The notes below the pieces were generated by a model. It was not told the DNA's origin. It made no database searches and was given only the letters and a program-made list of their open reading frames with translations. 64,000 nucleotides of DNA from contig NZ_QXJC01000001.1 of NCBI RefSeq assembly GCF_003570885.1, positions 186,001-250,000 on the forward strand, in the 5' to 3' direction. The first letter of the stretch is position 1. Each line of letters opens with the position of its first letter. This stretch comes from Simplicispira hankyongi (GTDB lineage Bacteria > Pseudomonadota > Gammaproteobacteria > Burkholderiales > Burkholderiaceae_C). The translations under genes and the position numbers were made by a program. This document shows, one piece after another, positions 1 to 64,000 of the stretch.

Positions 1-292
1 TGGTGGGGCCCAGGTGGCGCAGCAGCCAGAGCGCGCCCAGGGCCGCAGGGATGCTGCCGGCGCACAGCAGGGCCACCACATTCCACGGCACCATGCGCCG
101 GCGCGCCAGGCCCACCGTGCCGCTGAGCTTGGTGAACGCCGCAAACAGCAGATCGGTGCCAACGGCCAAGTGCGCTTTGATGCCGAAAAAGAAAATGAGC
201 ACGGGGGTCATCAGCGAGCCGCCGCCGACCCCCGTCAGGCCAATGACGAGGCCAATCGCGAATCCGGCAACAACAAGGGCGACATCAGGCAT
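1..292 (-). CDS. TauE/SafE family sulfite exporter-like permease (N-terminal part, truncated by window edge)
   Basis: Reading leftward from an ATG at 292, 97 codons are visible before the window ends. The protein opens with a hydrophobic helix followed by the glycine-rich stretch GLTGVGGGSLMTPVL, typical of the first repeat of TauE/SafE permeases, then a second hydrophobic segment (LAVGTDLLFAAFTKLSG) and a third (NVVALLCAGSIPAALGALWLL). The family exports sulfite, sulfonates or related anions across the inner membrane. Substrate cannot be read from the sequence; the inverted repeats just upstream (345-365) fit a sulfur-controlled gene, but that is inference. The nearest upstream gene on the same strand is mnmC, 230 bp away with a dispersed repeat between, so this gene probably has its own promoter. 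Confidence 0.85.
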   Translation of the reverse strand, partial: MPDVALVVAGFAIGLVIGLTGVGGGSLMTPVLIFFFGIKAHLAVGTDLLFAAFTKLSGTVGLARRRMVPWNVVALLCAGSIPAALGALWLLRHLGPT

Positions 293-344
293 GGACGCGA
301 CTCTAGGGGGCGTCCTTATAAAAACAAACGACTGTTTCGTGCTT

Positions 345-365
345 CTTATATGCCTATAAGCTTAT
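345..365 (-). promoter_or_regulatory. A/T-rich inverted repeats upstream of the TauE-like gene; possible CysB-type operator
   Basis: Three alternating half-sites are visible: CTTATA (345-350), TATAAG (355-360, inverted, 4 bp spacer) and CTTAT (361-365); ATAAGCTTAT at 356-365 is a perfect palindrome. They end 53 bp upstream of the TauE-like ATG. LysR-type regulators such as CysB bind A/T-rich arrays of this sort, but no direct match to a published box was tested. Confidence 0.4.
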
Positions 366-389
366 GCAAAATGCTTGTTGCGGGCTTTT

Positions 390-522
390 GGTGGGTCTCT
401 CGCGGCCTATCAGCGGCCACCGTGCCAGGGCCGCCCCACTGCGCTGGTGGCGTCCCCCTTTCCGCATCACGCAGCCAGGTGAGAGAAGGGGGAAGGCGCG
501 AAGCGCCACAGGGGGTGTTTCA
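390..522 (-). repeat. Dispersed stop-codon-linked repeat, copy 1 (downstream of mnmC)
   Basis: Read on the minus strand it starts at the mnmC stop codon with TGAAACACCCCCTG, then a C-rich block (GCGCCTTCCCCCTTCTCTC), a G-rich block (AAGGGGGACGCC) able to pair with it, and a GGGCGGCCCTG...CGGTGGCCGCTGA tail. Two further copies lie in the cys operon at 12896-13037 and 13929-14055. The C-rich and G-rich blocks would form a strong RNA hairpin but no U-tract follows, so it is not a standard terminator. Confidence 0.7.
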
Positions 523-2355
523 TTTCTCCAGGCGCTCGGTGCCCATGGCACGTGCCAGGCGCTCTTCCATCGGCAGCGGTTCGCCGTGCAGGCGTGCCGC
601 CAGCAGCTCGCCGCACAGGATGGCCCGGGTCAGGCCGCGGGCGCCCATGGCGGTGCTCACCCACAGGCCCGGCAGGCGGTCCGCCGCCAAGGGGCCGACG
701 ATGGGCAGCCGGTCGGGTGAGGTGCAGCGCACGCCCGACCAGGCCTGCAATCCGGGGGCATCGGCGGCAAAGCTAGGGGCCAGCTGCCGTGCGGCGTCGG
801 GCAAGAGCTGTTGCAAATTGGCCAAATTCACCTGGTGGGCCGCCTGCTGCTCCTGCGGCTCGGGCGGTAGCTCGGTGCGCCCACGCTCGAAGGTAGAGCC
901 TGCGTGCCAGGCAAGTTGTTCGTTTGGCCCTGGCACTTGGCCGACGAGCGCCCCCTTGCCATTGACCGGGAAGGGGGGCAAGGCCATGCCGCCCTTCTGC
1001 ACACCCCAAGAGAGCTGCCCGCGCACGGCATCCAGCGGCAGCGGCGCCAAACCGAGCGACTGCGCCAGCGCATTGGAGGCCGGCCCGGCGGCCAGCACCA
1101 CGAGTTCGGCTTCTGCCAGCAGCGCACCGCCAGCGTCCCGCAATTGCCACAGGCCCTCACCGTGGGCCTGTATCCGATGGAGTTGCGACACGCGGCTGTG
1201 CGTGTGCAGGCGAATCCCGGGTGCATCGAGCAAACGAGCTACCAGCCGCGCTGGCCGCACCCAGCCGGCGCGCTGGTGCCAGCACGCATCGCTGTTCTCG
1301 GGCAGGCCGGCGGCGCGCAACTGCTCGCCATTGGCGGTGGTGCTCCAGTCGGTGCCAAGGCTCTCGGCCCAGCCTGCGGGCAGGCCGGGGTTGCCGGCAG
1401 GGCGGCGCTCCAGCACGCCGCCGGGCTGCCAGTCGGCGCCTGCTTGGAGTACGCGCGCGCCTTGCTCCAGCGTGGCGCGGGCGCCGGCACGCGAGACCCT
1501 GGAAAACACGTTGTCATCGGGTGAGAGGTGCGGTGCAAAAAGCCCGACCGGAAGCCCCGATGCGCCTGCCGCAGGCCCGCTGCCCGCGTCCAGCACTTGC
1601 ACCTGCCAGCCGCGCCGCGCCAGACTCGCCGCAACGGACGCGCCGGCGATGCCGCAGCCGATGACCGCGCAGCGTGCGACCCGGATTGGCGCGGCACGGT
1701 TGAAGCCCGTTGTGCGCACGCGTGGCTCCCAACGTGGCTGGAACACCGCGCGCAACAGGGCGGCTTTGCCAGGCTCGGCGGGTTCGGCGGGCGCTGATGC
1801 GATGACAAAGCCGGCTTGCTCCAGCGCGGCGCGCGCCTCTACCCCCACAGCGGGGCCTACAAGGTGGGCGCCGCGTTCACAGTGGCGTGCCAGGGCCTTG
1901 GCGCCATCGGCGTTTTGGAGCTGGGTGGTATCGGAGGCCAGCACCGTATCGACACGCCAGTGCTCCTCACGGAGCAGGCGTTGCGCGTCGCCCACACACA
2001 GGGTCAACAGCACCCGGCCCGCCTCGAAACCCAGGCGGTGGATGCCCGGGAGCAAGCCCCAGGCCTGCGCCGCAAGCGACTCGGCCAAGGGCAACAGATC
2101 GGGGTTTTGCTGCACCGTGCGGACAAGCTCCGGCAGGTTGGTGGGCTGCGGCGCAATCGCTATGAAGTGCAGTACCGTGGGTCGGAGCGGATCGGCGCGC
2201 CAGGCGGCCCAGGTCGCCAGAAAGTGGTGGCCGAGAGCGAAATGGGTCTCCAGAATGCGCCACTGTGCAGCGCCGGCCCAGGCGGTGGGCAGGCTGCAAT
2301 CGAGCAGACATGCGTCGTTTGCGTGGGGCCTTGGGGTGCGGGGTGTGACGGGCAT
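520..2355 (-). CDS. mnmC: MnmC: tRNA 5-methylaminomethyl-2-thiouridine biosynthesis protein with a degenerate methyltransferase half
   Basis: 611 residues against about 670 for E. coli MnmC. The C-terminal half is a FAD-dependent oxidoreductase with the dinucleotide-binding motif VIGCGIAGASVAASL at about 231-245, and the closing part (SPDRLPIVGPL, STAMGARGLTRA) matches the enzyme that removes the carboxymethyl group from cmnm5U34 of tRNA. The N-terminal half aligns with the methyltransferase domain (AWAGAAQWRILETHFALGHHFLATW fragments near 26-50), but the SAM-binding GFGxG loop reads HFALG, the acidic residue usual after the next strand is absent (FIAIAPQP) and the DGFAPAKNP motif is missing. 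The oxidoreductase step is well supported; the methyl transfer step is doubtful. The stop codon is the first triplet of the dispersed repeat that follows. A terminator separates it from yggX upstream. Confidence 0.9.
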   Translation of the reverse strand: MPVTPRTPRPHANDACLLDCSLPTAWAGAAQWRILETHFALGHHFLATWAAWRADPLRPTVLHFIAIAPQPTNLPELVRTVQQNPDLLPLAESLAAQAWGLLPGIHRLGFEAGRVLLTLCVGDAQRLLREEHWRVDTVLASDTTQLQNADGAKALARHCERGAHLVGPAVGVEARAALEQAGFVIASAPAEPAEPGKAALLRAVFQPRWEPRVRTTGFNRAAPIRVARCAVIGCGIAGASVAASLARRGWQVQVLDAGSGPAAGASGLPVGLFAPHLSPDDNVFSRVSRAGARATLEQGARVLQAGADWQPGGVLERRPAGNPGLPAGWAESLGTDWSTTANGEQLRAAGLPENSDACWHQRAGWVRPARLVARLLDAPGIRLHTHSRVSQLHRIQAHGEGLWQLRDAGGALLAEAELVVLAAGPASNALAQSLGLAPLPLDAVRGQLSWGVQKGGMALPPFPVNGKGALVGQVPGPNEQLAWHAGSTFERGRTELPPEPQEQQAAHQVNLANLQQLLPDAARQLAPSFAADAPGLQAWSGVRCTSPDRLPIVGPLAADRLPGLWVSTAMGARGLTRAILCGELLAARLHGEPLPMEERLARAMGTERLEK

Positions 2356-2370
2356 GGGTGGAGGGCAGAC

Positions 2371-2400
2371 AACAAAAAAGGCGCCGCAGCGGGCGCCCTG
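2371..2400 (-). terminator. Rho-independent terminator after yggX
   Basis: On the minus strand GGCGCC (2397-2392), a 6-base loop and GGCGCC (2385-2380) form a stem followed by TTTTTTGTT (2379-2371). It lies 22 bp past the yggX stop and just before the mnmC start. Confidence 0.8.
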
Positions 2401-2421
2401 TGGCGAAGAGGCTATGCGTGT

Positions 2422-2694
2422 TCAGGCGCTGGGCGGCACGTAGCCTTGCACGGCGTCAGCTCCGCCGCCAAAGAAATGCTGTTCCAGCTGACGTGCCAGG
2501 TACTGGCGGGCGCGGGCGTCGGCCAGGTTCAGGCGGTTCTCGTTGACCAGCATGGTCTGGTGCTTGAGCCAGGCGGCCCAGGCCTCTTTGCTGACGTTTT
2601 CCCACAGGCGCTTGCCGAGTTCGCCGGGGTAGGGAGGGAAATCAAGTCCTTCGGCGTCCTTGCCGAGCTTGATGCAGTGAACCATGCGTGCCAT
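2422..2694 (-). CDS. yggX: YggX: oxidative damage protection / Fe(2+)-trafficking protein
   Basis: 90 residues, the family's normal length. It matches YggX along its length: [19 protein letters not shown], the block [32 protein letters not shown], and EGY-type ending (VQGYVPP). Cys7 is the conserved N-terminal cysteine. The family is cytosolic, protects labile Fe-S clusters from superoxide and may move Fe(II). It follows the lipoate-ligase-like gene by 45 bp on the same strand and is closed by a strong terminator, so it could be the last gene of the TRAP/lipoate ligase transcription unit, or have its own promoter in that gap. Confidence 0.92.
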
Positions 2695-2739
2695 GTCGAA
2701 AAATCCTTATCGGGTCTGAAGATGCGTATGGTCGTCACT

Positions 2740-3465
2740 TTAGCAAGTTTCGGGGGTGGCCTCTGCATTCGGCAGTGCCTGCGCCAGCGCCTGGTGCAGT
2801 CGGGCGGCAAGCGTTTGAGCGGAGCAAGGTGGCTCTGCCAATTCCTCGCAGGCGACCGTGCGGCGCCGCATTTCCGCCGCAGCCTCCGGGTGCCCGAGCG
2901 CATGGCACAGCAGCGGCCAGTCGGGCACGGTATTGAGCGTGCCTGCGACCAGCAGGATGCCATTGCGCTGGCGGCGCTGTGCCAGGCCGACGAGCTTGCG
3001 GCCGCGCGTGTCGGTCAGCTCCCAGGGTGCGAGGCTGCCGTAGCAGGCCCAGTCCACGGTGGCTCCCATGGCCGCGTTGGCCTGCGCGACCTCGGTGTCT
3101 GGCAGTGCACAGGCGGGGATGCCGAGACCTTCGAGCACGGCAACGTGCAGCAGGCCGAGTGCGCGGTAGCTGTCCACCAGGCCGCCGCTCACCCAGGGGT
3201 GCGTGACCGGCAGCACGACCGATGCGCCTACCAGCCAGGGCCCGGTCAGCACTGCGCCGCCGCCCGAGGGGCGTTGCACCAGCGCCAAGCCTTGCGGCAG
3301 CCGGCCCGCCACTTCGGCGTGCAGTGCGCGCTGCGAGCAGCCCAGCACGATGGTGGGCGTGGCGTAGGTCCAGACGTGAAAGCGGGGTGTGGTGACGGGG
3401 GCTTCGAGCTGGCGGCTGTTCCAGGCCTGTTCTTGTTCGACCGTGTGGGTGGTGGGCATGGTCAT
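2740..3465 (-). CDS. Lipoate/biotin protein ligase A-B family protein
   Basis: 241 residues. It carries the lipoate-ligase signature RPSGGGAVLTG (residues 65-75, the ATP/lipoyl binding loop) and a lysine in GRKLVGLAQRR (Lys157), the position of the catalytic lysine in LplA and LipM/LipL proteins. The length fits a ligase without the C-terminal accessory domain of E. coli LplA. It would attach lipoate (or octanoate) to E2 or GcvH domains in the cytosol; whether it uses free lipoate or acyl-ACP cannot be told. It starts 12 bp after the DUF1850 gene and so is probably cotranscribed with the TRAP transporter genes, although a functional link is not obvious. Confidence 0.75.
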   Translation of the reverse strand: MTMPTTHTVEQEQAWNSRQLEAPVTTPRFHVWTYATPTIVLGCSQRALHAEVAGRLPQGLALVQRPSGGGAVLTGPWLVGASVVLPVTHPWVSGGLVDSYRALGLLHVAVLEGLGIPACALPDTEVAQANAAMGATVDWACYGSLAPWELTDTRGRKLVGLAQRRQRNGILLVAGTLNTVPDWPLLCHALGHPEAAAEMRRRTVACEELAEPPCSAQTLAARLHQALAQALPNAEATPETC

Positions 3466-3477
3466 GAGGGCATCAGC

Positions 3478-3867
3478 TCAGGGGCGGGCATTCTGCGCGG
3501 CGCAGGCACGCAGCGTGGTCGTGCCGGCAGAGACGGGAATCCAGTGGTAGAGGGGGGTGCATTTTCCGCGCATGCACAAATCGTAATCGCGCACGTAAGG
3601 CGAGCGTGCCAGGGTGATTTCCTTGCGCCAGGGGTCGGCCAAGGTGTAATGCCAGACGCCGTGGTCCAGCCAGGCGTTGTCTGGCGGGTCCATGCCGGCG
3701 CCGGAGCCGCGAATGCGCGCCCCGGTGATGGCCAGCCAGGGACCGGCGACGGTGTAGTCCTCTTCCCAGGCAATTTTTTCGATGGAATGCTGCCAGCGCA
3801 GGGTGAAGTGGGTGACTGGCAGGCTCAGCGTGAGCGCGCCGGCCGCCATGCACAGGGCTGCGAGCAT
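3478..3867 (-). CDS. DUF1850 domain protein linked to the TAXI TRAP transporter
   Basis: 129 residues. A hydrophobic N-terminus (LAALCMAAGALTLSLPV) suggests a signal peptide or anchor. The body has the DUF1850 pattern: FTLRWQHSIEKIAWEEDYTV, an internal GARIRGSGAGM loop, and a C-terminal segment with two cysteines (YDLCMRGKCTPL) that could form a disulfide in the periplasm. DUF1850 genes are characteristically found next to TRAP transporters of the TAXI family, as here: the start codon overlaps the permease stop at 3867. Function unknown; a periplasmic accessory role in transport is inferred from context. Confidence 0.82.
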   Translation of the reverse strand: MLAALCMAAGALTLSLPVTHFTLRWQHSIEKIAWEEDYTVAGPWLAITGARIRGSGAGMDPPDNAWLDHGVWHYTLADPWRKEITLARSPYVRDYDLCMRGKCTPLYHWIPVSAGTTTLRACAAQNARP

Positions 3868-5918
3868 CAGGCCGGGGCCTGGCTGCGGTTGGTCTGGCGC
3901 ACGCGCATGCCGTGCCAGAGCACCAGGAGCGCCGTCATGCCCAGACCGACTTCATCGGTGAAGGGCACGGCGGCCACCAGGAAGCCCGCCGCCGCGAGGG
4001 CCCAGACGCGCTCCCACCAGGCCAGCGGCTTGATCCAGTAGCCGATGGCCGCGCCGCCCCACAGCAAGATGGCGACGATGGCCTTGAACAGCACGTAGAG
4101 CGTGGCGGTCCAGCCTCCGTCGCCTTGCAACATCAGCGCTGGCGCATACACCGCCATGTAGGGGATGACAAAGCCGGCAATGGCGATCCGCATGGCCTGG
4201 AAGCCGATCTTCATGGGGGACTCGCGCGCAATCGGCGCAGCGGCAAAGGCGGCCAGCGCCACCGGCGGCGTCAGGTCGGCCATGATGCCGAAGTAGAAGA
4301 CAAACATGTGCGAGACAATCAGCGGCACGCCGAGTTCAAGCAGAGCCGGCGCCGCCAGCGAACTGGTGATGATGTAGTTGGGGATGGTGGGAATGCCCAT
4401 GCCCAGCACCAGGCACACCAGCATGGTCAGCACCAGGCTGAGGAGCAGGCTGCTTTTGCCCATCTGGATGATGGTGCCAGCAAACAGCGTGGCCGCGCCG
4501 GTGAGGGTGAGTACGCCGATGATCACGCCCACCAGCGCGCAGGCCACGCCCACTGGCAGCGCGTGGCGTGCGCCTTCGGCCAGGGCGTGCAGCGCCATGC
4601 GCAGGGTGTCGCGACCGCCGTGCAGGAACCACAGCACCACGGCCATGGCGGCTGCCAAGGCAATGATGGCGCCAATGCCGTATTTGAAGAAGCTCGATGC
4701 CGCCAGGCCAATCAGCACCCAGAAAATGATTTGCAGCGGCCGCGCGCCGAAACGCTCCGTCATGGCGGCGCCAAAAATCAGCACCACCGTGAGCGCCAGC
4801 CCCACCATGCCGGAAAACAGAGGCGTGTAGCCGGCAAACAGCAGCCACACCAGCACCGCCAGCGGCAGGATCAGGTACCAGCGCAGCTTGATGGCGGCCC
4901 AGGGGTCAGGGCAATCCTCCTTGGGCATGCCCACCAGGCCGCGCCGGCCTGCCTCCAGGTGCACCATGATGAAGGCGGTGAAGAAGTACAGCAGCGCCGG
5001 GATCGAAGCGGCCTTGCAGATCTCCAGATACGGCACATCAATGGTCTCGGCCATGATGAAGGCCACGGCCCCCATCACCGGCGGCATGATCTGCCCGCCC
5101 ATGCTGGCGGTCGCCTCCACACCGCCGGCAAAGTCGGCGCGGTAGCCAAAGCGTTTCATCAGGGGAATGGTGAACTGCCCGGTGGTGACCACATTGGCCA
5201 CGCCCGAACCGTTGATGGTGCCCATCAGGCCCGACGAGACCACCGCCACCTTGGCCGGACCGCCCTTGGTGTGGCCAAACAGGCCCAGCGCAAAATCGGT
5301 GAAGAGCTGGATCATTCCGGCGCGCTCCAGGAACGCCCCAAACAGGATGAACAGGAAGATGTAGGACGACGACACGTAGGTCGGTGTGCCGTAAATGCCC
5401 TCGGTGCCGAACCCCAGTTGCCCGACGATCTGGTCCAGGCCATAGCCCCGGTGCGCCAGCACGCCCGGCAGGTACTGTCCCAGCAGCGCATAAGCAAGAA
5501 ACACGGCACATACCAGTGGCAGCGCCAGCCCCATGATGCGTCGCGCAGCTTCAAAGACCAGCACGATGAGTGCAATGCCAACGATGAGGTCGCTGCGCGT
5601 CAGTTCGCCGGCGCGCTGCACCAGGTCCGCTTCAAACACCCATTGGTAGAGGCCGGTGCCAAAGGCGATGGCGCCCACACACCAGCCCAGCCAGCGCTGA
5701 TGCGCCGGCGGGTAGAGCACGAAAGTGACCAGCAGCAGAAAACCCACGTGCACGCCGCGCACCACGCTGCTTGAGAGCGGGCTGAAGGCTGCGGTGACAA
5801 TCTGGAACACGGAAAACGCAACTGCCACCCAGAACAGAGCGCCGGCAAAAGCCGGCGGTTCTGCATCGGGGGTCTGCAACTGCGCGTCGGCTGGGGCCGG
5901 AGCAGCGGCTGCGCTCAT
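3867..5918 (-). CDS. TRAP transporter fused permease (4TM/12TM, DctQM-type) of the TAXI family
   Basis: 683 residues with many hydrophobic segments from end to end, consistent with the small (DctQ-like) and large (DctM-like) TRAP subunits fused in one chain. The DctM part shows GLFGHTKGGPAKVAVVSSGL, MGTINGSGVANVVTTGQFTI, and ASMGGQIMPPVMGAVAFIM, the conserved TRAP core, and later LVLGMGIPTIPNYI. It sits in the inner membrane and moves a solute handed over by the TAXI binding protein using an ion gradient. ATG at 5918 overlaps the TGA of the binding protein gene (ATGA), implying translational coupling. Substrate unknown; TAXI systems have been linked to glutamate or other organic acids. Confidence 0.95.
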   Translation of the reverse strand: MSAAAAPAPADAQLQTPDAEPPAFAGALFWVAVAFSVFQIVTAAFSPLSSSVVRGVHVGFLLLVTFVLYPPAHQRWLGWCVGAIAFGTGLYQWVFEADLVQRAGELTRSDLIVGIALIVLVFEAARRIMGLALPLVCAVFLAYALLGQYLPGVLAHRGYGLDQIVGQLGFGTEGIYGTPTYVSSSYIFLFILFGAFLERAGMIQLFTDFALGLFGHTKGGPAKVAVVSSGLMGTINGSGVANVVTTGQFTIPLMKRFGYRADFAGGVEATASMGGQIMPPVMGAVAFIMAETIDVPYLEICKAASIPALLYFFTAFIMVHLEAGRRGLVGMPKEDCPDPWAAIKLRWYLILPLAVLVWLLFAGYTPLFSGMVGLALTVVLIFGAAMTERFGARPLQIIFWVLIGLAASSFFKYGIGAIIALAAAMAVVLWFLHGGRDTLRMALHALAEGARHALPVGVACALVGVIIGVLTLTGAATLFAGTIIQMGKSSLLLSLVLTMLVCLVLGMGIPTIPNYIITSSLAAPALLELGVPLIVSHMFVFYFGIMADLTPPVALAAFAAAPIARESPMKIGFQAMRIAIAGFVIPYMAVYAPALMLQGDGGWTATLYVLFKAIVAILLWGGAAIGYWIKPLAWWERVWALAAAGFLVAAVPFTDEVGLGMTALLVLWHGMRVRQTNRSQAPA

Positions 5919-6892
5919 TTGAGGACGCCGGCCTCGCGGTAGTACTTCTCGGCGCCGGGGTGGAAGGTGACGCTGGTGCCTTGCATGGCCGATGCCAGTT
6001 GTATGCCCTTGGCGGCGTTGTGCGCGGCGACCAGGCTGGGCAGGTTCTCGAACATGGACTTGGTCATCAGGTACACCTCGTCGTCGGGAACACCGCTGTG
6101 GCTGACCAGGAAGTTGCGGATCGCCACCGTGGCCACGTCGGCACTCTGGCCTTCGTAGGTGTTGGCAGGAATGATGGCCGGCTGGTAGGCCGCGTCGCCC
6201 ACCTTGGCGACGATGTCGGCAGGTACCGCCACCACCACAATCTTCACCGCCGTGGCCAGGTCGCGGATGGACGAGACGCCCAGGCCTGCCGACTGCAGCG
6301 TCACGTCCAACTGGCGGTTCTTCATGAGTTCGACCGATTCACCAAAGGGCAGGTACTCGACCTTGGCAAAGTCGGCGTAGGTCAGGCCCGCGGCCTTCAG
6401 GATGGCGCGGGCGTTGAGCTCGGTGCCCGACTTGGGCGCGCCGACGGAGATGCGCTTGCCCTTCAAGTCGGCCATGGTCTTGATGCCCGAATCACCGCTG
6501 GCGACGATCTGGATGTAGTTGGCGTAAATGCCGGCCACTGCACGCAGCTTCTTGAGCGGCGCAGCAAAACCTGCTTCCTTGTCGCCCTTCCAGGCCGCCG
6601 AGAGCGCATCGGCCAGCGTGAAGGCGATTTCGCCACGGCCGGCCTGCAGCAGGTTGAGGTTCTCGGCCGAGGCCTTGGTGGATTGCACCGTCACTTTCGC
6701 GTCGGGCATGGCCTTGCTGTAGATCTGCGAAAGTGCCACGCCCATCGGGTAATACACGCCGCTTTGGCCGCCGGTCAGCACATTGATGAATTTCTGCTGC
6801 GCCAGCGCCAGGCGCGAAAACGGCAGCGTGGCGCCAGTCAAGGCGCCCAGCACCAAGGTGCGGCGGTGCAGGGCGAGTGAGGATTGGGTCAT
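5915..6892 (-). CDS. TAXI family TRAP transporter solute-binding protein
   Basis: 325 residues from the ATG at 6892, chosen because GGAGA lies 8-12 bp upstream and the protein then starts directly with an export signal: RR at residues 10-11 followed by LVLGALTGATLPFSRLALAQ, compatible with Tat or Sec export. The open frame continues upstream but codes nothing recognisable. The mature part opens with INVLTGGQSGVYYPMGVAL, the hallmark of TAXI-type binding proteins, and continues with KVTVQSTKASAENLNLLQ and KGKRISVGAPKSGTELNAR. It binds the transported solute in the periplasm. It is the first gene of the unit binding protein-permease-DUF1850(-lipoate ligase-yggX). Confidence 0.93.
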   Translation of the reverse strand: MTQSSLALHRRTLVLGALTGATLPFSRLALAQQKFINVLTGGQSGVYYPMGVALSQIYSKAMPDAKVTVQSTKASAENLNLLQAGRGEIAFTLADALSAAWKGDKEAGFAAPLKKLRAVAGIYANYIQIVASGDSGIKTMADLKGKRISVGAPKSGTELNARAILKAAGLTYADFAKVEYLPFGESVELMKNRQLDVTLQSAGLGVSSIRDLATAVKIVVVAVPADIVAKVGDAAYQPAIIPANTYEGQSADVATVAIRNFLVSHSGVPDDEVYLMTKSMFENLPSLVAAHNAAKGIQLASAMQGTSVTFHPGAEKYYREAGVLK

Positions 6893-7354
6893 TGCGTGTC
6901 TCCGAAGGAAAAGCGTACGGCACGAAGGCGGCGCCTGGGCGCCACCACGAACGGGCAACTGTAGCGGGCCTGCGGCGAGCGTGCATTGGTGTGCACCCGA
7001 AGGCGATGGAGATAAATTGCCGTGCCTGGCGCAAGCCGCACGCAGGCGGGCGCGCAGGCCTGCCGCCATTGGTTGACTGCACATCCCGTGCCATTTCGGC
7101 CGGCAGGGCGGCTGGCACGAGGGCTTGGACACGCGCAGCAACCTGGTGCCACAGCCGTAGGACAGCACCGCGTGCGCGCGCGGAGTCTGGCAGAGTTGTC
7201 GGCTGAAAAGTTTGAGGAAAATTGGGCTCTAGCGCTTACCCTGTAAGCGCTGAAAGCTATAATTAAAATAGCAATAAAGGCCGTGGCAGTGCGTACGGTG
7301 TGGGGGTGTTCTGCCTATCATGGCCTCCGGTACAGCATCCCAAGGAGATTTTTG
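6893..7354. other. 462 bp gene-free divergent region
   Basis: Separates the TRAP operon (leftward) from the FMN reductase gene (rightward). The left two thirds are GC-rich with no convincing protein on either strand. The right part drops in GC and holds a complete copy of the AGCGCTT hairpin repeat (7218-7276). No clear operator was found. Confidence 0.6.
7218..7276 (+). repeat. AGCGCTT hairpin repeat, copy 1 (full length)
   Basis: Shows the whole pattern: TTGGGCTCT, then AGCGCTTAC (7231-7239), loop CCT, GTAAGCGCT (7243-7251), a perfect 9 bp stem, then the tail AAAGCTATAATTAAAATAG. The tail is A/T-rich and could act as the promoter region of the reductase gene 80 bp downstream. Other copies: 8029, 15431, 23961, 29071, 39487, 41585, 50232, 51968, 58764, 60644. 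Confidence 0.75.
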
Positions 7355-7903
7355 ATGAGCAACGTTTCCATTGCCGTGGTGGTCGGCAGCTTGCGCAAAG
7401 ATTCTTTTAACTGGCAACTGGCCGAGGCGCTGACCAAGATGGCGCCGCCGGGCTGGCAGCTCAAGCGGGTGCGCATCGACGACCTGCCGCTCTACGACCA
7501 GGACGACGATGCCCAGCAGTCCGAACCGGTGCAGCGTCTGAAAGCGGAGATTTCCGCCGCGAGCGGCGTGATTTTCGTGACGCCTGAGTACAACCGGTCA
7601 ATCCCCGGCGTACTGAAAAATGCGATTGACCATGCCTCGCGTCCTTACGGCAAGAATGCCTGGGCAGGCAAACCCGCCGGGGTGCTCGGCGTGTCGGTCG
7701 GTGCCATTGGCACGGCCATGGCGCAGCAGCATTTGCGCAATGTGCTGGCCTATCTGAACATGCCCACGCTGGGCCAGCCCGAGATGTTTCTGCAGGCCAA
7801 GGAAGGCCTGTTCGACCCGGATGGGCAGATTGGCCAGGCCAGCCGCGCATTCGTCCAGGGCTGGATGGACGCCTACGTCGCCTGGGTGAAGCGGCACGCC
7901 TGA
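7355..7903 (+). CDS. NADPH-dependent FMN reductase / quinone reductase family protein
   Basis: 182 residues from the ATG at 7355, which has an ideal AAGGAG 7 bp upstream; an in-frame start 72 bp further up lacks this. Flavodoxin-like fold: VVVGSLRKDSFNWQLAEAL is the phosphate-binding loop for FMN, FVTPEYNRSIPGVLKNAID is the conserved flavin loop, and GVLGVSVGAIGTAMAQQHLR follows. The family (ChrR, YieF, SsuE relatives) reduces FMN, quinones or chromate using NAD(P)H in the cytosol. The gene stands alone, with a repeat upstream and a MITE-like element beginning at its stop codon. Confidence 0.88.
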   Translation: MSNVSIAVVVGSLRKDSFNWQLAEALTKMAPPGWQLKRVRIDDLPLYDQDDDAQQSEPVQRLKAEISAASGVIFVTPEYNRSIPGVLKNAIDHASRPYGKNAWAGKPAGVLGVSVGAIGTAMAQQHLRNVLAYLNMPTLGQPEMFLQAKEGLFDPDGQIGQASRAFVQGWMDAYVAWVKRHA

Positions 7904-8005
7904 TTCGATTTCTAAATCAAACGATTGCTTTGTCGGCTTCACTTGTCGTACGCCTGTACTGTCTGCGCTTCGCCTTCGCGTACTCGATTGATTGAGAAAC
8001 CGAAT
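7903..8005. repeat. MITE-like 103 bp element with 18 bp terminal inverted repeats
   Basis: Left end ATTCGATTTCTAAATCAA (7903-7920) and right end TTGATTGAGAAACCGAAT (7988-8005) are inverted copies matching at 16 of 18 positions. The interior (TCGGCTTCACTTGTCGTACG, CTGTCTGCGCTTCGCC) has no coding potential. The left end begins in the last base of the reductase stop codon. No flanking duplication is evident. Confidence 0.5.
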
Positions 8006-8028
8006 GACCTAGGCCGCGGATACTCCTG

Positions 8029-8083
8029 AATCAATAGCTGCTAGCGCTTGTGGAATAAGCGCTAGCGGCCAATTTCATTCAAA
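8029..8083 (-). repeat. AGCGCTT hairpin repeat, copy 2
   Basis: TAGCGCTT (8042-8049) and AAGCGCTA (8057-8064) form a perfect 8 bp stem with a 7-base loop; AATAGCTG lies on the left and GGCCAATTT on the right, so orientation is reversed relative to copy 1. It lies between the convergent ends of the reductase gene and azoR, where such a hairpin could help end transcription, though no long U-tract follows. Confidence 0.72.
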
Positions 8084-8101
8084 ATTTCTGGCCTGAGCCG
8101 T

Positions 8102-8749
8102 TCAGGCCGCCTGGGCCACGCGCGCCTCGTTGGCTGCCGTCTGCGTGTGGCGGTGGATGTCGTTCGATGCGCTCGCCAGGGCGGTTTCGCGGGCGTCCGG
8201 GCCCATGCCCAAACCTTCTGCGCGCACGAAGCGCACGTCGGTTACGCCCAGGAAACCGAACACCGTTTGCAGGTAGCTCTCCTGGTGCTCCATGGCACGG
8301 CCGCCTTCGCTGGTCGAATACACGCCGCCCCGGCTGCTGGCCACGATGATGGTCTTGCCGCCCGCCAGGCCTTGCGGGCCGCTGGCGGTGTAGCGGAAGG
8401 TGCGGCCGGGCTGCGCCAGACGGTCGATCCAGGCCTTGAGCTGCGTTGGAATGCTGAAGTTGTAGAACGGTGTGCCAATCACGATCACGTCGGCCGCCAG
8501 GAACTGTGCCAACAGGCGCTCGGTGACGGCGTTCTCGCGCAGTTGCGCCTCTGTGAGCCCTTCGGTTTGCCCCCAGCGCAGCGACAAGGCGTCTTGGGTC
8601 AGGTGGGCGGGGGCATCCGCCACCAGGTCCAGGTGCGTCACCTGGGTGCCTGGGTGCGCAGCGACCCAGCTTTCGACCGTCTGGCGGCTGAGTTGGCGGG
8701 AGACGGAAGCGTCGCCGGTGATGGCGGAATCAATGTGAAGCAGTTGCAT
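8102..8749 (-). CDS. azoR: FMN-dependent NADH-azoreductase AzoR
   Basis: 215 residues from ATG 8749, preceded by GAGGAAA; the frame is open further upstream but the protein family begins at MQLLHIDSA. Flavodoxin-like fold: [19 protein letters not shown] is the FMN phosphate loop; [20 protein letters not shown] is the classic azoreductase P-x-Y-N-F loop; [12 protein letters not shown] and [20 protein letters not shown] complete it. AzoR cleaves azo bonds and reduces quinones by two-electron transfer from NADH, in the cytosol. It is transcribed divergently from a LysR regulator, the usual arrangement for regulator and target. Confidence 0.92.
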
Positions 8750-8861
8750 GGTTTTTTCCTCTGAGCCCAGCTTGGGGAGATGGATAGAGTGTGACTGCAA
8801 GCGCAATCTTCGATAAGCTGGCAATATTGCATTTCATCGTTCCACTCATATAGCTAAATTC
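8750..8861. promoter_or_regulatory. Divergent azoR/LysR control region with palindrome GCAATATTGC
   Basis: The 112 bp between the two starts is less GC-rich than its flanks. GCAATATTGC at 8821-8830 is a perfect 10 bp palindrome 31 bp before the LysR start, and GCGCAATCTTCGATAAG stands just upstream of it. LysR proteins usually bind such sites between themselves and their target. The exact box is an inference. Confidence 0.45.
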
Positions 8862-9773
8862 ATGCAAGACCTCAACGACATGATCTATTTCGCCGAGGTG
8901 GTCGAACGCGGCGGCTTTGCGGCGGCCGGGCGGGTGCTGGGGATTCCGAAGTCGCGGCTCTCGCGCCGGGTGTCGGAACTGGAGAGCCAGCTCGGCGTGC
9001 GCCTGCTGCACCGCACCACGCGCAAGCTCTCGCTGACCGATGTGGGCGAGGCCTTCCTGCGCCACTGCCAGGCGGTGCGCGAGTCGGCCCAGGCGGCGGC
9101 CGACACCGTGGCCCAAGTGCAGACCGAGCCGCGCGGTACGCTGCGCGTGAGCTGTCCGGTGACGATTGCCCATTCCGTGCTGGGCGAGCTGATGCCGGCG
9201 TTTCTCGCCCGCTACCCGTTGGTACGGGTGGAGATGCTGGTGAGCAACCGCGCGGTGAATCTGGTGGAAGAAGGCGTGGACGTGGGGCTGCGCGTGCGCG
9301 AATCGGTGGAGGGCAGCGCCAGCATGGTCGTCAAGCGGCTCGACCGCACCAGCCAGGTGCTGGTCGCCAGCCCCAGGCTGCTGGAGCGCCAGGGGGCGCC
9401 GCGCACGCTGGCCGATCTGGCCAAACTCGACAGCATTGCCATGTCGGCGCAGGACGGTAAGGCGTCATGGAGCTTGATTGGCCCTGGCGGCGTGCGCGAG
9501 ACCGTGCAGCACCAGCCGCGCTACGTGGCCGACGACCTGCTTACGCTTAAGTTCGCGGCGGTCGCGGGGACCGGGCTGTGCTGGCTCCCCGACTACATGT
9601 GCCAGGACGAAATCCGCCAGGGAACCCTGGTGCGCGTGCTGCCCGACTGGGCACAGCCCCAAGGCATCTTTCATGCGGTGTTTCCCTCGCGCCGCGGCCT
9701 CGCGCCCGCCGTGCGCAAGTTCCTCGACTTTCTGGCGGAAACCGTGCCGGGGCACAGCGGCTTGTCCGGCTGA
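8862..9773 (+). CDS. LysR family transcriptional regulator (CrgA/DsdC-type), likely regulator of azoR
   Basis: 303 residues, normal for the family. N-terminal winged helix: DMIYFAEVVERGGFAAAGR, VLGIPKSRLSRRVSELE, LGVRLLHRTTRKLSLTDVG. The substrate-binding domain starts near residue 90 (RGTLRVSCPVTIAHSVLGEL) and includes EGVDVGLRVRESVEGSASMV. It belongs to the broad branch often controlling electrophile- or aromatic-responsive reductases. Divergent from azoR with 112 bp between, so azoR is the probable target; the effector is unknown. The stop lies 3 bp from the end of the convergent TDT gene. Confidence 0.93.
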   Translation: MQDLNDMIYFAEVVERGGFAAAGRVLGIPKSRLSRRVSELESQLGVRLLHRTTRKLSLTDVGEAFLRHCQAVRESAQAAADTVAQVQTEPRGTLRVSCPVTIAHSVLGELMPAFLARYPLVRVEMLVSNRAVNLVEEGVDVGLRVRESVEGSASMVVKRLDRTSQVLVASPRLLERQGAPRTLADLAKLDSIAMSAQDGKASWSLIGPGGVRETVQHQPRYVADDLLTLKFAAVAGTGLCWLPDYMCQDEIRQGTLVRVLPDWAQPQGIFHAVFPSRRGLAPAVRKFLDFLAETVPGHSGLSG

Positions 9774-9776
9774 TCT

Positions 9777-10841
9777 TCAGCGCCCGCGCACCGAGATGCG
9801 CCATGCCTGTTTGGCCGCACCGGTGCCGGCAATGCTCCAGGTGAGCAGCGCCACGCCCAGGAACACCTCCGGCAGCACACGGAGGAAATCAAAGCCCATC
9901 GCCAGGCGCATTTCCTGCGTGCACGCAGCGTACATGCCCAGGGGGAACACAGCGCCCCAGTACAAGGGGTCGTAGTGCAGGCCAAACTGCTTGGTGCCGT
10001 AGCGCCAGACGGCCAGCACGAGCAGCATGGGAATCCACCAGGTGCCGGTGGCCCAGTAAAACACCGTGAAACCCTTCAGAAAGGGCAGCAGCGAGGCGAT
10101 GAAAGGCGCGTCCGGCGTGTTGATGATGAGCAGCGAACCCGCCAGCGTCGAGATCGCCATGGCGCCCATGTTGATCCAGTAGGGCGGCGAGAGGTCGCCC
10201 GGGCTGAACGGAAAGAAGGTGTAGCGGTAGAAGATGAGCGACATCATCCAGATGTAGAGCATGCCGCCCCACAGCCACATCGAGAGCGCGAAGAAGTTCA
10301 GCTCCAGCCGCAAAGGTTGGTCAATGTGCGTGGCCAGCAGCGCGCTGAGCACGGCCACCGACTGCGTTGCCACCACCGCCAGCAGCCAGCCGCCGCTGAT
10401 GCCGCGGTCCAGCGTGGGTTTGTTTTCCTTGATGGTGAGCACCGTGAAGATGGTGTAGGTCAACAGCAACCACAGCGCCAGACCAATGATCCAGAACGCG
10501 ACTCCGACGCGGGTCCAGTGCACCAGCAGCAGGCACTGGCTGCCCACCACATTGGTGGCTGCCACGGCCGTGAAGAACCCCGGCCCGCGCAGGTGGTCCA
10601 GCAGGTCATTCAGAAACCGCTGGCGAAAGAGCACGAGGCGCGCCAGATAGAGCGTCCACATCACGGCATAGAGCAGCAGGTTGAGCGCAAACAGCACCAG
10701 CGCCAGCGCATGCAGACCGAGCATGTTGCAGCCCATCGACACGATGCCAGTGGCCATGACCATGCCGAAGTTGGCCGGCGACATGTCGGCCAGGGCGGCA
10801 CGCCAAGCCGGCTCTGTGGGCTGAAGGGGCAGAGTGGTCAC
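9777..10841 (-). CDS. TDT/SLAC1 family transporter (tellurite resistance/dicarboxylate; possible sulfite exporter)
   Basis: 354 residues with about ten hydrophobic segments, matching the TehA/SLAC1/Ssu1 fold. Visible signatures: ANFGMVMATGIVSMGC at the first helix, LRGPGFFTAVAATNVVG, ALWLLLTYTIFTVLTIKENK and YWGAVFPLGMYAACTQEM near the end. Members move anions: tellurite or malate (TehA, Mae1), chloride/nitrate (SLAC1), sulfite (Ssu1). Its divergent position opposite the sulfate ABC transporter, with a shared 197 bp region holding CysB-like repeats, favours a sulfur-related export role; this is inference from context. Confidence 0.82.
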   Translation of the reverse strand: MTTLPLQPTEPAWRAALADMSPANFGMVMATGIVSMGCNMLGLHALALVLFALNLLLYAVMWTLYLARLVLFRQRFLNDLLDHLRGPGFFTAVAATNVVGSQCLLLVHWTRVGVAFWIIGLALWLLLTYTIFTVLTIKENKPTLDRGISGGWLLAVVATQSVAVLSALLATHIDQPLRLELNFFALSMWLWGGMLYIWMMSLIFYRYTFFPFSPGDLSPPYWINMGAMAISTLAGSLLIINTPDAPFIASLLPFLKGFTVFYWATGTWWIPMLLVLAVWRYGTKQFGLHYDPLYWGAVFPLGMYAACTQEMRLAMGFDFLRVLPEVFLGVALLTWSIAGTGAAKQAWRISVRGR

Positions 10842-10925
10842 AGCAAGAATCCAATTGGATGAGGGGTGAATGCCGGGATACGCGTTGGATGATAGGACTG
10901 CGGGAAGGCCGCGCGGGAGCGTGAC

Positions 10926-10964
10926 TTATTCTTTTTTCATATGACTTTAAGAATAAATATTCTT
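10926..10964. promoter_or_regulatory. A/T-rich inverted repeats in the sulfate transporter/TDT divergent region; possible CysB site
   Basis: TTATTCTT (10926-10933) and AAGAATAA (10949-10956) form an inverted pair with a 15 bp spacer, and AAGAAT-AAAT-ATTCTT (10949-10964) is a second perfect pair. They sit 75-113 bp before the sbp start in a sharp A/T-rich patch. CysB binds A/T-rich, loosely palindromic arrays upstream of sulfate transport genes in other proteobacteria. Confidence 0.45.
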
Positions 10965-11038
10965 TTGAGTTTTAAATATCTGCTGCGCAGAATCAAAGCA
11001 TTCCCGCAATTTCCTGGCTTCTCGCGCCTGTTTGTTCC

Positions 11039-12031
11039 ATGAAAATTCGCTTCCTGCTCGCCGCCCTGGCCCTTGGCGCCAGTTCGTTGGCTTCGGCCCA
11101 GACCACCTTGCTCAATGTCTCCTACGACGTGGCGCGGGAGTTCTACAAGGAATACAACCCTGCGTTTATTGCGCACTACAAGAAAACGACCGGCAAGGAC
11201 GTGAAGGTGGACCAGTCGCACGCCGGCTCCAGCGCCCAGGCACGCGCCGTGAACGACGGCCTGGCGGCCGACGTCGTCACCATGAACACCACCACCGACG
11301 TGCAGTTTCTCGCTGACCACGGCGTGGTGGCCAAAGACTGGCAAAAGAAGTTTCCTTACGACGCATCGCCTACCACGTCGACCATGCTGTTCATGGTGCG
11401 CAAGGGCAACCCCAAGGGCATCAAGGATTGGGACGATCTCATCAAACCCGGCGTGAAGGTGATTGTGGTCAACCCCAAGACCGGCGGGAATGGCCGCTAC
11501 GCCTATCTGGCGGCGTGGGGCTCGGTGCGCGAGAAGGGCGGCACCGATGCACAAGCGGCAGAGTTCGTCGCCAAGCTCTACAAAAACGTGCCCATCCTCG
11601 CCAAGGGCGGGCGCGATGCCACGGCCACCTTCGTGCAGCGCGGCATCGGTGATGTGCTGATTACGTTTGAATCGGAAGTGGTGTCGATCGAGCGCGAATT
11701 CGGCGCCGGCAAGATTGACGCGGTGTACCCGTCGGTCAGCATCACCGCCGAGAACCCGGTGGCGGTGGTCGAGCGCACGGTGGCCAAGAAGGGCACGGCG
11801 GAACTCGCCAAAGCCTATCTCGACTACCTGTATTCGGACGAGGCGCAAGAGATTGCTGCCAAGCACGCCGTGCGCCCGCGCTCGGAAAAAGTGCTGGCAC
11901 GCCACGCCGACCTGTTCAAACCGATCAAGCAGTTCACCGTGGCCAAGTACTTTGGCAGCCTGACTGAGGCGCAAAAGGTGCACTTCAACGACGGCGGCCA
12001 GTTCGACAAGCTGTACACGCCCGGCCAATAA
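11039..12031 (+). CDS. cysP: Sulfate ABC transporter substrate-binding protein (Sbp/CysP)
   Basis: 330 residues. Signal peptide MKIRFLLAALALGASSLASA, then TTLLNVSYDVAREFYKEYNP, the Sbp/CysP opening. Further family blocks: VDQSHAGSSAQARAVNDGL (sulfate/thiosulfate contacts), DVVTMNTTTDVQFLAD, and VIVVNPKTGGNGRYAYLAAW. It binds sulfate or thiosulfate in the periplasm and delivers it to CysT/CysW. It is the first gene of cysP-cysT-cysW-cysA and starts 3 bp before cysT. Whether Sbp (sulfate) or CysP (thiosulfate) is the better name cannot be decided by eye. Confidence 0.93.
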   Translation: MKIRFLLAALALGASSLASAQTTLLNVSYDVAREFYKEYNPAFIAHYKKTTGKDVKVDQSHAGSSAQARAVNDGLAADVVTMNTTTDVQFLADHGVVAKDWQKKFPYDASPTTSTMLFMVRKGNPKGIKDWDDLIKPGVKVIVVNPKTGGNGRYAYLAAWGSVREKGGTDAQAAEFVAKLYKNVPILAKGGRDATATFVQRGIGDVLITFESEVVSIEREFGAGKIDAVYPSVSITAENPVAVVERTVAKKGTAELAKAYLDYLYSDEAQEIAAKHAVRPRSEKVLARHADLFKPIKQFTVAKYFGSLTEAQKVHFNDGGQFDKLYTPGQ

Positions 12032-12034
12032 AAC

Positions 12035-12898
12035 ATGGCCGCAGCGATTGCCGTGCCGGCGCCCGCGGGGCGCCCGGCGAAGCGTGCCAGCCGGCACGTG
12101 CTGCCCGGGTTCGGGCTGACGCTCGGCTACACGCTGTTCTATCTGAGCGTGATCGTGCTGATCCCGCTCTCCGCGCTGGTCTTCACCAGCTTCAGTTTGA
12201 GCTGGGAGCAGTTCTGGTCCGCCGTGGCGTCGCCGCGCGTGCTGGCTTCGTACCGGCTCACCTTTGGGGCCTCGCTCCTCGCCGCGCTGGTCAACCTGGT
12301 ATTTGGCCTTTTGATTGCCTGGGTGCTGGTGCGCTACCGGTTTCCGGGCAAGCGCATCGTCGATGCGCTGGTCGATCTGCCCTTTGCCCTGCCCACGGCC
12401 GTGGCCGGCATTGCGCTGACCTCACTGCTGGCGGACAACGGCTGGGTCGGCAGCCTGCTGGCGCCATTGGGTATCCAGTTGGCCTTCAAGCCGGCGGGTA
12501 TCGTGGTGGCGCTGATTTTCATCAGCCTGCCGTTCGTGGTGCGGACCGTGCAGCCGGTGCTGGAAGACACCGAGCGCGAGCTGGAAGAGGCCGCCACCAG
12601 TCTGGGCGCCAACCGCTGGCAGGTGTTCACCAAGGTATTGCTGCCGTCCATCGCGCCGGCACTGCTCACGGGCTTTGCCATGGCCTTCGCGCGGGCAGTG
12701 GGCGAATACGGCTCGGTGATCTTCATTGCGGGCAACGTGCCCATGGTGTCCGAGATCACGCCGCTCATCATCATCGGCAAGCTGGAGCAGTACGACACGG
12801 CGGGCGCCACCGCCGTGGCCGTGGTCATGCTGGTGATGTCGTTCGCGCTGTTGCTGCTCATCAACGCCTTGCAGGCCTGGCAGCGGCGAAAAGCATGA
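12035..12898 (+). CDS. cysT: CysT (CysU): sulfate/thiosulfate ABC transporter permease
   Basis: 287 residues, six predicted membrane helices. Opens with [20 protein letters not shown] and has [20 protein letters not shown] after the third helix, typical of CysT. The ATPase-contact (EAA) loop reads [20 protein letters not shown]. It forms the membrane channel with CysW. Starts 3 bp after cysP, so translation is likely coupled. Its TGA is the opening triplet of dispersed repeat copy 2, which separates it from cysW by 139 bp. Confidence 0.94.
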
Positions 12899-13037
12899 AA
12901 CACCCCCTGAGTCGCTTCGCGCCTTCCCCCTCTCCTGCGGGAGGGGGACGCACCCGGTGGCCTGGCAGAGCCAGTTCCACAGGTGCACTGGTCTGGGCCG
13001 CGCCGGCTTCGAGCGCATCGGGCATGGGAAAGCTGAT
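12896..13037 (+). repeat. Dispersed stop-codon-linked repeat, copy 2 (between cysT and cysW)
   Basis: Begins at the cysT stop with TGAAACACCCCCTGAGTCGC, followed by CCTTCCCCCTCTCCTGCG and GGAGGGGGACG, which form a tight hairpin. The first 15 bases equal those of copy 1 after mnmC. The right half is more diverged than in copies 1 and 3 and runs to the cysW start. Confidence 0.7.
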
Positions 13038-13937
13038 ATGAATCCCCGTACCGTAGGCGCTGCGCGCGCCGGCACCACCGAAGCGCCCTGGGTGCGCCTG
13101 CTGCTGATTGCGCTGGCGCTTGGCTTCATGCTGCTGTTCCTGGTGTTGCCGCTGGCCGCTGTGTTCGCCGAGGCGCTGCGCAAGGGTTTTGGCGCCTACC
13201 TCGACGGACTGCGCGAGCCCGATGCCTGGGCTGCGATTCGCCTGACCTTGCTGACGGCATTGATTGCCGTGCCGCTGAACCTGGTGTTCGGCATCGCCGC
13301 CGCCTGGTGCATCGCCAAGTACGAATTCCGTGGCAAGGCGTTTTTGACGACGCTGGTGGATCTGCCGTTTTCCGTCTCGCCCGTGGTGGCGGGCCTGACC
13401 TACGTGCTGATCTTCGGTGCCAATGGTTGGTTGGGGCCGTGGCTGGCGGCGCACGATATCAAGATCATCTTCGCCGTGCCGGGCATCGTGCTGGCGACCG
13501 TCTTCGTCACCGTGCCCTTCATTGCCCGCGAACTGATTCCGCTGATGCAGGCCCAGGGCAATGACGAGGAGCAGGCGGCCATCGTGCTCGGCGCGAGCGG
13601 CTGGCAGACCTTCTGGCATGTGACGCTGCCCAACATCAAGTGGGGCCTGGTCTATGGCGTGATTTTGTGCAACGCCCGTGCCATGGGCGAGTTTGGCGCG
13701 GTGTCGGTGGTCTCAGGCCATATCCGCGGCCAGACCAACACCATGCCGCTACACGTCGAAATTCTGTACAACGAGTACCAATCGGTTGCGGCCTTTGCCG
13801 TCGCCTCGCTGCTGGCCCTGCTGGCTCTGGTCACGCTGGTCATCAAGAGCGTGGCCGAGTGGCGGCAAGAACAACAGTTGCGCCTGGCCGCCGATCTCCC
13901 GCCAGAGCGCCCGCAGGAGAAACTGACAACCCCCTGA
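13038..13937 (+). CDS. cysW: CysW: sulfate/thiosulfate ABC transporter permease
   Basis: 299 residues from ATG 13038, where the CysW-like protein begins; the frame is open another 27 codons upstream but that stretch is repeat sequence. Six hydrophobic helices (first [20 protein letters not shown]), [20 protein letters not shown] and the EAA loop [19 protein letters not shown] match CysW. Partner of CysT in the channel. Its stop TGA lies inside repeat copy 3 (ACAACCCCCTGA), so the repeat supplies the last codons (Thr-Thr-Pro) and the stop. Confidence 0.94.
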
Positions 13938-14055
13938 GCCGCTGCGCGGCTTCCCCCTTCTCTCGGCTTTGCCGGGAAGGGGGACGACGCGAGAGCGGCG
14001 GGGCGGCCCTTGCGCGGCGACCGCTGACTTGGGCTGCGTCGGTTTCGTGGCCTAT
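13929..14055 (+). repeat. Dispersed stop-codon-linked repeat, copy 3 (between cysW and cysA)
   Basis: ACAACCCCCTGAGCCGC at the cysW end, then GGCTTCCCCCTTCTCTCGGC and GCCGGGAAGGGGGACG as hairpin arms, then GCGGCGGGGCGGCCCTTGCG, CGACCGCTGACTTGGG and CGTCGGTTTCGTGGCC. It is the most complete copy in the window and includes the cysW stop codon. Confidence 0.72.
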
Positions 14056-14100
14056 AGCCGAAGCGCAGCGATACGGAATATTGAAGGACAGCACCCCATC

Positions 14101-15213
<1,113 letters not shown>

Positions 15214-15280
15214 GATGCGTGTTGACGATCCAAGGCGTTTCTTTTCCGGAGCGCTGCCTATTTGATGTTTTGGGGTTTTG

Positions 15281-15793
15281 ATGATTCTCGACTGGTTTGA
15301 CGCGGCGCCGCGCCGCATCCTGGCACTGATGTGCCTCGCCTGCATCGGCCTGCTGGCTTTTGGCCTGTACCTGCAGCACGTGGTCGGCCTGGAGCCCTGC
15401 CCGATGTGCATCGTGCAGCGCTACGCTCTTGTTTTGGTAGCTATATTCACAGGCCTGGCAAGCGCTAACGGCAAAAAAGGCTGGATAGTGTCTTGGTCGC
15501 TATTGGCCTTGTTGTCCAGTGGCTTTGGTGCCTTCACCGCCGCGCGCCAGACCTGGCTTCAGTGGTACCCGCCCGAGTTCGCCATGTGCGGGCGCGATTT
15601 CTACGGGATGATCGAGAACTACTCTTTCAGCCGCGCCATTCCCATGATCTTCCGTGGTTCGGGCGACTGTGCGGCGGTGGACTGGACCTTCCTTGGGGGC
15701 TCGATTGCCAACTGGTCCTTTGTCTGCTTCGTGGGCTTTGCGGTGGTGCTGCTGGTTCTTTTGGCGCGCAGTCGGCGCTATGCGGTTGCTTAA
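15281..15793 (+). CDS. dsbB: DsbB: disulfide bond formation protein B
   Basis: 170 residues, four membrane helices. Periplasmic redox pairs are present: Cys40-Cys43 in EPCPMCIVQRYAL and Cys103/Cys130 in AMCGRDFYGM and GSGDCAAVDW. DsbB reoxidises DsbA and passes electrons to ubiquinone. The ATG at 15281 follows an in-frame TTG. Residues about 51-68 (VLVAIFTGLASANGKKGW), in the second helix and the loop after it, are encoded by a copy of the AGCGCTT hairpin repeat, so part of the protein seems to derive from a repeat insertion while the frame stayed open. It stands 67 bp after cysA, possibly with its own promoter. Confidence 0.93.
   Translation: MILDWFDAAPRRILALMCLACIGLLAFGLYLQHVVGLEPCPMCIVQRYALVLVAIFTGLASANGKKGWIVSWSLLALLSSGFGAFTAARQTWLQWYPPEFAMCGRDFYGMIENYSFSRAIPMIFRGSGDCAAVDWTFLGGSIANWSFVCFVGFAVVLLVLLARSRRYAVA
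15431..15480 (-). repeat. AGCGCTT hairpin repeat, copy 3, inside dsbB
   Basis: In reverse orientation: GCCTTTTTTGCCGTTAGCGC, then TTGCCAGGCCTG and AATATAGCTACCAAAAC. The AGCGCTT arm, GGCC box and AGCTAT-AAA tail are recognisable; the second stem arm is degraded, as expected for a copy under coding constraint. Confidence 0.55.
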
Positions 15794-15800
15794 TCGTGGG

Positions 15801-15820
15801 ACAGCCCTGTGCAGGGCTGT
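15801..15820. other. Short stem-loop between dsbB and the HD-GYP gene
   Basis: ACAGCCCTG (15801-15809) and CAGGGCTGT (15812-15820) are perfect 9 bp inverted repeats separated by only TG, just past the dsbB stop. There is no U-tract, so it may stabilise the mRNA 3' end or be a protein site rather than a terminator. Confidence 0.4.
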
Positions 15821-15875
15821 GAGATTCGCTACCATTCGTTAAGCCCAGCACCGCGGGCACGCAAGGGGAGCGGCG

Positions 15876-17498
15876 ATGGAAAAACAATCCGCGATGGACC
15901 TTTTCGCCCGGTTGGACCAGCTCAACCGCATTGGCGCAGAGCTTTCGCGCGAACGCAATATCGCGCGCTTGCTGGAAAACATCCTGGAAGCGGCCAAGAC
16001 CCTCACGGGCGCCGATGGCGGCACGCTCTACAGCGTGACCGAAGACGGCAGCGCACTGCACTTTGAGATCATGCGCACCGATTCGCTGGACATCCGGCTT
16101 GGCGGCACCACGGGCAAGCCGATTGACTTGCCTGACTTGCCGCTGCGCCGGCCCGATGGCTCGCCGAACGACGCGTTGGTAGCGGCGCATGCGGCGCTGC
16201 ATGGTCGCGCCGTCAACATCGCAGACGCGTATTCGCAACAAGGTTTCGATTTTTCGGGCACGCGGGCCTTTGACCAGCGCACCGGCTACCGCTCGCGCTC
16301 CTTCCTCACCGTGCCCATGACGGACCACCAGGGCGATCTGATCGGTGTCTTGCAGCTCCTCAACGCCCTGGATCCGGAAACCGGGCAAGTCGTGCCGTTC
16401 TCCAGCGCCGACCAGAGCCTGAGCGAATCGCTCGCCTCGCAGGCCGCCATTGCGCTGTCCAACCGCTTGCTCATTACCCAGCTTGAGCGCCTGTTTGAAT
16501 CCTTCGTCAAGCTCATCAACATCGCCATCGACGAAAAATCGCCTTATACGGGCGGCCACTGCGAGCGCGTGCCCGAGCTGACCATGATGCTGGCCGAGGC
16601 GGCGGACGCCACCACCACGGGCCCGCTGGCGGACTTTCATATGAGCGAGCGCGACCGCTACGAGCTGCAGATGGCCGGGCTGCTGCACGACTGCGGCAAG
16701 ATCACGACGCCCGTGCATGTGGTGGACAAGGCTACCAAACTGCAGACCTTGTACGACCGCATTGGCCTCATCGACACGCGCTTCGAAGTGTTGCGGCGTG
16801 ACGCCGAGCTTGCCGCCCTGCGTGCCCAGCTTGCCTTGCGCCCGGTGGTGGACGCCGGCGCCGAAGCGGTGGCCACCGCCGGCCTGCAGCGCGAAATGAA
16901 GGCGATTGACGAGGACCGGGCGTTTCTGCGCCGCTGCAACCTGGGCGTCGAGGCGATGCAGCCAACCGACCAGCAGCGCGTGCGCGACATGGGAACGCAG
17001 CGCCAGTGGCGCAATGCCGATGGCGTGCAGACGACGTTCCTGAGCGCTGAAGAGGTCGAGAACCTCACGATCCGCGCCGGCACGCTGACCCAGGCCGAAC
17101 GCGACACCATCAACTACCACATCGTCGCCACCATCAAGATGCTGGAGGCCTTGCCCTGGCCGCACCACCTGAAGAATGTGCCCGAATACGCCGGCGGCCA
17201 CCACGAGCGCATGGACGGCAAGGGCTACCCACGTGGGCTTACGCGCGAGCAGATGCCGGTGCAGGCCCGCATGATGGGCATTGCCGACATTTTCGAAGCC
17301 CTGACAGCCGCCGACCGGCCATACAAGAGCGGCATGAAGCTCTCGCAGGCGCTGGCCATCATGGAGCGCATGAAGCATGGCGGGCACATCGACCCTGATC
17401 TGTTTGAGGTGTTTGTGCGCGAGCGTGTCTACCAGCGCTACGCGGAGCGCTTTCTCGACCCTGAGCAGATCGATACCGCCACTACTTTTACCAGCTAG
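15876..17498 (+). CDS. GAF domain / HD-GYP domain protein, predicted cyclic di-GMP phosphodiesterase
   Basis: 540 residues. Residues about 20-200 form a GAF domain (NIARLLENILEAAKTLTGAD, SRSFLTVPMTDHQGDLIGVL). From about 210 comes the HD-GYP unit: TGGHCERVPEL, HDCGKI at 271-276, and HHERMDGKGYPRGL at 442-455, so metal-ligand and GYP residues are kept. The HD and GYP motifs are about 170 residues apart where about 60 is usual; the extra 110 residues (about 290-400, with RRDAELAALRAQLALRP) look like a helical insertion. It would hydrolyse c-di-GMP in the cytosol in response to a ligand or partner of the GAF domain. No membrane segment. Its 3' end overlaps the convergent ClC gene by 4 bp. Confidence 0.9.
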   Translation: MEKQSAMDLFARLDQLNRIGAELSRERNIARLLENILEAAKTLTGADGGTLYSVTEDGSALHFEIMRTDSLDIRLGGTTGKPIDLPDLPLRRPDGSPNDALVAAHAALHGRAVNIADAYSQQGFDFSGTRAFDQRTGYRSRSFLTVPMTDHQGDLIGVLQLLNALDPETGQVVPFSSADQSLSESLASQAAIALSNRLLITQLERLFESFVKLINIAIDEKSPYTGGHCERVPELTMMLAEAADATTTGPLADFHMSERDRYELQMAGLLHDCGKITTPVHVVDKATKLQTLYDRIGLIDTRFEVLRRDAELAALRAQLALRPVVDAGAEAVATAGLQREMKAIDEDRAFLRRCNLGVEAMQPTDQQRVRDMGTQRQWRNADGVQTTFLSAEEVENLTIRAGTLTQAERDTINYHIVATIKMLEALPWPHHLKNVPEYAGGHHERMDGKGYPRGLTREQMPVQARMMGIADIFEALTAADRPYKSGMKLSQALAIMERMKHGGHIDPDLFEVFVRERVYQRYAERFLDPEQIDTATTFTS

Positions 17499-19345
17499 TT
17501 CTTCGGGTGAAATGGCGTCGTCAGGTGCCGGTGCGTCTGGCGGGCTTCCTTGATGCGCTGGCTGTGCGCAGCCAGCAGGTCACCACGGGTGACGATACCC
17601 ACCATGTCCGTGCGGCTGCCGTCGGCCAACACCACCAGGCGCCCGACATGCGCCTCCACCATGTGGTCGGCTGCTTCGCGCGCAGAGTGGCTTTCCTGGA
17701 CGACCAGCGCCGGGCGGTGAACCAATTGCTCGACGCAGGCATCGCCTGGGATAGAGGGTTTAAGCAAATCCTTGCGCGTGACCACGCCGATCAGCGTGCC
17801 TGATTTGAAAACGGGGAACCCCTGGTGCTGCGCGCGTGTATGGCCTTCGTCGATCCATTTCCTGACTTCGCCGATGCGCTGCGTGCTCTCGAGCCAGGCG
17901 ACGTCGCGGCTGCAGATGTCGCCTACCGTGACCTGATCAAGGTAGTCGGCGCTGTAGTCTGACGGCACCCGAACGCCGCGGCGCGTGATCTTTTCGGTCA
18001 TGATGGTGTGGCGCATCAACAGACCAGACACAAGGTAGGCTGCAGCGCACCCTGAGAGCAGAGGAAGCAGCCCGTGAGGCTGTTGGGTGGTTTCAAACGC
18101 GAACACCACCGAGGCCAGAAACGCACGCGATGCGCCGGCGAAGATGGCTGCCATGCCCACCAGCGCAGCAATGCGGGGGTCCATGCCCAGTGCCGGGAGC
18201 CAGGTGGCCAGCAGGGCGCCGAGGATGCCTCCCAGTGCGCCGCCGACGGTGAAAAGTGGTGCCAGCGTCCCGCCGGACGTGCCGCTGCCCAGTGCGATCG
18301 ACCAGGAAACGAATTTCAGCACCGCCAGGATGGCGAGCGCGCCAACGGCCAGACGTCCGTTCAGGATGGCGGCGATGTTGTCGTAGCCGACACCCAAGGT
18401 TTGCGGGTCGATGTAGCCGATGGCGCCAACCACCAGGCCACCGAGCGCGGGCCAATAGACCCAGTGCACGGGGAGTTTTTCGAAAGCATCTTCGATGCCG
18501 TAGGTCAGCTTGGTAATGCCTACGCCGATAGCGCCCAGCAACGCGCCCAACAAGGTGTACAGCACCAGTGCGGCTGTGCCCGGTGTCGCCACGGCCGCCA
18601 TGGCAAACACGGCCTCGGTGCCTTCCAGCCGGTAGCGGATGGCGGTGGCGGCGGCAGCAGCCAGGGCCACGGGGATCAACGAGCGTGCGCGGCGCTCGAA
18701 GAGAAGCAGCTCGACGGCCAGTAACACCGCCGACACGGGCGCTGAAAAAATAGCCGCCATGCCGGCCGCAGCACCGGCGGCAAGCAGAATTTTTCGCTCG
18801 TCAGCGGTGACGTGAATAAGCTGCCCCAGCAGCGAACCCAGTGCGCCGCCGGTGGCAATGATGGGGCCCTCGGCCCCGAATGGGCCGCCGGTTCCGATCA
18901 CCACCGCAGACGACACCGGTTTGAGCCAGGTGATGCGGGCTGGAATCCGGCTCTCATTGCGAAGAATCTGCTCCATCGCTTCGGGAATGCCGTGCCCACG
19001 GATCGCCTTGGACCCCCATTTCGCCATGAAGCCCACGATCAGGCCCCCGATGGCAGGCACCACAATCACCCACGCGCCGAGCTGGTTGTGGGCGGGGCTG
19101 GTGAATTCGGTGCTCAAGCGCCCATAGAAGGCGATGTTGGTGACAAACCCGATCAAGTGCGTCAGCACATAAGCGACAAAGGCCGCCAGCACGCCCAGCC
19201 CCATGGCCAGGCCACTCAACCAGACCATCCGCTGGTCCAGCAGCTGCGCGCTGCGGGCCATGTTCGCGTCCAGCAGGGCCGAGTCGAGGTTCGGTGATAT
19301 CGGCAGGGCCGCGTGCGTGTGAGAGTCTGCTTTCTGTTTGTCCAT
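17495..19345 (-). CDS. ClC family chloride channel/transporter with C-terminal CBS domains
   Basis: 616 residues. Membrane part about 35-450 with the ClC selectivity motifs GHGIPEAMEQ, GTGGPFGAEGPIIATGG and GSGTSGGTLAPLFTVGGALG. The E of GAEGP is the gating glutamate, so Cl-/H+ exchange is possible. Two CBS domains follow (about 480-600: VTVGDICSRDVAWLESTQ, GTLIGVVTRKDLL, HVGRLVVLADGSRTDMVGIV), which typically sense adenine nucleotides. Inner membrane protein. Downstream of argA on the same strand with about 95 bp between; convergent with the HD-GYP gene. Confidence 0.93.
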   Translation of the reverse strand: MDKQKADSHTHAALPISPNLDSALLDANMARSAQLLDQRMVWLSGLAMGLGVLAAFVAYVLTHLIGFVTNIAFYGRLSTEFTSPAHNQLGAWVIVVPAIGGLIVGFMAKWGSKAIRGHGIPEAMEQILRNESRIPARITWLKPVSSAVVIGTGGPFGAEGPIIATGGALGSLLGQLIHVTADERKILLAAGAAAGMAAIFSAPVSAVLLAVELLLFERRARSLIPVALAAAAATAIRYRLEGTEAVFAMAAVATPGTAALVLYTLLGALLGAIGVGITKLTYGIEDAFEKLPVHWVYWPALGGLVVGAIGYIDPQTLGVGYDNIAAILNGRLAVGALAILAVLKFVSWSIALGSGTSGGTLAPLFTVGGALGGILGALLATWLPALGMDPRIAALVGMAAIFAGASRAFLASVVFAFETTQQPHGLLPLLSGCAAAYLVSGLLMRHTIMTEKITRRGVRVPSDYSADYLDQVTVGDICSRDVAWLESTQRIGEVRKWIDEGHTRAQHQGFPVFKSGTLIGVVTRKDLLKPSIPGDACVEQLVHRPALVVQESHSAREAADHMVEAHVGRLVVLADGSRTDMVGIVTRGDLLAAHSQRIKEARQTHRHLTTPFHPKN

Positions 19346-19441
19346 CCAGGAATTTTCAAAAAATGTAAGGGAAATGCTTTGCGCAGCGCCGCCTCGGTCG
19401 GGGCCGACGCTCCAACCGCTTGGAGCCCATGCGGCGGGTTG

Positions 19442-20788
19442 CTACAGCTTGCGCACCAGCACCTGGCTGCGCCGGTCCCAGTTGTATTTGCGTTTGCGCG
19501 CCTCGGGCAGCCACTCTGGGTCCACCGGCTTGAAGCCGCGCTTCAAGAACCAGTGCATGGTGCGCGTGGTGAGCACAAAAATGCTGTCGAGCCCGAGCAG
19601 ACGGGCACGCTGCTCGATGCGGCGCAGCAGCTTTTCGCCGTCGCCCGTGCCCTGGCTTTGCGGCGACACCGTGAGCGCGGCCATTTCGGCGGTGCGCGCT
19701 TCGGGGTAGGCGTACAGCGCGGCGCAGCCAAAAATCACGCCGTCGTGCTCGACGATGGTGTAGTTGGAGATGTCGCGCTCGATCTCGGTGCGGTCACGCT
19801 TGACCAGCGTACCGTCTTTCTCGAAGGGCTCGATGAGTTGCAGGATGCCGCCGACGTCGTCGGCCGTGGCTTCGCGCACTTCTTCGAGCTTTTCGTCCAC
19901 GATCATGGTGCCGATGCCGTCGTGCACGTAAATCTCCAGCAGCAGCGAGCCATCGACCGCAAACGGAATGATGTGGCTGCGCTCGACGCCGCCCTGGCAG
20001 GCTTTCACGCAGTGCTGCAGGTAGAACGCGGTATCGGTGGGCTGCTGGCTCGGCGGCACATGCGCAAGCAACTGGCGTGCCTGGGCGAGTGGCAGTTCGG
20101 TGTCGATGGGGTTGTCCTCACTGGCCGGCTGGTCGGGGTTCTGCAATATGCCTGGCACTTCGGTTACAAAAACCAGCTTGTCTGCCTTGAGAGCGATGGC
20201 GACCGAGGTCGCGACTTCTTCCATGTTCAGGTTGAAGGCCTCGCCCGTGGGCGAGAAGCCAAACGGCGAGATGAGCACCAGTGCGTCCATGTCAAGCGAG
20301 CGCTGGATGCCTGCCACATCGACCTTGCGCACCAGGCCTGAGTGCTGGAAATCCACGCCATCGACGATGCCCACTGGCCGCGCCGTGATGAAGTTGCCCG
20401 AAATCACCCGCACGGTGGAGCCCGCCATCGGCGTGTTGGGAAGGCCCTGGCTGAACGCGGCCTCAATCTCGTAGCGCAGCTGGCCAGCGGCCTCTTGTGC
20501 GCAGTCAAGCGCAATCGAATCCGTGATGCGGATGCCGTGCGAATAGCGCCCCTCGTGGCCCTTCGCCGCCAACTGCTCGTTGACCTGTGGGCGAAAGCCG
20601 TGCACCAGCACGATCTTCACGCCCATGGCCTGGATCATGGCCAAGTCTTGCGCAATGCTCTGCAGCTTGCCGGCGGCAATGGCCTCGCCGGTGAGCCCGA
20701 TCACGAAGGTCTGGTGCCGGAACTTGTGGATGTACGGCGCCACCGACCGGAACCAGGGCACGAAGGTGAAGTTGAAGACAGTGGACAT
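19442..20788 (-). CDS. argA: ArgA: amino-acid N-acetyltransferase (N-acetylglutamate synthase)
   Basis: 448 residues, the classical bacterial length. N-terminal amino-acid-kinase domain (FVIGLTGEAIAAGKLQSIAQ, MGVKIVLVHGFRPQVNEQLA, VTEVPGILQ), which binds arginine as feedback inhibitor, and C-terminal GNAT acetyltransferase domain from about 300 (AALTVSPQSQGTGDGEKLL, a CoA-binding loop; FVLTTRTMHWFLKRGFKPV). It makes N-acetylglutamate from glutamate and acetyl-CoA, the first step of arginine synthesis. Divergent from hrpA, 81 bp apart. Confidence 0.95.
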   Translation of the reverse strand: MSTVFNFTFVPWFRSVAPYIHKFRHQTFVIGLTGEAIAAGKLQSIAQDLAMIQAMGVKIVLVHGFRPQVNEQLAAKGHEGRYSHGIRITDSIALDCAQEAAGQLRYEIEAAFSQGLPNTPMAGSTVRVISGNFITARPVGIVDGVDFQHSGLVRKVDVAGIQRSLDMDALVLISPFGFSPTGEAFNLNMEEVATSVAIALKADKLVFVTEVPGILQNPDQPASEDNPIDTELPLAQARQLLAHVPPSQQPTDTAFYLQHCVKACQGGVERSHIIPFAVDGSLLLEIYVHDGIGTMIVDEKLEEVREATADDVGGILQLIEPFEKDGTLVKRDRTEIERDISNYTIVEHDGVIFGCAALYAYPEARTAEMAALTVSPQSQGTGDGEKLLRRIEQRARLLGLDSIFVLTTRTMHWFLKRGFKPVDPEWLPEARKRKYNWDRRSQVLVRKL

Positions 20789-20869
20789 GCAGGGGAGGGC
20801 AGAGTCTGGCGAGGCAGCAAGGGGCGTGGGCCGTAGATAATCCGCGATTCTCTACGAAGTTGCTTCCCC

Positions 20870-23800
20870 TTGTCAGACCCTGCCGCCGTCCGCGCCCTGC
20901 CTATTACTTTTCCCGAATCGCTCCCGGTCTCTGGCCGGCGCAGCGAAATCGAAGCCGCCCTGGCCGAGCACCAGGTCATCATCGTGTGCGGAGAAACCGG
21001 CTCGGGCAAGACCACGCAGTTGCCCAAAATTGCGCTGGCCATGGGGCGTGGGCGGTTGAATGCCCGCCCCGGCACGCGCGGCCAGCTCATCGGCCACACC
21101 CAGCCGCGCCGCATTGCGGCGAGCAGCGTGGCCAAGCGCATCGCCGAAGAATTGAAGACGCCGCTGGGCGAGGTGGTGGGCTACAAGGTGCGCTTTCAGG
21201 ACCGCCTGAGCCAGGGTGCCTCGGTCAAGCTGATGACCGACGGCATCTTGCTGGCCGAGACGCAGACCGACCCGCTCCTCAAGGCCTACGACACCCTCAT
21301 CATCGACGAGGCGCACGAGCGCAGCCTGAACATCGATTTTCTGCTGGGCTATATCCGCGAGATATTGCCCAGGCGGCCCGACCTGAAGGTGGTCGTGACG
21401 TCGGCCACCATCGATGCCGACCGGTTCGCCAAGCATTTCGAAAGCAAGAACGGCCCGGCCCCGGTGCTGATGGTTTCGGGCCGCATGTTCCCGGTGGAGC
21501 AGCGCTGGCGCCCGTTCGAGGAGTCGCGCGACTACGGGCTGAATGAGGCCATTGCCGATGGTGTGGATGAGCTTTGGCAAGGCAACGCGGGCGGCGATAT
21601 TCTGGTGTTCCTGCCCGGCGAGCGCGAAATCCGCGAGGCAGCCGACCACCTGCGCAAGCACCTGGCGCACAACGTGGTGACGCGCAATGCCGAGGTGCTG
21701 CCGCTGTTTGCGCGCCTGTCGCAAGCCGAGCAGGACCGCATCTTTGACGGCCACACGGGCCGGCGCATTATCCTGGCCACCAACGTGGCCGAGACTTCGC
21801 TCACGGTGCCGGGCATCCGCTACGTGATTGACTCGGGCACCGCGCGCGTCAAGCGCTACAGCCTGCGCAGCAAGGTGGAGCAGTTGCTGGTCGAGCCCAT
21901 CAGCCAGGCGGCGGCCAACCAACGCGCCGGGCGCTGCGGGCGCGTGGCCAGCGGCATCTGCATTCGCCTGTACGACGAGAAAGACTTTGCCGGGCGAGCG
22001 CGCTTTACCGACCCGGAAATTTTGCGTTCATCGCTGGCTGGCGTCATTCTGCGCATGAAGTCGCTGCACCTGGGCGACGTGGCGCAGTTTCCGTTCATCG
22101 ACGCGCCGTCCGGCCGCGCGATTGCCGACGGCTACCAGTTGTTGCACGAGCTGGGCGCCGTGGATGAGTACAACGAACTCACTGCCATGGGCCGTGAACT
22201 GGCGCGCCTGCCGGTGGACCCGCGCGTCGGTCGCATGATTTTGGAGGCGCGAGCGCGCGGCGCCCTGGCCGAGGTGCTGGTGATTGCCAGCGCGCTCAGC
22301 CTGCAGGACGTGCGCGACCGCCCGATGGAAGCGCAGCAGCAGGCGGACCAGCAGCACGCCAAGTTCGACGACGAAAAAAGCGAGTTCAGCGGTTATCTCA
22401 CGCTGTGGAACTGGCTGCAGCAGGCGCGTGGCGGCAGCATGCCCACGTTGGCCTCGGCGCGTGTGCAAAAGGACCAGACTCGCAAGAAGGCGCCCAACCA
22501 GGCGTTCTTGCCAGTGGCGCAGCGGCTGAGCGCGCCGCAGCCTGCAGCGCCCGCCGCCCCTGCGCTCGCCAGCATGGCCCCGGCGCACAAGCTCAGCAAC
22601 CGCCAGTACGAACAATTGCTGCGCCAGAACTTCATCAACGTGCGCCGGGTGCGCGAGTGGCGCGACGTGCACAGCCAACTGCTCACGGTGGTGGCCGAGC
22701 ACAAGTGGGAGCTGAACCCAAAGCCGGCGAGCTATGAGGAACTGCACAAATCCATGCTGGCCGGCTTGCTGGGCAACATCGGCTTCAAGCCCGAGGATGA
22801 AGACATCTACCTGGGCGCGCGCGGCATCAAGTTTCACCGCCACCCCGGTGCGCACTTGCGCAAGAAGCCCGGCCGCTGGATCGTTTGCGCTGAACTGGTG
22901 GAAACCACGCGCTTGTTCGGCCGCGGCATCGCCAACATCGATCCGACCTGGCTGGAAGAAGTCGGCGGCCATTTGCTCAAGAAGCAACTGCTCGACCCGC
23001 ATTGGGAGAAAAAGGCCGCCGAGGTCGTGGCCTTCGAGCGCGCCACGCTCTACGGCCTGGTGGTCTACAGCGGGCGCCGCAAACCCTTCGACAAGGTAGA
23101 CCCGCAGGCCGCGCGCGAGATGTTCATTCGCCAGGCGCTGGTGGCGGCCGATGTGCTGCCCGAATGGCACAAGCGCCTGCCGTTCCTGGCGGCCAACGAA
23201 AAGCTCATCGCCAAGGTGGAAGAGCTGGAGCACAAGTCCCGCCGCCAGGACGTGCTGGTGGACGAAGAGCTCATCTTCGCCTTCTACGACCAGCAACTGC
23301 CGCAAGACATCACCAGCGGCCGCGGTTTCGAGCACTGGTACCGGCAAGAGACGGTCAAACGTCCCGAGCTGCTGCGCCTGACACGCGACGAGCTGATGCG
23401 CCATGAGGCGGCGGGCATCACTAGTGCCGCCTTCCCGCGCATGGTTCGCCTGGGCGGCGTGGACTGCCAGGCCAGCTACCTGCATGAGCCGGGCGACGCG
23501 CGCGACGGCGTCACCGTGGCTGTGCCGCTGTTCGTGCTCAACCAGGTGAGTGAAGAACGCTGCGAATGGCTGGTGCCGGGCATGCTCAAAGACAAGATCC
23601 AGGCGCTGCTCAAAAGCCTGCCGCAGCGCCCGCGCAGCCGCTTTGTGCCACTGCCCGAATCGGCCGCGCGCCTGGCCGAGCTGCTGGGTACGCCGGATCG
23701 GATGGGGCACCTGGGCCTGGTGGATGCGCTGCTCAAGCAGGTGCGTGACGAAACCTCGCTCGACGTCAAACGCGCCGACTTCAAGCTCGACATGCTCAGC

Positions 23801-24904
23801 CCGCACCTGTTCATGAATTTCCGCATCGTCGACGAGCATGGTCGCCAGCTCGGCCAGGGCCGCAACCTCGGCGCGCTCAAGGCCGAGTGGGGCGCCAAGG
23901 CCCGCGGGGCCTTTCAGGCGCTGGCCGGGCTCAAGCTGAGCAGCAATGCCCAGGCGGCGCAAAAATCAGAGCCAAATATGCCTCTAGCGCTTACTGAGCA
24001 AGCGCGAGTAGCTACTAAAACAAAAGCAAAACCTGCAGTGTCCACGGCCCACGCCGAGGCGCGCTACACTCAGTGGACCTTTGGCGAACTGCCCGAGCTG
24101 ATGGAAATCGGCCGGGGTGGCCAGCAGCTCATTGGTTTTCCCGCGCTCATCGACGCGGGCGACGCCGTCACCATCGAAGTCTTCGACGAACCCGACGTGG
24201 CCGCTGCCAAGCACCGCGCGGGCCTGCGGCGCTTGTTTGCGCTGCAAATCAAGGACGCGCTCAAATATCTGGAAAAGAACCTGCCCGAGTTGCAAAAGAT
24301 GGCCGTCGCCTACATGCCGCTCGGCACGCAGGAAGAGCTGCGCAGCCAGATCCTCGACGTGGCGATGGACCGCGCGTTTCTGCTGGAGCCCCTGCCGACC
24401 AACGCGCAGGAGTTCGAGCGCCGCGTGCAGGAGGGGCGAGGGCGCCTGACCTTGATCGCCAACGAGGTGGCGCGCCTGGCCGCCACCATCCTGGCCGAAT
24501 ATTCGGTAGCCACGCGCAAGATCAAGGACACCAAAAACGCCCCCGAAACCACGCAGGACGCGCTCCAGCAACTCCAGCGCCTGGTGCCAAAAAACTTCCT
24601 CACCGTTGCGCCCTGGCCGCAACTGGCGCACTTTGCCCGCTACCTCAAGGCGATCACCGCGCGCCTGGACAAACTGCGCGCCGACCCGGCGCGCGACGCC
24701 GCCAAGCTGGCCGAGCTGCGCCCGCAGGAGCAGCGCTACTGGCGCCTGGTGGCCGAACGCAAGGGCGCGGTGGATGCCCGCATGCAGGAGCTGCGCTGGC
24801 TGCTCGAAGAACTGCGCGTGAGCTTTTTTGCGCAGGAGCTGCGCACGCCGCAGCCGGTGAGTGTGAAAAGGCTGGACAAGCTCTGGGCGCAGATCCAGAG
24901 CTGA
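20870..24904 (+). CDS. hrpA: HrpA: ATP-dependent RNA helicase (DEAH family)
   Basis: 1344 residues, full length. Walker A GETGSGKTT at 41-49, DEAH at 146-149 (IIDEAHERSLNIDFLLGY), SAT at 178-180, and helicase motif VI QRAGRCGR; then the ratchet/OB regions and the long HrpA-specific C-terminus. The start is a TTG at 20870: there is an in-frame stop at 20834, no ATG or GTG between, and the next ATG would cut into the ATPase domain. HrpA acts on mRNA-ribosome complexes. Residues about 1031-1054 (KSEPNMPLALTEQARVATKT and neighbours) are encoded by an AGCGCTT hairpin repeat lying in a linker. Divergent from argA. Confidence 0.94.
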   Translation: MSDPAAVRALPITFPESLPVSGRRSEIEAALAEHQVIIVCGETGSGKTTQLPKIALAMGRGRLNARPGTRGQLIGHTQPRRIAASSVAKRIAEELKTPLGEVVGYKVRFQDRLSQGASVKLMTDGILLAETQTDPLLKAYDTLIIDEAHERSLNIDFLLGYIREILPRRPDLKVVVTSATIDADRFAKHFESKNGPAPVLMVSGRMFPVEQRWRPFEESRDYGLNEAIADGVDELWQGNAGGDILVFLPGEREIREAADHLRKHLAHNVVTRNAEVLPLFARLSQAEQDRIFDGHTGRRIILATNVAETSLTVPGIRYVIDSGTARVKRYSLRSKVEQLLVEPISQAAANQRAGRCGRVASGICIRLYDEKDFAGRARFTDPEILRSSLAGVILRMKSLHLGDVAQFPFIDAPSGRAIADGYQLLHELGAVDEYNELTAMGRELARLPVDPRVGRMILEARARGALAEVLVIASALSLQDVRDRPMEAQQQADQQHAKFDDEKSEFSGYLTLWNWLQQARGGSMPTLASARVQKDQTRKKAPNQAFLPVAQRLSAPQPAAPAAPALASMAPAHKLSNRQYEQLLRQNFINVRRVREWRDVHSQLLTVVAEHKWELNPKPASYEELHKSMLAGLLGNIGFKPEDEDIYLGARGIKFHRHPGAHLRKKPGRWIVCAELVETTRLFGRGIANIDPTWLEEVGGHLLKKQLLDPHWEKKAAEVVAFERATLYGLVVYSGRRKPFDKVDPQAAREMFIRQALVAADVLPEWHKRLPFLAANEKLIAKVEELEHKSRRQDVLVDEELIFAFYDQQLPQDITSGRGFEHWYRQETVKRPELLRLTRDELMRHEAAGITSAAFPRMVRLGGVDCQASYLHEPGDARDGVTVAVPLFVLNQVSEERCEWLVPGMLKDKIQALLKSLPQRPRSRFVPLPESAARLAELLGTPDRMGHLGLVDALLKQVRDETSLDVKRADFKLDMLSPHLFMNFRIVDEHGRQLGQGRNLGALKAEWGAKARGAFQALAGLKLSSNAQAAQKSEPNMPLALTEQARVATKTKAKPAVSTAHAEARYTQWTFGELPELMEIGRGGQQLIGFPALIDAGDAVTIEVFDEPDVAAAKHRAGLRRLFALQIKDALKYLEKNLPELQKMAVAYMPLGTQEELRSQILDVAMDRAFLLEPLPTNAQEFERRVQEGRGRLTLIANEVARLAATILAEYSVATRKIKDTKNAPETTQDALQQLQRLVPKNFLTVAPWPQLAHFARYLKAITARLDKLRADPARDAAKLAELRPQEQRYWRLVAERKGAVDARMQELRWLLEELRVSFFAQELRTPQPVSVKRLDKLWAQIQS
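23961..24032 (+). repeat. AGCGCTT hairpin repeat, copy 4, inside hrpA
   Basis: AAAAATCAGAGCCAAATATG, CCTCTAGCGCTTACTGAGC, AAGCGCGAGTAGCTACTAAA: the box CCTCTAGCGCTT, a stem AGCGCTTactgagcaAGCGC and the tail AGTAGCTACTAAAACAAAA are all present. In frame with hrpA; adds about 24 residues in a linker. Confidence 0.72.
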
Positions 24905-24933
24905 TGTACGCGCGTCAAAGGCCCGTCCTCATC

Positions 24934-26136
24934 TCAGGCGTCGAATTGAATCCTCGGCGCCCCGCTGTGAATGAAATTGACGAACTCCCGGGTGCTGTCA
25001 ATACAGCCGCCATCGCGGTAGGTCCCCGAAGCATCCCGGTAGCGCCGCATGCGCTGCAGGATGCTCGCCTCCAAGGCGCTGCCCTCGGCCACCTGGGCAC
25101 GCAGTTGGGTGACCCGGGCTTCATCGATGAACTGATTGCCTTGGGCATCGACCCGCAGGGCATCGCGCCAGAAGTAGACCTCCAGACATTTGCCGCGCAG
25201 ATCAAAGGGGGCGCCGCGCTGCCAGAAGTTTGCGAATTTTCCACCGCCCAGGTAGATCACCCACGAGCCCTCGTAGCCTGAAACGTCCGAGGATGCTTCG
25301 TCTGGGTTGCGAAACCATACCCTGTCGCCGGGAATGTAGTAGTGCATGGGCACCGGCGCTTCTGCCGAGCCAACCTCATGCACAAAGGCATCGTGAAAGC
25401 GCCGCGAGGCAATGGGGCGCGTTCGCCAACGCGCCTCCAGGGCCTCCAGCAGAGCCGGATGCGTGGCTTCCAGCTCGCGCGCGATTCCCAGCAACACCAC
25501 GTATTCGGAGGCCCGGTAGCACGAGAACGAATAGGTGCGCCCCGATGCATCGGGAATGAGCGCCGACGTCAAGGCCTCGACAAGCGGTTGTCCCTCTTTC
25601 AGAAGGAAGCCGTGGTCTTCGTCGTAGTGCCAGTAACCATCAGGCCGATCCACGGCGTCGGTATCAAATCTGAGTTCGGCCTTGCGGGCAGTGTCGGCAA
25701 TGTTGACCCGAATCCGCACATGGGACTGGAGCTCGGCAAGGTTCGGAAACGTCAGAGGCAGGGGCGCAAACAGCATGGCCAGCACGGTTTCCTGCGCCAG
25801 ATCGAGCCCGTTGCCGTTGCCGTCTCCAAAGGCGGTGCACAGGCCCAAGGTATCGCAGGACAAGGCCCAGGGTGCGGCCTGCAATTCGCCTGCCAGGTTG
25901 AGCAGTACCCAGCCCAGGCCGAAACCGATGGAACACGTGACCCATTCGCTCAACCCCAGGCTGTTGAGCCAGCCGTGCAGTTGGTCGAGAACGCGTCGCG
26001 CCGTGGTTGCTGCCTGGTCGGGCAGATGGATTCTGATGCCAGCCGTCATCCAGCACACCATGGGGGGTAAAAAAGGTGGCGCATGGTAGCGCAATGCGCT
26101 CGTGGGGACAAATCCGGGGCCAGCTTGCATCGCCAA
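24934..26136 (-). CDS. Tgl-like protein (resembles spore-coat protein-glutamine gamma-glutamyltransferase)
   Basis: About 400 residues. The region 165-310 resembles Bacillus Tgl: GYWHYDEDHGFLLKEG; YSFSCYRASEYVVLLGIARE with a cysteine (about 206) at the catalytic position; YYIPGDRVWFRNPD (about 267-279); YEGSWVIYLGGGKFANFW (about 288-305). As I remember the Bacillus enzyme, it uses this Cys with Glu in FEC and Glu in the following WxGEN motif; here both positions read Ser (FSC, EGSW). The N-terminal 160 residues (GLGWVLLNLAGELQAAPWAL) are not recognised. No signal peptide is clear. The start is uncertain: TTG 26136 has GGAGGG 11 bp upstream; ATGs at 26130, 26061 and 26049 are alternatives. The role in a non-sporulating bacterium is unknown. 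Follows hrpA tail to tail. Confidence 0.6.
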   Translation of the reverse strand: MAMQAGPGFVPTSALRYHAPPFLPPMVCWMTAGIRIHLPDQAATTARRVLDQLHGWLNSLGLSEWVTCSIGFGLGWVLLNLAGELQAAPWALSCDTLGLCTAFGDGNGNGLDLAQETVLAMLFAPLPLTFPNLAELQSHVRIRVNIADTARKAELRFDTDAVDRPDGYWHYDEDHGFLLKEGQPLVEALTSALIPDASGRTYSFSCYRASEYVVLLGIARELEATHPALLEALEARWRTRPIASRRFHDAFVHEVGSAEAPVPMHYYIPGDRVWFRNPDEASSDVSGYEGSWVIYLGGGKFANFWQRGAPFDLRGKCLEVYFWRDALRVDAQGNQFIDEARVTQLRAQVAEGSALEASILQRMRRYRDASGTYRDGGCIDSTREFVNFIHSGAPRIQFDA

Positions 26137-26268
26137 TAGGCGTGTTGCCCTCCGGTACCCCCGTCTGGCCGAGCGCGCGTTCCACCGGCGTGGAGGGTGG
26201 TGCCCCCTTGCCTGATGCTTGAACCGCTGCCGCGATGCAAATCATCAATTTTCGAGGGAATTTTTAAA

Positions 26269-26290
26269 AAAGAATGATTCGCATTTAGAA
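26269..26290. promoter_or_regulatory. Fur-box-like sequence
   Basis: GAATGATTCGCATTT (26272-26286) resembles the Fur core GAATGATTCTCATT with one difference, inside an A/T-rich run (AATTTTTAAAAAAGAATG) that could contain the promoter. It lies about 40 bp before the start of the small coiled-coil gene. Confidence 0.5.
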
Positions 26291-26327
26291 TTGATCATTG
26301 CCTTTCCACTTCGAGGGGGTTTGCACC

Positions 26328-26744
26328 ATGCGCACCATTCCCATCATTTCGACCACAGCGACCGCCCCTCAGGAGCATGTCGCGCTCTGCCGCGCCTATG
26401 GCGCCGCGCAGGAGCGTTGCAGCCGCGTGATGGCCCAGCAGCGGGCTGACATTGCCCGGCTGGAGTCCGAAGTGATGCGCCTGCGTGCGGCAGTGGTGGT
26501 GCGCGACACCGCACTGGCGCTGGCGCGTGAGCAGGGGGCGGCGATGGCGGTTCCTGCCGGCAAGCGGCAAGAGCCGGGCCCGAGAGGGGCCGCGCGACTG
26601 CGTGCCTGGCAGTGGCTCACGCCCTGGTGGCGTGCGCGTGCGGCAACGCCGAGGCATGCGCACGATGCGGCGGATCTGGCGACTGCCGAACTCATCGGCC
26701 GCCAGGGCGGCTGGCTCAGCCCTGGGCTGGACTGGCCGGGGTAG
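26328..26744 (+). CDS. Small coiled-coil protein of unknown function behind a Fur-like site
   Basis: 138 residues from ATG 26328, preceded by GAGGGGG; reading begins with MRTIPIISTTATAPQEHVAL. Residues about 20-70 (QERCSRVMAQQRADIARLES, EVMRLRAAVVVRDTALAL) form a probable coiled coil; a tryptophan-rich stretch (WQWLTPWWRARAA) follows. No signal peptide or membrane helix. The coiled-coil part reminds me of the N-terminal region of DUF2325 proteins common in this order, but the C-terminal DUF2325 domain is absent, so this may be a shortened relative. Position behind a Fur-like site suggests iron-dependent expression. Its last 29 bp overlap the convergent permease gene. Confidence 0.6.
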   Translation: MRTIPIISTTATAPQEHVALCRAYGAAQERCSRVMAQQRADIARLESEVMRLRAAVVVRDTALALAREQGAAMAVPAGKRQEPGPRGAARLRAWQWLTPWWRARAATPRHAHDAADLATAELIGRQGGWLSPGLDWPG

Positions 26745-27906
26745 CGGCAGCGGCCTGTGCGGCAGCGCCCGAGAGCCGTGGTGCCGCCCGCGTCTTCCAC
26801 CACAGCCCGACCAGGCAGGCACAGAACAGGGCCAGCAACGTGCCCAGGTAGGGCATGACGTCGGCGAGCGGCGCGCCCAGTTGGTTCAAGCGCAGCGATG
26901 CCTGCACGCCTGCGGTACTGGGAATCAGCCAGCGCAGCCATTGCAAGGGCAGGGGAAGCGCCTCTACAGGCCAGGAGAAACCCGCCAGAAAGACCATGGG
27001 CAGCGTGGTAAACAGCAGCACCTGCAGCGCACGTTCGCGGTTGCCAAAACACAGGCCCAGCAGCATGCCCAGCGCGGCGTTGGTGGGCACGTAGCACAGC
27101 AGCAGCACCAGCGCGCCCCAGGGGTTGCCGCCGCGCGGGTAGTCCTGCCAGGTGAAGATCCAGCCGAAATAAAGCAGCCCGCTCATCAGCCCCAGTGTGC
27201 ACAGCGCCAGCAGGCGCGCCACCCAGACACTGCGTGGCGCGCGGTGCTCGCCGCGCTCGACCCAGGTGCCGGCCAGCATGGCCGCGCCCATCAGCAAGGT
27301 TTGCTGCAGGATCAGCAGCGCCACGGCGGGCACCACGTAGCTGCCATAGCCCTCGGTGGGGTTGAACAGGGCCACGGTCTGCAACTGCACCGGGCTGCGG
27401 CTGGCGCGCGCCTGCAGCGCGCTTTGGCCGTGCGCCTCCAGCATGCGGATTTCGACGGCTGCCGAGGCGGTGCCGACGGCTTCGGCAAAGCCACGCTGCA
27501 CCGCTTTGTTGATGAGGGCATAGGCGCCATTGGCTTGCACATTGACCACGGCCGCCTCGCTGCGCAGCACCTTGCGCTGCAGGTCGGCGGGGAGCACGGC
27601 GTAGCCGCCAATGGCGCCGCTCCACAGCGCCTCGCGCGCTTCGTGCTCGTCGCCGGTGACGAGCGTGACGGCGATGTTGGGATCGGCCTGCGCCAGCCGT
27701 GTGATCTGGCGCGAGAGGCTGGAGTGATCGAGGTCCACCACCGCCACTGGCATCTGCGTGGCCACCTCGGTGGCGTAGAACCAGGGGTAGAAAAAGCCGT
27801 ACAACACAGGTGCGGCGACCAGCAGCAGGACCACGCCCTGGTCGCGCACGACCCCCCGCAGAGCGTCGTACCAGGCGCACAGGGCGCGTTTGAACCAGGA
27901 TCTCAT
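26716..27906 (-). CDS. ABC-2 type transporter permease (second of pair)
   Basis: 396 residues from ATG 27906, which overlaps the TGA of the preceding permease gene (ATGA). One N-terminal membrane helix (GVVLLLVAAPVLYGFFYPWF), a periplasmic domain of about 150 residues (MPVAVVDLDHSSLSRQITRL, GGYAVLPADLQRKVL), then five or six helices including VFLAGFSWPVEALPLPLQWL. This is the YhhJ/YbhR type of ABC-2 export permease. No ATPase gene accompanies it. It is the last gene of TolC-HlyD-permease-permease. Confidence 0.88.
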   Translation of the reverse strand: MRSWFKRALCAWYDALRGVVRDQGVVLLLVAAPVLYGFFYPWFYATEVATQMPVAVVDLDHSSLSRQITRLAQADPNIAVTLVTGDEHEAREALWSGAIGGYAVLPADLQRKVLRSEAAVVNVQANGAYALINKAVQRGFAEAVGTASAAVEIRMLEAHGQSALQARASRSPVQLQTVALFNPTEGYGSYVVPAVALLILQQTLLMGAAMLAGTWVERGEHRAPRSVWVARLLALCTLGLMSGLLYFGWIFTWQDYPRGGNPWGALVLLLCYVPTNAALGMLLGLCFGNRERALQVLLFTTLPMVFLAGFSWPVEALPLPLQWLRWLIPSTAGVQASLRLNQLGAPLADVMPYLGTLLALFCACLVGLWWKTRAAPRLSGAAAQAAAATPASPAQG

Positions 27907-29081
27907 CAAAGTTTCCCCCAACTGCGCGGCTGGCCCAGCGTGCGCTGCAGCAGCGGGATGCACAGCGAGAACGCGAGCAGGGTGGCCACCAGCAGGCCGG
28001 CCATGGTGGCGGCGCTGGTGGCAATCGGCGCGCCCATTTGCAATTGCCCGGTTTGCAGGGCGATGTAGTGGGTGAAGGGCATGGCCAGCGCCCAGGCGCG
28101 GGCGCTGGGCGACATGGCCAGCAGCGGGTAGGCCACGCCGCTGAAGGCAAAGGCCGGTGCCGAGAAAAAGCCCGTGCCCGACAGCGCCATGCGCAGCGAG
28201 CGCGTGGCCGCCGCCAGCAGCGCACCCAGCGCGATGGACAGCCCCACCAGCAGTGCCATGCCGGCGGCAACCCAGGGGAGGCTGCCAGCCGCGTGCCAGC
28301 CCCGGCCCCAGGTCAGCCACACCAGCGAGAGCAGACCGACCAGCGTCAGGCTGATCCAGGGCCAGAGCAGCTTGCCCAGCAGCGCGCCGGCGGTGCGGGC
28401 GGCGCAGGTGCTGTGCCCGAGCCAGTCGCCCAGGCTGCTCTCGCGCAGTTCACGGCCTACCGTCCAGGCGCCGGCCGTCATGGCCAGGATGTGCAGCAAG
28501 GCGGGAATCAGGGCCGATGCCAGAAACAGCTCGTAGTTGCCGGCCACGTTGAACAGGCCGACGAGCTGCGTGTGGATGGGGTCCATGCTGACCCGCGCAG
28601 CCAGGGTCGATTCGCCCCGTTTGGCGCGCGCTGCGAGTTCCACGCCGGCCGAGAGCGTGCCCACGGCCATGCGCACATCGCGCTGGATCAGGCCCGAATG
28701 CGTGCCCAGTTGCGCGTTGTGCAGCAGCGTAACAGTGCCGACGCGGCCTTGCTTGACGTCGCGTGAAAAGCCGCGCGGCACCACCACCACGGCGTCAATG
28801 TCCATGCTGCGCAGGGCCGCCTGCGCCTCCAGACTGCCGTTCACGGGGCGCGCCACGTGCAGGCCGGGCGTGGCGTCCAGCATGCGCGTGAGCTGGCGCG
28901 AGAGGGTGGAATGGTCTTCGTCCTGCACGCCGATGGGCAGGCCGTGCGGCACGCCGGCAGAAAAGATCCACCACATCAGCGCCACGGCCAGCAGCGGCAC
29001 CCAGGTGATCATGGCCAGATCCCAGGGGCTGCGCGCCAGGCGCTGGGCTTCGCGCCGGGCACTGTGTACTATTGAATTCAT
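27906..29081 (-). CDS. ABC-2 type transporter permease (first of pair)
   Basis: 391 residues. Same plan as its partner: N-terminal helix (DLAMITWVPLLAVALMWWIF), periplasmic domain with IGVQDEDHSTLSRQLTRML and VVVVPRGFSRDVKQGRVG, and a C-terminal helix bundle with FSGVAYPLLAMSPSARAWAL. The two permeases probably form a heterodimer working with the HlyD-like adaptor and TolC-like channel. Its start codon lies in the tail of a hairpin repeat (AGCTATGAATTC), so the repeat seems to provide the ATG context; no strong Shine-Dalgarno is visible. Confidence 0.88.
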   Translation of the reverse strand: MNSIVHSARREAQRLARSPWDLAMITWVPLLAVALMWWIFSAGVPHGLPIGVQDEDHSTLSRQLTRMLDATPGLHVARPVNGSLEAQAALRSMDIDAVVVVPRGFSRDVKQGRVGTVTLLHNAQLGTHSGLIQRDVRMAVGTLSAGVELAARAKRGESTLAARVSMDPIHTQLVGLFNVAGNYELFLASALIPALLHILAMTAGAWTVGRELRESSLGDWLGHSTCAARTAGALLGKLLWPWISLTLVGLLSLVWLTWGRGWHAAGSLPWVAAGMALLVGLSIALGALLAAATRSLRMALSGTGFFSAPAFAFSGVAYPLLAMSPSARAWALAMPFTHYIALQTGQLQMGAPIATSAATMAGLLVATLLAFSLCIPLLQRTLGQPRSWGKL

Positions 29082-29127
29082 AGCTGTTAGCGCATATGGG
29101 TATTGCGCTAGAGGCCTATTTCTTATG
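29071..29127 (-). repeat. AGCGCTT hairpin repeat, copy 5, filling the HlyD-permease gap
   Basis: On the minus strand: AAATAGGCCTCTAGCGC, loop, GCGCTAACAGCTATGAATTC. It fills the whole 41 bp gap, includes the HlyD stop region on one side and the permease ATG on the other. Confidence 0.7.
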
Positions 29128-30106
29128 TATTTTTAACCAGCACGCTCATGCCGGGGCGGGCGCCGGGCACGGCGGCGAGGGGGCGGGCGCGGACTTCGAA
29201 GGTGCGCACGTCAAAGCCCTGGCCGGCACGCGTGGCGCGCCAGGTGGCAAAGTCTGGCAACACGCTGTTGGCATAGACCTTGAAGCGCACGGTCTGCGAC
29301 CCCAGGGCGGGCAGGGTGGCGTCGAACTCGCTGCCCACGGCAAAGCGCTTGAGCCGGTCTTCGCGCACGTTGAGCACCACCCACTGGTCCGACAGATCGA
29401 CCACCGACACCACGGCCACGCCCTGGGGCGAGAGCTCGCCCACGTGCGCCAGCACCTTGGCCACTTCGCCCGCCACGGGGCTCTTGAGTTCGGTTTCGGC
29501 CTGCGCGGCCTGCACTTCGGCCACCACGCCCGCCACCTGGCGGGCCTGTGCGGCGGCGGCGGCCTGGTCTTCGGGGCGGGCGCCGGCGCGCGCCATGTCG
29601 TACTGCGCCTTGGCGGCGAGCGCCTGGTCGCGGCTGGCCTTGCGGTTGGCGTCGGCCTCGTCGCGCTTTTGCGTGGCGATCAGGCCTTCGCGGGCCAGGC
29701 CTTCGACGCGGCGAAACGAGCTGTCGGCCAGGTCGGCAGCGGTTTGGGCGCGCTGCCAGGTCAGGCGCGCCATTTCAATCTCTTGCGGGCGTGCGCCGTG
29801 TTCGGCCTTGCTGGCCACGGCCTGCGCCGCCGCCTGGGCGGCCGTGGCCTGGGCCATCTTGGCGGCGACTTCGGGGCTGTCCAGCCGCACCAGCGGTGTG
29901 CCCACAGCGATCTGGTCGCCTTCTTTCACCAGCACCTGTGCAATGCGGGCGCTGAGCTTGGGGGCGATATCGGCTTCGCGTGCTTCCATCTGGCCCTGGA
30001 ACACTTCGGGCGCGGGCTGCGACGCGCGCCACAGGCCATAGCCGGTGAAGGCAGCGACGGCCAGGCCGAGGGTGACGGCGGCAGCGGTTTTTGTTTTTGC
30101 GTTCAT
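29123..30106 (-). CDS. HlyD/EmrA family periplasmic adaptor protein
   Basis: 327 residues. A single N-terminal membrane anchor (AAAVTLGLAVAAFTGYGLW), then the lipoyl half-motif EVFQGQMEAREADIAPKLSA and VLVKEGDQIAVGTPLVRLDS, a long alpha-helical hairpin about residues 80-200 rich in Ala/Gln, the second lipoyl half ELKSPVAGEVAKVLAHVGEL, and a beta-barrel domain. It links the inner-membrane permeases to the TolC-like protein. 3 bp after the tolC-like gene; followed by a repeat and then the two permeases. Confidence 0.92.
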   Translation of the reverse strand: MNAKTKTAAAVTLGLAVAAFTGYGLWRASQPAPEVFQGQMEAREADIAPKLSARIAQVLVKEGDQIAVGTPLVRLDSPEVAAKMAQATAAQAAAQAVASKAEHGARPQEIEMARLTWQRAQTAADLADSSFRRVEGLAREGLIATQKRDEADANRKASRDQALAAKAQYDMARAGARPEDQAAAAAQARQVAGVVAEVQAAQAETELKSPVAGEVAKVLAHVGELSPQGVAVVSVVDLSDQWVVLNVREDRLKRFAVGSEFDATLPALGSQTVRFKVYANSVLPDFATWRATRAGQGFDVRTFEVRARPLAAVPGARPGMSVLVKNT

Positions 30107-30109
30107 TTT

Positions 30110-31513
30110 TTAGTTCACCTTGACGTCGGCTCGCGCCATGTAGTTTGCAAATTCATCCGACAGGCCGCTGCTCTCGAGCAGCGCGGCCAGCGCCAGCACA
30201 TAGTCGTGCGCGGCCTGGGCGCGTTCGGTTTGCACCTTGGCGTTGTTCAATTGGGCGTCGATCAGGTCCAGCGTGGTGCTGGTGCCCTCGCGCAGGCCTG
30301 CCTCGCGCAGGCGCAGAACTTCGGCGGCCAGGTCCACACCGGCCTGCTGGGCGAAATACTGGCGCCGGGCTTGCTCCAGCGCCAGCCAGTTCTTTTCGAC
30401 CAGCAGCGCGATGTCGCTGCGGGCCTGTGCGCCGGTGCGCTCGGCCTGATCGATCTGCGCCTGGGAGGAGGCCTCCAAGGCGTTGCGGTCGATGGAATCC
30501 CACAGCGTCCAGCGCACGGCAATGCCGGCCACCCAGTCGGCATTGCCGCTTTTGATTTCGCGCTGGCCAAAGGCAAACACCTGCGGGCGGCGCAGCGCTT
30601 CTTCGGCCTTGTGCAGTTCACTGGCCTGCGCCTTCTTGGCGGCGACTTTGGCCAGGCCTGGGTGGTGCGCAAGGGCGGCGTCTATGAAGTAGGGCAGCGG
30701 CTCGACCGGCTGGCTGATGACAAACAGCGGGCTGGTGGGCTCCAGGCGCTCATCGGCACGGGCTGTTCGGGTGAGCGCGGTGGCGGCCAGGTCGGCGTCG
30801 TCGCGGGCTTTTTGCGCGTTCTTGCGGGCGTCTTCCAGGGCTGAGCGGGCTTGCAGGCGCTCGACTTTGGCGATCACGCCGGCGTCCAGCATCTTTTGCG
30901 CAGCGGCATCGTGCTGCTCGATGCTGTGGAGGGCCGCTTCGCGCAGCGTGGCCGCGCGGTTTGCCAGCTGGGCACCAAAGTAGCGTTGCACCAGCAGCGT
31001 GGCCAGCTCGTCGCTCACGCGCGTGCTGTCGGCTTGCGCTTCTCGGGTACGGGCGTCGGCCACGCCGCGTGCGGCCTGCGTTGCGCCGCCGAGGTAGATC
31101 GGCCAGACGGCGTTGACCGAGGCCGTGGTGTCCGTTTGGTGGCGGTTGAGCGTGTAGCTGGCCGGCAGGTGGGGCAGCTGCGCCACCATGCCGCCCAGTT
31201 GCGGTGGCAGTTGCGCGAGGATGCCCGGCAGCGCCTGTCCCAGCGGGTTCAGGTCCAGGTTCAGGTTGGCGTTGTAGGCGTAGGTGGCGCCGGTCAGGCT
31301 CACGCTGGGGCCGCCCAGGCGCTCGATCGCGTGGCGCTGCTGCGCGGCACTGTCCACCGCCAGGTGCGAGGCGGCCAGCCGGTCGGAGGCATCCACCATG
31401 TGCTGCAAGGCGGTGGAAAAGTCCATGGGCTGTGCAAAGGCCGGTCCGGCCAGCAGACACAGCGTGGCAAGGCTGGTGGTGAAGCGCGCGGTGGGCGCCA
31501 ATTGCGGTTTCAT
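30110..31513 (-). CDS. TolC family outer membrane efflux protein
   Basis: 467 residues with a signal peptide ending near LLAGPAFAQ. Duplicated outer-membrane-efflux-protein pattern: long alpha-helical stretches, beta segments VSLTGATYAYNANLNLDLNP and VNAVWPIYLGGATQAARGVA in the first half, and VAGIAVRWTLWDSIDRNALE in the second; ends with LREAGLREGTSTTLDLIDAQ, the classic TolC tail motif. It forms the outer-membrane exit channel of this export system. First gene of the operon, divergent from a TetR regulator with GTAC-centred operators between. Confidence 0.92.
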   Translation of the reverse strand: MKPQLAPTARFTTSLATLCLLAGPAFAQPMDFSTALQHMVDASDRLAASHLAVDSAAQQRHAIERLGGPSVSLTGATYAYNANLNLDLNPLGQALPGILAQLPPQLGGMVAQLPHLPASYTLNRHQTDTTASVNAVWPIYLGGATQAARGVADARTREAQADSTRVSDELATLLVQRYFGAQLANRAATLREAALHSIEQHDAAAQKMLDAGVIAKVERLQARSALEDARKNAQKARDDADLAATALTRTARADERLEPTSPLFVISQPVEPLPYFIDAALAHHPGLAKVAAKKAQASELHKAEEALRRPQVFAFGQREIKSGNADWVAGIAVRWTLWDSIDRNALEASSQAQIDQAERTGAQARSDIALLVEKNWLALEQARRQYFAQQAGVDLAAEVLRLREAGLREGTSTTLDLIDAQLNNAKVQTERAQAAHDYVLALAALLESSGLSDEFANYMARADVKVN

Positions 31514-31539
31514 GTGGGCGTACGGTGTAGTGGCAAGAA

Positions 31540-31559
31540 TTGGTACTTCGTCGTACCAA
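31540..31559. promoter_or_regulatory. TetR-type operator, site 1
   Basis: TTGGTAC and GTACCAA are perfect 7 bp inverted arms with a 6 bp spacer, 27 bp upstream of the tolC-like start. It shares the GGTAC core with site 2. Confidence 0.65.
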
Positions 31560-31586
31560 GCAGGCGCGAATGATCTGGGAAATATA

Positions 31587-31604
31587 TGGTACTGTCAAGT
31601 ACCA
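31587..31604. promoter_or_regulatory. TetR-type operator, site 2
   Basis: TGGTACT-GTCA-AGTACCA is a perfect 7+4+7 inverted repeat, 22 bp before the tetR start. Together with site 1 it brackets the divergent promoters, the usual layout for a self-regulating TetR repressor. Confidence 0.7.
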
Positions 31605-31609
31605 ATCGT

Positions 31610-31619
31610 CTCGTACGAG
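31610..31619. promoter_or_regulatory. Palindrome CTCGTACGAG next to TetR start
   Basis: Perfect 10 bp palindrome with the same GTAC centre as the two operators, overlapping the ribosome binding region (GAGG) of the tetR gene. Could be a third, weaker site. Confidence 0.4.
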
Positions 31620-31626
31620 GAAAAAG

Positions 31627-32223
31627 ATGAATGAACACGGCAACGATGCCAATACGCACCGCGCCCGCCTGCTCGATGGCATGGCGCGCAGCGTCGCGGA
31701 AAAAGGCTATGCAGAAACGACCATTGCCGACATCGTGCGCCAGGCCGGCGTCTCGCGCCGCACCTTCTACGAACATTTCGGCGACAAGGCCGAGTGCCTG
31801 ATGGCTTTGTACGTGGCCGCCACCGACGAGGCGACCGCCGCGTTGCGTGCCGCGATCAATCCGAGCAGCAACTGGCAATCGCAGGTGGAGCAGGCCATGG
31901 CCGCCTACCTGGCGGCGCTGGCCCGCAACCCGGTGCTGCTGCGCACTTTGTTCATCGACATCCTGGGCCTGGGCGCCAGCGGCCTGGCGGTGCGCAGCCG
32001 GGTGCACCAACAACTGGCGGCCCTGATGCTCGAAGTGGTGAACCAACGCCCCGGCGCCCGCCTGCGCAAATCGCCATTGCAGCCCACCATGGCGCTGGCG
32101 GTGGTGGGCGGCATCCACGAACTGGTGCTGCAGGCCATCGAGCAGGGGCGCGTTCATGAGCTGCACACGCTGGTGGCACCGGCCAGCGCTTTGCTGCGGG
32201 CGGCGATTTCGTCGGAGTTTTAG
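31627..32223 (+). CDS. TetR/AcrR family transcriptional regulator of the efflux operon
   Basis: 198 residues from ATG 31627, with GAGGAAAA 3-10 bp upstream; the frame is open further up but that part contains the operators. N-terminal helix-turn-helix: KGYAETTIADIVRQAGVSRR, TFYEHFGDKAECLMALY. The C-terminal domain (about 60-198) is the ligand-binding/dimer part and has no specific signature. Divergent from the TolC-HlyD-permease operon, with two perfect inverted repeats between, so it most likely represses that operon and itself and is released by an exported compound. Confidence 0.93.
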   Translation: MNEHGNDANTHRARLLDGMARSVAEKGYAETTIADIVRQAGVSRRTFYEHFGDKAECLMALYVAATDEATAALRAAINPSSNWQSQVEQAMAAYLAALARNPVLLRTLFIDILGLGASGLAVRSRVHQQLAALMLEVVNQRPGARLRKSPLQPTMALAVVGGIHELVLQAIEQGRVHELHTLVAPASALLRAAISSEF

Positions 32224-32236
32224 ATCGTGAACGTTC

Positions 32237-34570
32237 TTAGATTCCGTCGCCTGTCTCCAGGCTGTTGCGCAGGGCGGTTTGCGCCACGGCGTCGAGTGCA
32301 CCAGCCACCACGGTCTGCCCGGAAATGACCCGCAGAGTGCCTCGGGCGATCAGCTTGTCGAGCAACCGCCGGGTCATCGATTGGGTGTGGCCATAGGCGT
32401 TGGTGAACAGGAACAGGTTGCCGTGCGATCCAATCCACGACAGCTGTGTGCGCTCCCATTTGTCATTCACCAGCAGGGTGACCCAGGTTCCAACGTCCAT
32501 CGCCAGCGTGGGCGCCGAAGGTGTGGCTGGACGGCGGGCTTCATCGTCTTCAGGGCTTGTGGGCTGGTGGCCCGAGGGCTCGCCCATGAAACCGGATTCG
32601 GCAGCTTCGGATGGCGCAATCCAGGGTTCGTCTGTTTCCAAGGTGGAGGCATTGCTGCGCTTGGGGGGCGTGGGCGCGTTGGACGCGGCTTCTTCCATGC
32701 GACCGGGCACAAAAGCCTGCTGGTGCAACTGCATCAGCAACTCGAAGAACTTATGGGTCTCGGCGGCTGGATAGTCGATGGCGGCAAGGCCGGCATGCAG
32801 TCTGGACAGCAGCTTGGGCACGAGGCGGCCGAGGCGGCCCACGTTGATGCGGGTGAGCTTGGGTTGCGCACTCCAGAGCAGCGCATCGACCGCCTCGCGG
32901 TAGCGCCCCGGGTCGTTGCTGCCACTCTGGTCGCTCAGCCGCGCCTGGGCCATCACCTGGGTCCAGGGGCCCAGGAGGAAACGCGCAATCTCGGCCGGGA
33001 TCGCATCGATTTGGGGCAGTAACCGCATCTCCTGCGACATCCTGGCGGCCAGCAGGTTGCGCTGCTCGGCGTGGCGCAGGGCCTCGATGGCGCGCAGCCG
33101 TTCGTTTTCGCGCTTTTTCTCGCGCGTGGCCCAGGCGTCCAGCAATTGCCCCAGGGCGTGCGCAAAAGGCTCCTGGTCTTCAATGGGCGAGTGGGTCAAT
33201 GGGCCTACCACGTCGATCAGCGGCTGCATGAAGCTCTCGAAACCTTGGGCTTCGAGGCTGTCAAAGGCCAGGCTGCGGTCCGTCATTTCCTGCAGCAGGC
33301 GGCGAGCGGGGTGGTCTTTGTCACTGAAAAATCGTGGGTCGGCTACCGCCAGTTTCAGTAAGGCAGGCTCCAGTTGTTTCACGAGTTGCTGGACCGGCCA
33401 GAGCAGGCGGCCATCGCGCGCGATGTTGTCGAGCATGAGGGCCACCACTTCCATGCTCAAGGCTTGGCCGAGCGCCGTTTTGGCGCTGCGCGGTGCGATG
33501 GCCGTCGCGGCCGGGGTGCTCAGCGGGCCCCGACTGCCCAGGCGTTTCATCATGTGGTCCACCTGCTGCATCTCCTGGAGCGCCTCAAAGGCGGCGGGCA
33601 CCGTGATGTCGAAGTCTGGCGGGGGCGCAGCCACGTTGGACGGTGGGCTCTCGAACTCGCGCGAGAACCGTTCAGAAAATGGCATTTCAGGCGCTGGACC
33701 ATCGGTCAGCTCACCCGTCAGCAAACGGCGCAATTGGTGCAGCGTGAGCCGGGTGGAGTCAGGGCCGGCCGTGGGGGCAGCCTCTGCCGTGGGCTGTGCA
33801 CTGCCCATGCGCCATGGCGCGGTTTCGGGGCCAAACCCCGGTGCGTGGCCTTCTTCGCCTATGGGCTTGATGTAAACGTAGTTGCCGCCTTGCTGGCGCA
33901 CCGCATACCCGGCAGGCTTGATGCCGCTTTCCTGCATCTGCGCGATCAGTTGGAGGTACAGGGCCCGAAGCTCGGCGCCCATGGCCTCGGCCATGTGGGT
34001 CATCCAGTCCCGCCGCACTGTGTCGGACGGCTGCATCTGCCCGACGATGGTTTGCAAGGCCTGCAAAAAAAGCTCGGGTTGCAGGGGATTGTGCCCAGGG
34101 TCCACACTCGATTGCCCTTGCGCCGCACTCATGAGCGCATTGAGCTCGGTCAACGGCGTGGCCACGGCTTCGGTGAGCAGTTGCCTTGCCCGCGCGCGTT
34201 CCACGCTCTCGCTCAGTTGCGATTCGTCCATCAGCTCCAGTTCGTCAAACTGCACCGAGAAAAGCGAGCGTGTTGCCGCTTGCTGCCGGTCGGCGCCTTT
34301 GGCAATCGCCTGCTCCAGGGCGTTGGGAAAACGCTCGCACATGACAAAGCTGACGCGTGCCAAGTGTTGCCGTGCGTGCATCGCGCTGTGGCTCTCGCCG
34401 GGAGTGCGCGCCTGGTCTTCGCGCGCTTGCAAGGCCCTGCGGGTGGATTCGATGGCGCGCTCCAGCAGATGCCCGGACTGCGCCAGCGCGGTGCGCACCA
34501 GTACGGTGTAGACCTCGATATCGGGGCCGGCGGGAGGTGAGGCGCGTTTCATGGGGGTATCTTTCTTCAA
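32237..34570 (-). CDS. DUF1631 family protein
   Basis: 777 residues. Matches the beta/gamma-proteobacterial DUF1631 family: N-terminal RTALAQSGHLLERAIESTRR, a central helical region (LLWPVQQLVKQLEPALLKLA, DPRFFSDKDHPARRLLQEMT), and a C-terminal domain from about 690 (DVGTWVTLLVNDKWERTQLS, GHTQSMTRRLLDKL), reminiscent of a PilZ-like barrel. Cytosolic, mostly alpha-helical. Biochemical function unknown. It lies after a terminator that closes hppA, so it needs its own promoter in the 80 bp gap; tail to tail with the TetR gene (13 bp). Confidence 0.85.
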   Translation of the reverse strand: MKKDTPMKRASPPAGPDIEVYTVLVRTALAQSGHLLERAIESTRRALQAREDQARTPGESHSAMHARQHLARVSFVMCERFPNALEQAIAKGADRQQAATRSLFSVQFDELELMDESQLSESVERARARQLLTEAVATPLTELNALMSAAQGQSSVDPGHNPLQPELFLQALQTIVGQMQPSDTVRRDWMTHMAEAMGAELRALYLQLIAQMQESGIKPAGYAVRQQGGNYVYIKPIGEEGHAPGFGPETAPWRMGSAQPTAEAAPTAGPDSTRLTLHQLRRLLTGELTDGPAPEMPFSERFSREFESPPSNVAAPPPDFDITVPAAFEALQEMQQVDHMMKRLGSRGPLSTPAATAIAPRSAKTALGQALSMEVVALMLDNIARDGRLLWPVQQLVKQLEPALLKLAVADPRFFSDKDHPARRLLQEMTDRSLAFDSLEAQGFESFMQPLIDVVGPLTHSPIEDQEPFAHALGQLLDAWATREKKRENERLRAIEALRHAEQRNLLAARMSQEMRLLPQIDAIPAEIARFLLGPWTQVMAQARLSDQSGSNDPGRYREAVDALLWSAQPKLTRINVGRLGRLVPKLLSRLHAGLAAIDYPAAETHKFFELLMQLHQQAFVPGRMEEAASNAPTPPKRSNASTLETDEPWIAPSEAAESGFMGEPSGHQPTSPEDDEARRPATPSAPTLAMDVGTWVTLLVNDKWERTQLSWIGSHGNLFLFTNAYGHTQSMTRRLLDKLIARGTLRVISGQTVVAGALDAVAQTALRNSLETGDGI

Positions 34571-34591
34571 TCTTGCTCGCCCGGCGCATCG

Positions 34592-34613
34592 AAAAAGGGG
34601 CCGAAGCCCCTTT
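34592..34613 (-). terminator. Rho-independent terminator after hppA
   Basis: On the minus strand AAAGGGGC-TTCG-GCCCCTTTTTC: an 8 bp stem with the stable TTCG tetraloop and a short T-run, 42 bp past the hppA stop. Confidence 0.8.
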
Positions 34614-34654
34614 GTGTCAAAAACCGGTTTTAGCGGCCGGGCAGCCTGTGTGCT

Positions 34655-36733
34655 TCAACCTGCGTGGAACTTCACCACCAGCGGCACGATGAGCAGCGCC
34701 ACGATGTTGATGATCTTGATCAGCGGGTTCACGGCCGGACCAGCGGTGTCTTTGTAGGGGTCGCCCACAGTGTCGCCGGTCACAGCGGCCTTGTGCGCCT
34801 CAGAGCCCTTGCCGCCGTGGTGGCCGTCTTCAATATACTTCTTGGCATTGTCCCAGGCACCGCCCCCGGTGCACATGGAAATGGCGACGAACAGGCCAGT
34901 CACGATCGTGCCCATCAGCAGGCCGCCAAGCGCTTTGGGGCCGAGCAGCAGGCCGACCAGAATCGGCACCACCACTGGCAGCAGGCTGGGGACGACCATT
35001 TCCTTGATGGCGGCTGTCGTGAGCATGTCGACGGCCTTGCCGTACTCGGGCTTGGCCGTGCCTTCCATGATGCCCTTGATGTCGCGGAACTGGCGGCGCA
35101 CTTCCACCACCACGGCGCCGGCGGCGCGGCCCACCGCTTCCATCGCCATGGCACCGAACAGGTAGGGAATCAGGCCGCCGATGAACAGGCCGATGATGAC
35201 CATCGGATCGCTCAGGTTGAAGTCGATCGCCTGGCCGTGGCTTGCAAGCTTGTGGGTGTAGTCGGCAAACAGCACCAGCGCGGCAAGGCCAGCCGAACCG
35301 ATGGCGTAGCCCTTGGTCACGGCCTTGGTGGTGTTGCCCACGGCGTCCAGCGGGTCGGTAATGTCGCGCACGCTGCTGGGCATCTCGGCCATTTCGGCAA
35401 TGCCGCCGGCGTTGTCGGTGATGGGCCCGTAGGCGTCGAGCGCGACCACGATACCGGCCATGCTGAGCATCGACGTGGCCGCCACGGCAATCCCGAACAA
35501 GCCGGCGAGCGAGTACGACACCAGGATGGCGGCGCAGACAAAGATCACCGGCCACGCGGTGGAACGCATGGATACGCCCAGGCCGGCAATGATGTTGGTG
35601 CCGTGGCCGGTGGTGGATGCCTGCGCGATGTGCTGCACCGGCTTGTACTGCGTGCCGGTGTAGTACTCGGTGATCCAGACCAGGGCTGCTGTCAGCACCA
35701 GGCCGGTGGCGCAGGCGCCAAAGAGCTTCATCTGCGCACCCGTGCCGCCCAGGGCGTTGTCCGGGATGATCCAAGTGGTGACGAAGTAAAAGGCAATGAG
35801 CGAGAGCACGCCGGCAATCGCCAGGCCCTTGTACAGCGCCGGCATTACGTTCTTCATGCCAGGCGAGGCCTTGACGAAGAAACAGCCGATGATGGAAGCC
35901 ACGATGGACACGGCGCCCAGCGCCAGAGGGTACATCACGGCGTTGACCGGAGCGGCCGTCAGCATCAGCGCGCCCAGCACCATGGTGGCAATCAAGGTCA
36001 CGGCGTAGGTTTCAAACAGGTCGGCGGCCATGCCGGCGCAGTCGCCCACGTTGTCGCCCACGTTGTCGGCAATCACGGCCGGGTTGCGCGGGTCGTCCTC
36101 GGGGATGCCCGCCTCGACCTTGCCCACCAGGTCGGCGCCGACGTCAGCACCCTTGGTGAAGATGCCGCCGCCCAGTCGGGCGAAGATGGAGATCAGCGAT
36201 GAGCCGAAGGCAAAACCGATCAGCGGGTTGAGCAGGCCGGCGAGCGACTTGTCGGCCACTGGGTTGCTGCCCACCAGGAACCAGTAAAAGCCAGTGACGC
36301 CCAGCAGCCCCAGGCCCACCACCAGCATGCCGGTGATGGCGCCGCCGCGGAAAGCGACGTCGAGCGCCGCGCCAATGCCCTGCGTGGCAGCCTGTGCCGT
36401 GCGCACGTTGGCGCGCACCGACACGTTCATGCCGATGAAGCCGCAGGCGCCCGAGAGCACGGCGCCAATGACAAAGCCAACGGCCGTTTTGCCGTCAAGG
36501 AAAACGCCAATGAGAATGGCGAGTACCACGCCGACGATGGCAATGGTCTTGTACTGACGTGCCAGGTAGGCGGCGGCGCCGGCCTGAATGGCGGCGGCAA
36601 TCTCCTGCATACGGGGGTTGCCGGGGTCTTTGCCCAGAATCCAGCTGCGGGCCCAGAAGCCGTAGGCTACGGCAATCAGGCCACAGATGAGGGCAAGGAT
36701 GAGGGGGAAATTCGACGCTGTGGTTCCAGCCAT
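34655..36733 (-). CDS. hppA: HppA: membrane-bound proton-pumping pyrophosphatase, K+-independent type
   Basis: 692 residues with about 16 membrane helices. The pyrophosphate-binding motif [20 protein letters not shown] and the second acidic motif [18 protein letters not shown] are complete. The position that separates K+-dependent from K+-independent enzymes reads [10 protein letters not shown], with Lys, pointing to the K+-independent H+-pump class. It couples PPi hydrolysis to proton export at the inner membrane. Divergent from ppa, the soluble pyrophosphatase, with 206 bp between; closed by a TTCG terminator. Confidence 0.95.
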
Positions 36734-36939
36734 TCTTATTGCTCCAGGGTGTTGTTTCGCACGGAAGGAGACTCAACGCATGGGGAGGGTCTCCGCTGCG
36801 TTGCTTCCTCGTGCTCCTCTCCTGGAGACGATTGGCCAACTTCGACAATTTACTCCCAAAACACGGCGTGAAAGCCGGGTGCAAGGGGTCGGTTGGTAAA
36901 ATCAGGGTTAGTCACTAGTCTTCCAACTGAAAAACAACC

Positions 36940-37476
36940 ATGTCCCTCAATAGCGTCACACCCGGCAAGAATGTTCCTGAATCCTTCAACGTGGTCATCG
37001 AGATTCCCATGGATTCCGACCCCATCAAGTACGAAGTGGACAAGGAATCGGGAGCGATCTTTGTTGACCGTTTCATGACGACGGCCATGTACTACCCATC
37101 GAACTACGGCTATGTGCCCCAGACCCTCAGCGGCGACGGCGATCCGGTAGACGTGCTGGTCATCACGCCGTACCCGCTGCACCCCGGCGTTGTCGTGCCC
37201 TGCCGTGCGTTGGGCATCTTGAAGATGGAAGACGAAGCCGGCATCGACGGCAAGGTGTTGGCCGTGCCCACCAACAAGGTGCTGGCGATGTATTCGGCCT
37301 GGAAAAATATCGAGGATGTGAACCCCGCGCGCCTCAAGGCCCTGAGCCACTTCTTTGAGCACTACAAAGATCTGGAAGAAGGCAAATGGGTCAAGGTGCT
37401 GGGCTGGGAAGGCATTGAATCGGCGCACAAGGAAATCATCGAAGGCCTGGCCAACTATGCCAAGGCCCACGGCTGA
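36940..37476 (+). CDS. ppa: Ppa: soluble inorganic pyrophosphatase (family I)
   Basis: 178 residues, normal for the bacterial hexameric enzyme. Metal- and substrate-binding blocks: [46 protein letters not shown] (the DxDPxD signature), and the C-terminal [10 protein letters not shown]. Hydrolyses PPi from biosynthetic reactions in the cytosol. Divergent from hppA; ends at a strong terminator. Confidence 0.96.
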
Positions 37477-37515
37477 GATCGCTCGATTCTTGACAGGCGC
37501 CTGACGGCACGCCTG

Positions 37516-37552
37516 CAAAAGCACGCCCACCGCATGGTGCGCGTGCTTTTTT
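37516..37552 (+). terminator. Rho-independent terminator after ppa
   Basis: AAAAGCACGC (37517-37526) and GCGTGCTTTTTT (37541-37552) form a 10 bp stem with a 14-base loop ending in T6, about 40 bp past the ppa stop. Confidence 0.8.
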
Positions 37553-37669
37553 GATGGATTACCCGATGCAGCTTCGGGTAGGGCGGGGCTAGACTGGACA
37601 AATTGTTACCACTTCGGGCCCGGCGAACTTGCGAGACCAGCGCATGCAAGCGGACAGGGCTTTGCTTCC

Positions 37670-39442
37670 ATGACCTTCCTTCGCTTTTCCAACCTGCGCA
37701 TCGGAACCAAGCTTGCCGCGGGCTTTTTCGTGGTCGTATTGCTGACATTGGCACTTGGCGCGGTGTCACTGGTGCAGCTCGCGCGCATGCAGGCTCAGAC
37801 ACAGGAGCTTGCCAATCGCCTGATGCCCAGCGTAGACCAGGCAGGCCAATTGCGCGTGCTTATCAACCGTATGCGGCGTGCGGAGGCTGGCTTGATCACA
37901 GCACGCAATACCGACGAGGTGACGGCCCTGGTGCAGCAGATTGGTGCGCGAGCCAGTGACATGGGCAAGCTCGACAAGCGGCTCCAGGTGCTGATGTCGA
38001 GCCCCCAGGAAGTCACTGCTTTTGGCCAATACGCCGAGCAAATGGCAGCCTACCTGAAAGTGCAAGCCGATCTGCTTGATATTGCCAAGGGCATCGATTT
38101 CACGACGGCCGAGATGGTCGAGATGACGTCGCGCGCGCTGGAAGACAAGTACGCGGGCGAATCGGCCAAGAGCTTTGCGGCTGCAGATGAAGCGCTTGGC
38201 CGACTGTCGAATGTCGCCGCCGCCTCGGCGGATGCAGCGCAGTTGCGCGCCGGATTGGTGTTCGCGAATGCACGGGTGGCGGTTGCCGTGGCCCTGGGTC
38301 TTTGCGTCGTGCTGGCCGTGGTGTTCGCCGTGCTCATCGCTCGCAGTGTCTCGCGTCCCGCTGCGCAGGCGGTGGCGGCGGCGCGCGCCATGGCAGCGGG
38401 GAATCTGGCGGAAGCGATCCCGGCAGGAGGCAAAGACGAAATGGGTCAGCTGCTCGCTGCGCTGACAGAAATGCGCGCCAATCTCGCGCGTGTCGTGGCC
38501 AGTGTGCGCAGCGGGTCGGAGGGAGTGGCTGCGGCAAGCTCTCAGATCGCCTCGGGCAACCACGATCTGTCCGCCAGAACGGAGCAGCAGGCCAGCGCCC
38601 TGGAAGAAACCTCGGCTTCCATGGAGGAGCTTGGCTCGACTGTGCGGCAGAACGCCGACAGCGCGCGGCAGGCCAACCAGCTGGCGCAGAGCGCATCGCA
38701 GACGGCTGTGCAGGGCGGTGAAGTGGTCGCCCAGGTGGTGCAAGCCATGCAAGGCATCAACAGCAGCAGCGCCAAGATTGGCGACATCATCGGCGTCATT
38801 GACGGTATTGCGTTTCAGACCAATATCCTGGCACTCAATGCCGCCGTGGAAGCCGCCCGTGCGGGCGAGCAAGGCCGAGGGTTTGCCGTGGTGGCGAGCG
38901 AGGTGCGCAGCCTGGCGGGCCGCAGCGCCGATGCTGCCAAGGAGATCAAGGCCTTGATCGGCGCCAGCAGCGAACAAGTGGAGCAAGGCAGGCAATGGGC
39001 CGACAAGGCCGGCACCGCCATGACGGGCGTGGTGGACGCCATCCGGCGCGTGAGCGATATCGTCGGCGAGATCACTGCCGCCAGCAGCGAACAAAGCGAG
39101 GGTGTCTCGCAGGTCGGTGAGGCCGTCACGCAAATGGACCAGGCGACGCAGCAAAACGCTGCTTTGGTCGAGCAGATGGCCGCCGCCGCCAGCAGCCTCA
39201 AAGCACAGGCCGGCGAGCTGGTACAGGCCGTGGCGGTGTTTCAACTCGCGCCTGGGGGGCAAGGCGGCAAAGCACCCGTAGCCACGCCGTTTCTCCAGGC
39301 AGCTCGGCCCAAGGGGCCAGGGCGTACCGAAGAATCGCCGCCGCCTTCTCAAAAGGCCAAGGCTGTGCTTGCCCCGATCCCGACTGCGGGGCCCGCCGCG
39401 CGCATCGCGGGAGCATCGAGCGGCGAGTGGGAATCTTTCTGA
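37670..39442 (+). CDS. Methyl-accepting chemotaxis protein (helical periplasmic sensor)
   Basis: 590 residues. First membrane helix about 16-36, a periplasmic four-helix-bundle type sensor (about 37-205: [20 protein letters not shown]), second helix about 208-228 ([20 protein letters not shown]), HAMP domain, then the MCP signalling hairpin with the tip EGQGRGF-type sequence [20 protein letters not shown]. It ends in GEWESF, a pentapeptide like the CheR/CheB docking tail (NWETF). Ligand unknown. Followed by a second receptor gene with a very similar signalling domain. Confidence 0.94.
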
Positions 39443-39815
39443 CACGCTGGAATTTTTGTTGAAATTCTTCGATTGCGCTTTTCTGTATTAGATTTATAGC
39501 TATAAATGTTATAGCGCTATTCGGTGGATCGGTGCTGTACACGGTTGCGGCGGTTGCGGCGCAAGCCACGGACTTGGGCCCCCGAAGTGCAGGCGTCTGT
39601 TCTCCAGGCACCCGATTCGAAGTCCGCTTTCAGTTCTCCGCTTTCACGGGCTTGCCGGGTATGGCGCTCCCGGCCGGCACTCGCTGTGTTCTACAAAGAA
39701 AGTGCCGCGACAGGGTCGTCAGCTTGACACGTGAACACGTTCTAAAGCCAGCAAGCGTTGCCGCCAAGAGGTAGGATCACAGCGTCCATTCAAGCCGAAC
39801 TACAAGGGGCTCACC
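39443..39815. other. 373 bp gene-free stretch between two chemoreceptor genes
   Basis: The left part is A/T-rich and contains a perfect 16 bp palindrome ATTTATAGCTATAAAT (39492-39507) followed by ATAGCGCTAT (39511-39520), apparently a partial AGCGCTT repeat. The rest is GC-rich with no convincing gene. It presumably holds the promoter of the second receptor gene. Confidence 0.5.
39487..39525 (-). repeat. AGCGCTT hairpin repeat, copy 6 (partial)
   Basis: On the minus strand AATAGCGCTATAACATT then TATAGCTATAAAT: one stem arm and the AGCTATNAAA tail are recognisable; the second arm is missing. Confidence 0.4.
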
Positions 39816-41564
39816 ATGACCGTATTCAAACAGCTCAGTATTTCACGGCGCCTCACAGGACTCGTGGTATTTGCCTTGCTGGCCATGCTGGTGCTCGCTG
39901 GGGTCCTCATGGTGTCCGAGCGCAGCCTGATCATGCACGAGCGTGAGAACAGCGTGCGCCAGGCGGTGGAAACCGCCTATGGCGTGATTGCCCACTTTCA
40001 GGAGCAGGCGAGCAAGGGAGCCATGACGGAAGACGAGGCCAAACAGCGTGCCAAGGACGCGGTGCGCGCGCTGCGCTACAGCGGCACCGAATATTTTTGG
40101 ATCAACGACATGCATCCAACCATGCTGATGCACCCGATCAGCACCAAGTTGGAGGGGCAAGATCTCAGTGGCAACAAGGATCCCACGGGCAAGTTTCTTT
40201 TTGTGGAATTTGTCAATACGGTGAAGCAAAACGGCTCCGGCTTTGTCAACTATATGTGGCCCAAGCCGGGGAGCACTGACCCAGTGGCAAAGGTTTCTTT
40301 TGTGAAAGGTTTTGCACCTTGGGGCTGGATTGTGGGCTCCGGGGTCTATGTGGACACGGTGCAGGTGACGTTCATGGGCCGTGTGCGCGAGGCCGCGGCG
40401 ATTGCCTTGGCCCTGGCCTTGGTTCTGGGGCTGATCGGTTGGTGGGCCACGCGTAGCATCCTGACGCAATTGGGGGGTGAGCCCGAGTTGCTCAATTCCA
40501 TTACCAAACGCATCTCCGAGGGTGACCTGGCGGTGGAGATTCCTCCTGCCGATGAACGCAGCGTCCTGCATGGCATAGAAGCCATGCGAGGCAGCGTGGT
40601 GCGCATCGTGACACGGGTGCGCGAGGGCTCGGAGAGCGTGGCAATCGCAAGCGCTGAAATCGCCCAGGGCAACCACGATTTGTCAGCGCGGACGGAGCAG
40701 CAGGCCAGCGCACTCGAAGAAACGGCGGCTTCCATGGAAGAGCTTGGAAGCACCGTGCGCCAGAATGCCGACAACGCCCGCCAGGCCAACCAACTGGCCG
40801 TGAGCGCATCCGGCGTCGCGCAGCAGGGCGGTGAGACGGTCGCTCAGGTGGTTGAAACCATGAAGGGCATCAACGACAGCAGCCGCAAGATTGCCGACAT
40901 CATTGGTGTCATTGATGGCATTGCCTTCCAGACCAACATCTTGGCGCTGAACGCGGCGGTCGAGGCCGCTCGGGCCGGCGAGCAAGGCCGCGGCTTTGCC
41001 GTGGTGGCCAGCGAAGTGCGCAGCCTGGCAGGCCGCAGCGCGGACGCGGCCAAGGAAATCAAGGCGCTGATTTCCGCCAGCGTCGAGCGTGTCGAGCAAG
41101 GTAACGAACAGGTCGGCAAGGCCGGTGCCACGATGAACGAGGTCGTGGCCGCGATCCGCCGCGTGACCGATATCGTCGGGGAGATCAGCGCTGCCAGCAG
41201 CGAGCAGAGCTCCGGTGTCTCGCAAGTCGGCGAGGCGGTCACGCAAATGGACCAGGCCACCCAGCAGAATGCGGCGCTGGTCGAACAGATGGCTGCTGCG
41301 GCCAGCAGCCTCAAGGGGCAGGCGGACGACTTGGTGCAGTCCGTGGCGGTGTTTCGGCTTGCGGCCGGTAGCACCGTTGCCCGTGCGCCGATGGCCCCGC
41401 CAGTGCGCAAGGCCACACCGGTCGTTACAGCGCCCCAGCCCAAAGCTCAGACACGCATTCCTGCCAAACCGGTGGCACGGACCTCTGTCGCGGCGCCAGC
41501 GCCCAAGCCTGCAAAGCCCGCCAAAGGCGCAGCGGAGGCGGACGATGAATGGGAGTCGTTCTAG
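39816..41564 (+). CDS. Methyl-accepting chemotaxis protein with single Cache (sCache_2) sensor
   Basis: 582 residues. First helix about 13-33, a periplasmic sCache_2 domain about 40-185 with the family motif [17 protein letters not shown] and [31 protein letters not shown], second helix about 190-212, HAMP, and an MCP signalling domain nearly identical over long stretches to the preceding receptor ([40 protein letters not shown]). Ends in DEWESF, a CheR/CheB docking tail. Cache_2 domains of this kind often bind small organic acids; ligand unknown. Confidence 0.94.
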
Positions 41565-41584
41565 GCGTTTTCTGCCTGAAAAGT

Positions 41585-41637
41585 GCTTCTAGCGCTTTTC
41601 AGGTATGCGACTACAGCTATTGAATAAATAGCAGAAT
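41585..41637 (+). repeat. AGCGCTT hairpin repeat, copy 7
   Basis: CTTCTAGCGCTTTTCAGG, then GCGACTACAGCTATTGAATA and AATAGCAG: box, first arm and tail are clear; the second arm is reduced to GCG. Lies between the second receptor gene and the 3' end of nsrR. Confidence 0.6.
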
Positions 41638-41656
41638 AGAGGGTTGCTCTGCGCCG

Positions 41657-42139
41657 TTAACCGCGTGCCGGAACGGCTGCTGCAGGCGTACGCCGCGACA
41701 GGCTGATGATGGTGGGTGCGCCTATGGGCTGCGCAGCGTCTTCTGAGACCAGGTCGGCGAGCGTGGCGCCATCGAGTTCGCTCAGGTATGAGGCCAGCGC
41801 GCGCTGAAAGAGTTTTTTCAAACGGCAGGCGGGGCTCAGGCGGCAGGTGTTGGAGTTTTCGTCGAAGCATTCGACCATGCGAAAGTCACTTTCGCACCAG
41901 CGCACGACTGCGCCTATGCCGATCGCAGAGGGTTCGAGCAGCAGGCGTACACCACCGCCACGGCCGCGGGTGGTTTCAAGCAGGCCATGGCGCGCCAAGT
42001 CGTTGACGATCTTCATCAGATGGTTTTTCGACAGCGTATGGCTTTTCGCCAGCTCGGCGATGGTCACGCGTCTTTCTCGGTGCTGTGCGCAGTACATCAG
42101 TACGCGCAAGGTGTAATCGGTATAGCTGGCAAGACGCAT
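41657..42139 (-). CDS. nsrR: NsrR-type Rrf2 family regulator (nitric-oxide-sensing Fe-S repressor)
   Basis: 160 residues from ATG 42139, where Rrf2 proteins begin (MRLASYTDYTLRVLMYCA). Winged helix: VTIAELAKSHTLSKNHLMKI, LLETTRGRGGGVRL. Three cysteines at 91, 99 and 105 (ECFDENSNTC, SPACRL) match the NsrR cluster ligands, with spacing typical of NsrR rather than IscR. NsrR represses NO-response genes until NO destroys its Fe-S cluster. Divergent from nnrS with a 23 bp near-palindrome between that fits the NsrR box, so it probably controls itself and nnrS. Confidence 0.88.
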   Translation of the reverse strand: MRLASYTDYTLRVLMYCAQHRERRVTIAELAKSHTLSKNHLMKIVNDLARHGLLETTRGRGGGVRLLLEPSAIGIGAVVRWCESDFRMVECFDENSNTCRLSPACRLKKLFQRALASYLSELDGATLADLVSEDAAQPIGAPTIISLSRRTPAAAVPARG

Positions 42140-42186
42140 GGTGGGCTGAAAGGCACAGGCAGTTGATAAAAATCGCCATGCACCGT

Positions 42187-42209
42187 AAGATACATATAAA
42201 ATGCATCTT
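42187..42209. promoter_or_regulatory. NsrR box between nsrR and nnrS
   Basis: AAGATACATAT (42187-42197), one central A, AAATGCATCTT (42199-42209): arms match as inverted copies at 8 of 11 positions, and TAAGAT/ATCTTA extends the symmetry. This resembles the NsrR operator (AAGATGYATTT and its complement). Lies 48-70 bp from each start codon. Confidence 0.75.
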
Positions 42210-42257
42210 ATAACCGAGACCGCTGCAACGCAAGAGCATCTAGTCAATACCGAACCC

Positions 42258-43469
42258 ATGAAAACTACCCTTCCTCCCTTGGTCGGCGCTGGTGCCAAGG
42301 CGCCTGCCAAAAAAGCCTTGTACGGCTGGCCGGTGCTGCGCCTGGGTTTTCGCCCTTTTTATATCGTTGCGGCAGCCCTGGCCTGCGTCGCAGTACCGCT
42401 GTGGGTGGCGGCCATGCTGGGCGCCGTCACACTGCACCTCGCGGTGCCGCCGATGCTGTGGCATGCACATGAAATGCTGCTGGGTTTTGCGACCGGCGTC
42501 ATCATGGGCTTCCTGCTGACGGCGGTGAAAGCCTGGACCGGGCTGCAAACGCCTCGTGGTGCGCCACTGGGCGCCCTGGTGCTGCTCTGGCTGGCAGCGC
42601 GGGTCGCCGCCTGGGTGGCTCCGTACCCGGTGTATGCCGCGCTTGATGTGGTGCTGCTGCCGATTGTGGCCATCATCATGGTGCGGGTGTTGCTGCGCGC
42701 TGGCAACAAGCGCAACCTGCCATTGGCGGGCATTTTGATTCTGTTGTCCCTGGCGAATCTGGCGTTTCACCTTTCGGTCATGGGTCTGGTGCCGTTTCAG
42801 CCCTCCAGCGCGCTGTATGCGGCGCTTGGGCTGATCGTGATGGTCGAATGCGTGATGGCGGGCCGGGTGATTCCGGCATTCACGATGAGCGTGAACCCGG
42901 GGTTGAAAATCACCGTGCCGAAATGGCTGGAACGCAGCGCATTGGCCTGCACGGCCGTGGGGCTGGCGCTGTGGGTGTTTGCGCCGGCAGGCTGGCTCAC
43001 CTTTGCCGTGCTGGCCGCCGCCGCCGCCTTGCAGTTGGCGCGCATGCTCCACTGGCAGACACTGGCGACGCGCACGCGGCCGATTCTCTGGATTCTGCAT
43101 GCCGCATACGCATGGATTCCGTTAGGCCTGGCCTTGCTGGCGCTGGCCCAGCCAGGCTGGGTGTTGGTGTCGCTTGGGGTGCATGCGCTGGCGGTGGGCG
43201 CCACGGGTGGTCTCATCATTGGCATGGTGACGCGCACTGCGCGTGGACACACGGGCCGGCCATTGCAGGCATCGCGCGCCGAGGTGCTGGCCTATGTGCT
43301 GGTCATGGCGGCTGCCGTGCTGCGCGTGCTGGTGCCGCTGGTGGCACCGCAGTGGTACACGCATGCGCTGGTGTGTGCGGCCACGGCCTGGACGACCGCG
43401 TTTGTGATTTACCTCGTGATGTACGTTCCCTGGCTGACGAACACCCGGCTCGATGGCAAGGACGGCTGA
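42258..43469 (+). CDS. nnrS: NnrS family membrane protein (nitric oxide tolerance)
   Basis: 403 residues from ATG 42258; an in-frame ATG at 42201 lies inside the NsrR box and is unlikely. About twelve hydrophobic helices. Family signatures: PVLRLGFRPFYIVAAALACV at the N-terminus, PPMLWHAHEMLLGFATGVIM, TAVKAWTGLQTPRGAPL, and GGLIIGMVTRTARGHTGRPL near the end. NnrS proteins bind haem and copper and help cells withstand NO stress, without being NO reductases. Controlled by the adjacent NsrR box. Confidence 0.93.
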   Translation: MKTTLPPLVGAGAKAPAKKALYGWPVLRLGFRPFYIVAAALACVAVPLWVAAMLGAVTLHLAVPPMLWHAHEMLLGFATGVIMGFLLTAVKAWTGLQTPRGAPLGALVLLWLAARVAAWVAPYPVYAALDVVLLPIVAIIMVRVLLRAGNKRNLPLAGILILLSLANLAFHLSVMGLVPFQPSSALYAALGLIVMVECVMAGRVIPAFTMSVNPGLKITVPKWLERSALACTAVGLALWVFAPAGWLTFAVLAAAAALQLARMLHWQTLATRTRPILWILHAAYAWIPLGLALLALAQPGWVLVSLGVHALAVGATGGLIIGMVTRTARGHTGRPLQASRAEVLAYVLVMAAAVLRVLVPLVAPQWYTHALVCAATAWTTAFVIYLVMYVPWLTNTRLDGKDG

Positions 43470-43491
43470 TCGGCTTGTTTTTCTTTTCCTT

Positions 43492-43593
43492 AGGACTTGC
43501 GCAAAATTGTTCCAGCAAGGCGCTCTGACGCAGACAGTGCAAGCGCACGGCAAGGAAGAGCAACGCTGCTGGGGCGATTTTGCGTAAATCCTG
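43492..43593. repeat. MITE-like element of about 100 bp between nnrS and DUF2249 gene
   Basis: Left end AGGACTTGCGCAAAAT (43492-43507) and right end ATTTTGCGTAAATCCT (43577-43592) are inverted copies differing at 2 of 16 positions. The 7-mer TTCCTTA flanks the element on both sides (43486-43492 and 43594-43600), a possible target-site duplication. No coding capacity. I recall similar GGACTTACGCAAAA-ended repeats in other comamonads, but could not check. Confidence 0.6.
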
Positions 43594-43632
43594 TTCCTTA
43601 TTCTCTTGTTGAAACCCTGAAGAAAGGCTCCC

Positions 43633-43926
43633 ATGCTTCCTACCCAATCGCCCGTGATTGATGTTCGTGAAATTCCCCCGCCGCAGCGCCACTCGACCAT
43701 TTTTGGCCGTTTTGACGAGTTGCTGCCTGGCGAAGCCGTACAAATCATCAGCGACCACGACCCGCGCCCGCTGCGCCACCAGTTCGATTCGCGCACGCCA
43801 GGCCAGTTTCAGTGGGCCTACCTTCAATCTGGACCCGACCAGTGGCGCGTGCTGATCAGCAAGCTGGAGATGCCGGAAGATGCGGAAGAGCACTCCTGCT
43901 GCTCGGGCGGCGCTTGCGGCGGCTGA
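43633..43926 (+). CDS. DUF2249 domain protein
   Basis: 97 residues. DUF2249 core: VIDVREIPPPQRHSTIFGRF, DELLPGEAVQIISDHDPRPL, RHQFDSRTPGQFQWAYLQSG. The fold is SirA/TusA-like. The C-terminal tail SCCSGGACGG has three cysteines, which could bind metal or an Fe-S cluster. DUF2249 proteins often occur with NnrS, hemerythrin-like or denitrification genes, as here. Function not established. A MITE-like element separates it from nnrS, and it ends at a bidirectional terminator shared with sufT. Confidence 0.85.
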   Translation: MLPTQSPVIDVREIPPPQRHSTIFGRFDELLPGEAVQIISDHDPRPLRHQFDSRTPGQFQWAYLQSGPDQWRVLISKLEMPEDAEEHSCCSGGACGG

Positions 43927-43941
43927 GAAACGTTTCAGGAA

Positions 43942-43974
43942 TAAAAAAGGCGCCCCTGAGGCGCCTTTTTTATT
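43942..43974. terminator. Bidirectional Rho-independent terminator between DUF2249 gene and sufT
   Basis: AAAAAAGGCGCC-CCTGA-GGCGCCTTTTTTATT: 12 bp including A and T runs on both sides, so it works for both convergent genes. Confidence 0.88.
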
Positions 43975-43989
43975 GGGGACTGTCTGTGT

Positions 43990-44538
43990 TTACATGCCCA
44001 TGGACAACATGGCTGCTTCCGACATGCGCGAGCGGTCCCAGGGCGGGTCGAACACCATGTTGACGGTGATCTCGCCGACGCGCGGGATCGCCAGCACCTT
44101 GTCGCACACCTCATCGGCAATTGCCTCGCCCATGCCACAGCCGGGCGCGGTGAGCGTCATGTCGATGAGCGCGCGCACATCGCCGCCTTCCATGGGTTCC
44201 AGGTCACAGCGGTAGACGAGGCCCAAGTCCACGATGTTGACCGGAATCTCCGGGTCGTAGCAGGTCTTGAGGGTGTTCCAGATCAGGCCGCTGACATCGT
44301 CAATTTCAACGTTCTCGGGGTGTTCGACTTCGGCGGGCGGCTCCTTGCCAATGGCGTCGGCATCACTCCCCTTGAGGCGCACCAACTGGCCCTCGACGAC
44401 CAGGGTGAAGTTGGAGCCCAGCGCCTGGGTCACCTGGGCCCAGAGCCCGCTGGGCAAATCCATGGGTGTGCCATCAGGGATGCGCTCGACCGTCACAGGC
44501 CGATTAATCAGCACGTCTTCGCGCATGCGTTTCATCAT
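43990..44538 (-). CDS. sufT: SufT: Fe-S cluster assembly accessory protein (MIP18/DUF59 family)
   Basis: 182 residues from ATG 44538, with AGGAGA 7-12 bp upstream and overlap with the sufU stop. The C-terminal DUF59 domain is clear: YDPEIPVNIVDLGLVYRCDL, LIDMTLTAPGCGMGEAIADE (with the conserved cysteine), and VNMVFDPPWDRSRMSEAAM. The N-terminal 80 residues are the extension typical of proteobacterial SufT (PDGTPMDLPSGLWAQVTQAL). SufT assists Fe-S protein maturation, especially at high demand. Last gene of sufBCDSUT. Confidence 0.92.
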   Translation of the reverse strand: MMKRMREDVLINRPVTVERIPDGTPMDLPSGLWAQVTQALGSNFTLVVEGQLVRLKGSDADAIGKEPPAEVEHPENVEIDDVSGLIWNTLKTCYDPEIPVNIVDLGLVYRCDLEPMEGGDVRALIDMTLTAPGCGMGEAIADEVCDKVLAIPRVGEITVNMVFDPPWDRSRMSEAAMLSMGM

Positions 44539-45008
44539 GGTGTTTCTCCTTCCGTGGATACCGGGGCTGCGGGCGCGGCCGGGTTGCTGGCAATGGCATG
44601 CATCAGTGCATGCCAGCCTAGTAGCGCGCATTTGATGCGGCTGGGGTAGCGGCTGACGCCGGCCAGGCTCACAAGCTTGCCGAGCGGGGCGACGTCGGCA
44701 CTTTCCTCCCCGGTCAGTACGGCGCGAAAGTGCTGTTGCAGCGCCTGCGCGGTGGCAATCTCCTGGCCCTTCACGGCCTCGCTCATCATCGAGGCGGAGG
44801 CCATGCAGATGGCGCAACCCTGGCCGTGAAAGCGGATGTCTGCGAGGCGCCCATCCGCAATATTCAGTTCTACGGAAAGGTCGTCGCCACAAGACGGGTT
44901 GGTGCCACGTGCCTGGTGCGTGGGCGCGGGCAAATGGCCGAAGTTGCGCGGCGCACGTTTGTGCTCCAGCACCAGTTCCTGGTAGAGGTCGGTTTCGGCA
45001 CTGCTCAT
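44535..45008 (-). CDS. sufU: SufU/IscU-like Fe-S scaffold or sulfur-transfer protein
   Basis: 157 residues. Metal/cluster ligands: Cys40 and Asp42 (NPSCGDDLSV), Cys65 (GQGCAICMASASMMSE), Cys127 (YPSRIKCALLGWHAL). The insertion between Cys65 and Cys127 is the SufU type rather than IscU. In the SufU pathway the Zn-bound protein takes sulfur from SufS and feeds SufBCD. Start overlaps the sufS stop, and its stop overlaps sufT, so the three are translationally coupled. Confidence 0.92.
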   Translation of the reverse strand: MSSAETDLYQELVLEHKRAPRNFGHLPAPTHQARGTNPSCGDDLSVELNIADGRLADIRFHGQGCAICMASASMMSEAVKGQEIATAQALQQHFRAVLTGEESADVAPLGKLVSLAGVSRYPSRIKCALLGWHALMHAIASNPAAPAAPVSTEGETP

Positions 45009-46294
45009 CGCAACAGCTCCAGCGCTTTGGCCACGCCGGCGACCAGGCGCTCGACTTCTTCTGGCGTGTTGTAGAGCGCGAACGACGCACGCGTCGTCGG
45101 CCCACAGCCTAGATGCTCCAGCAATGGCTGGGCACAGTGGTGGCCGGTGCGCACAGCGACGCCCTGGCCGTCAAGCAGCGTGCCGATGTCGTGTGGGTGA
45201 ACGCCTTCGGTCACGAAGGAGACGATAGCCGTGTCCTGGGTATCGGGTGACAGCACACGCAGGCCGGGCAGGGCGGCGAGGCCTTGTACCGCTTGGTGGC
45301 GAAGCGCATGCAAATGCTGGTCGATGGCGCTGCGGCCTACGGCGTCTATGAATTTGGCCGCTGCCGCCATGCCAATGGCGCCGCCCACATTGGGCGTGCC
45401 AGCCTCCAGCCGGGCGGGTAGCGCGGCAAAGCTGGCGTCGGTGAAGCTCACCCACTCCACCATGTCGCCACCCAACCGCAGCGGGGCGAGCTGTTCAAGC
45501 GCGTTGCGCGTACCCACGAGGGCGCCTGTGCCCATGGGGCCGTACATCTTGTGCCCCGAGAAAACGAGGAAATCGCAGGGCAGGGCAGAGATATCGGGAA
45601 CGGCATGGGCGGCCACTTGCGCCGCGTCCAACACCGTCAGTGCGCCGGCTTGGCGTGCCAATGCCAGCAGCTCGGCCACGGGCGGGCGCTCGCCAGTGGC
45701 GTTGGCGCAGGCGGTGACGGCAAACACGCGTGTGCGCGGGCTCAGCAGGCGTGCCAGATCTTCTGCGTGCAAATGGCCTTCGGCGTCGGGCAGCAGGATG
45801 CGCAGGACCGCGCCACTCTCGCGCGCCGTGCGCTGCCAGGGCAGCAGGTTGGCGTGGTGCTCAAGGCCGCTCACGATGATCTCGTCGCCCGGCTGCAAGG
45901 GCTTTCCGCCCCCAGCATGTGCAGACAGCCCATGCGCCACAAGGTTGAGCGATTCGGTCGTGCCCGAGGTGAACACCAGTTCGTGCTCAGCCCCCGCACC
46001 GACAAAGCGCTTGAGTTCGGCGCGCGCGGCGTCGTAGGCGTCGGTGGCGCGCTGGCTGAGCGCGTGCACGCCGCGGTGGATGTTGGCGCGGTCGTGGCGC
46101 TCGAAATGCTGCAGCGCGTCGAGCACCGGCTGGGGCATTTGCGTGGTGGCCGCGTTGTCCAGATAAGCGAGCGGGTGGCCCTGAATATGCTGGGAGAGCA
46201 CCGGAAACAGGGCGCGCAGCCCGGTAACGCCGGACGGACCGGTGGGCGCCGCGCCGGATGCGCTGAGCCAGCGAGCGGGGAGCATGTCACCCAT
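45005..46294 (-). CDS. sufS: SufS: cysteine desulfurase
   Basis: 429 residues from ATG 46294, which overlaps the sufD stop; ATG 46285 is an alternative, and the open frame further upstream lies within sufD. PLP lysine Lys249 in SGHKMYGPMGTG; active-site Cys387 in VRTGHHCAQPLL; ANIHRGVHALSQRATDAY and TSGTTESLNLVAHG are the cofactor-binding blocks. Short catalytic-cysteine loop places it in group II (SufS). It releases sulfur from cysteine and passes it to SufU. Confidence 0.95.
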   Translation of the reverse strand: MGDMLPARWLSASGAAPTGPSGVTGLRALFPVLSQHIQGHPLAYLDNAATTQMPQPVLDALQHFERHDRANIHRGVHALSQRATDAYDAARAELKRFVGAGAEHELVFTSGTTESLNLVAHGLSAHAGGGKPLQPGDEIIVSGLEHHANLLPWQRTARESGAVLRILLPDAEGHLHAEDLARLLSPRTRVFAVTACANATGERPPVAELLALARQAGALTVLDAAQVAAHAVPDISALPCDFLVFSGHKMYGPMGTGALVGTRNALEQLAPLRLGGDMVEWVSFTDASFAALPARLEAGTPNVGGAIGMAAAAKFIDAVGRSAIDQHLHALRHQAVQGLAALPGLRVLSPDTQDTAIVSFVTEGVHPHDIGTLLDGQGVAVRTGHHCAQPLLEHLGCGPTTRASFALYNTPEEVERLVAGVAKALELLR

Positions 46295-47498
46295 GGCTTG
46301 TCTCCAGCACTTGGCGCAGCACGCCTTGAAGGGCATCACCTTGCGTCAGGATATCGAACGTGGTGGTGTCGGTGAAGCAGCGCGACAGCAAGGCGTTGGC
46401 CATGCCTTCGATGATGAGCGAGCGTGCGGCGCTCGCGTCCAACCCGCGCTGGCGCGCGTAGAACAACGCATCTTCGGGCAAGGCGCCCCAAGTGGCGCCA
46501 TGGGCCGCCTGCACGTTGTCGTGGTAAATCTCCAGGTGTGGGCGCAGCACCAGACGGGGCTGGCCTCCCAGCGGAATGCCTGCCAGGCGCTGGTGCACGT
46601 CGGCTTCGTCCGAGCCGGGCGCAATGTGCGTGTTGGCGTTGGCCACCGTGTGCGCCTTGCCGCTTGCCAGCACCAGGGCCTCGCTGTGGCTGGTGGTCCG
46701 CGCTGCGGCATGGCGCATGAAGACCTGCTGCTCAAACTGCGTGCCGGCCGCGCAGGTCAGTCCTGCAATATGGGCCGATGAGCCCGCGCCGCTGAGCAGC
46801 ACCTGGCTGCGCTGCAGGTGGTAGCGGCTGCCGCCGGCGACAAAAGCCTGGACGTAGCGGGCGTCCTCGCCGATCTGGGCGTGAACGATGTGCGCGCAGC
46901 GGTCGTCCGCATGCAGTGCGACGACGCGCAGGTGCTGCAGGCTGGCACCCCGGGCGAGGCGCACATGTAGTTGCAGGTTTTGTACCTTCCCGCCAGAGGC
47001 TGCCGTGTCGCCCGCGAGGTGGAGCTCGCGCAGGACACAGTGCGCCCCTTCGGCAATGTCGAGCACCAACAAGGGCGCCTCCACCTGGCCCGTGGGCTGG
47101 TGGCGCAGTTCAAGCTGCGTGGGTTGCTGCACTGTGCCCGCCTCTACCCGCAGGCGCAGGCCCGCAGTGCACAAGGCGCGGTGCGCCCAGGCAAACGGCG
47201 CGGCATCATCGTCGCCCGGCAAATCCAGGCCCGCAAACAGATCGGCGCGCTGCGCGGTGTCGGTGGCTGCCAGCGTGCGTGCCGTGGTGCCGGTGGGTGT
47301 GCCGCCGGCAAGCGTGGTGAGGGTCCAGCCACTGCTGTTCCCTGAGGGGGTTGCTTCAGCCTGCTCCAGCCAGAGTGCAGCCGGTGGCGGCGGCAGGTGG
47401 CGGAAGGATTCGTTCTTTGGTGCTACCCAGCCGGTGGCAGCCAGGTGCTCACGGGCCATCAACATGGCCTCGTGTGCGGTGATGGGGCGGATGTTCAT
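46287..47498 (-). CDS. sufD: SufD: Fe-S cluster assembly scaffold subunit
   Basis: 403 residues from ATG 47498, 4 bp after sufC. The conserved C-terminal half shows RLVLRPHLEIYHDNVQAAHG, ATWGALPEDALFYARQRGLD and ARSLIIEGMANALLSRC, the beta-helix and histidine-containing SufD signature. The N-terminal half is weakly conserved, as usual. Part of the SufBC2D complex. Confidence 0.92.
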   Translation of the reverse strand: MNIRPITAHEAMLMAREHLAATGWVAPKNESFRHLPPPPAALWLEQAEATPSGNSSGWTLTTLAGGTPTGTTARTLAATDTAQRADLFAGLDLPGDDDAAPFAWAHRALCTAGLRLRVEAGTVQQPTQLELRHQPTGQVEAPLLVLDIAEGAHCVLRELHLAGDTAASGGKVQNLQLHVRLARGASLQHLRVVALHADDRCAHIVHAQIGEDARYVQAFVAGGSRYHLQRSQVLLSGAGSSAHIAGLTCAAGTQFEQQVFMRHAAARTTSHSEALVLASGKAHTVANANTHIAPGSDEADVHQRLAGIPLGGQPRLVLRPHLEIYHDNVQAAHGATWGALPEDALFYARQRGLDASAARSLIIEGMANALLSRCFTDTTTFDILTQGDALQGVLRQVLETSHG

Positions 47499-47502
47499 GG
47501 TC

Positions 47503-48276
47503 TCAAGCCTCTGCCAATTCAGGCGCCTGCACAAAACCGGTGCGCGCAATGCGCTGCGCCAGGGTGATGTCGCCGCGCTCGGCGATCTGGCCGTCCGCGA
47601 GGCGCAGCACGGTGTCGGGTTGCAGCGACTCAATCAACTGCAGGTAGTGCGAGACGACGATGAAGGCCGTGCCTTCGCTGCGCAGGCGCTGCACCAGCTC
47701 GACGACAGCGCGCACGCCGTCCACGTCCATGCCCGAGTCGATTTCGTCGAGCACCGCCAGGCGCGGACGCAGCAAGGAGAGTTGCAGCAGTTCGTTGCGC
47801 TTCCTCTCACCGCCCGAAAAGCCATCATTCACCGGGCGGTTGAGCATGTTTTCTGGCAGGCCGAGTGTCGTGGCGGCGGCCTTGGCGCTGCCGAGAAAGT
47901 CGTACGCGTCCTGCGGGTCTTCGCCACGCGCGGCGCGCACGGCATTCATGGCGGTGCGGATGAACAGGTTGTTCTTGACGCCCGGAATTTCGGGGGGCGC
48001 CTGGAACGACAGGAACAGCCCGGCGCGGGCGCGGTCCTGGGGTTCCATGGCCAGCAGATCAGCGCCGCCAAAGCGCGCCGTGCCGTTGGTAGCGTGGTAG
48101 GCCGGATGGCCTGCGAGCGCCAGGCCCAGCGTGCTTTTGCCGCTGCCGTTGGCGCCCATCAGCACCACGAGTTCGCCGGGGGCGACATCCAGGCTGATGG
48201 ATTGCAGGATGGTTTTTTCACCAATGGCAACGCGCAGGGCGTCCAGTTGCAGCAGGGGGGGGGTAGAGGTGGTCAT
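47503..48276 (-). CDS. sufC: SufC: ATPase of the SufBCD complex
   Basis: 257 residues. Walker A GANGSGKSTLG, SufC-specific FLSFQAPPEIPGVKNNLFIR, signature FSGGERKRNELLQLSLL, Walker B LAVLDEIDSGMDVDG, switch His in VVSHYLQLIE. Soluble ABC ATPase that drives conformational change in SufB-SufD. 33 bp after sufB. Confidence 0.95.
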   Translation of the reverse strand: MTTSTPPLLQLDALRVAIGEKTILQSISLDVAPGELVVLMGANGSGKSTLGLALAGHPAYHATNGTARFGGADLLAMEPQDRARAGLFLSFQAPPEIPGVKNNLFIRTAMNAVRAARGEDPQDAYDFLGSAKAAATTLGLPENMLNRPVNDGFSGGERKRNELLQLSLLRPRLAVLDEIDSGMDVDGVRAVVELVQRLRSEGTAFIVVSHYLQLIESLQPDTVLRLADGQIAERGDITLAQRIARTGFVQAPELAEA

Positions 48277-48309
48277 GGGGTGTTCCGACTTTTCTAAGAA
48301 TGTTCTGGC

Positions 48310-49764
<1,455 letters not shown>

Positions 49765-49839
49765 GGCAGACCTCAGAGGTTGGGATGCAGGGAAGCGTGA
49801 TTTTGGTAGGAATGGGCATCGTGGTCATGGCTTGTTTAT

Positions 49840-49862
49840 TAGATGTAGATAATATGCATCTT
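49840..49862. promoter_or_regulatory. NsrR-like box upstream of the suf operon
   Basis: TAGATGTAGAT (49840-49850), A, then ATATGCATCTT (49852-49862): the two arms are inverted copies at 8 of 11 positions, and the site matches the nsrR/nnrS box at 18 of 23 positions, including the full right arm ATGCATCTT. It sits 76 bp before sufB and faces no other promoter, since the gene on its other side ends here. Confidence 0.6.
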
Positions 49863-49904
49863 TAGGTGAACTGGCAACTCAAAAGCAGTACCTCCGCGTT
49901 GCAA

Positions 49905-51131
49905 TCAGGGGTTTGCAGCCCTCTGTGTTGCCGTGCGAAACGGCGTGCGACCCTCCAATTCTTCCAGGTACGCCGCCACGCCGGCATCCTCGCGCTCCAG
50001 GAAGTGCTCCACTGCATCGGCAAAGGCGGGGTGGGCCAGCCAGTGGGCGCTGTGTGTGGCGACCGGCATCAGCGCGCGGGCCATTTTGTGCTCCCCCTGC
50101 GCACCGCCTTCGAAGGCAGCAAACCCATGCGCTATGCACCAGGCGAGTGGCTGGTAGTAGCAGGCATCAAAGTGCAGGCTGTCCACCCGCTCCAGCGCCC
50201 CCCAGTAGCGGCCATAGGCTGTTGGTGGCGAAAAATCCAGGTCATTTTGGCCTCCAGCGCTTGACGGATATGCGCTTACAGCTATCAAACTGCTAGCGAT
50301 CGCTTTGCCTTCACGCTCGGCAATGAACAGCAGCCAGGCGCCCGGCATGTCCTGCGCCATGCGCTCAAAGAACGGGCGGCTGAGGTAGGGCGGGTTGCCG
50401 TGCTCCAGGTAGGTGCGTTCGTAGCAGCGGTAGAAAAAATCCCAGTCGGCAGCGGAAATGTTCGACCCGAGCGCCCAACGAAAGCGCACGCCCGCGTCCC
50501 GCACGCGGCGTTGCTCCTGGCGAATTTTCTTGCGCTTGTCCTGGGTGAGGGCGCCGAGAAAATGGTCGAAATCGTGGAACTTGCCGCCGCCGGGCGCACG
50601 GTTCTTCCAGTGAAATTGCACGGTGGTGCGCTGCATCAGCCCCACACTTTTGCACGCCGCCATGTCCGCATCGCTGCCAAAGAGCAGGTGCAAGGACGAC
50701 AAGGACTGCTCCTCGCACCAGGCTACCACCGCGCGGAGCAGCGCCGTGCGTGCCGCCTCGTCGCGCGCCAGCAGCCGGGCTCCCGGCACCGGGGTGAACG
50801 GCACAGCCATCAGGGCTTTGGGGTAGTAGCGCAGGCCGTGCTCCTGGTAGGCGCGCGCCCAGGCCCAGTCGAACACGTATTCGCCGTACGAATGTTCCTT
50901 GAGGTACAGCGGGCAGGCGGCGATCAGATGGCCTTCCTGCTCCAGCGTGACATAGTGCGGGTGCCAGCCGGTGGCGGGCACGGCAGCGCCGCTCGTGTGC
51001 ACGGCCGCGAGGTACTCGTGGCGCATGAAGGGGGTGGCGTGCGCCTGGTGCGCCAGGAGGGCGTTCCACTCTGCAGCGTCCAGCGCCAGCGGACTGGTGT
51101 GCACGCGGGTGATAATGCCTTTTTCAGCCAT
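49905..51131 (-). CDS. Peptidogalycan biosynthesis/FemAB-like GNAT acyltransferase
   Basis: 408 residues from ATG 51131. Two GNAT-like halves. Family blocks: WNALLAHQAHATPFMRHEYL at the N-terminus, HFHWKN-type segment (FHWKNRAPGGGKFHDFDHFL, ALTQDKRKKIRQEQRRV), YGRYWGALERVDSLHFDACY, and AFEGGAQGEHKMARALMPV, matching the peptidogalycan/DUF482 family. Substrate not established. Residues about 277-300 (SSLIAVSAYPSSAGGQNDLD) come from an in-frame AGCGCTT hairpin repeat; in relatives I remember a glycine-rich short loop at this place. Lies upstream of the suf operon but with its 3' end facing sufB's promoter region. Confidence 0.85.
   Translation of the reverse strand: MAEKGIITRVHTSPLALDAAEWNALLAHQAHATPFMRHEYLAAVHTSGAAVPATGWHPHYVTLEQEGHLIAACPLYLKEHSYGEYVFDWAWARAYQEHGLRYYPKALMAVPFTPVPGARLLARDEAARTALLRAVVAWCEEQSLSSLHLLFGSDADMAACKSVGLMQRTTVQFHWKNRAPGGGKFHDFDHFLGALTQDKRKKIRQEQRRVRDAGVRFRWALGSNISAADWDFFYRCYERTYLEHGNPPYLSRPFFERMAQDMPGAWLLFIAEREGKAIASSLIAVSAYPSSAGGQNDLDFSPPTAYGRYWGALERVDSLHFDACYYQPLAWCIAHGFAAFEGGAQGEHKMARALMPVATHSAHWLAHPAFADAVEHFLEREDAGVAAYLEELEGRTPFRTATQRAANP
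50232..50300 (+). repeat. AGCGCTT hairpin repeat, copy 8, inside the FemAB-like gene
   Basis: TTTTGGCCTCCAGCGCTTG, loop, TGCGCTTACAGCTATCAAAC, then TGCTAG. Box, AGCGCTT, second arm and AGCTATCAAA tail all present, antisense to the gene and in frame with it. Confidence 0.72.
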
Positions 51132-51220
51132 GCAGGGCCCTGGCAACGCGTGCGTTCATTGCGAATGCTCGTGTGCTCGGCATGGTTTGCCGCTGACTTT
51201 TGTCCGCCCTTCTGGACCCC

Positions 51221-52876
51221 ATGACGCTCTCCATTTGCATAGCGCAACTCAATTTCACGGTAGGTGACCTGCGCGGCAACGCGCAGAAGATCATCGATGC
51301 AGCGCACGCGGCCCATGCCGGCGGCGCGGCCTTGCTGCTGACGCCCGAACTGGCCTTGTGTGGCTATGCCGCCGAGGATTTGTTCCTGCGGCCAGCGTTT
51401 CTCGCGGCCTGTGATGATGCCGTCAAACGCATTGCCGAGGCGACGGCGGCCCTGAAAGACCTCGTCATCGTGCTGGGGCACCCGCAGCGGGCCAGCGGAG
51501 CGGCCGCGTTTGCCACCTGTTTCAACGCTGCCAGCGTGCTGCGCGCCGGGCGCATTGAGCAGACCTATGCCAAGCGGGAGCTCCCCAACTACGAGGTGTT
51601 TGACGAGCGGCGCTACTTCCGGCCCGGCGAGGCGCCTTGCGTGTTCGAGGTCGCCGGCCTGCAGGTGGGCTTGCTGATTTGTGAGGACGCCTGGCACACC
51701 ACGCCCGCACGGGACGTGGCGGCAGCGGGCGCCCAGCTCATCGCCGTCATCAACGCCTCGCCGTTCCACAGCGGCAAGAGCAGCACACGTGAGGAGACCA
51801 TGCGCGCGCGGGTGCAGGAAACCGGCCTGCCGCTGGTCTATGCGCACCTGGTGGGCGGGCAGGACGAGGTGGTCTTCGAAGGGCGCTCGTTTGCGCTGGA
51901 TGCGGACGGCGCTGTCGTCGCCCGTGCCCCGGCTTTTGAAGAAAAACTGGTGTTTGCGCAGGTGGAACAAGCGCAGGCAGCTATCAAAATTAAAGCAGAC
52001 GTGGCGCCGCTGCCTGGCGTGCTGCCAGACTTGTGGCATGCGCTGGTGCTGGGCGTGCGCGATTACATCGGCAAGAACGGCTTCCCCGGTGTGCTGCTGG
52101 GCCTCTCGGGCGGCATCGATTCGGCGCTGGTGTTGGCGCTGGCCGTCGATGCGCTGGGCAAGGGCCGCGTGCGCACGGTAATGATGCCGTCGCCCTACAC
52201 CGCCGACATCAGCTGGATCGACGCGCGTGACATGGCCGGGCGCCTGGGCGTGTCGTACGAAGAGATCGATATCCGCCCCGCATTCGAAGCCTTCAAGGCT
52301 TCCCTCGCGCCGCAATTTGCTGGCAAGGCGGAAGACACGACGGAAGAAAACCTCCAGGCGCGCATTCGCGGCACGCTCTTGATGGCGCTGTCGAACAAGT
52401 TTGGCAGCCTGGTGCTGACCACGGGCAACAAGAGCGAGCTGGCTACGGGCTATTGCACGCTGTACGGCGACATGGCAGGGGGCTTCGCGCCCATCAAGGA
52501 CGTGCCCAAGACGCAGGTCTTTGCGCTGGCGCGCTGGCGCAATGCCAACGACCCGTTCAACACCGGCGCCAACCCGATCCCCGAGCGCATCATCACGCGC
52601 CCACCCAGCGCCGAGCTGCGGCCTGACCAGACCGACCAGGACAGTCTGCCGCCCTACGAGGTGCTGGACGCCATCATTGCGCGCTATATGGAAAACGACG
52701 AGGCCATTGAATCCATCATCGCGGCCGGTTTCGAGCGTGCCGATGTCGAAAGGGTGACGCGCCTCATCAAAATCAACGAATACAAACGCCGCCAGGCGCC
52801 GGTGGGCATCCGCGTGACCCGGCGCAGCTTCGGCAAGGATTGGCGCTATCCCATCACCAACCAGTTCCGCGCCTGA
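51221..52876 (+). CDS. nadE: NadE: glutamine-dependent NAD+ synthetase
   Basis: 551 residues from ATG 51221 (an in-frame TTG 21 bp upstream is an alternative). N-terminal nitrilase-type glutaminase with Glu in LLTPELALCGYAAEDLFLR, Lys in YAKRELPNYEVFDERRYF, and Cys in GLLICEDAWH; C-terminal synthetase with the ATP loop LLGLSGGIDSALVLALAVDA and LTTGNKSELATGYCTLYGD. It makes NAD+ from deamido-NAD+, ATP and glutamine. Residues about 250-259 (AQAAIKIKAD) derive from a partial hairpin repeat, in the linker between domains. Followed by glnB at 33 bp. Confidence 0.95.
   Translation: MTLSICIAQLNFTVGDLRGNAQKIIDAAHAAHAGGAALLLTPELALCGYAAEDLFLRPAFLAACDDAVKRIAEATAALKDLVIVLGHPQRASGAAAFATCFNAASVLRAGRIEQTYAKRELPNYEVFDERRYFRPGEAPCVFEVAGLQVGLLICEDAWHTTPARDVAAAGAQLIAVINASPFHSGKSSTREETMRARVQETGLPLVYAHLVGGQDEVVFEGRSFALDADGAVVARAPAFEEKLVFAQVEQAQAAIKIKADVAPLPGVLPDLWHALVLGVRDYIGKNGFPGVLLGLSGGIDSALVLALAVDALGKGRVRTVMMPSPYTADISWIDARDMAGRLGVSYEEIDIRPAFEAFKASLAPQFAGKAEDTTEENLQARIRGTLLMALSNKFGSLVLTTGNKSELATGYCTLYGDMAGGFAPIKDVPKTQVFALARWRNANDPFNTGANPIPERIITRPPSAELRPDQTDQDSLPPYEVLDAIIARYMENDEAIESIIAAGFERADVERVTRLIKINEYKRRQAPVGIRVTRRSFGKDWRYPITNQFRA
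51968..51998 (+). repeat. AGCGCTT hairpin repeat, copy 9 (partial), inside nadE
   Basis: CAAGCGCAGGCAGCTATCAA then AATTAAAGC: the second arm AAGCGC and the AGCTATCAAAAT tail are kept; the first arm is missing. Confidence 0.5.
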
Positions 52877-53248
<372 letters not shown>

Positions 53249-53261
53249 TTCGGTTGGCCGA

Positions 53262-53858
53262 TTAAATTTTCCCCTGCAGCGCCCCTTCTTGCGCTGCGCT
53301 GCGCGGCGCGGCCTGCACCAACTGCGCCAGCAGGCTCGCCGGCTCAGTGCCCACGCGCACCAGGTCCATTTGCCACGGCCCCATGAAGCCGGCCTGCACG
53401 CTGCCCGACAGAAACGCCAGCAGCGGCTGGTAATAGTCGGCCACGTCGAGCAGGCCGATGGGCTTGTTGTGGTAGCCGAGCTGGCTCCAGGTCCAGACTT
53501 CAAACAGCTCTTCGAAGGTACCAATGCCGCCCGGCAGCGCCAGAAAAGCGTCGCTGCGCTCGGCCATCAGCGCCTTGCGTTCGTGCATGGTTTGCACAAT
53601 GTGCAGCTCGTCGCACGCGCGGTTGGCATGTTCCTTGTCTACCAGCGACTGTGGGATGACGCCCACCACGCGGCCACCGGCTTGGGCTGTGGCCTGCGCC
53701 ACCAGACCCATGAGGCCGCTGCGGCCACCGCCATAGACGAGCTGGCCGCCCTGCGTGCCAATCCAGGTACCCACGGCCTGGGCCGCCTCGCCAAACAGCG
53801 GGTTTTCTCCGGGCCGAGAGCCGCAGTACACACACACCGAAAAACGGGGCTCAGCCAT
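53262..53858 (-). CDS. LOG family protein (TIGR00730; putative cytokinin riboside 5'-monophosphate phosphoribohydrolase)
   Basis: 198 residues from ATG 53858 (an in-frame TTG two codons earlier is possible). Rossmann fold with VCVYCGSRPGENPLFGEAA, LVYGGGRSGLMGLVAQA, MHERKALM, and the nucleotide-binding/catalytic motif LPGGIGTFEELFEVWTW (PGGxGTxxE complete). Such enzymes cleave N-glycosidic bonds of nucleoside monophosphates. Overlaps the end of dgkA by 8 bp; convergent with glnB. Confidence 0.9.
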   Translation of the reverse strand: MAEPRFSVCVYCGSRPGENPLFGEAAQAVGTWIGTQGGQLVYGGGRSGLMGLVAQATAQAGGRVVGVIPQSLVDKEHANRACDELHIVQTMHERKALMAERSDAFLALPGGIGTFEELFEVWTWSQLGYHNKPIGLLDVADYYQPLLAFLSGSVQAGFMGPWQMDLVRVGTEPASLLAQLVQAAPRSAAQEGALQGKI

Positions 53859-54261
53859 GAACAATCCTTTGGTAAATGGCGGCGCCCCAGATGCCCATGC
53901 ACAGCAGCAGGCTGAGCAGGACGGCGGCGCTGCCTAGGTCCTTCGCACGGCCTGAGAGCACATGCCATTCGGAGCCAATGCGGTCGATCGCGGCTTCCAC
54001 CGCGGTGTTGAGGAGTTCCACAACCATCAGCAGTACGACCGAACCGGCCAGCAGGGCGACTTCGATCCAGCTCTTCCCGAGCCAGAAAGCCGCGGGTACC
54101 AGCACCAGCGCGGCAATGGCTTCCTGGCGAAAGGCGGTTTCGCCCCAGGCGGCGCGTAGGCCGAGCAGGGAATAGCGGGTCGCGTGCAGCATGCGGTGCA
54201 GGCCGCGCCGCTGCTTCTGGAGATTGGTGGGCGGCGAATTCGTGCCAGCAGCTTTGGTCAT
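53851..54261 (-). CDS. dgkA: DgkA: diacylglycerol kinase
   Basis: 136 residues from ATG 54261; ATGs at 54270 and 54288 are alternatives. Three membrane helices and the DgkA motif ELLNTAVEAAIDRIG, with the catalytic Glu and the Asn/Glu metal ligands; ends KDLGSAAVLLSLLLCMGIWG. The N-terminus begins with about 15 polar residues before ATRYSLLGLRAAWGETAFRQ. It phosphorylates diacylglycerol at the inner membrane, recycling lipid from glucan or lipopolysaccharide modification. Same strand as the RDD-DUF3106-DUF3619-sigma cluster, after a 46 bp gap. Confidence 0.9.
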   Translation of the reverse strand: MTKAAGTNSPPTNLQKQRRGLHRMLHATRYSLLGLRAAWGETAFRQEAIAALVLVPAAFWLGKSWIEVALLAGSVVLLMVVELLNTAVEAAIDRIGSEWHVLSGRAKDLGSAAVLLSLLLCMGIWGAAIYQRIVHG

Positions 54262-54307
54262 GGGGCGCATTGTCGCCGCCGATGCCATTACGTCAGGTTC
54301 AGTCCTG

Positions 54308-54838
54308 TCAAGCCAGGGCATTAACCAGGCGCGTACCGGCCAGCGCGTCGTGCCAGAACTGCTGCTGCGGATGCAAGCGGCTGGCGAAGGCCCAGAAAGC
54401 GATCCAGCCCAGCAGAATCACGACGACCTCCAGGGCAGGCAATTGAAACGGCGCTGCCACCAGCAAAGGCGGTAAGAACCACAGCCAGGCCAGCGCATAG
54501 CGGGCCAGAGCGCGCCGTTGCGTGACGGGTCGGCCGGCAGTATCCACCACGCGGATGTGCCAGGTTTTCATCGCCAAAGTCTGGCCCTTGGACCAGAACC
54601 AGACGAAATAAATACCAAATACGACAAAAAGAAACGCTTGCAGCGGGTGGCGGTTGTCCAGGGCATTCCGAGTCTGGCTCAGCGTACCAAACAGATAGCC
54701 GGCGATGAACACCACGCCAAACATCAGGATGCCTTCGTACAGCCAGCAGGCCATGCGGCGGGAGAGGGCGGGAGCCGCCATGGCGGCGCTGGCCAGGGCA
54801 TTGGCGGACGCTTTGGCGGGAAAATTCAAAGGATTCAA
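54308..54838 (-). CDS. RDD family membrane protein
   Basis: 176 residues from a TTG at 54838 that overlaps the DUF3106 stop (TTGA); the ATG at 54781 (protein starting MAAPALSRRMACWLYEG) is a credible alternative giving 157 residues. RDD domain: RRMACWLYEGILMFGVVFIA in helix one, then FLFVVFGIYFVWFWSKGQTL, AMKTWHIRVVDTAGRPVT and WLWFLPPLLVAAPFQLPALE. Three to four helices. Function unknown; some RDD proteins act as Na+/H+ antiporters. Belongs to the sigma factor cluster. Confidence 0.85.
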   Translation of the reverse strand: MNPLNFPAKASANALASAAMAAPALSRRMACWLYEGILMFGVVFIAGYLFGTLSQTRNALDNRHPLQAFLFVVFGIYFVWFWSKGQTLAMKTWHIRVVDTAGRPVTQRRALARYALAWLWFLPPLLVAAPFQLPALEVVVILLGWIAFWAFASRLHPQQQFWHDALAGTRLVNALA

Positions 54839-55671
54839 TTCACGTACACCGGGGGCAGGGGATCGGATTGCGTAGGGGCGTTAGAAGGAGCTGGGGCCTG
54901 CGGCATTTGCGCAGGCACTGGATTGTCGCTTGCAGAGGCGGGCGGCGCAGGCGGCGCTGGTGGCAATGCAACGGGTTCGGGCACGGAAGGCAGCCGAACC
55001 GCTGCGGGTGCGGGGAACACGATTTTCGGTGGGTTGGCCACTTTTGCCTGCGCGCCATCGGCCGCAGGCACGTGGGCGAGTCGCTTGGTGCGCGCCAGCT
55101 TCAGTGCGGTGGCCGCTCCCCTAGGTTTTGCAGCCTTGGCTGCAAGGCGCTTTTTGTCGGCATCGCTCAAGGCCTGGTAGGTTTCCCATTCGGAACGAAT
55201 GTCGTGGGGTGCCAGGCGGCGTGTGACGGCAAAATTGAGTCGCGCTTGGCTACGCTGCTGCGCGCTCAGGCTCGCCCATGCCGTCATGCGGGCGTGCAAG
55301 CGTTCTTGTTCCGATTCAGGCATGGAAGCGAAGTTCTGTGCCAGTGCCAGCCAATAGCGTTTTTGCGCTTCGCTCAAATAGGCCCAACGTTCCGCAAGGG
55401 GATACAAGGCCAGCTTTTGCGGAGTGGTCATCAACTCCCAGCCAGGACCAGAGGCGACGGCGCGCGCTTTGGGTTTTGTGGTGGCGGACTGCACAGCAGC
55501 ATCGCCCTGGGGGACCATCGCGTCTGGGGGGATTTGTGTGCCGGGAGCGATCCGGCCCATGTTCAGCACCATCGCACCGCCAACTGCAAGGCCCACCAGC
55601 AAAACCAACGCCAGCACGGTGGCTGGCGTGGCACGGGGCGTTTGAGAAGAGTGCGTCGTGGATGCGTACAT
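54835..55671 (-). CDS. DUF3106 domain protein, membrane-anchored
   Basis: 278 residues. N-terminal helix (ATVLALVLLVGLAVGGAMVL), then a DUF3106 repeat of tryptophan-anchored helices: GWELMTTPQKLALYPLAERW, QKRYWLALAQNFASMPESEQ, ERLHARMTAWASLSAQQRSQ, ending in a low-complexity Pro/Ala tail (ALPPAPPAPPASASDNPVPA). The DUF3106 region resembles periplasmic helical repeats of envelope-stress proteins such as the CpxP/Spy type, but that is only a structural impression. Third gene after the sigma factor. Confidence 0.82.
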   Translation of the reverse strand: MYASTTHSSQTPRATPATVLALVLLVGLAVGGAMVLNMGRIAPGTQIPPDAMVPQGDAAVQSATTKPKARAVASGPGWELMTTPQKLALYPLAERWAYLSEAQKRYWLALAQNFASMPESEQERLHARMTAWASLSAQQRSQARLNFAVTRRLAPHDIRSEWETYQALSDADKKRLAAKAAKPRGAATALKLARTKRLAHVPAADGAQAKVANPPKIVFPAPAAVRLPSVPEPVALPPAPPAPPASASDNPVPAQMPQAPAPSNAPTQSDPLPPVYVN

Positions 55672-55697
55672 GCAAAAAGAGAAAGGATGCGGCCCGC

Positions 55698-56138
55698 TCA
55701 GTGACTTTGGTTGGCGCGAGCCTGGAGAAACTGCACAAAACCGGGGTCGGCGTAGGCGGCGGGCGGCAGGTCATCGGTCAGCAGGGCGGCATCCACCTCT
55801 GCGATTTCGCTGACGCCTGTTTCATCCTGCTGGGCGCCAACCACCATGAGGCCAGCCACCAGCGTCAGCACCGGAATCGCCGACAGAAGAGCGTACCGCC
55901 AGCCTCCCGTTCGGCCACCGCCGAGCGCCAAACTGCTGCCCAGGCGAGTGAGCACGGACGCGGGCTTGCGCACAGCGACCGGTTTTTTGCGTTGGGCGAG
56001 TGCCTGCATGCGGCCCGCCCGCAATTGCTCGGCGACCTCATAAGGTACATCGGCAAGCCCCTCGTTTAGGCGTGCTGTGATGCGGTGCGCGTAGCGCTCC
56101 AAAGCCAGATCGACACTGGTTGCGGGAAGGGTTTTCAT
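55698..56138 (-). CDS. DUF3619 family protein, possible anti-sigma factor
   Basis: 146 residues from ATG 56138, overlapping the sigma factor stop (ATGA). N-terminal cytosolic part about 1-70 (LERYAHRITARLNEGLADVP, YEVAEQLRAGRMQALAQR), one membrane helix about 80-105 (YALLSAIPVLTLVAGLMVVG), and a short periplasmic tail. The layout and tight coupling to an ECF sigma gene are those of an anti-sigma factor; the domain itself has no assigned function. Confidence 0.8.
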   Translation of the reverse strand: MKTLPATSVDLALERYAHRITARLNEGLADVPYEVAEQLRAGRMQALAQRKKPVAVRKPASVLTRLGSSLALGGGRTGGWRYALLSAIPVLTLVAGLMVVGAQQDETGVSEIAEVDAALLTDDLPPAAYADPGFVQFLQARANQSH

Positions 56139-56704
56139 GGTTCGATTCCTTTGGCCTTGAGGGCTTTGCCGAGCGTTTGAACTGCACGAAAACAATGGGT
56201 TTTGACACTGCCTTCAGAGCAACCCATGGCAGCAGCGGTCTCGGCGACGTCCAGTTCCTCCCAATAACGCATTAAAAACGCTTCTCGTTGACGCGTGGGC
56301 AAGAGTGCGACTTCATGCTCGATTTGGTGAAAAATTTGTTCTCTGCGCACAATATCTTCTGCACTGCTGGCGCGCTCACCGTTGCTTGAGAGCGACAGAG
56401 CGTCCAGTACGTCGAATTCTCCCCCATCGTCGCCTGCCGGGACAAATTCACCCATGGAAGAAAACACCGCGCGGTGGGTTTTCTGGCGACGAAACCAGTC
56501 CAGCGTGCAGTTGCTGAGAATGCGCTGAAACAGCATCGGCAACTCGTTGGAAGGCTTGTCGCCATAGTGTTCCGCCAGCTTCATCATGCTGTCCTGCACG
56601 ATGTCCAGCGCAGATTCCTCGTTGCGCACGTGGTAGTACGAGCGTTTGAAGGCCCGTTTTTCGACGCTTTTGAGGAAATCAGACAGTTCTTTTTCGGTGG
56701 CCAA
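56135..56704 (-). CDS. ECF-type RNA polymerase sigma factor
   Basis: 189 residues if it starts at TTG 56704, where the conserved part begins (ATEKELSDFLKSVEKRAFKR); the upstream open frame does not look like sigma factor. Region 2: SYYHVRNEESALDIVQDSMM, NCTLDWFRRQKTHRAVF. Region 4: LPTRQREAFLMRYWEELDVA and ETAAAMGCSEGSVKTHCFRA, a helix-turn-helix. It directs polymerase to a stress regulon. Clustered with DUF3619, DUF3106 and RDD genes, each overlapping or close. Divergent from ilvB. Confidence 0.9.
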   Translation of the reverse strand: MATEKELSDFLKSVEKRAFKRSYYHVRNEESALDIVQDSMMKLAEHYGDKPSNELPMLFQRILSNCTLDWFRRQKTHRAVFSSMGEFVPAGDDGGEFDVLDALSLSSNGERASSAEDIVRREQIFHQIEHEVALLPTRQREAFLMRYWEELDVAETAAAMGCSEGSVKTHCFRAVQTLGKALKAKGIEP

Positions 56705-56921
56705 GAGGGGCAGGTGGTGGAGACAGGGGCTGCGCCCAATCGCTGCCGGGCTGCGGCGCGGATTATTGCATTTCCACGTTTTTTTCAATTCCGGCGCACA
56801 GGCGATTTGTTGCAGTGCGATAATCGCGCCCAGCATCATCAAAGCAAACGGGTCTCGGTCCGGCGCGGCAATCATCCCGCCCATGTCCTTGGCCTCAAGT
56901 TTCGAGCGGGCCTCACGAGGG

Positions 56922-56948
56922 CCTTGGCAAGAAGCACCCAAGGTTTTT
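56922..56948 (+). terminator. Terminator-like hairpin just upstream of ilvB
   Basis: CCTTGG (56922-56927), a 10-base loop, CCAAGG (56938-56943), then TTTTT (56944-56948), ending 27 bp before the ilvB start. Its position suggests an attenuator or protection from upstream read-through. No leader peptide rich in branched-chain codons was recognised. Confidence 0.4.
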
Positions 56949-56975
56949 CGTTAGAGAAAATCACAAAGGTTCATC

Positions 56976-58763
56976 ATGGAAATCTCATCAGCCGAACTCG
57001 CATCGGCAGCCGCCGCCCAAAAGCAGGGCGCTGCTCCCGCCACCCAGGAACTCATGGGTGCAGAAATTCTCGTCAAGGCCTTGCAGGCCGAAGGTGTCAA
57101 GTACATCTGGGGCTATCCTGGCGGTGCGGTCCTCTACATCTACGACGCACTCTACAAACAAGACACCATGCAGCATGTGCTGGTGCGCCACGAGCAGGCC
57201 GCCATCCATGCTGCGGACGGTTATGCCCGTGCCACGGGCGACGTAGGCGTGGCACTCGTCACCTCGGGTCCCGGCGTCACCAATGCGGTCACCGGTATTG
57301 CCACAGCCTACATGGACAGCATTCCCATGGTGATCATCACCGGCCAGGTGCCCACGGCCGCGATTGGCCTGGACGCCTTCCAGGAATGCGACACCGTGGG
57401 CATTACGCGGCCCATCGTCAAGCACAACTTCCTGGTCAAGGATCCGCGTGACCTGGCCATCACCTTGAAGAAGGCCTTCCATATTGCGCGCTCGGGCCGG
57501 CCCGGGCCGGTGGTGGTCGACATCCCCAAGGACGTCTCATTCAAGAAGGCGGCGTACGAAGGCTATCCGCAAAGCATCGAAATGCGCTCCTACAACCCGG
57601 TGCGCAAGGGCCATGGCGGGCAAATCCGCAAGGCGCTGCAGTTGTTGCTGGCCGCCAAGCGGCCTTACATCTATACCGGCGGCGGCGTGTTGCTGGGCAA
57701 CGCCACGAACGAGTTGCGCACCTTGGTGGACATGCTGGGCTACCCGGTGACGAACACGCTGATGGGCCTGGGCGCTTACCCAGCGAGCAACCGCAAGTTT
57801 CTCGGCATGCCTGGCATGCACGGAACGGTGGAGGCCAACAACGCCATGCAGCATTGCGACGTGCTGCTGGCGGTGGGCGCGCGCTTTGACGACCGCGTGA
57901 TTGGCAACCCCAAGCACTTTGCGCAGAACGAGCGCAAGATCATTCACATCGACATTGACCCATCGAGCATTTCCAAACGCGTCAAGGTCGATATTCCCAT
58001 CGTTGGCGATGTCAAGGACGTGCTGACCGAGCTGATCTCCATGGTCCGCGAAACCACGACCCGGGCCGATGCTGGCGCCCTGGCCGCGTGGTGGGACACC
58101 ATCGAAGGCTGGCGCAGCCGCGACTGTCTGAAGTACAGCATGGGCAGCGCGGACGTCATCAAGCCCCAGTACGTGGTCGAGACGCTCTGGAACATGACCA
58201 AGGATGCCGACACGTACATCACTTCCGACGTGGGTCAGCACCAGATGTGGGCGGCCCAGTACTACCGCTTCGACGAGCCGCGCCGCTGGATCAACTCCGG
58301 CGGCCTGGGCACCATGGGCGTGGGCATTCCCTACGCCATGGGCATCAAGCTGGCCAAGCCGCAAAGTGAGGTGTTCTGCATCACCGGCGAAGGCTCGGTG
58401 CAAATGAATATCCAGGAGCTCTCGACCTGCCTGCAGTACAACACGCCAATCAAGGTGGTGTCGCTGAACAACCGCTACCTCGGCATGGTGCGCCAGTGGC
58501 AGGAGATCGAATACTCCGGCCGCTACAGCCACAGCTACATGGACGCGCTGCCCAACTTCGTCAAGCTGGCCGAAGCCTATGGTCACGTGGGCATGCTGAT
58601 CGAGCGCCCGCAGGACGTAGAACCCGCGCTGCGCGAAGCGCGCAAGCTCAAGGACCGCACGGTGTTCATGGATTTCCGTACCGATCCCACGGAAAACGTC
58701 TTCCCCATGGTGCAGGCCGGCAAGGGCATCACGGAAATGCTGCTGGGCTCGGAGGATTTGTAG
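56976..58763 (+). CDS. ilvB: IlvB: acetolactate synthase large (catalytic) subunit
   Basis: 595 residues, full length. TPP domain with the catalytic Glu in VRHEQAAIHAADGYARATGD, SGPGVTNAVTGIATAYMDSI and ITGQVPTAAIGLDAFQECDT; middle FAD-binding domain; C-terminal TPP domain with GTMGVGIPYAMGIKLA, ITGEGSVQMNIQELSTCLQY and NNRYLGMVRQWQEIEYSGRY. Makes acetolactate or acetohydroxybutyrate, the first common step to valine, leucine and isoleucine. First gene of ilvB-ilvH-ilvC; divergent from the sigma factor. Confidence 0.96.
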   Translation: MEISSAELASAAAAQKQGAAPATQELMGAEILVKALQAEGVKYIWGYPGGAVLYIYDALYKQDTMQHVLVRHEQAAIHAADGYARATGDVGVALVTSGPGVTNAVTGIATAYMDSIPMVIITGQVPTAAIGLDAFQECDTVGITRPIVKHNFLVKDPRDLAITLKKAFHIARSGRPGPVVVDIPKDVSFKKAAYEGYPQSIEMRSYNPVRKGHGGQIRKALQLLLAAKRPYIYTGGGVLLGNATNELRTLVDMLGYPVTNTLMGLGAYPASNRKFLGMPGMHGTVEANNAMQHCDVLLAVGARFDDRVIGNPKHFAQNERKIIHIDIDPSSISKRVKVDIPIVGDVKDVLTELISMVRETTTRADAGALAAWWDTIEGWRSRDCLKYSMGSADVIKPQYVVETLWNMTKDADTYITSDVGQHQMWAAQYYRFDEPRRWINSGGLGTMGVGIPYAMGIKLAKPQSEVFCITGEGSVQMNIQELSTCLQYNTPIKVVSLNNRYLGMVRQWQEIEYSGRYSHSYMDALPNFVKLAEAYGHVGMLIERPQDVEPALREARKLKDRTVFMDFRTDPTENVFPMVQAGKGITEMLLGSEDL

Positions 58764-58822
58764 TCAAATCGGCCTCCAGCGCATACTCCATAAGCGCAAG
58801 CAGCTATCATTACGGTAGTATT
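58764..58822 (+). repeat. AGCGCTT hairpin repeat, copy 10, between ilvB and ilvH
   Basis: TCAAATCGGCCTCCAGCGC, loop ATACTCCATA, AGCGCAAGCAGCTATCATTA. Box, two arms and tail present. Lies directly after the ilvB stop, in the 134 bp ilvB-ilvH gap. Confidence 0.7.
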
Positions 58823-58897
58823 TTCGACGAATCTATTGCCTGCCAAGGCGCACGCTTACCGGCGTGCGCGGAGGGCAGCAAAAAGAGGAATCTCTTC

Positions 58898-59389
58898 ATG
58901 AAACACATCATCGCCGTCCTGCTCGAAAACGAACCCGGTGCGCTCTCGCGCGTGGTCGGGCTGTTCTCTGCGCGGGGCTACAACATCGAATCGCTGACCG
59001 TCGCACCCACCGAGGACGCATCGCTGTCGCGCATGACCATCCAGACCGCGGGTTCTGAAGACGTCATCGAACAGATCACCAAGCACCTCAACCGCCTGAT
59101 CGAGGTGGTCAAGGTGGTCGACCTCACCGAAGGCGCGTACACCGAGCGCGAGCTCATGATGGTCAAGGTGCGCGCCGTGGGCAAGGAGCGCGAGGAGATG
59201 AAGCGCATGGCCGACATCTTCCGTGGCCGCATCATCGACGTGACCGAGCGCAGCTACACGCTGGAGCTCACCGGCGACCAGGCCAAGAACGACGCCTTCC
59301 TGCAAGCCATCGACCGCACGGCCATCCTGGAGACCGTGCGCACCGGTGCCAGCGGCATCGGCCGGGGCGAACGCGTGCTGCGCGTGTAA
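58898..59389 (+). CDS. ilvH: IlvH: acetolactate synthase small (regulatory) subunit
   Basis: 163 residues from ATG 58898, preceded by AGAGGAA. N-terminal ACT domain (KHIIAVLLENEPGALSRVVG, FSARGYNIESLTVAPTEDA) that binds valine for feedback inhibition; C-terminal IlvH domain (RELMMVKVRAVGKEREEMKR, DIFRGRIIDVTERSYTLELT). Activates IlvB. The gap to ilvB holds a hairpin repeat. Confidence 0.96.
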   Translation: MKHIIAVLLENEPGALSRVVGLFSARGYNIESLTVAPTEDASLSRMTIQTAGSEDVIEQITKHLNRLIEVVKVVDLTEGAYTERELMMVKVRAVGKEREEMKRMADIFRGRIIDVTERSYTLELTGDQAKNDAFLQAIDRTAILETVRTGASGIGRGERVLRV

Positions 59390-60541
<1,152 letters not shown>

Positions 60542-60566
60542 GCGCCCAGCCGTGCGCTGAGCCATG

Positions 60567-60597
60567 CAAAGGCCACTTCGGTGGCCTTTGTTGTTGG
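60567..60597 (+). terminator. Rho-independent terminator after ilvC
   Basis: CAAAGGCCAC-TTCG-GTGGCCTTTG, a 10 bp stem with a TTCG loop followed by TTGTT, 26 bp past ilvC. Confidence 0.8.
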
Positions 60598-60643
60598 GGG
60601 CGGGTGGAAGGCCGCGACTACACTGCCGCCTGAGTTGTTGGAG

Positions 60644-60703
60644 AAAATACTATTAAAAAAGTAGCTATATGGGCAATAGAAACAAGCGCTGGAGGCCCTT
60701 TTG
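60644..60703 (-). repeat. AGCGCTT hairpin repeat, copy 11, supplying the pssA ribosome binding site
   Basis: Minus strand: AAAAGGGCCTCCAGCGCTTG, loop, then ATATAGCTACTTTTTTAATA. On the plus strand the complement of the CCTCC box is GGAGG at 60691-60695, 8 bp before the pssA ATG at 60704, an ideal Shine-Dalgarno made from repeat sequence. The A/T-rich tail (60645-60670) could include the promoter. Confidence 0.7.
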
Positions 60704-61537
60704 ATGTCAAAAATTGACGAAAGCGAAACGCCACACGGCGTCTTCGTGCGCAAGCGGCGCAAGGGCATCTACATACTGCCCAACCTCTTCACGCTGGCGG
60801 CGCTGTTTGGCGGCTTCTACGCGATCGTGATGGCCATGAACGGGCATTTCGATATGGCCGGTATTGGTATTTTTTGCGCCATGGTGCTCGACAGCCTGGA
60901 TGGCCGCGTAGCGCGTATGACGAATACGCAAAGCGCCTTCGGCGAACAGATGGATTCGCTCTCGGACATGGTGTCGTTCGGCGCCGCCCCCGCGTTGATC
61001 GCCTACGAATGGGCCCTGAAAGACCTTGGCCGCTGGGGCTGGATCGCTGCCTTTGTGTACTGCGCCTGCGCCGCTCTGCGGCTCGCCCGTTTCAACGTCA
61101 ACACCAGCGTGGTCGACAAACGGTTCTTTCAAGGCCTGCCATCGCCGGCTGCTGCCGCGCTGGTGGCCGGGTTCATCTGGTTGCTGACCGAGTTCGGGGT
61201 CGCACGCGGCCTGCCGGGATGGCTCAGCTGGAGCCAGATCACCTGGATCATGTTTGCCCTCACGCTCTACGCCGGCCTCACCATGGTGACCAATGTGCCG
61301 TTTTACAGTTTCAAGGACGTGCAGATGAAAAAAAGCGTGCCCTTTGCGGTGATCGTGCTGATTGCCCTGGGCCTGGCCATGATCAGCATCCGTCCGTCGC
61401 TGGTGCTGTTCTGCATTTTTGTGGTCTATGGTTTCAGCGGCTACGGCGTCTACGCTTGGCGCAAGTCCAAAGGGCAACAGACCAGCGTTATCAGCACATC
61501 CACTGACGAGCCCGACGAACGTGGGCTGCACAACTGA
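60704..61537 (+). CDS. pssA: PssA: CDP-diacylglycerol-serine O-phosphatidyltransferase
   Basis: 277 residues from ATG 60704, preceded by GGAGG that belongs to a hairpin repeat. CDP-alcohol phosphotransferase motif D-G-x2-A-R-x8-G-x3-D-x3-D is complete: LDGRVARMTNTQSAFGEQMD followed by SLSDMVSFG. Several membrane helices (LPNLFTLAALFGGFYAIVMA, FALTLYAGLTMVTNVPF). Makes phosphatidylserine, precursor of phosphatidylethanolamine. It belongs to the integral-membrane subclass II. Between ilvC and leuA, a gene order frequent in this order of bacteria. Confidence 0.95.
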   Translation: MSKIDESETPHGVFVRKRRKGIYILPNLFTLAALFGGFYAIVMAMNGHFDMAGIGIFCAMVLDSLDGRVARMTNTQSAFGEQMDSLSDMVSFGAAPALIAYEWALKDLGRWGWIAAFVYCACAALRLARFNVNTSVVDKRFFQGLPSPAAAALVAGFIWLLTEFGVARGLPGWLSWSQITWIMFALTLYAGLTMVTNVPFYSFKDVQMKKSVPFAVIVLIALGLAMISIRPSLVLFCIFVVYGFSGYGVYAWRKSKGQQTSVISTSTDEPDERGLHN

Positions 61538-61564
61538 ACATCCTGTGCTAGAGTGGACACCCTC

Positions 61565-61618
61565 ATGACCAAGATGTCGCTAGCCCTACTAAACGTTCCT
61601 CACGGGCGGATACGGTAG
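61565..61618 (+). CDS. Candidate leucine leader peptide of the leuA operon
   Basis: ATG at 61565 to TAG at 61616-61618 encodes 17 residues, MTKMSLALLNVPHGRIR. It contains Leu-Ala-Leu-Leu, with all three leucines as CTA (61580, 61586, 61589), the rarest leucine codon in such GC-rich genomes. About 20 bases after the stop begins a terminator (61641). ACGGGC within its coding sequence (61602-61607) can pair with GCCCGT (61643-61648) of the terminator's first arm, so ribosomes stalled at the CTA codons would favour that pairing and prevent termination. No Shine-Dalgarno is obvious; ATG at 61574 is an alternative start. Confidence 0.65.
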   Translation: MTKMSLALLNVPHGRIR

Positions 61619-61640
61619 CGCGCAAGCACCATCCTCACTT

Positions 61641-61677
61641 CGGCCCGTTCGCACCAGCAACGGGCCGTTTTGTTTTT
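61641..61677 (+). terminator. Attenuator terminator upstream of leuA
   Basis: CGGCCCGTT (61641-61649), loop CGCACCAGC, AACGGGCCG (61659-61667), a perfect 9 bp stem, followed by TTTTGTTTTT. Located between the leader peptide and leuA (start 61720), so it must be regulated for leuA to be expressed from upstream promoters. Confidence 0.8.
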
Positions 61678-61719
61678 GGGGTTGCTGGTTGATTTTCCAA
61701 CCCTGGCAGAGACCACCAC

Positions 61720-63414
61720 ATGCTCCAGCACCCCCACACCAAGTACCGTGCATTCGCCCCGATCGGCCTCAAAGACCGCACCTGGCCCGATGCAGTCCTG
61801 ACCCGCGCGCCCATCTGGCTGTCGACCGACCTGCGCGATGGCAACCAGGCGCTGGTGGAGCCCATGGACATTGCCCGCAAGATGCGCATGTTCGAGCAGC
61901 TCGTGGCGATTGGCTTCAAGGAAATCGAAGTTGGTTTTCCCTCCGCATCGCAGGTGGAATTCGACTTTGTGCGCAAACTCATCGAAGAAGACCGTATTCC
62001 CGATGACGTGACCATCCAGGTGCTGACGCAGGCGCGCGAGCCCCTGATTGCACGCACGTTCGAGTCACTCCAAGGTGCACCGCGCGCCATCGTGCACCTC
62101 TACAACGCAGTCGCGCCCGTGATGCGTACCGTGGTGCTGGGTATGGACGAGGATGAGATCGTGTCGCTGGCGACCACCCATGCGGCGATGTTCAATGCAT
62201 TCGCCGCCCGCCAGCCGCATACCCGCTGGACGTTCCAGTATTCGCCGGAAATGTTCTCGGGCACCGACCTCGCGTTTTCCAAGCGGGTGGTCGATGCGGT
62301 GACCGCCGTGTGGAACGCAGGCCCCGAGCACAAGTGCATCGTCAACCTGCCTTCGACGGTTGAGCACTCGACGCCCAATATCTTTGCCGACATGATCGAA
62401 TGGATGCACCGCCATCTCGCGCGCCGCGATGGCATTGTGCTGTCGGTGCATCCGCACAACGACCGGGGCACTGGCACGGCCGCGGGCGAATTTGCCCTGA
62501 TGGCGGGCGCCGACCGCATTGAAGGCTGCCTGTTTGGCAATGGCGAGCGCACCGGCAATCTGGACCTGGTGAACGTGGCGCTCAATCTCTACACGCAGGG
62601 TGTATCGCCTGAACTCGATTTTTCCAATATCGACGAAATCCGTGCGACGGTGGAACACTGCAACCAGATTGCCGTGCACCCGCGGCACCCCTATGCAGGC
62701 GATCTGGTCTATACCTCGTTTTCGGGCTCGCACCAGGACGCGATCAAGAAGGCGTTTGCGGCGCGGCGCGATGGCGATGTCTGGGACATGCCCTATCTGC
62801 CCATCGACCCCAAGGACGTTGGCCGCAGCTACGAGGCGGTCATCCGCGTCAACAGCCAGTCGGGCAAGGGCGGTATGGCCTACCTGCTGGAGAGCGAATA
62901 CGGCATCGAAATGCCCCGGCGCCTGCAAATTGAATTCATGCAGGTGGTGCAGCGTGTGATGGACGTGGCCGGCACAGAGTTGTCTGCGGCCGATCTCTAC
63001 GCCTTGTTTGAGCGAGAGTACGGCTTGGCTACCGTGCAAACGCTCTCAAGCCGCGTGCTTGAGGCGCAGGCCAATGCTTCGGTGCGCCTGCGCGGCCAGT
63101 TGCACTGGGGCGGGGCGCTGGTTAACGTGGACGGGCAGGGCAATGGCCCGATAGACGCCTTCATTCAAGCCTTGCAAGCGGCCACGGGCCAACGCATTCG
63201 CGTGATTGACTACCACCAGCATGCCATCGGAGCCGGCGCCGATGCCAAGGCAGTCGCCTATCTTGAACTGCGCGTGAACGAGACCCAAACCCTGTTTGGC
63301 GTGGGCATGGACGCCGATGTCATTTCTGCTGCCCTCAAGGCCATCGTCTCGGGCCTGGAGCGCGCCACGGCGCAGGGGGCACAACGTGCACAATGCGCGG
63401 TTGCGCCAGCCTGA
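61720..63414 (+). CDS. leuA: 2-isopropylmalate synthase, long (type II-like) form
   Basis: 564 residues. Catalytic barrel with [17 protein letters not shown] (metal and substrate loop), [19 protein letters not shown], and the metal-binding [39 protein letters not shown]-terminal regulatory domain after about 430 ([20 protein letters not shown]). This is the branch shared with actinobacteria and yeast (starting [20 protein letters not shown]). It condenses acetyl-CoA with 2-oxoisovalerate, the committed step to leucine, and is feedback-inhibited by leucine. Preceded by a leader peptide and terminator; followed at 51 bp by a second, different synthase gene. Confidence 0.94.
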
Positions 63415-63465
63415 CACAGCACGCCCACCTACAACATTAAGCAACCACCATTTTCGGAGAGCACG

Positions 63466-64000
63466 ATGACAGACAAACTCATCATTTTCGACACCACCTT
63501 GCGCGACGGCGAGCAGTCGCCCGGCGCCTCCATGACGCGCGATGAGAAGCTGCGCATCGCACGCCAACTTGAGCGCCTGAAGGTTGATGTCATCGAAGCG
63601 GGTTTCGCGGCCAGCTCCAACGGCGACTTCGAAGCCGTCCAACTCATCGCCAACAACATCCAGGATTCGACCATCTGCTCGCTCTCGCGCGCCAACGACC
63701 GCGATATCTCGCGCGCTGCCGAAGCCTTGAAAGGCGCCAACCGTGCCCGCATCCACACCTTCATTGCGACGAGCCCGCTGCACATGGAGAAGAAGCTGCG
63801 CATGACGCCCGAGCAGGTGCTGGAGCAGGCGACGCAATCCGTGCGCTTTGCCCGCAACCTGTGCGGAGACATCGAATTCAGCCCGGAAGATGGCTACCGC
63901 AGCGAGATGGACTTTCTCTGCCGTGTCATTGAGGCGGTGATTCGTGAGGGCGCGACCACTATCAACGTGCCCGATACCGTGGGCTATGCCATCCCTGAGC
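63466..64000 (+). CDS. leuA: 2-isopropylmalate synthase, short (type I) form, N-terminal part (cut by window edge)
   Basis: 178 codons visible from ATG 63466. Typical LeuA type I start: [94 protein letters not shown]. The related families citramalate synthase and homocitrate synthase share the first motif, but DxxEFSPED and the sequence as a whole favour isopropylmalate synthase. It follows the long form by 51 bp in the same direction, so the two may be cotranscribed under the same attenuator. Confidence 0.9.

Follow-up and report, generated by a model that had tools for sequence, protein, structure and literature searches.

A predicted NsrR-type operator in the suf promoter of Simplicispira hankyongi and related Burkholderiales

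NO destroys Fe–S clusters, and denitrifiers produce NO themselves. The beta-proteobacterial NsrR operator has been described as gATGyAT-N5-ATrCATc, with nnrS and norB as targets, and the word 'suf' is absent from the main text of that study (Rodionov 2005, PMC1274295). Repression of suf by NsrR is stated in a 2021 review citing Partridge 2009 (PMC8593673) and repeated in a 2022 study of YtfE from E. coli (PMC9052748), and a 2024 Methylophaga paper cites the NsrR–suf link and reports elevated transcripts of suf and isc in certain cultures. The E. coli suf operon starts with sufA and is, according to PMC9973013, also activated by IscR. The same source presents RisR of Myxococcus xanthus as an Rrf2 protein near NsrR that represses isc and suf via a promoter palindrome, and its reference list names, by title, SufR of Mycobacterium tuberculosis as an NO-responsive Fe–S regulator of suf. 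In Streptomyces NsrR, as described, three cysteines and Asp8 ligate the cluster. The preliminary description of the present locus had taken suf to be unrecorded as an NsrR target. E. coli suf repression in print contradicts this as a general statement, whereas for Burkholderiales the papers of an open-licence library that were searched yielded neither a report of NsrR control of suf in this order nor a precedent for an operator on the suf promoter across a clade without a dedicated suf regulator. Because NsrR repression of suf is in print, the principle is known, and the clade-wide operator proposed here would extend a known link.

The window, the whole stretch of 64,000 nucleotides analysed here, belongs to a 3.7-Mb genome (G000), and the named loci nearest to it come from MAGs of Giesbergeria and Acidovorax. 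Its gene order is nsrR1 (41657–42139, minus strand), nnrS (42258–43469, plus strand, PF05940) and a DUF2249 gene (43633–43926, plus strand, PF10006), followed on the minus strand by sufT, sufU, sufS, sufD, sufC and sufB. The sufB product (48310–49764) scored 887.7 bits with NCBIfam NF008773 (cut-off 717), and those of sufC (47503–48276), sufS (45005–46339), sufU (44535–45008) and the sufT-like gene (43990–44532) scored above the cut-offs of TIGR01978, TIGR01979, TIGR01994 and PF01883, respectively. The starts of sufS and the sufT-like gene are uncertain, and the open frame of sufS overlaps sufD (46287–47498), which scored 182.8 bits with TIGR01981, under the cut-off of 222, and is named from its operon position.

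In the gap that separates sufB from a FemAB-like gene of the same strand, positions 49840–49862 form an imperfect 23-bp palindrome, TAGATGTAGATAATATGCATCTT (minus-strand read AAGATGCATATTATCTACATCTA), predicted from consensus and matrix matches to be an NsrR-type operator in the suf promoter. It departs from the published NsrR consensus at 1 of 14 positions. A second predicted operator, AAGATACATATAAAATGCATCTT, lies at 42187–42209 in the nsrR1–nnrS intergenic region and matches the NsrR-type pattern with 0 mismatches, in agreement with the earlier assignment of this site as an NsrR operator. The likeness of the two sites that had first been noted was reproduced on recomputation, with 18 of 23 positions equal in the better orientation and both imperfect palindromes ending in ATGCATCTT. 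The location upstream of sufB was likewise correct, but the distance given as 76 bp is 75 bp between the site and the sufB ATG at 49764. When up to three mismatches were allowed, the palindromic pattern occurred at five distinct places in G000 (nsrR/nnrS with 0 mismatches, sufB with 2, norC with 3 and two others with 3 each), compared with one place for the same pattern read backwards as a control; two of the five places sit among genes for flagella and chemotaxis, as identified by eye. The sufB box has its motif in common with boxes at NO-detoxification genes in G000, with 18/23 positions equal for nsrR/nnrS and 15/23 for norC. Its lower likeness to the boxes other than that of nsrR/nnrS (norC 15/23, ytfE 14/23, DUF2249 13/23 and ccoN 11/23) counts against the operator reading.

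A predicted −10 element (TATTAT, 49849–49854, minus strand) lies within the operator, and a predicted −35 element (TTGCCA, 49872–49877, minus strand) 17 bp from it starts 15 bp ahead of the operator; both are consensus matches. In 20 of 26 boxes before sufB genes of the clade described below, a TTGNNN-17-TANNNT promoter has its −10 inside the box at the same fixed offset, suggesting the geometry of a repressor. The position pair 6/18 reads G–C in 20 of the 26 boxes, T–A in four, A–T in one and G–A in one. Over the full arms, 178 of 234 places are complementary, where swapping arms among operons gave a mean of 163 (p 0.0002, kinship ignored), but only two of nine single arm pairs co-vary beyond shuffles (6/18, p<0.0005; 5/19, p 0.01; kinship ignored). 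If the palindrome merely accompanied a conserved promoter and did not act as an operator, the central −10 hexamer would stay conserved regardless, but the arms beyond the −10 are also conserved and co-vary, and the sufB promoters of other families lack these arms, which makes this explanation extremely improbable.

The family sample of 200 genomes contained 22 with sufB, 17 of them encoding a SufB with 82% or more identity to that of the window and five carrying another SUF type (SufB 66–70% identity). The clade set comprised 27 operons, namely those 17 genomes and 10 named loci (SufB 80–98%), and the other-family set 28 sufB loci outside the family, of 109 matching genomes in the order. L011, whose contig ends before sufB, L019, which has the same box as G193, and L022, from Oligoflexia with 60% identity, were left out of the counts. 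L014 offered just 144 bp of upstream sequence, and in G186, where a globin-like gene sits between box and sufB, the scan covered 300–600 bp upstream of sufB. The 27 SufB proteins grouped together with support of 100/100, and two changes on the tree are needed for the box label.

With at most 2/14 mismatches, the published consensus matched 18 of the 27 clade sufB upstreams but only 1 of 1080 of their dinucleotide shuffles, 0 of 28 other-family sufB upstreams and 0 of five other SUF types in the same family. A matrix built from 36 NO-gene boxes only, with the tested genome left out and levels set by 2700 mononucleotide shuffles, placed 26 of 27 clade upstreams above the 99% level and 24 above the 99.9% level, compared with 1 of 28 other-family operons and 0 of five other SUF types above 99%; the 36 boxes had been collected with a pattern loosened after the sufB boxes were seen, which leaves the consensus test unaffected. 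The preliminary description had named loss of the motif in relatives as what would speak against an operator, and the scan found instead that the motif is kept, with arms common to the NO-gene boxes. Chance around a −10 as the source of the box is rejected by the consensus and matrix tests. That the sufB and nsrR boxes within one genome have a common 'dialect', with either G or T at position 6, was also considered, and it fails in, for example, G176, G072 and G178.

The box lies 20–156 bp before sufB in 25 operons, and in G186 it precedes the globin-like gene ahead of sufB (L152). This gene, 61% to the G000 globin adjoining ytfE, has no match in Pfam or NCBIfam. The sole miss of the 27 is Ramlibacter L015, in which no box was found within 300 bp before sufB. 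At L015:6684–7723, an FNR-type gene overlaps the sufB start, and two boxes (1 and 2 mismatches) stand between it and a divergent ccoN-like gene; the locus was counted as a miss because these boxes may serve either gene. Among the other SUF types, G125 (L043) has an NsrR-like box, AAGATTTATCTTAAATATATCTT, 337 bp before sufB and so outside the 300 bp tested, which counts against a clean split between SUF types. The G125 box precedes an apparent A-type carrier gene, named by eye, ahead of sufB. A different palindrome, TGGTAA...TTACCA, precedes sufB in two further operons of other SUF types in the family (L040 and L041) and may be the mark of a different regulator.

In other families, an Rrf2 match was found within 1.5 kb upstream of sufB at 27 of 28 loci, and at 25 of them the Rrf2 gene ends 3–79 bp before sufB on the same strand; at L186 the match is just ahead of sufB and at L183 about 1.2 kb away. 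All five of these Rrf2 proteins that were tested passed the cut-off of TIGR02944, and no box with fewer than five mismatches occurred within 1.5 kb at any of the 28 loci. In the window, the gene directly before sufB is the FemAB-like gene. None of the four Rrf2 genes of G000 directly precedes sufB, and none of its three cysteine-bearing Rrf2 proteins scored above the TIGR02944 cut-off. The boxes of the clade and the Rrf2 genes of the other families thus point to a shared operator here and a private repressor gene there, suggesting that NsrR may have replaced an older, dedicated suf regulator.

A scan of 17 genomes with the NsrR-arm pattern, allowing at most two mismatches, returned 57 distinct places, 49 of them at suf, NO or respiratory genes, compared with two matches for the pattern read backwards. 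The places comprise sufB (11), nnrS (8), nsrR or nsrR2/ytfE (12), norC/norE/qNor (5), DUF2249 (6), globin (2) and ccoN-like genes (5), together with eight that are other or inside coding sequence; genes at the L078, L082, L095 and L145 places were named by eye. In the remaining six genomes, that of the window among them, the sufB box has at least three mismatches and falls outside the 57. In five genomes (L142, L126, L078, L082 and L095), NsrR-like boxes were observed 35–130 bp ahead of a ccoN-like oxidase gene, the one in G000 lying at C2:50392–50414 (L142:1993). The ccoN-like protein of L142 scored 259 bits with TIGR00780, whose cut-off is 583, and is thus taken as a divergent cbb3-type subunit. 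A membrane protein gene without a match in Pfam or NCBIfam directly follows an NsrR-like box at L077:1553–2962, and in L140, next to DUF2249 genes, inspection by eye showed a start resembling this protein.

The product of nsrR1 has an Rrf2 domain (PF02082, 116.3 bits) with Cys91, Cys99, Cys105 and Asp8. It scored 118.6 bits with the NCBIfam NsrR model (cut-off 182) and 121.1 bits with the RirA model (cut-off 193), and because it falls under the NsrR cut-off we name it NsrR-type; the NCBIfam NsrR model may be narrow. These scores bear on whether the regulator is rather a RirA-like sensor of iron or Fe–S status with iron starvation, not NO, as its natural signal. Of five NsrR orthologues tested, four also had the RirA model first, the outcomes of seven of eight further tests were alike or leaned to RirA solely for proteins of the NsrR1 and NsrR2 types, and a cluster-carrying repressor would respond to other causes of cluster loss too. 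However, matching boxes stand at the NO genes (nnrS, nor, ytfE, DUF2249 and globin), no iron-uptake gene was seen among the 57 places, eight of which are unexplained, and the arms match the NsrR consensus, so that we consider a RirA-like regulator improbable and retain the NsrR-type repressor.

G000 has two such proteins, NsrR1 beside nnrS in the window and NsrR2 beside ytfE (L002). At L002:1333–3137, nsrR2 is divergent from ytfE, with a globin-like gene next, and the fourth Rrf2 protein of G000 (L004:1462–1899) is without the three-cysteine set. In six genomes (G141, G004, G095, G196, G107 and G120), the Rrf2 proteins above the Pfam cut-off are one IscR and one NsrR-type protein, making the latter the best candidate if the binder is an Rrf2 protein. 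This lone protein is of the NsrR1 kind in G107 and of the NsrR2 kind in the other five, and the NsrR2-kind gene stands beside ytfE in G120, G141 and G004 but not in G095 or G196. In G186, a search for NsrR at E 1e-10 gave no match, though three Rrf2 genes are there. Binding by NsrR2, or by both paralogues, instead of NsrR1 alone would explain the sufB box in the five genomes with IscR and the NsrR2 type alone. Nevertheless, the G000 sufB box is nearest that of nsrR1/nnrS and less like that of ytfE, nsrR1 adjoins the suf operon in the window, L010, L011, L012, G107 and G094, and G107 has IscR and NsrR1 only above the Pfam cut-off. Involvement of NsrR2 is hence rather unlikely, though the least so of the alternatives, and the box likeness in G000 favours NsrR1 as the putative binder.

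IscR controls suf in other systems and is present in 17 of the 17 genomes examined, and the argument by elimination is valid only for an Rrf2 binder. Another known type of regulator, IscR or a non-Rrf2 protein, could therefore bind, with the likeness to NsrR boxes due to convergence. However, relative to the IscR type 1 site consensus, ATASYYGACTRWWWYAGTCRRSTAT, all 34 sufB upstreams have at least nine mismatches (the window nine), whereas the iscR promoters of the 17 genomes have three to seven; IscR as the binder was set aside on this type 1 motif alone. Since both the arms and the spacing of the box match the NsrR consensus, convergence seems very unlikely, and an NsrR-type binder remains preferred. 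The iscR promoters of all 17 genomes were without an NsrR box, the best candidates having five to eight mismatches.

Either nnrS or nsrR1 lies within about 10 kb of suf in nine of the 17 family genomes (G000, G107, G072, G010, G178, G141, G142, G094 and G193), and likewise in L010, L011, L012, L017 and L018. Cytochrome cd1, counted with PF02239, which also covers NirF and NirN, was found in 14 of the 17 genomes that have this suf, compared with 44 of the remaining 183 (p 3e-6; counted by genus, 10/12, p 1.5e-4), whereas cNorC, after six weak matches (33–40% identity) of 42 were dropped, was not enriched (4/17 against 32/183, p 0.37). Tentatively, and at somewhat below even odds, we suggest that in a mostly denitrifying clade of Burkholderiales the SUF system lost its own regulator and became an NO repair module with NsrR as its sole cluster-sensing regulator, its operon often beside nnrS, DUF2249 and nsrR and retained mainly where a cd1 nitrite reductase is present, with ISC, controlled by IscR, remaining the housekeeping system.

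Considering these results, we propose, with a probability of roughly 0.84 judged from sequence comparison, that 49840–49862 serves an NsrR-type Rrf2 repressor as its operator within the suf promoter, and that NO or cluster loss derepresses suf. The cluster-loaded repressor would cover the −10 and keep sufBCDSUT expression low. NO, or another cause of cluster loss, would strip the repressor, so that suf would be transcribed with the nnrS, nor, ytfE and DUF2249 genes and damaged Fe–S proteins could be rebuilt. Binding, repression and the NO response at the sufB box are what we infer from these patterns. As the suf promoter and the NO-removal genes of this denitrifier and its relatives appear to carry the same type of switch, NO probably turns on cluster building, which supports the earlier reading that NO may induce Fe–S cluster assembly via an NsrR-like operator. 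NsrR control in this clade would take the place of the dedicated Rrf2 gene found before sufB in other families. If true, the operator would couple cluster assembly directly to NO, which the repressor would gauge through its own cluster, and one Fe–S repressor would stand in for another at suf across a whole clade.

Compared with the described systems, the locus shares its operator and the nnrS target with the NsrR regulons in the main text of Rodionov 2005 (PMC1274295), and NsrR1 has the cluster-ligand set of three cysteines and Asp8 described for Streptomyces NsrR. E. coli sufABCDSE is described as having NsrR as an NO-relieved suf repressor, as proposed here, whereas the present operon is sufBCDSUT, has no IscR type 1 site and carries a box fixed on the −10 clade-wide. 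RisR, as presented in PMC9973013, governs both isc and suf, while isc promoters here are without such a box, and SufR, as far as its title tells, is a different protein with a comparable role. The TIGR02944 SUF regulator, as described, is an Rrf2 regulator of sufBCDSU-type operons whose gene, in the order's other families, precedes sufB; unlike those systems, the clade of the window has no Rrf2 gene directly before sufB and may instead place suf under the predicted NsrR-type operator.
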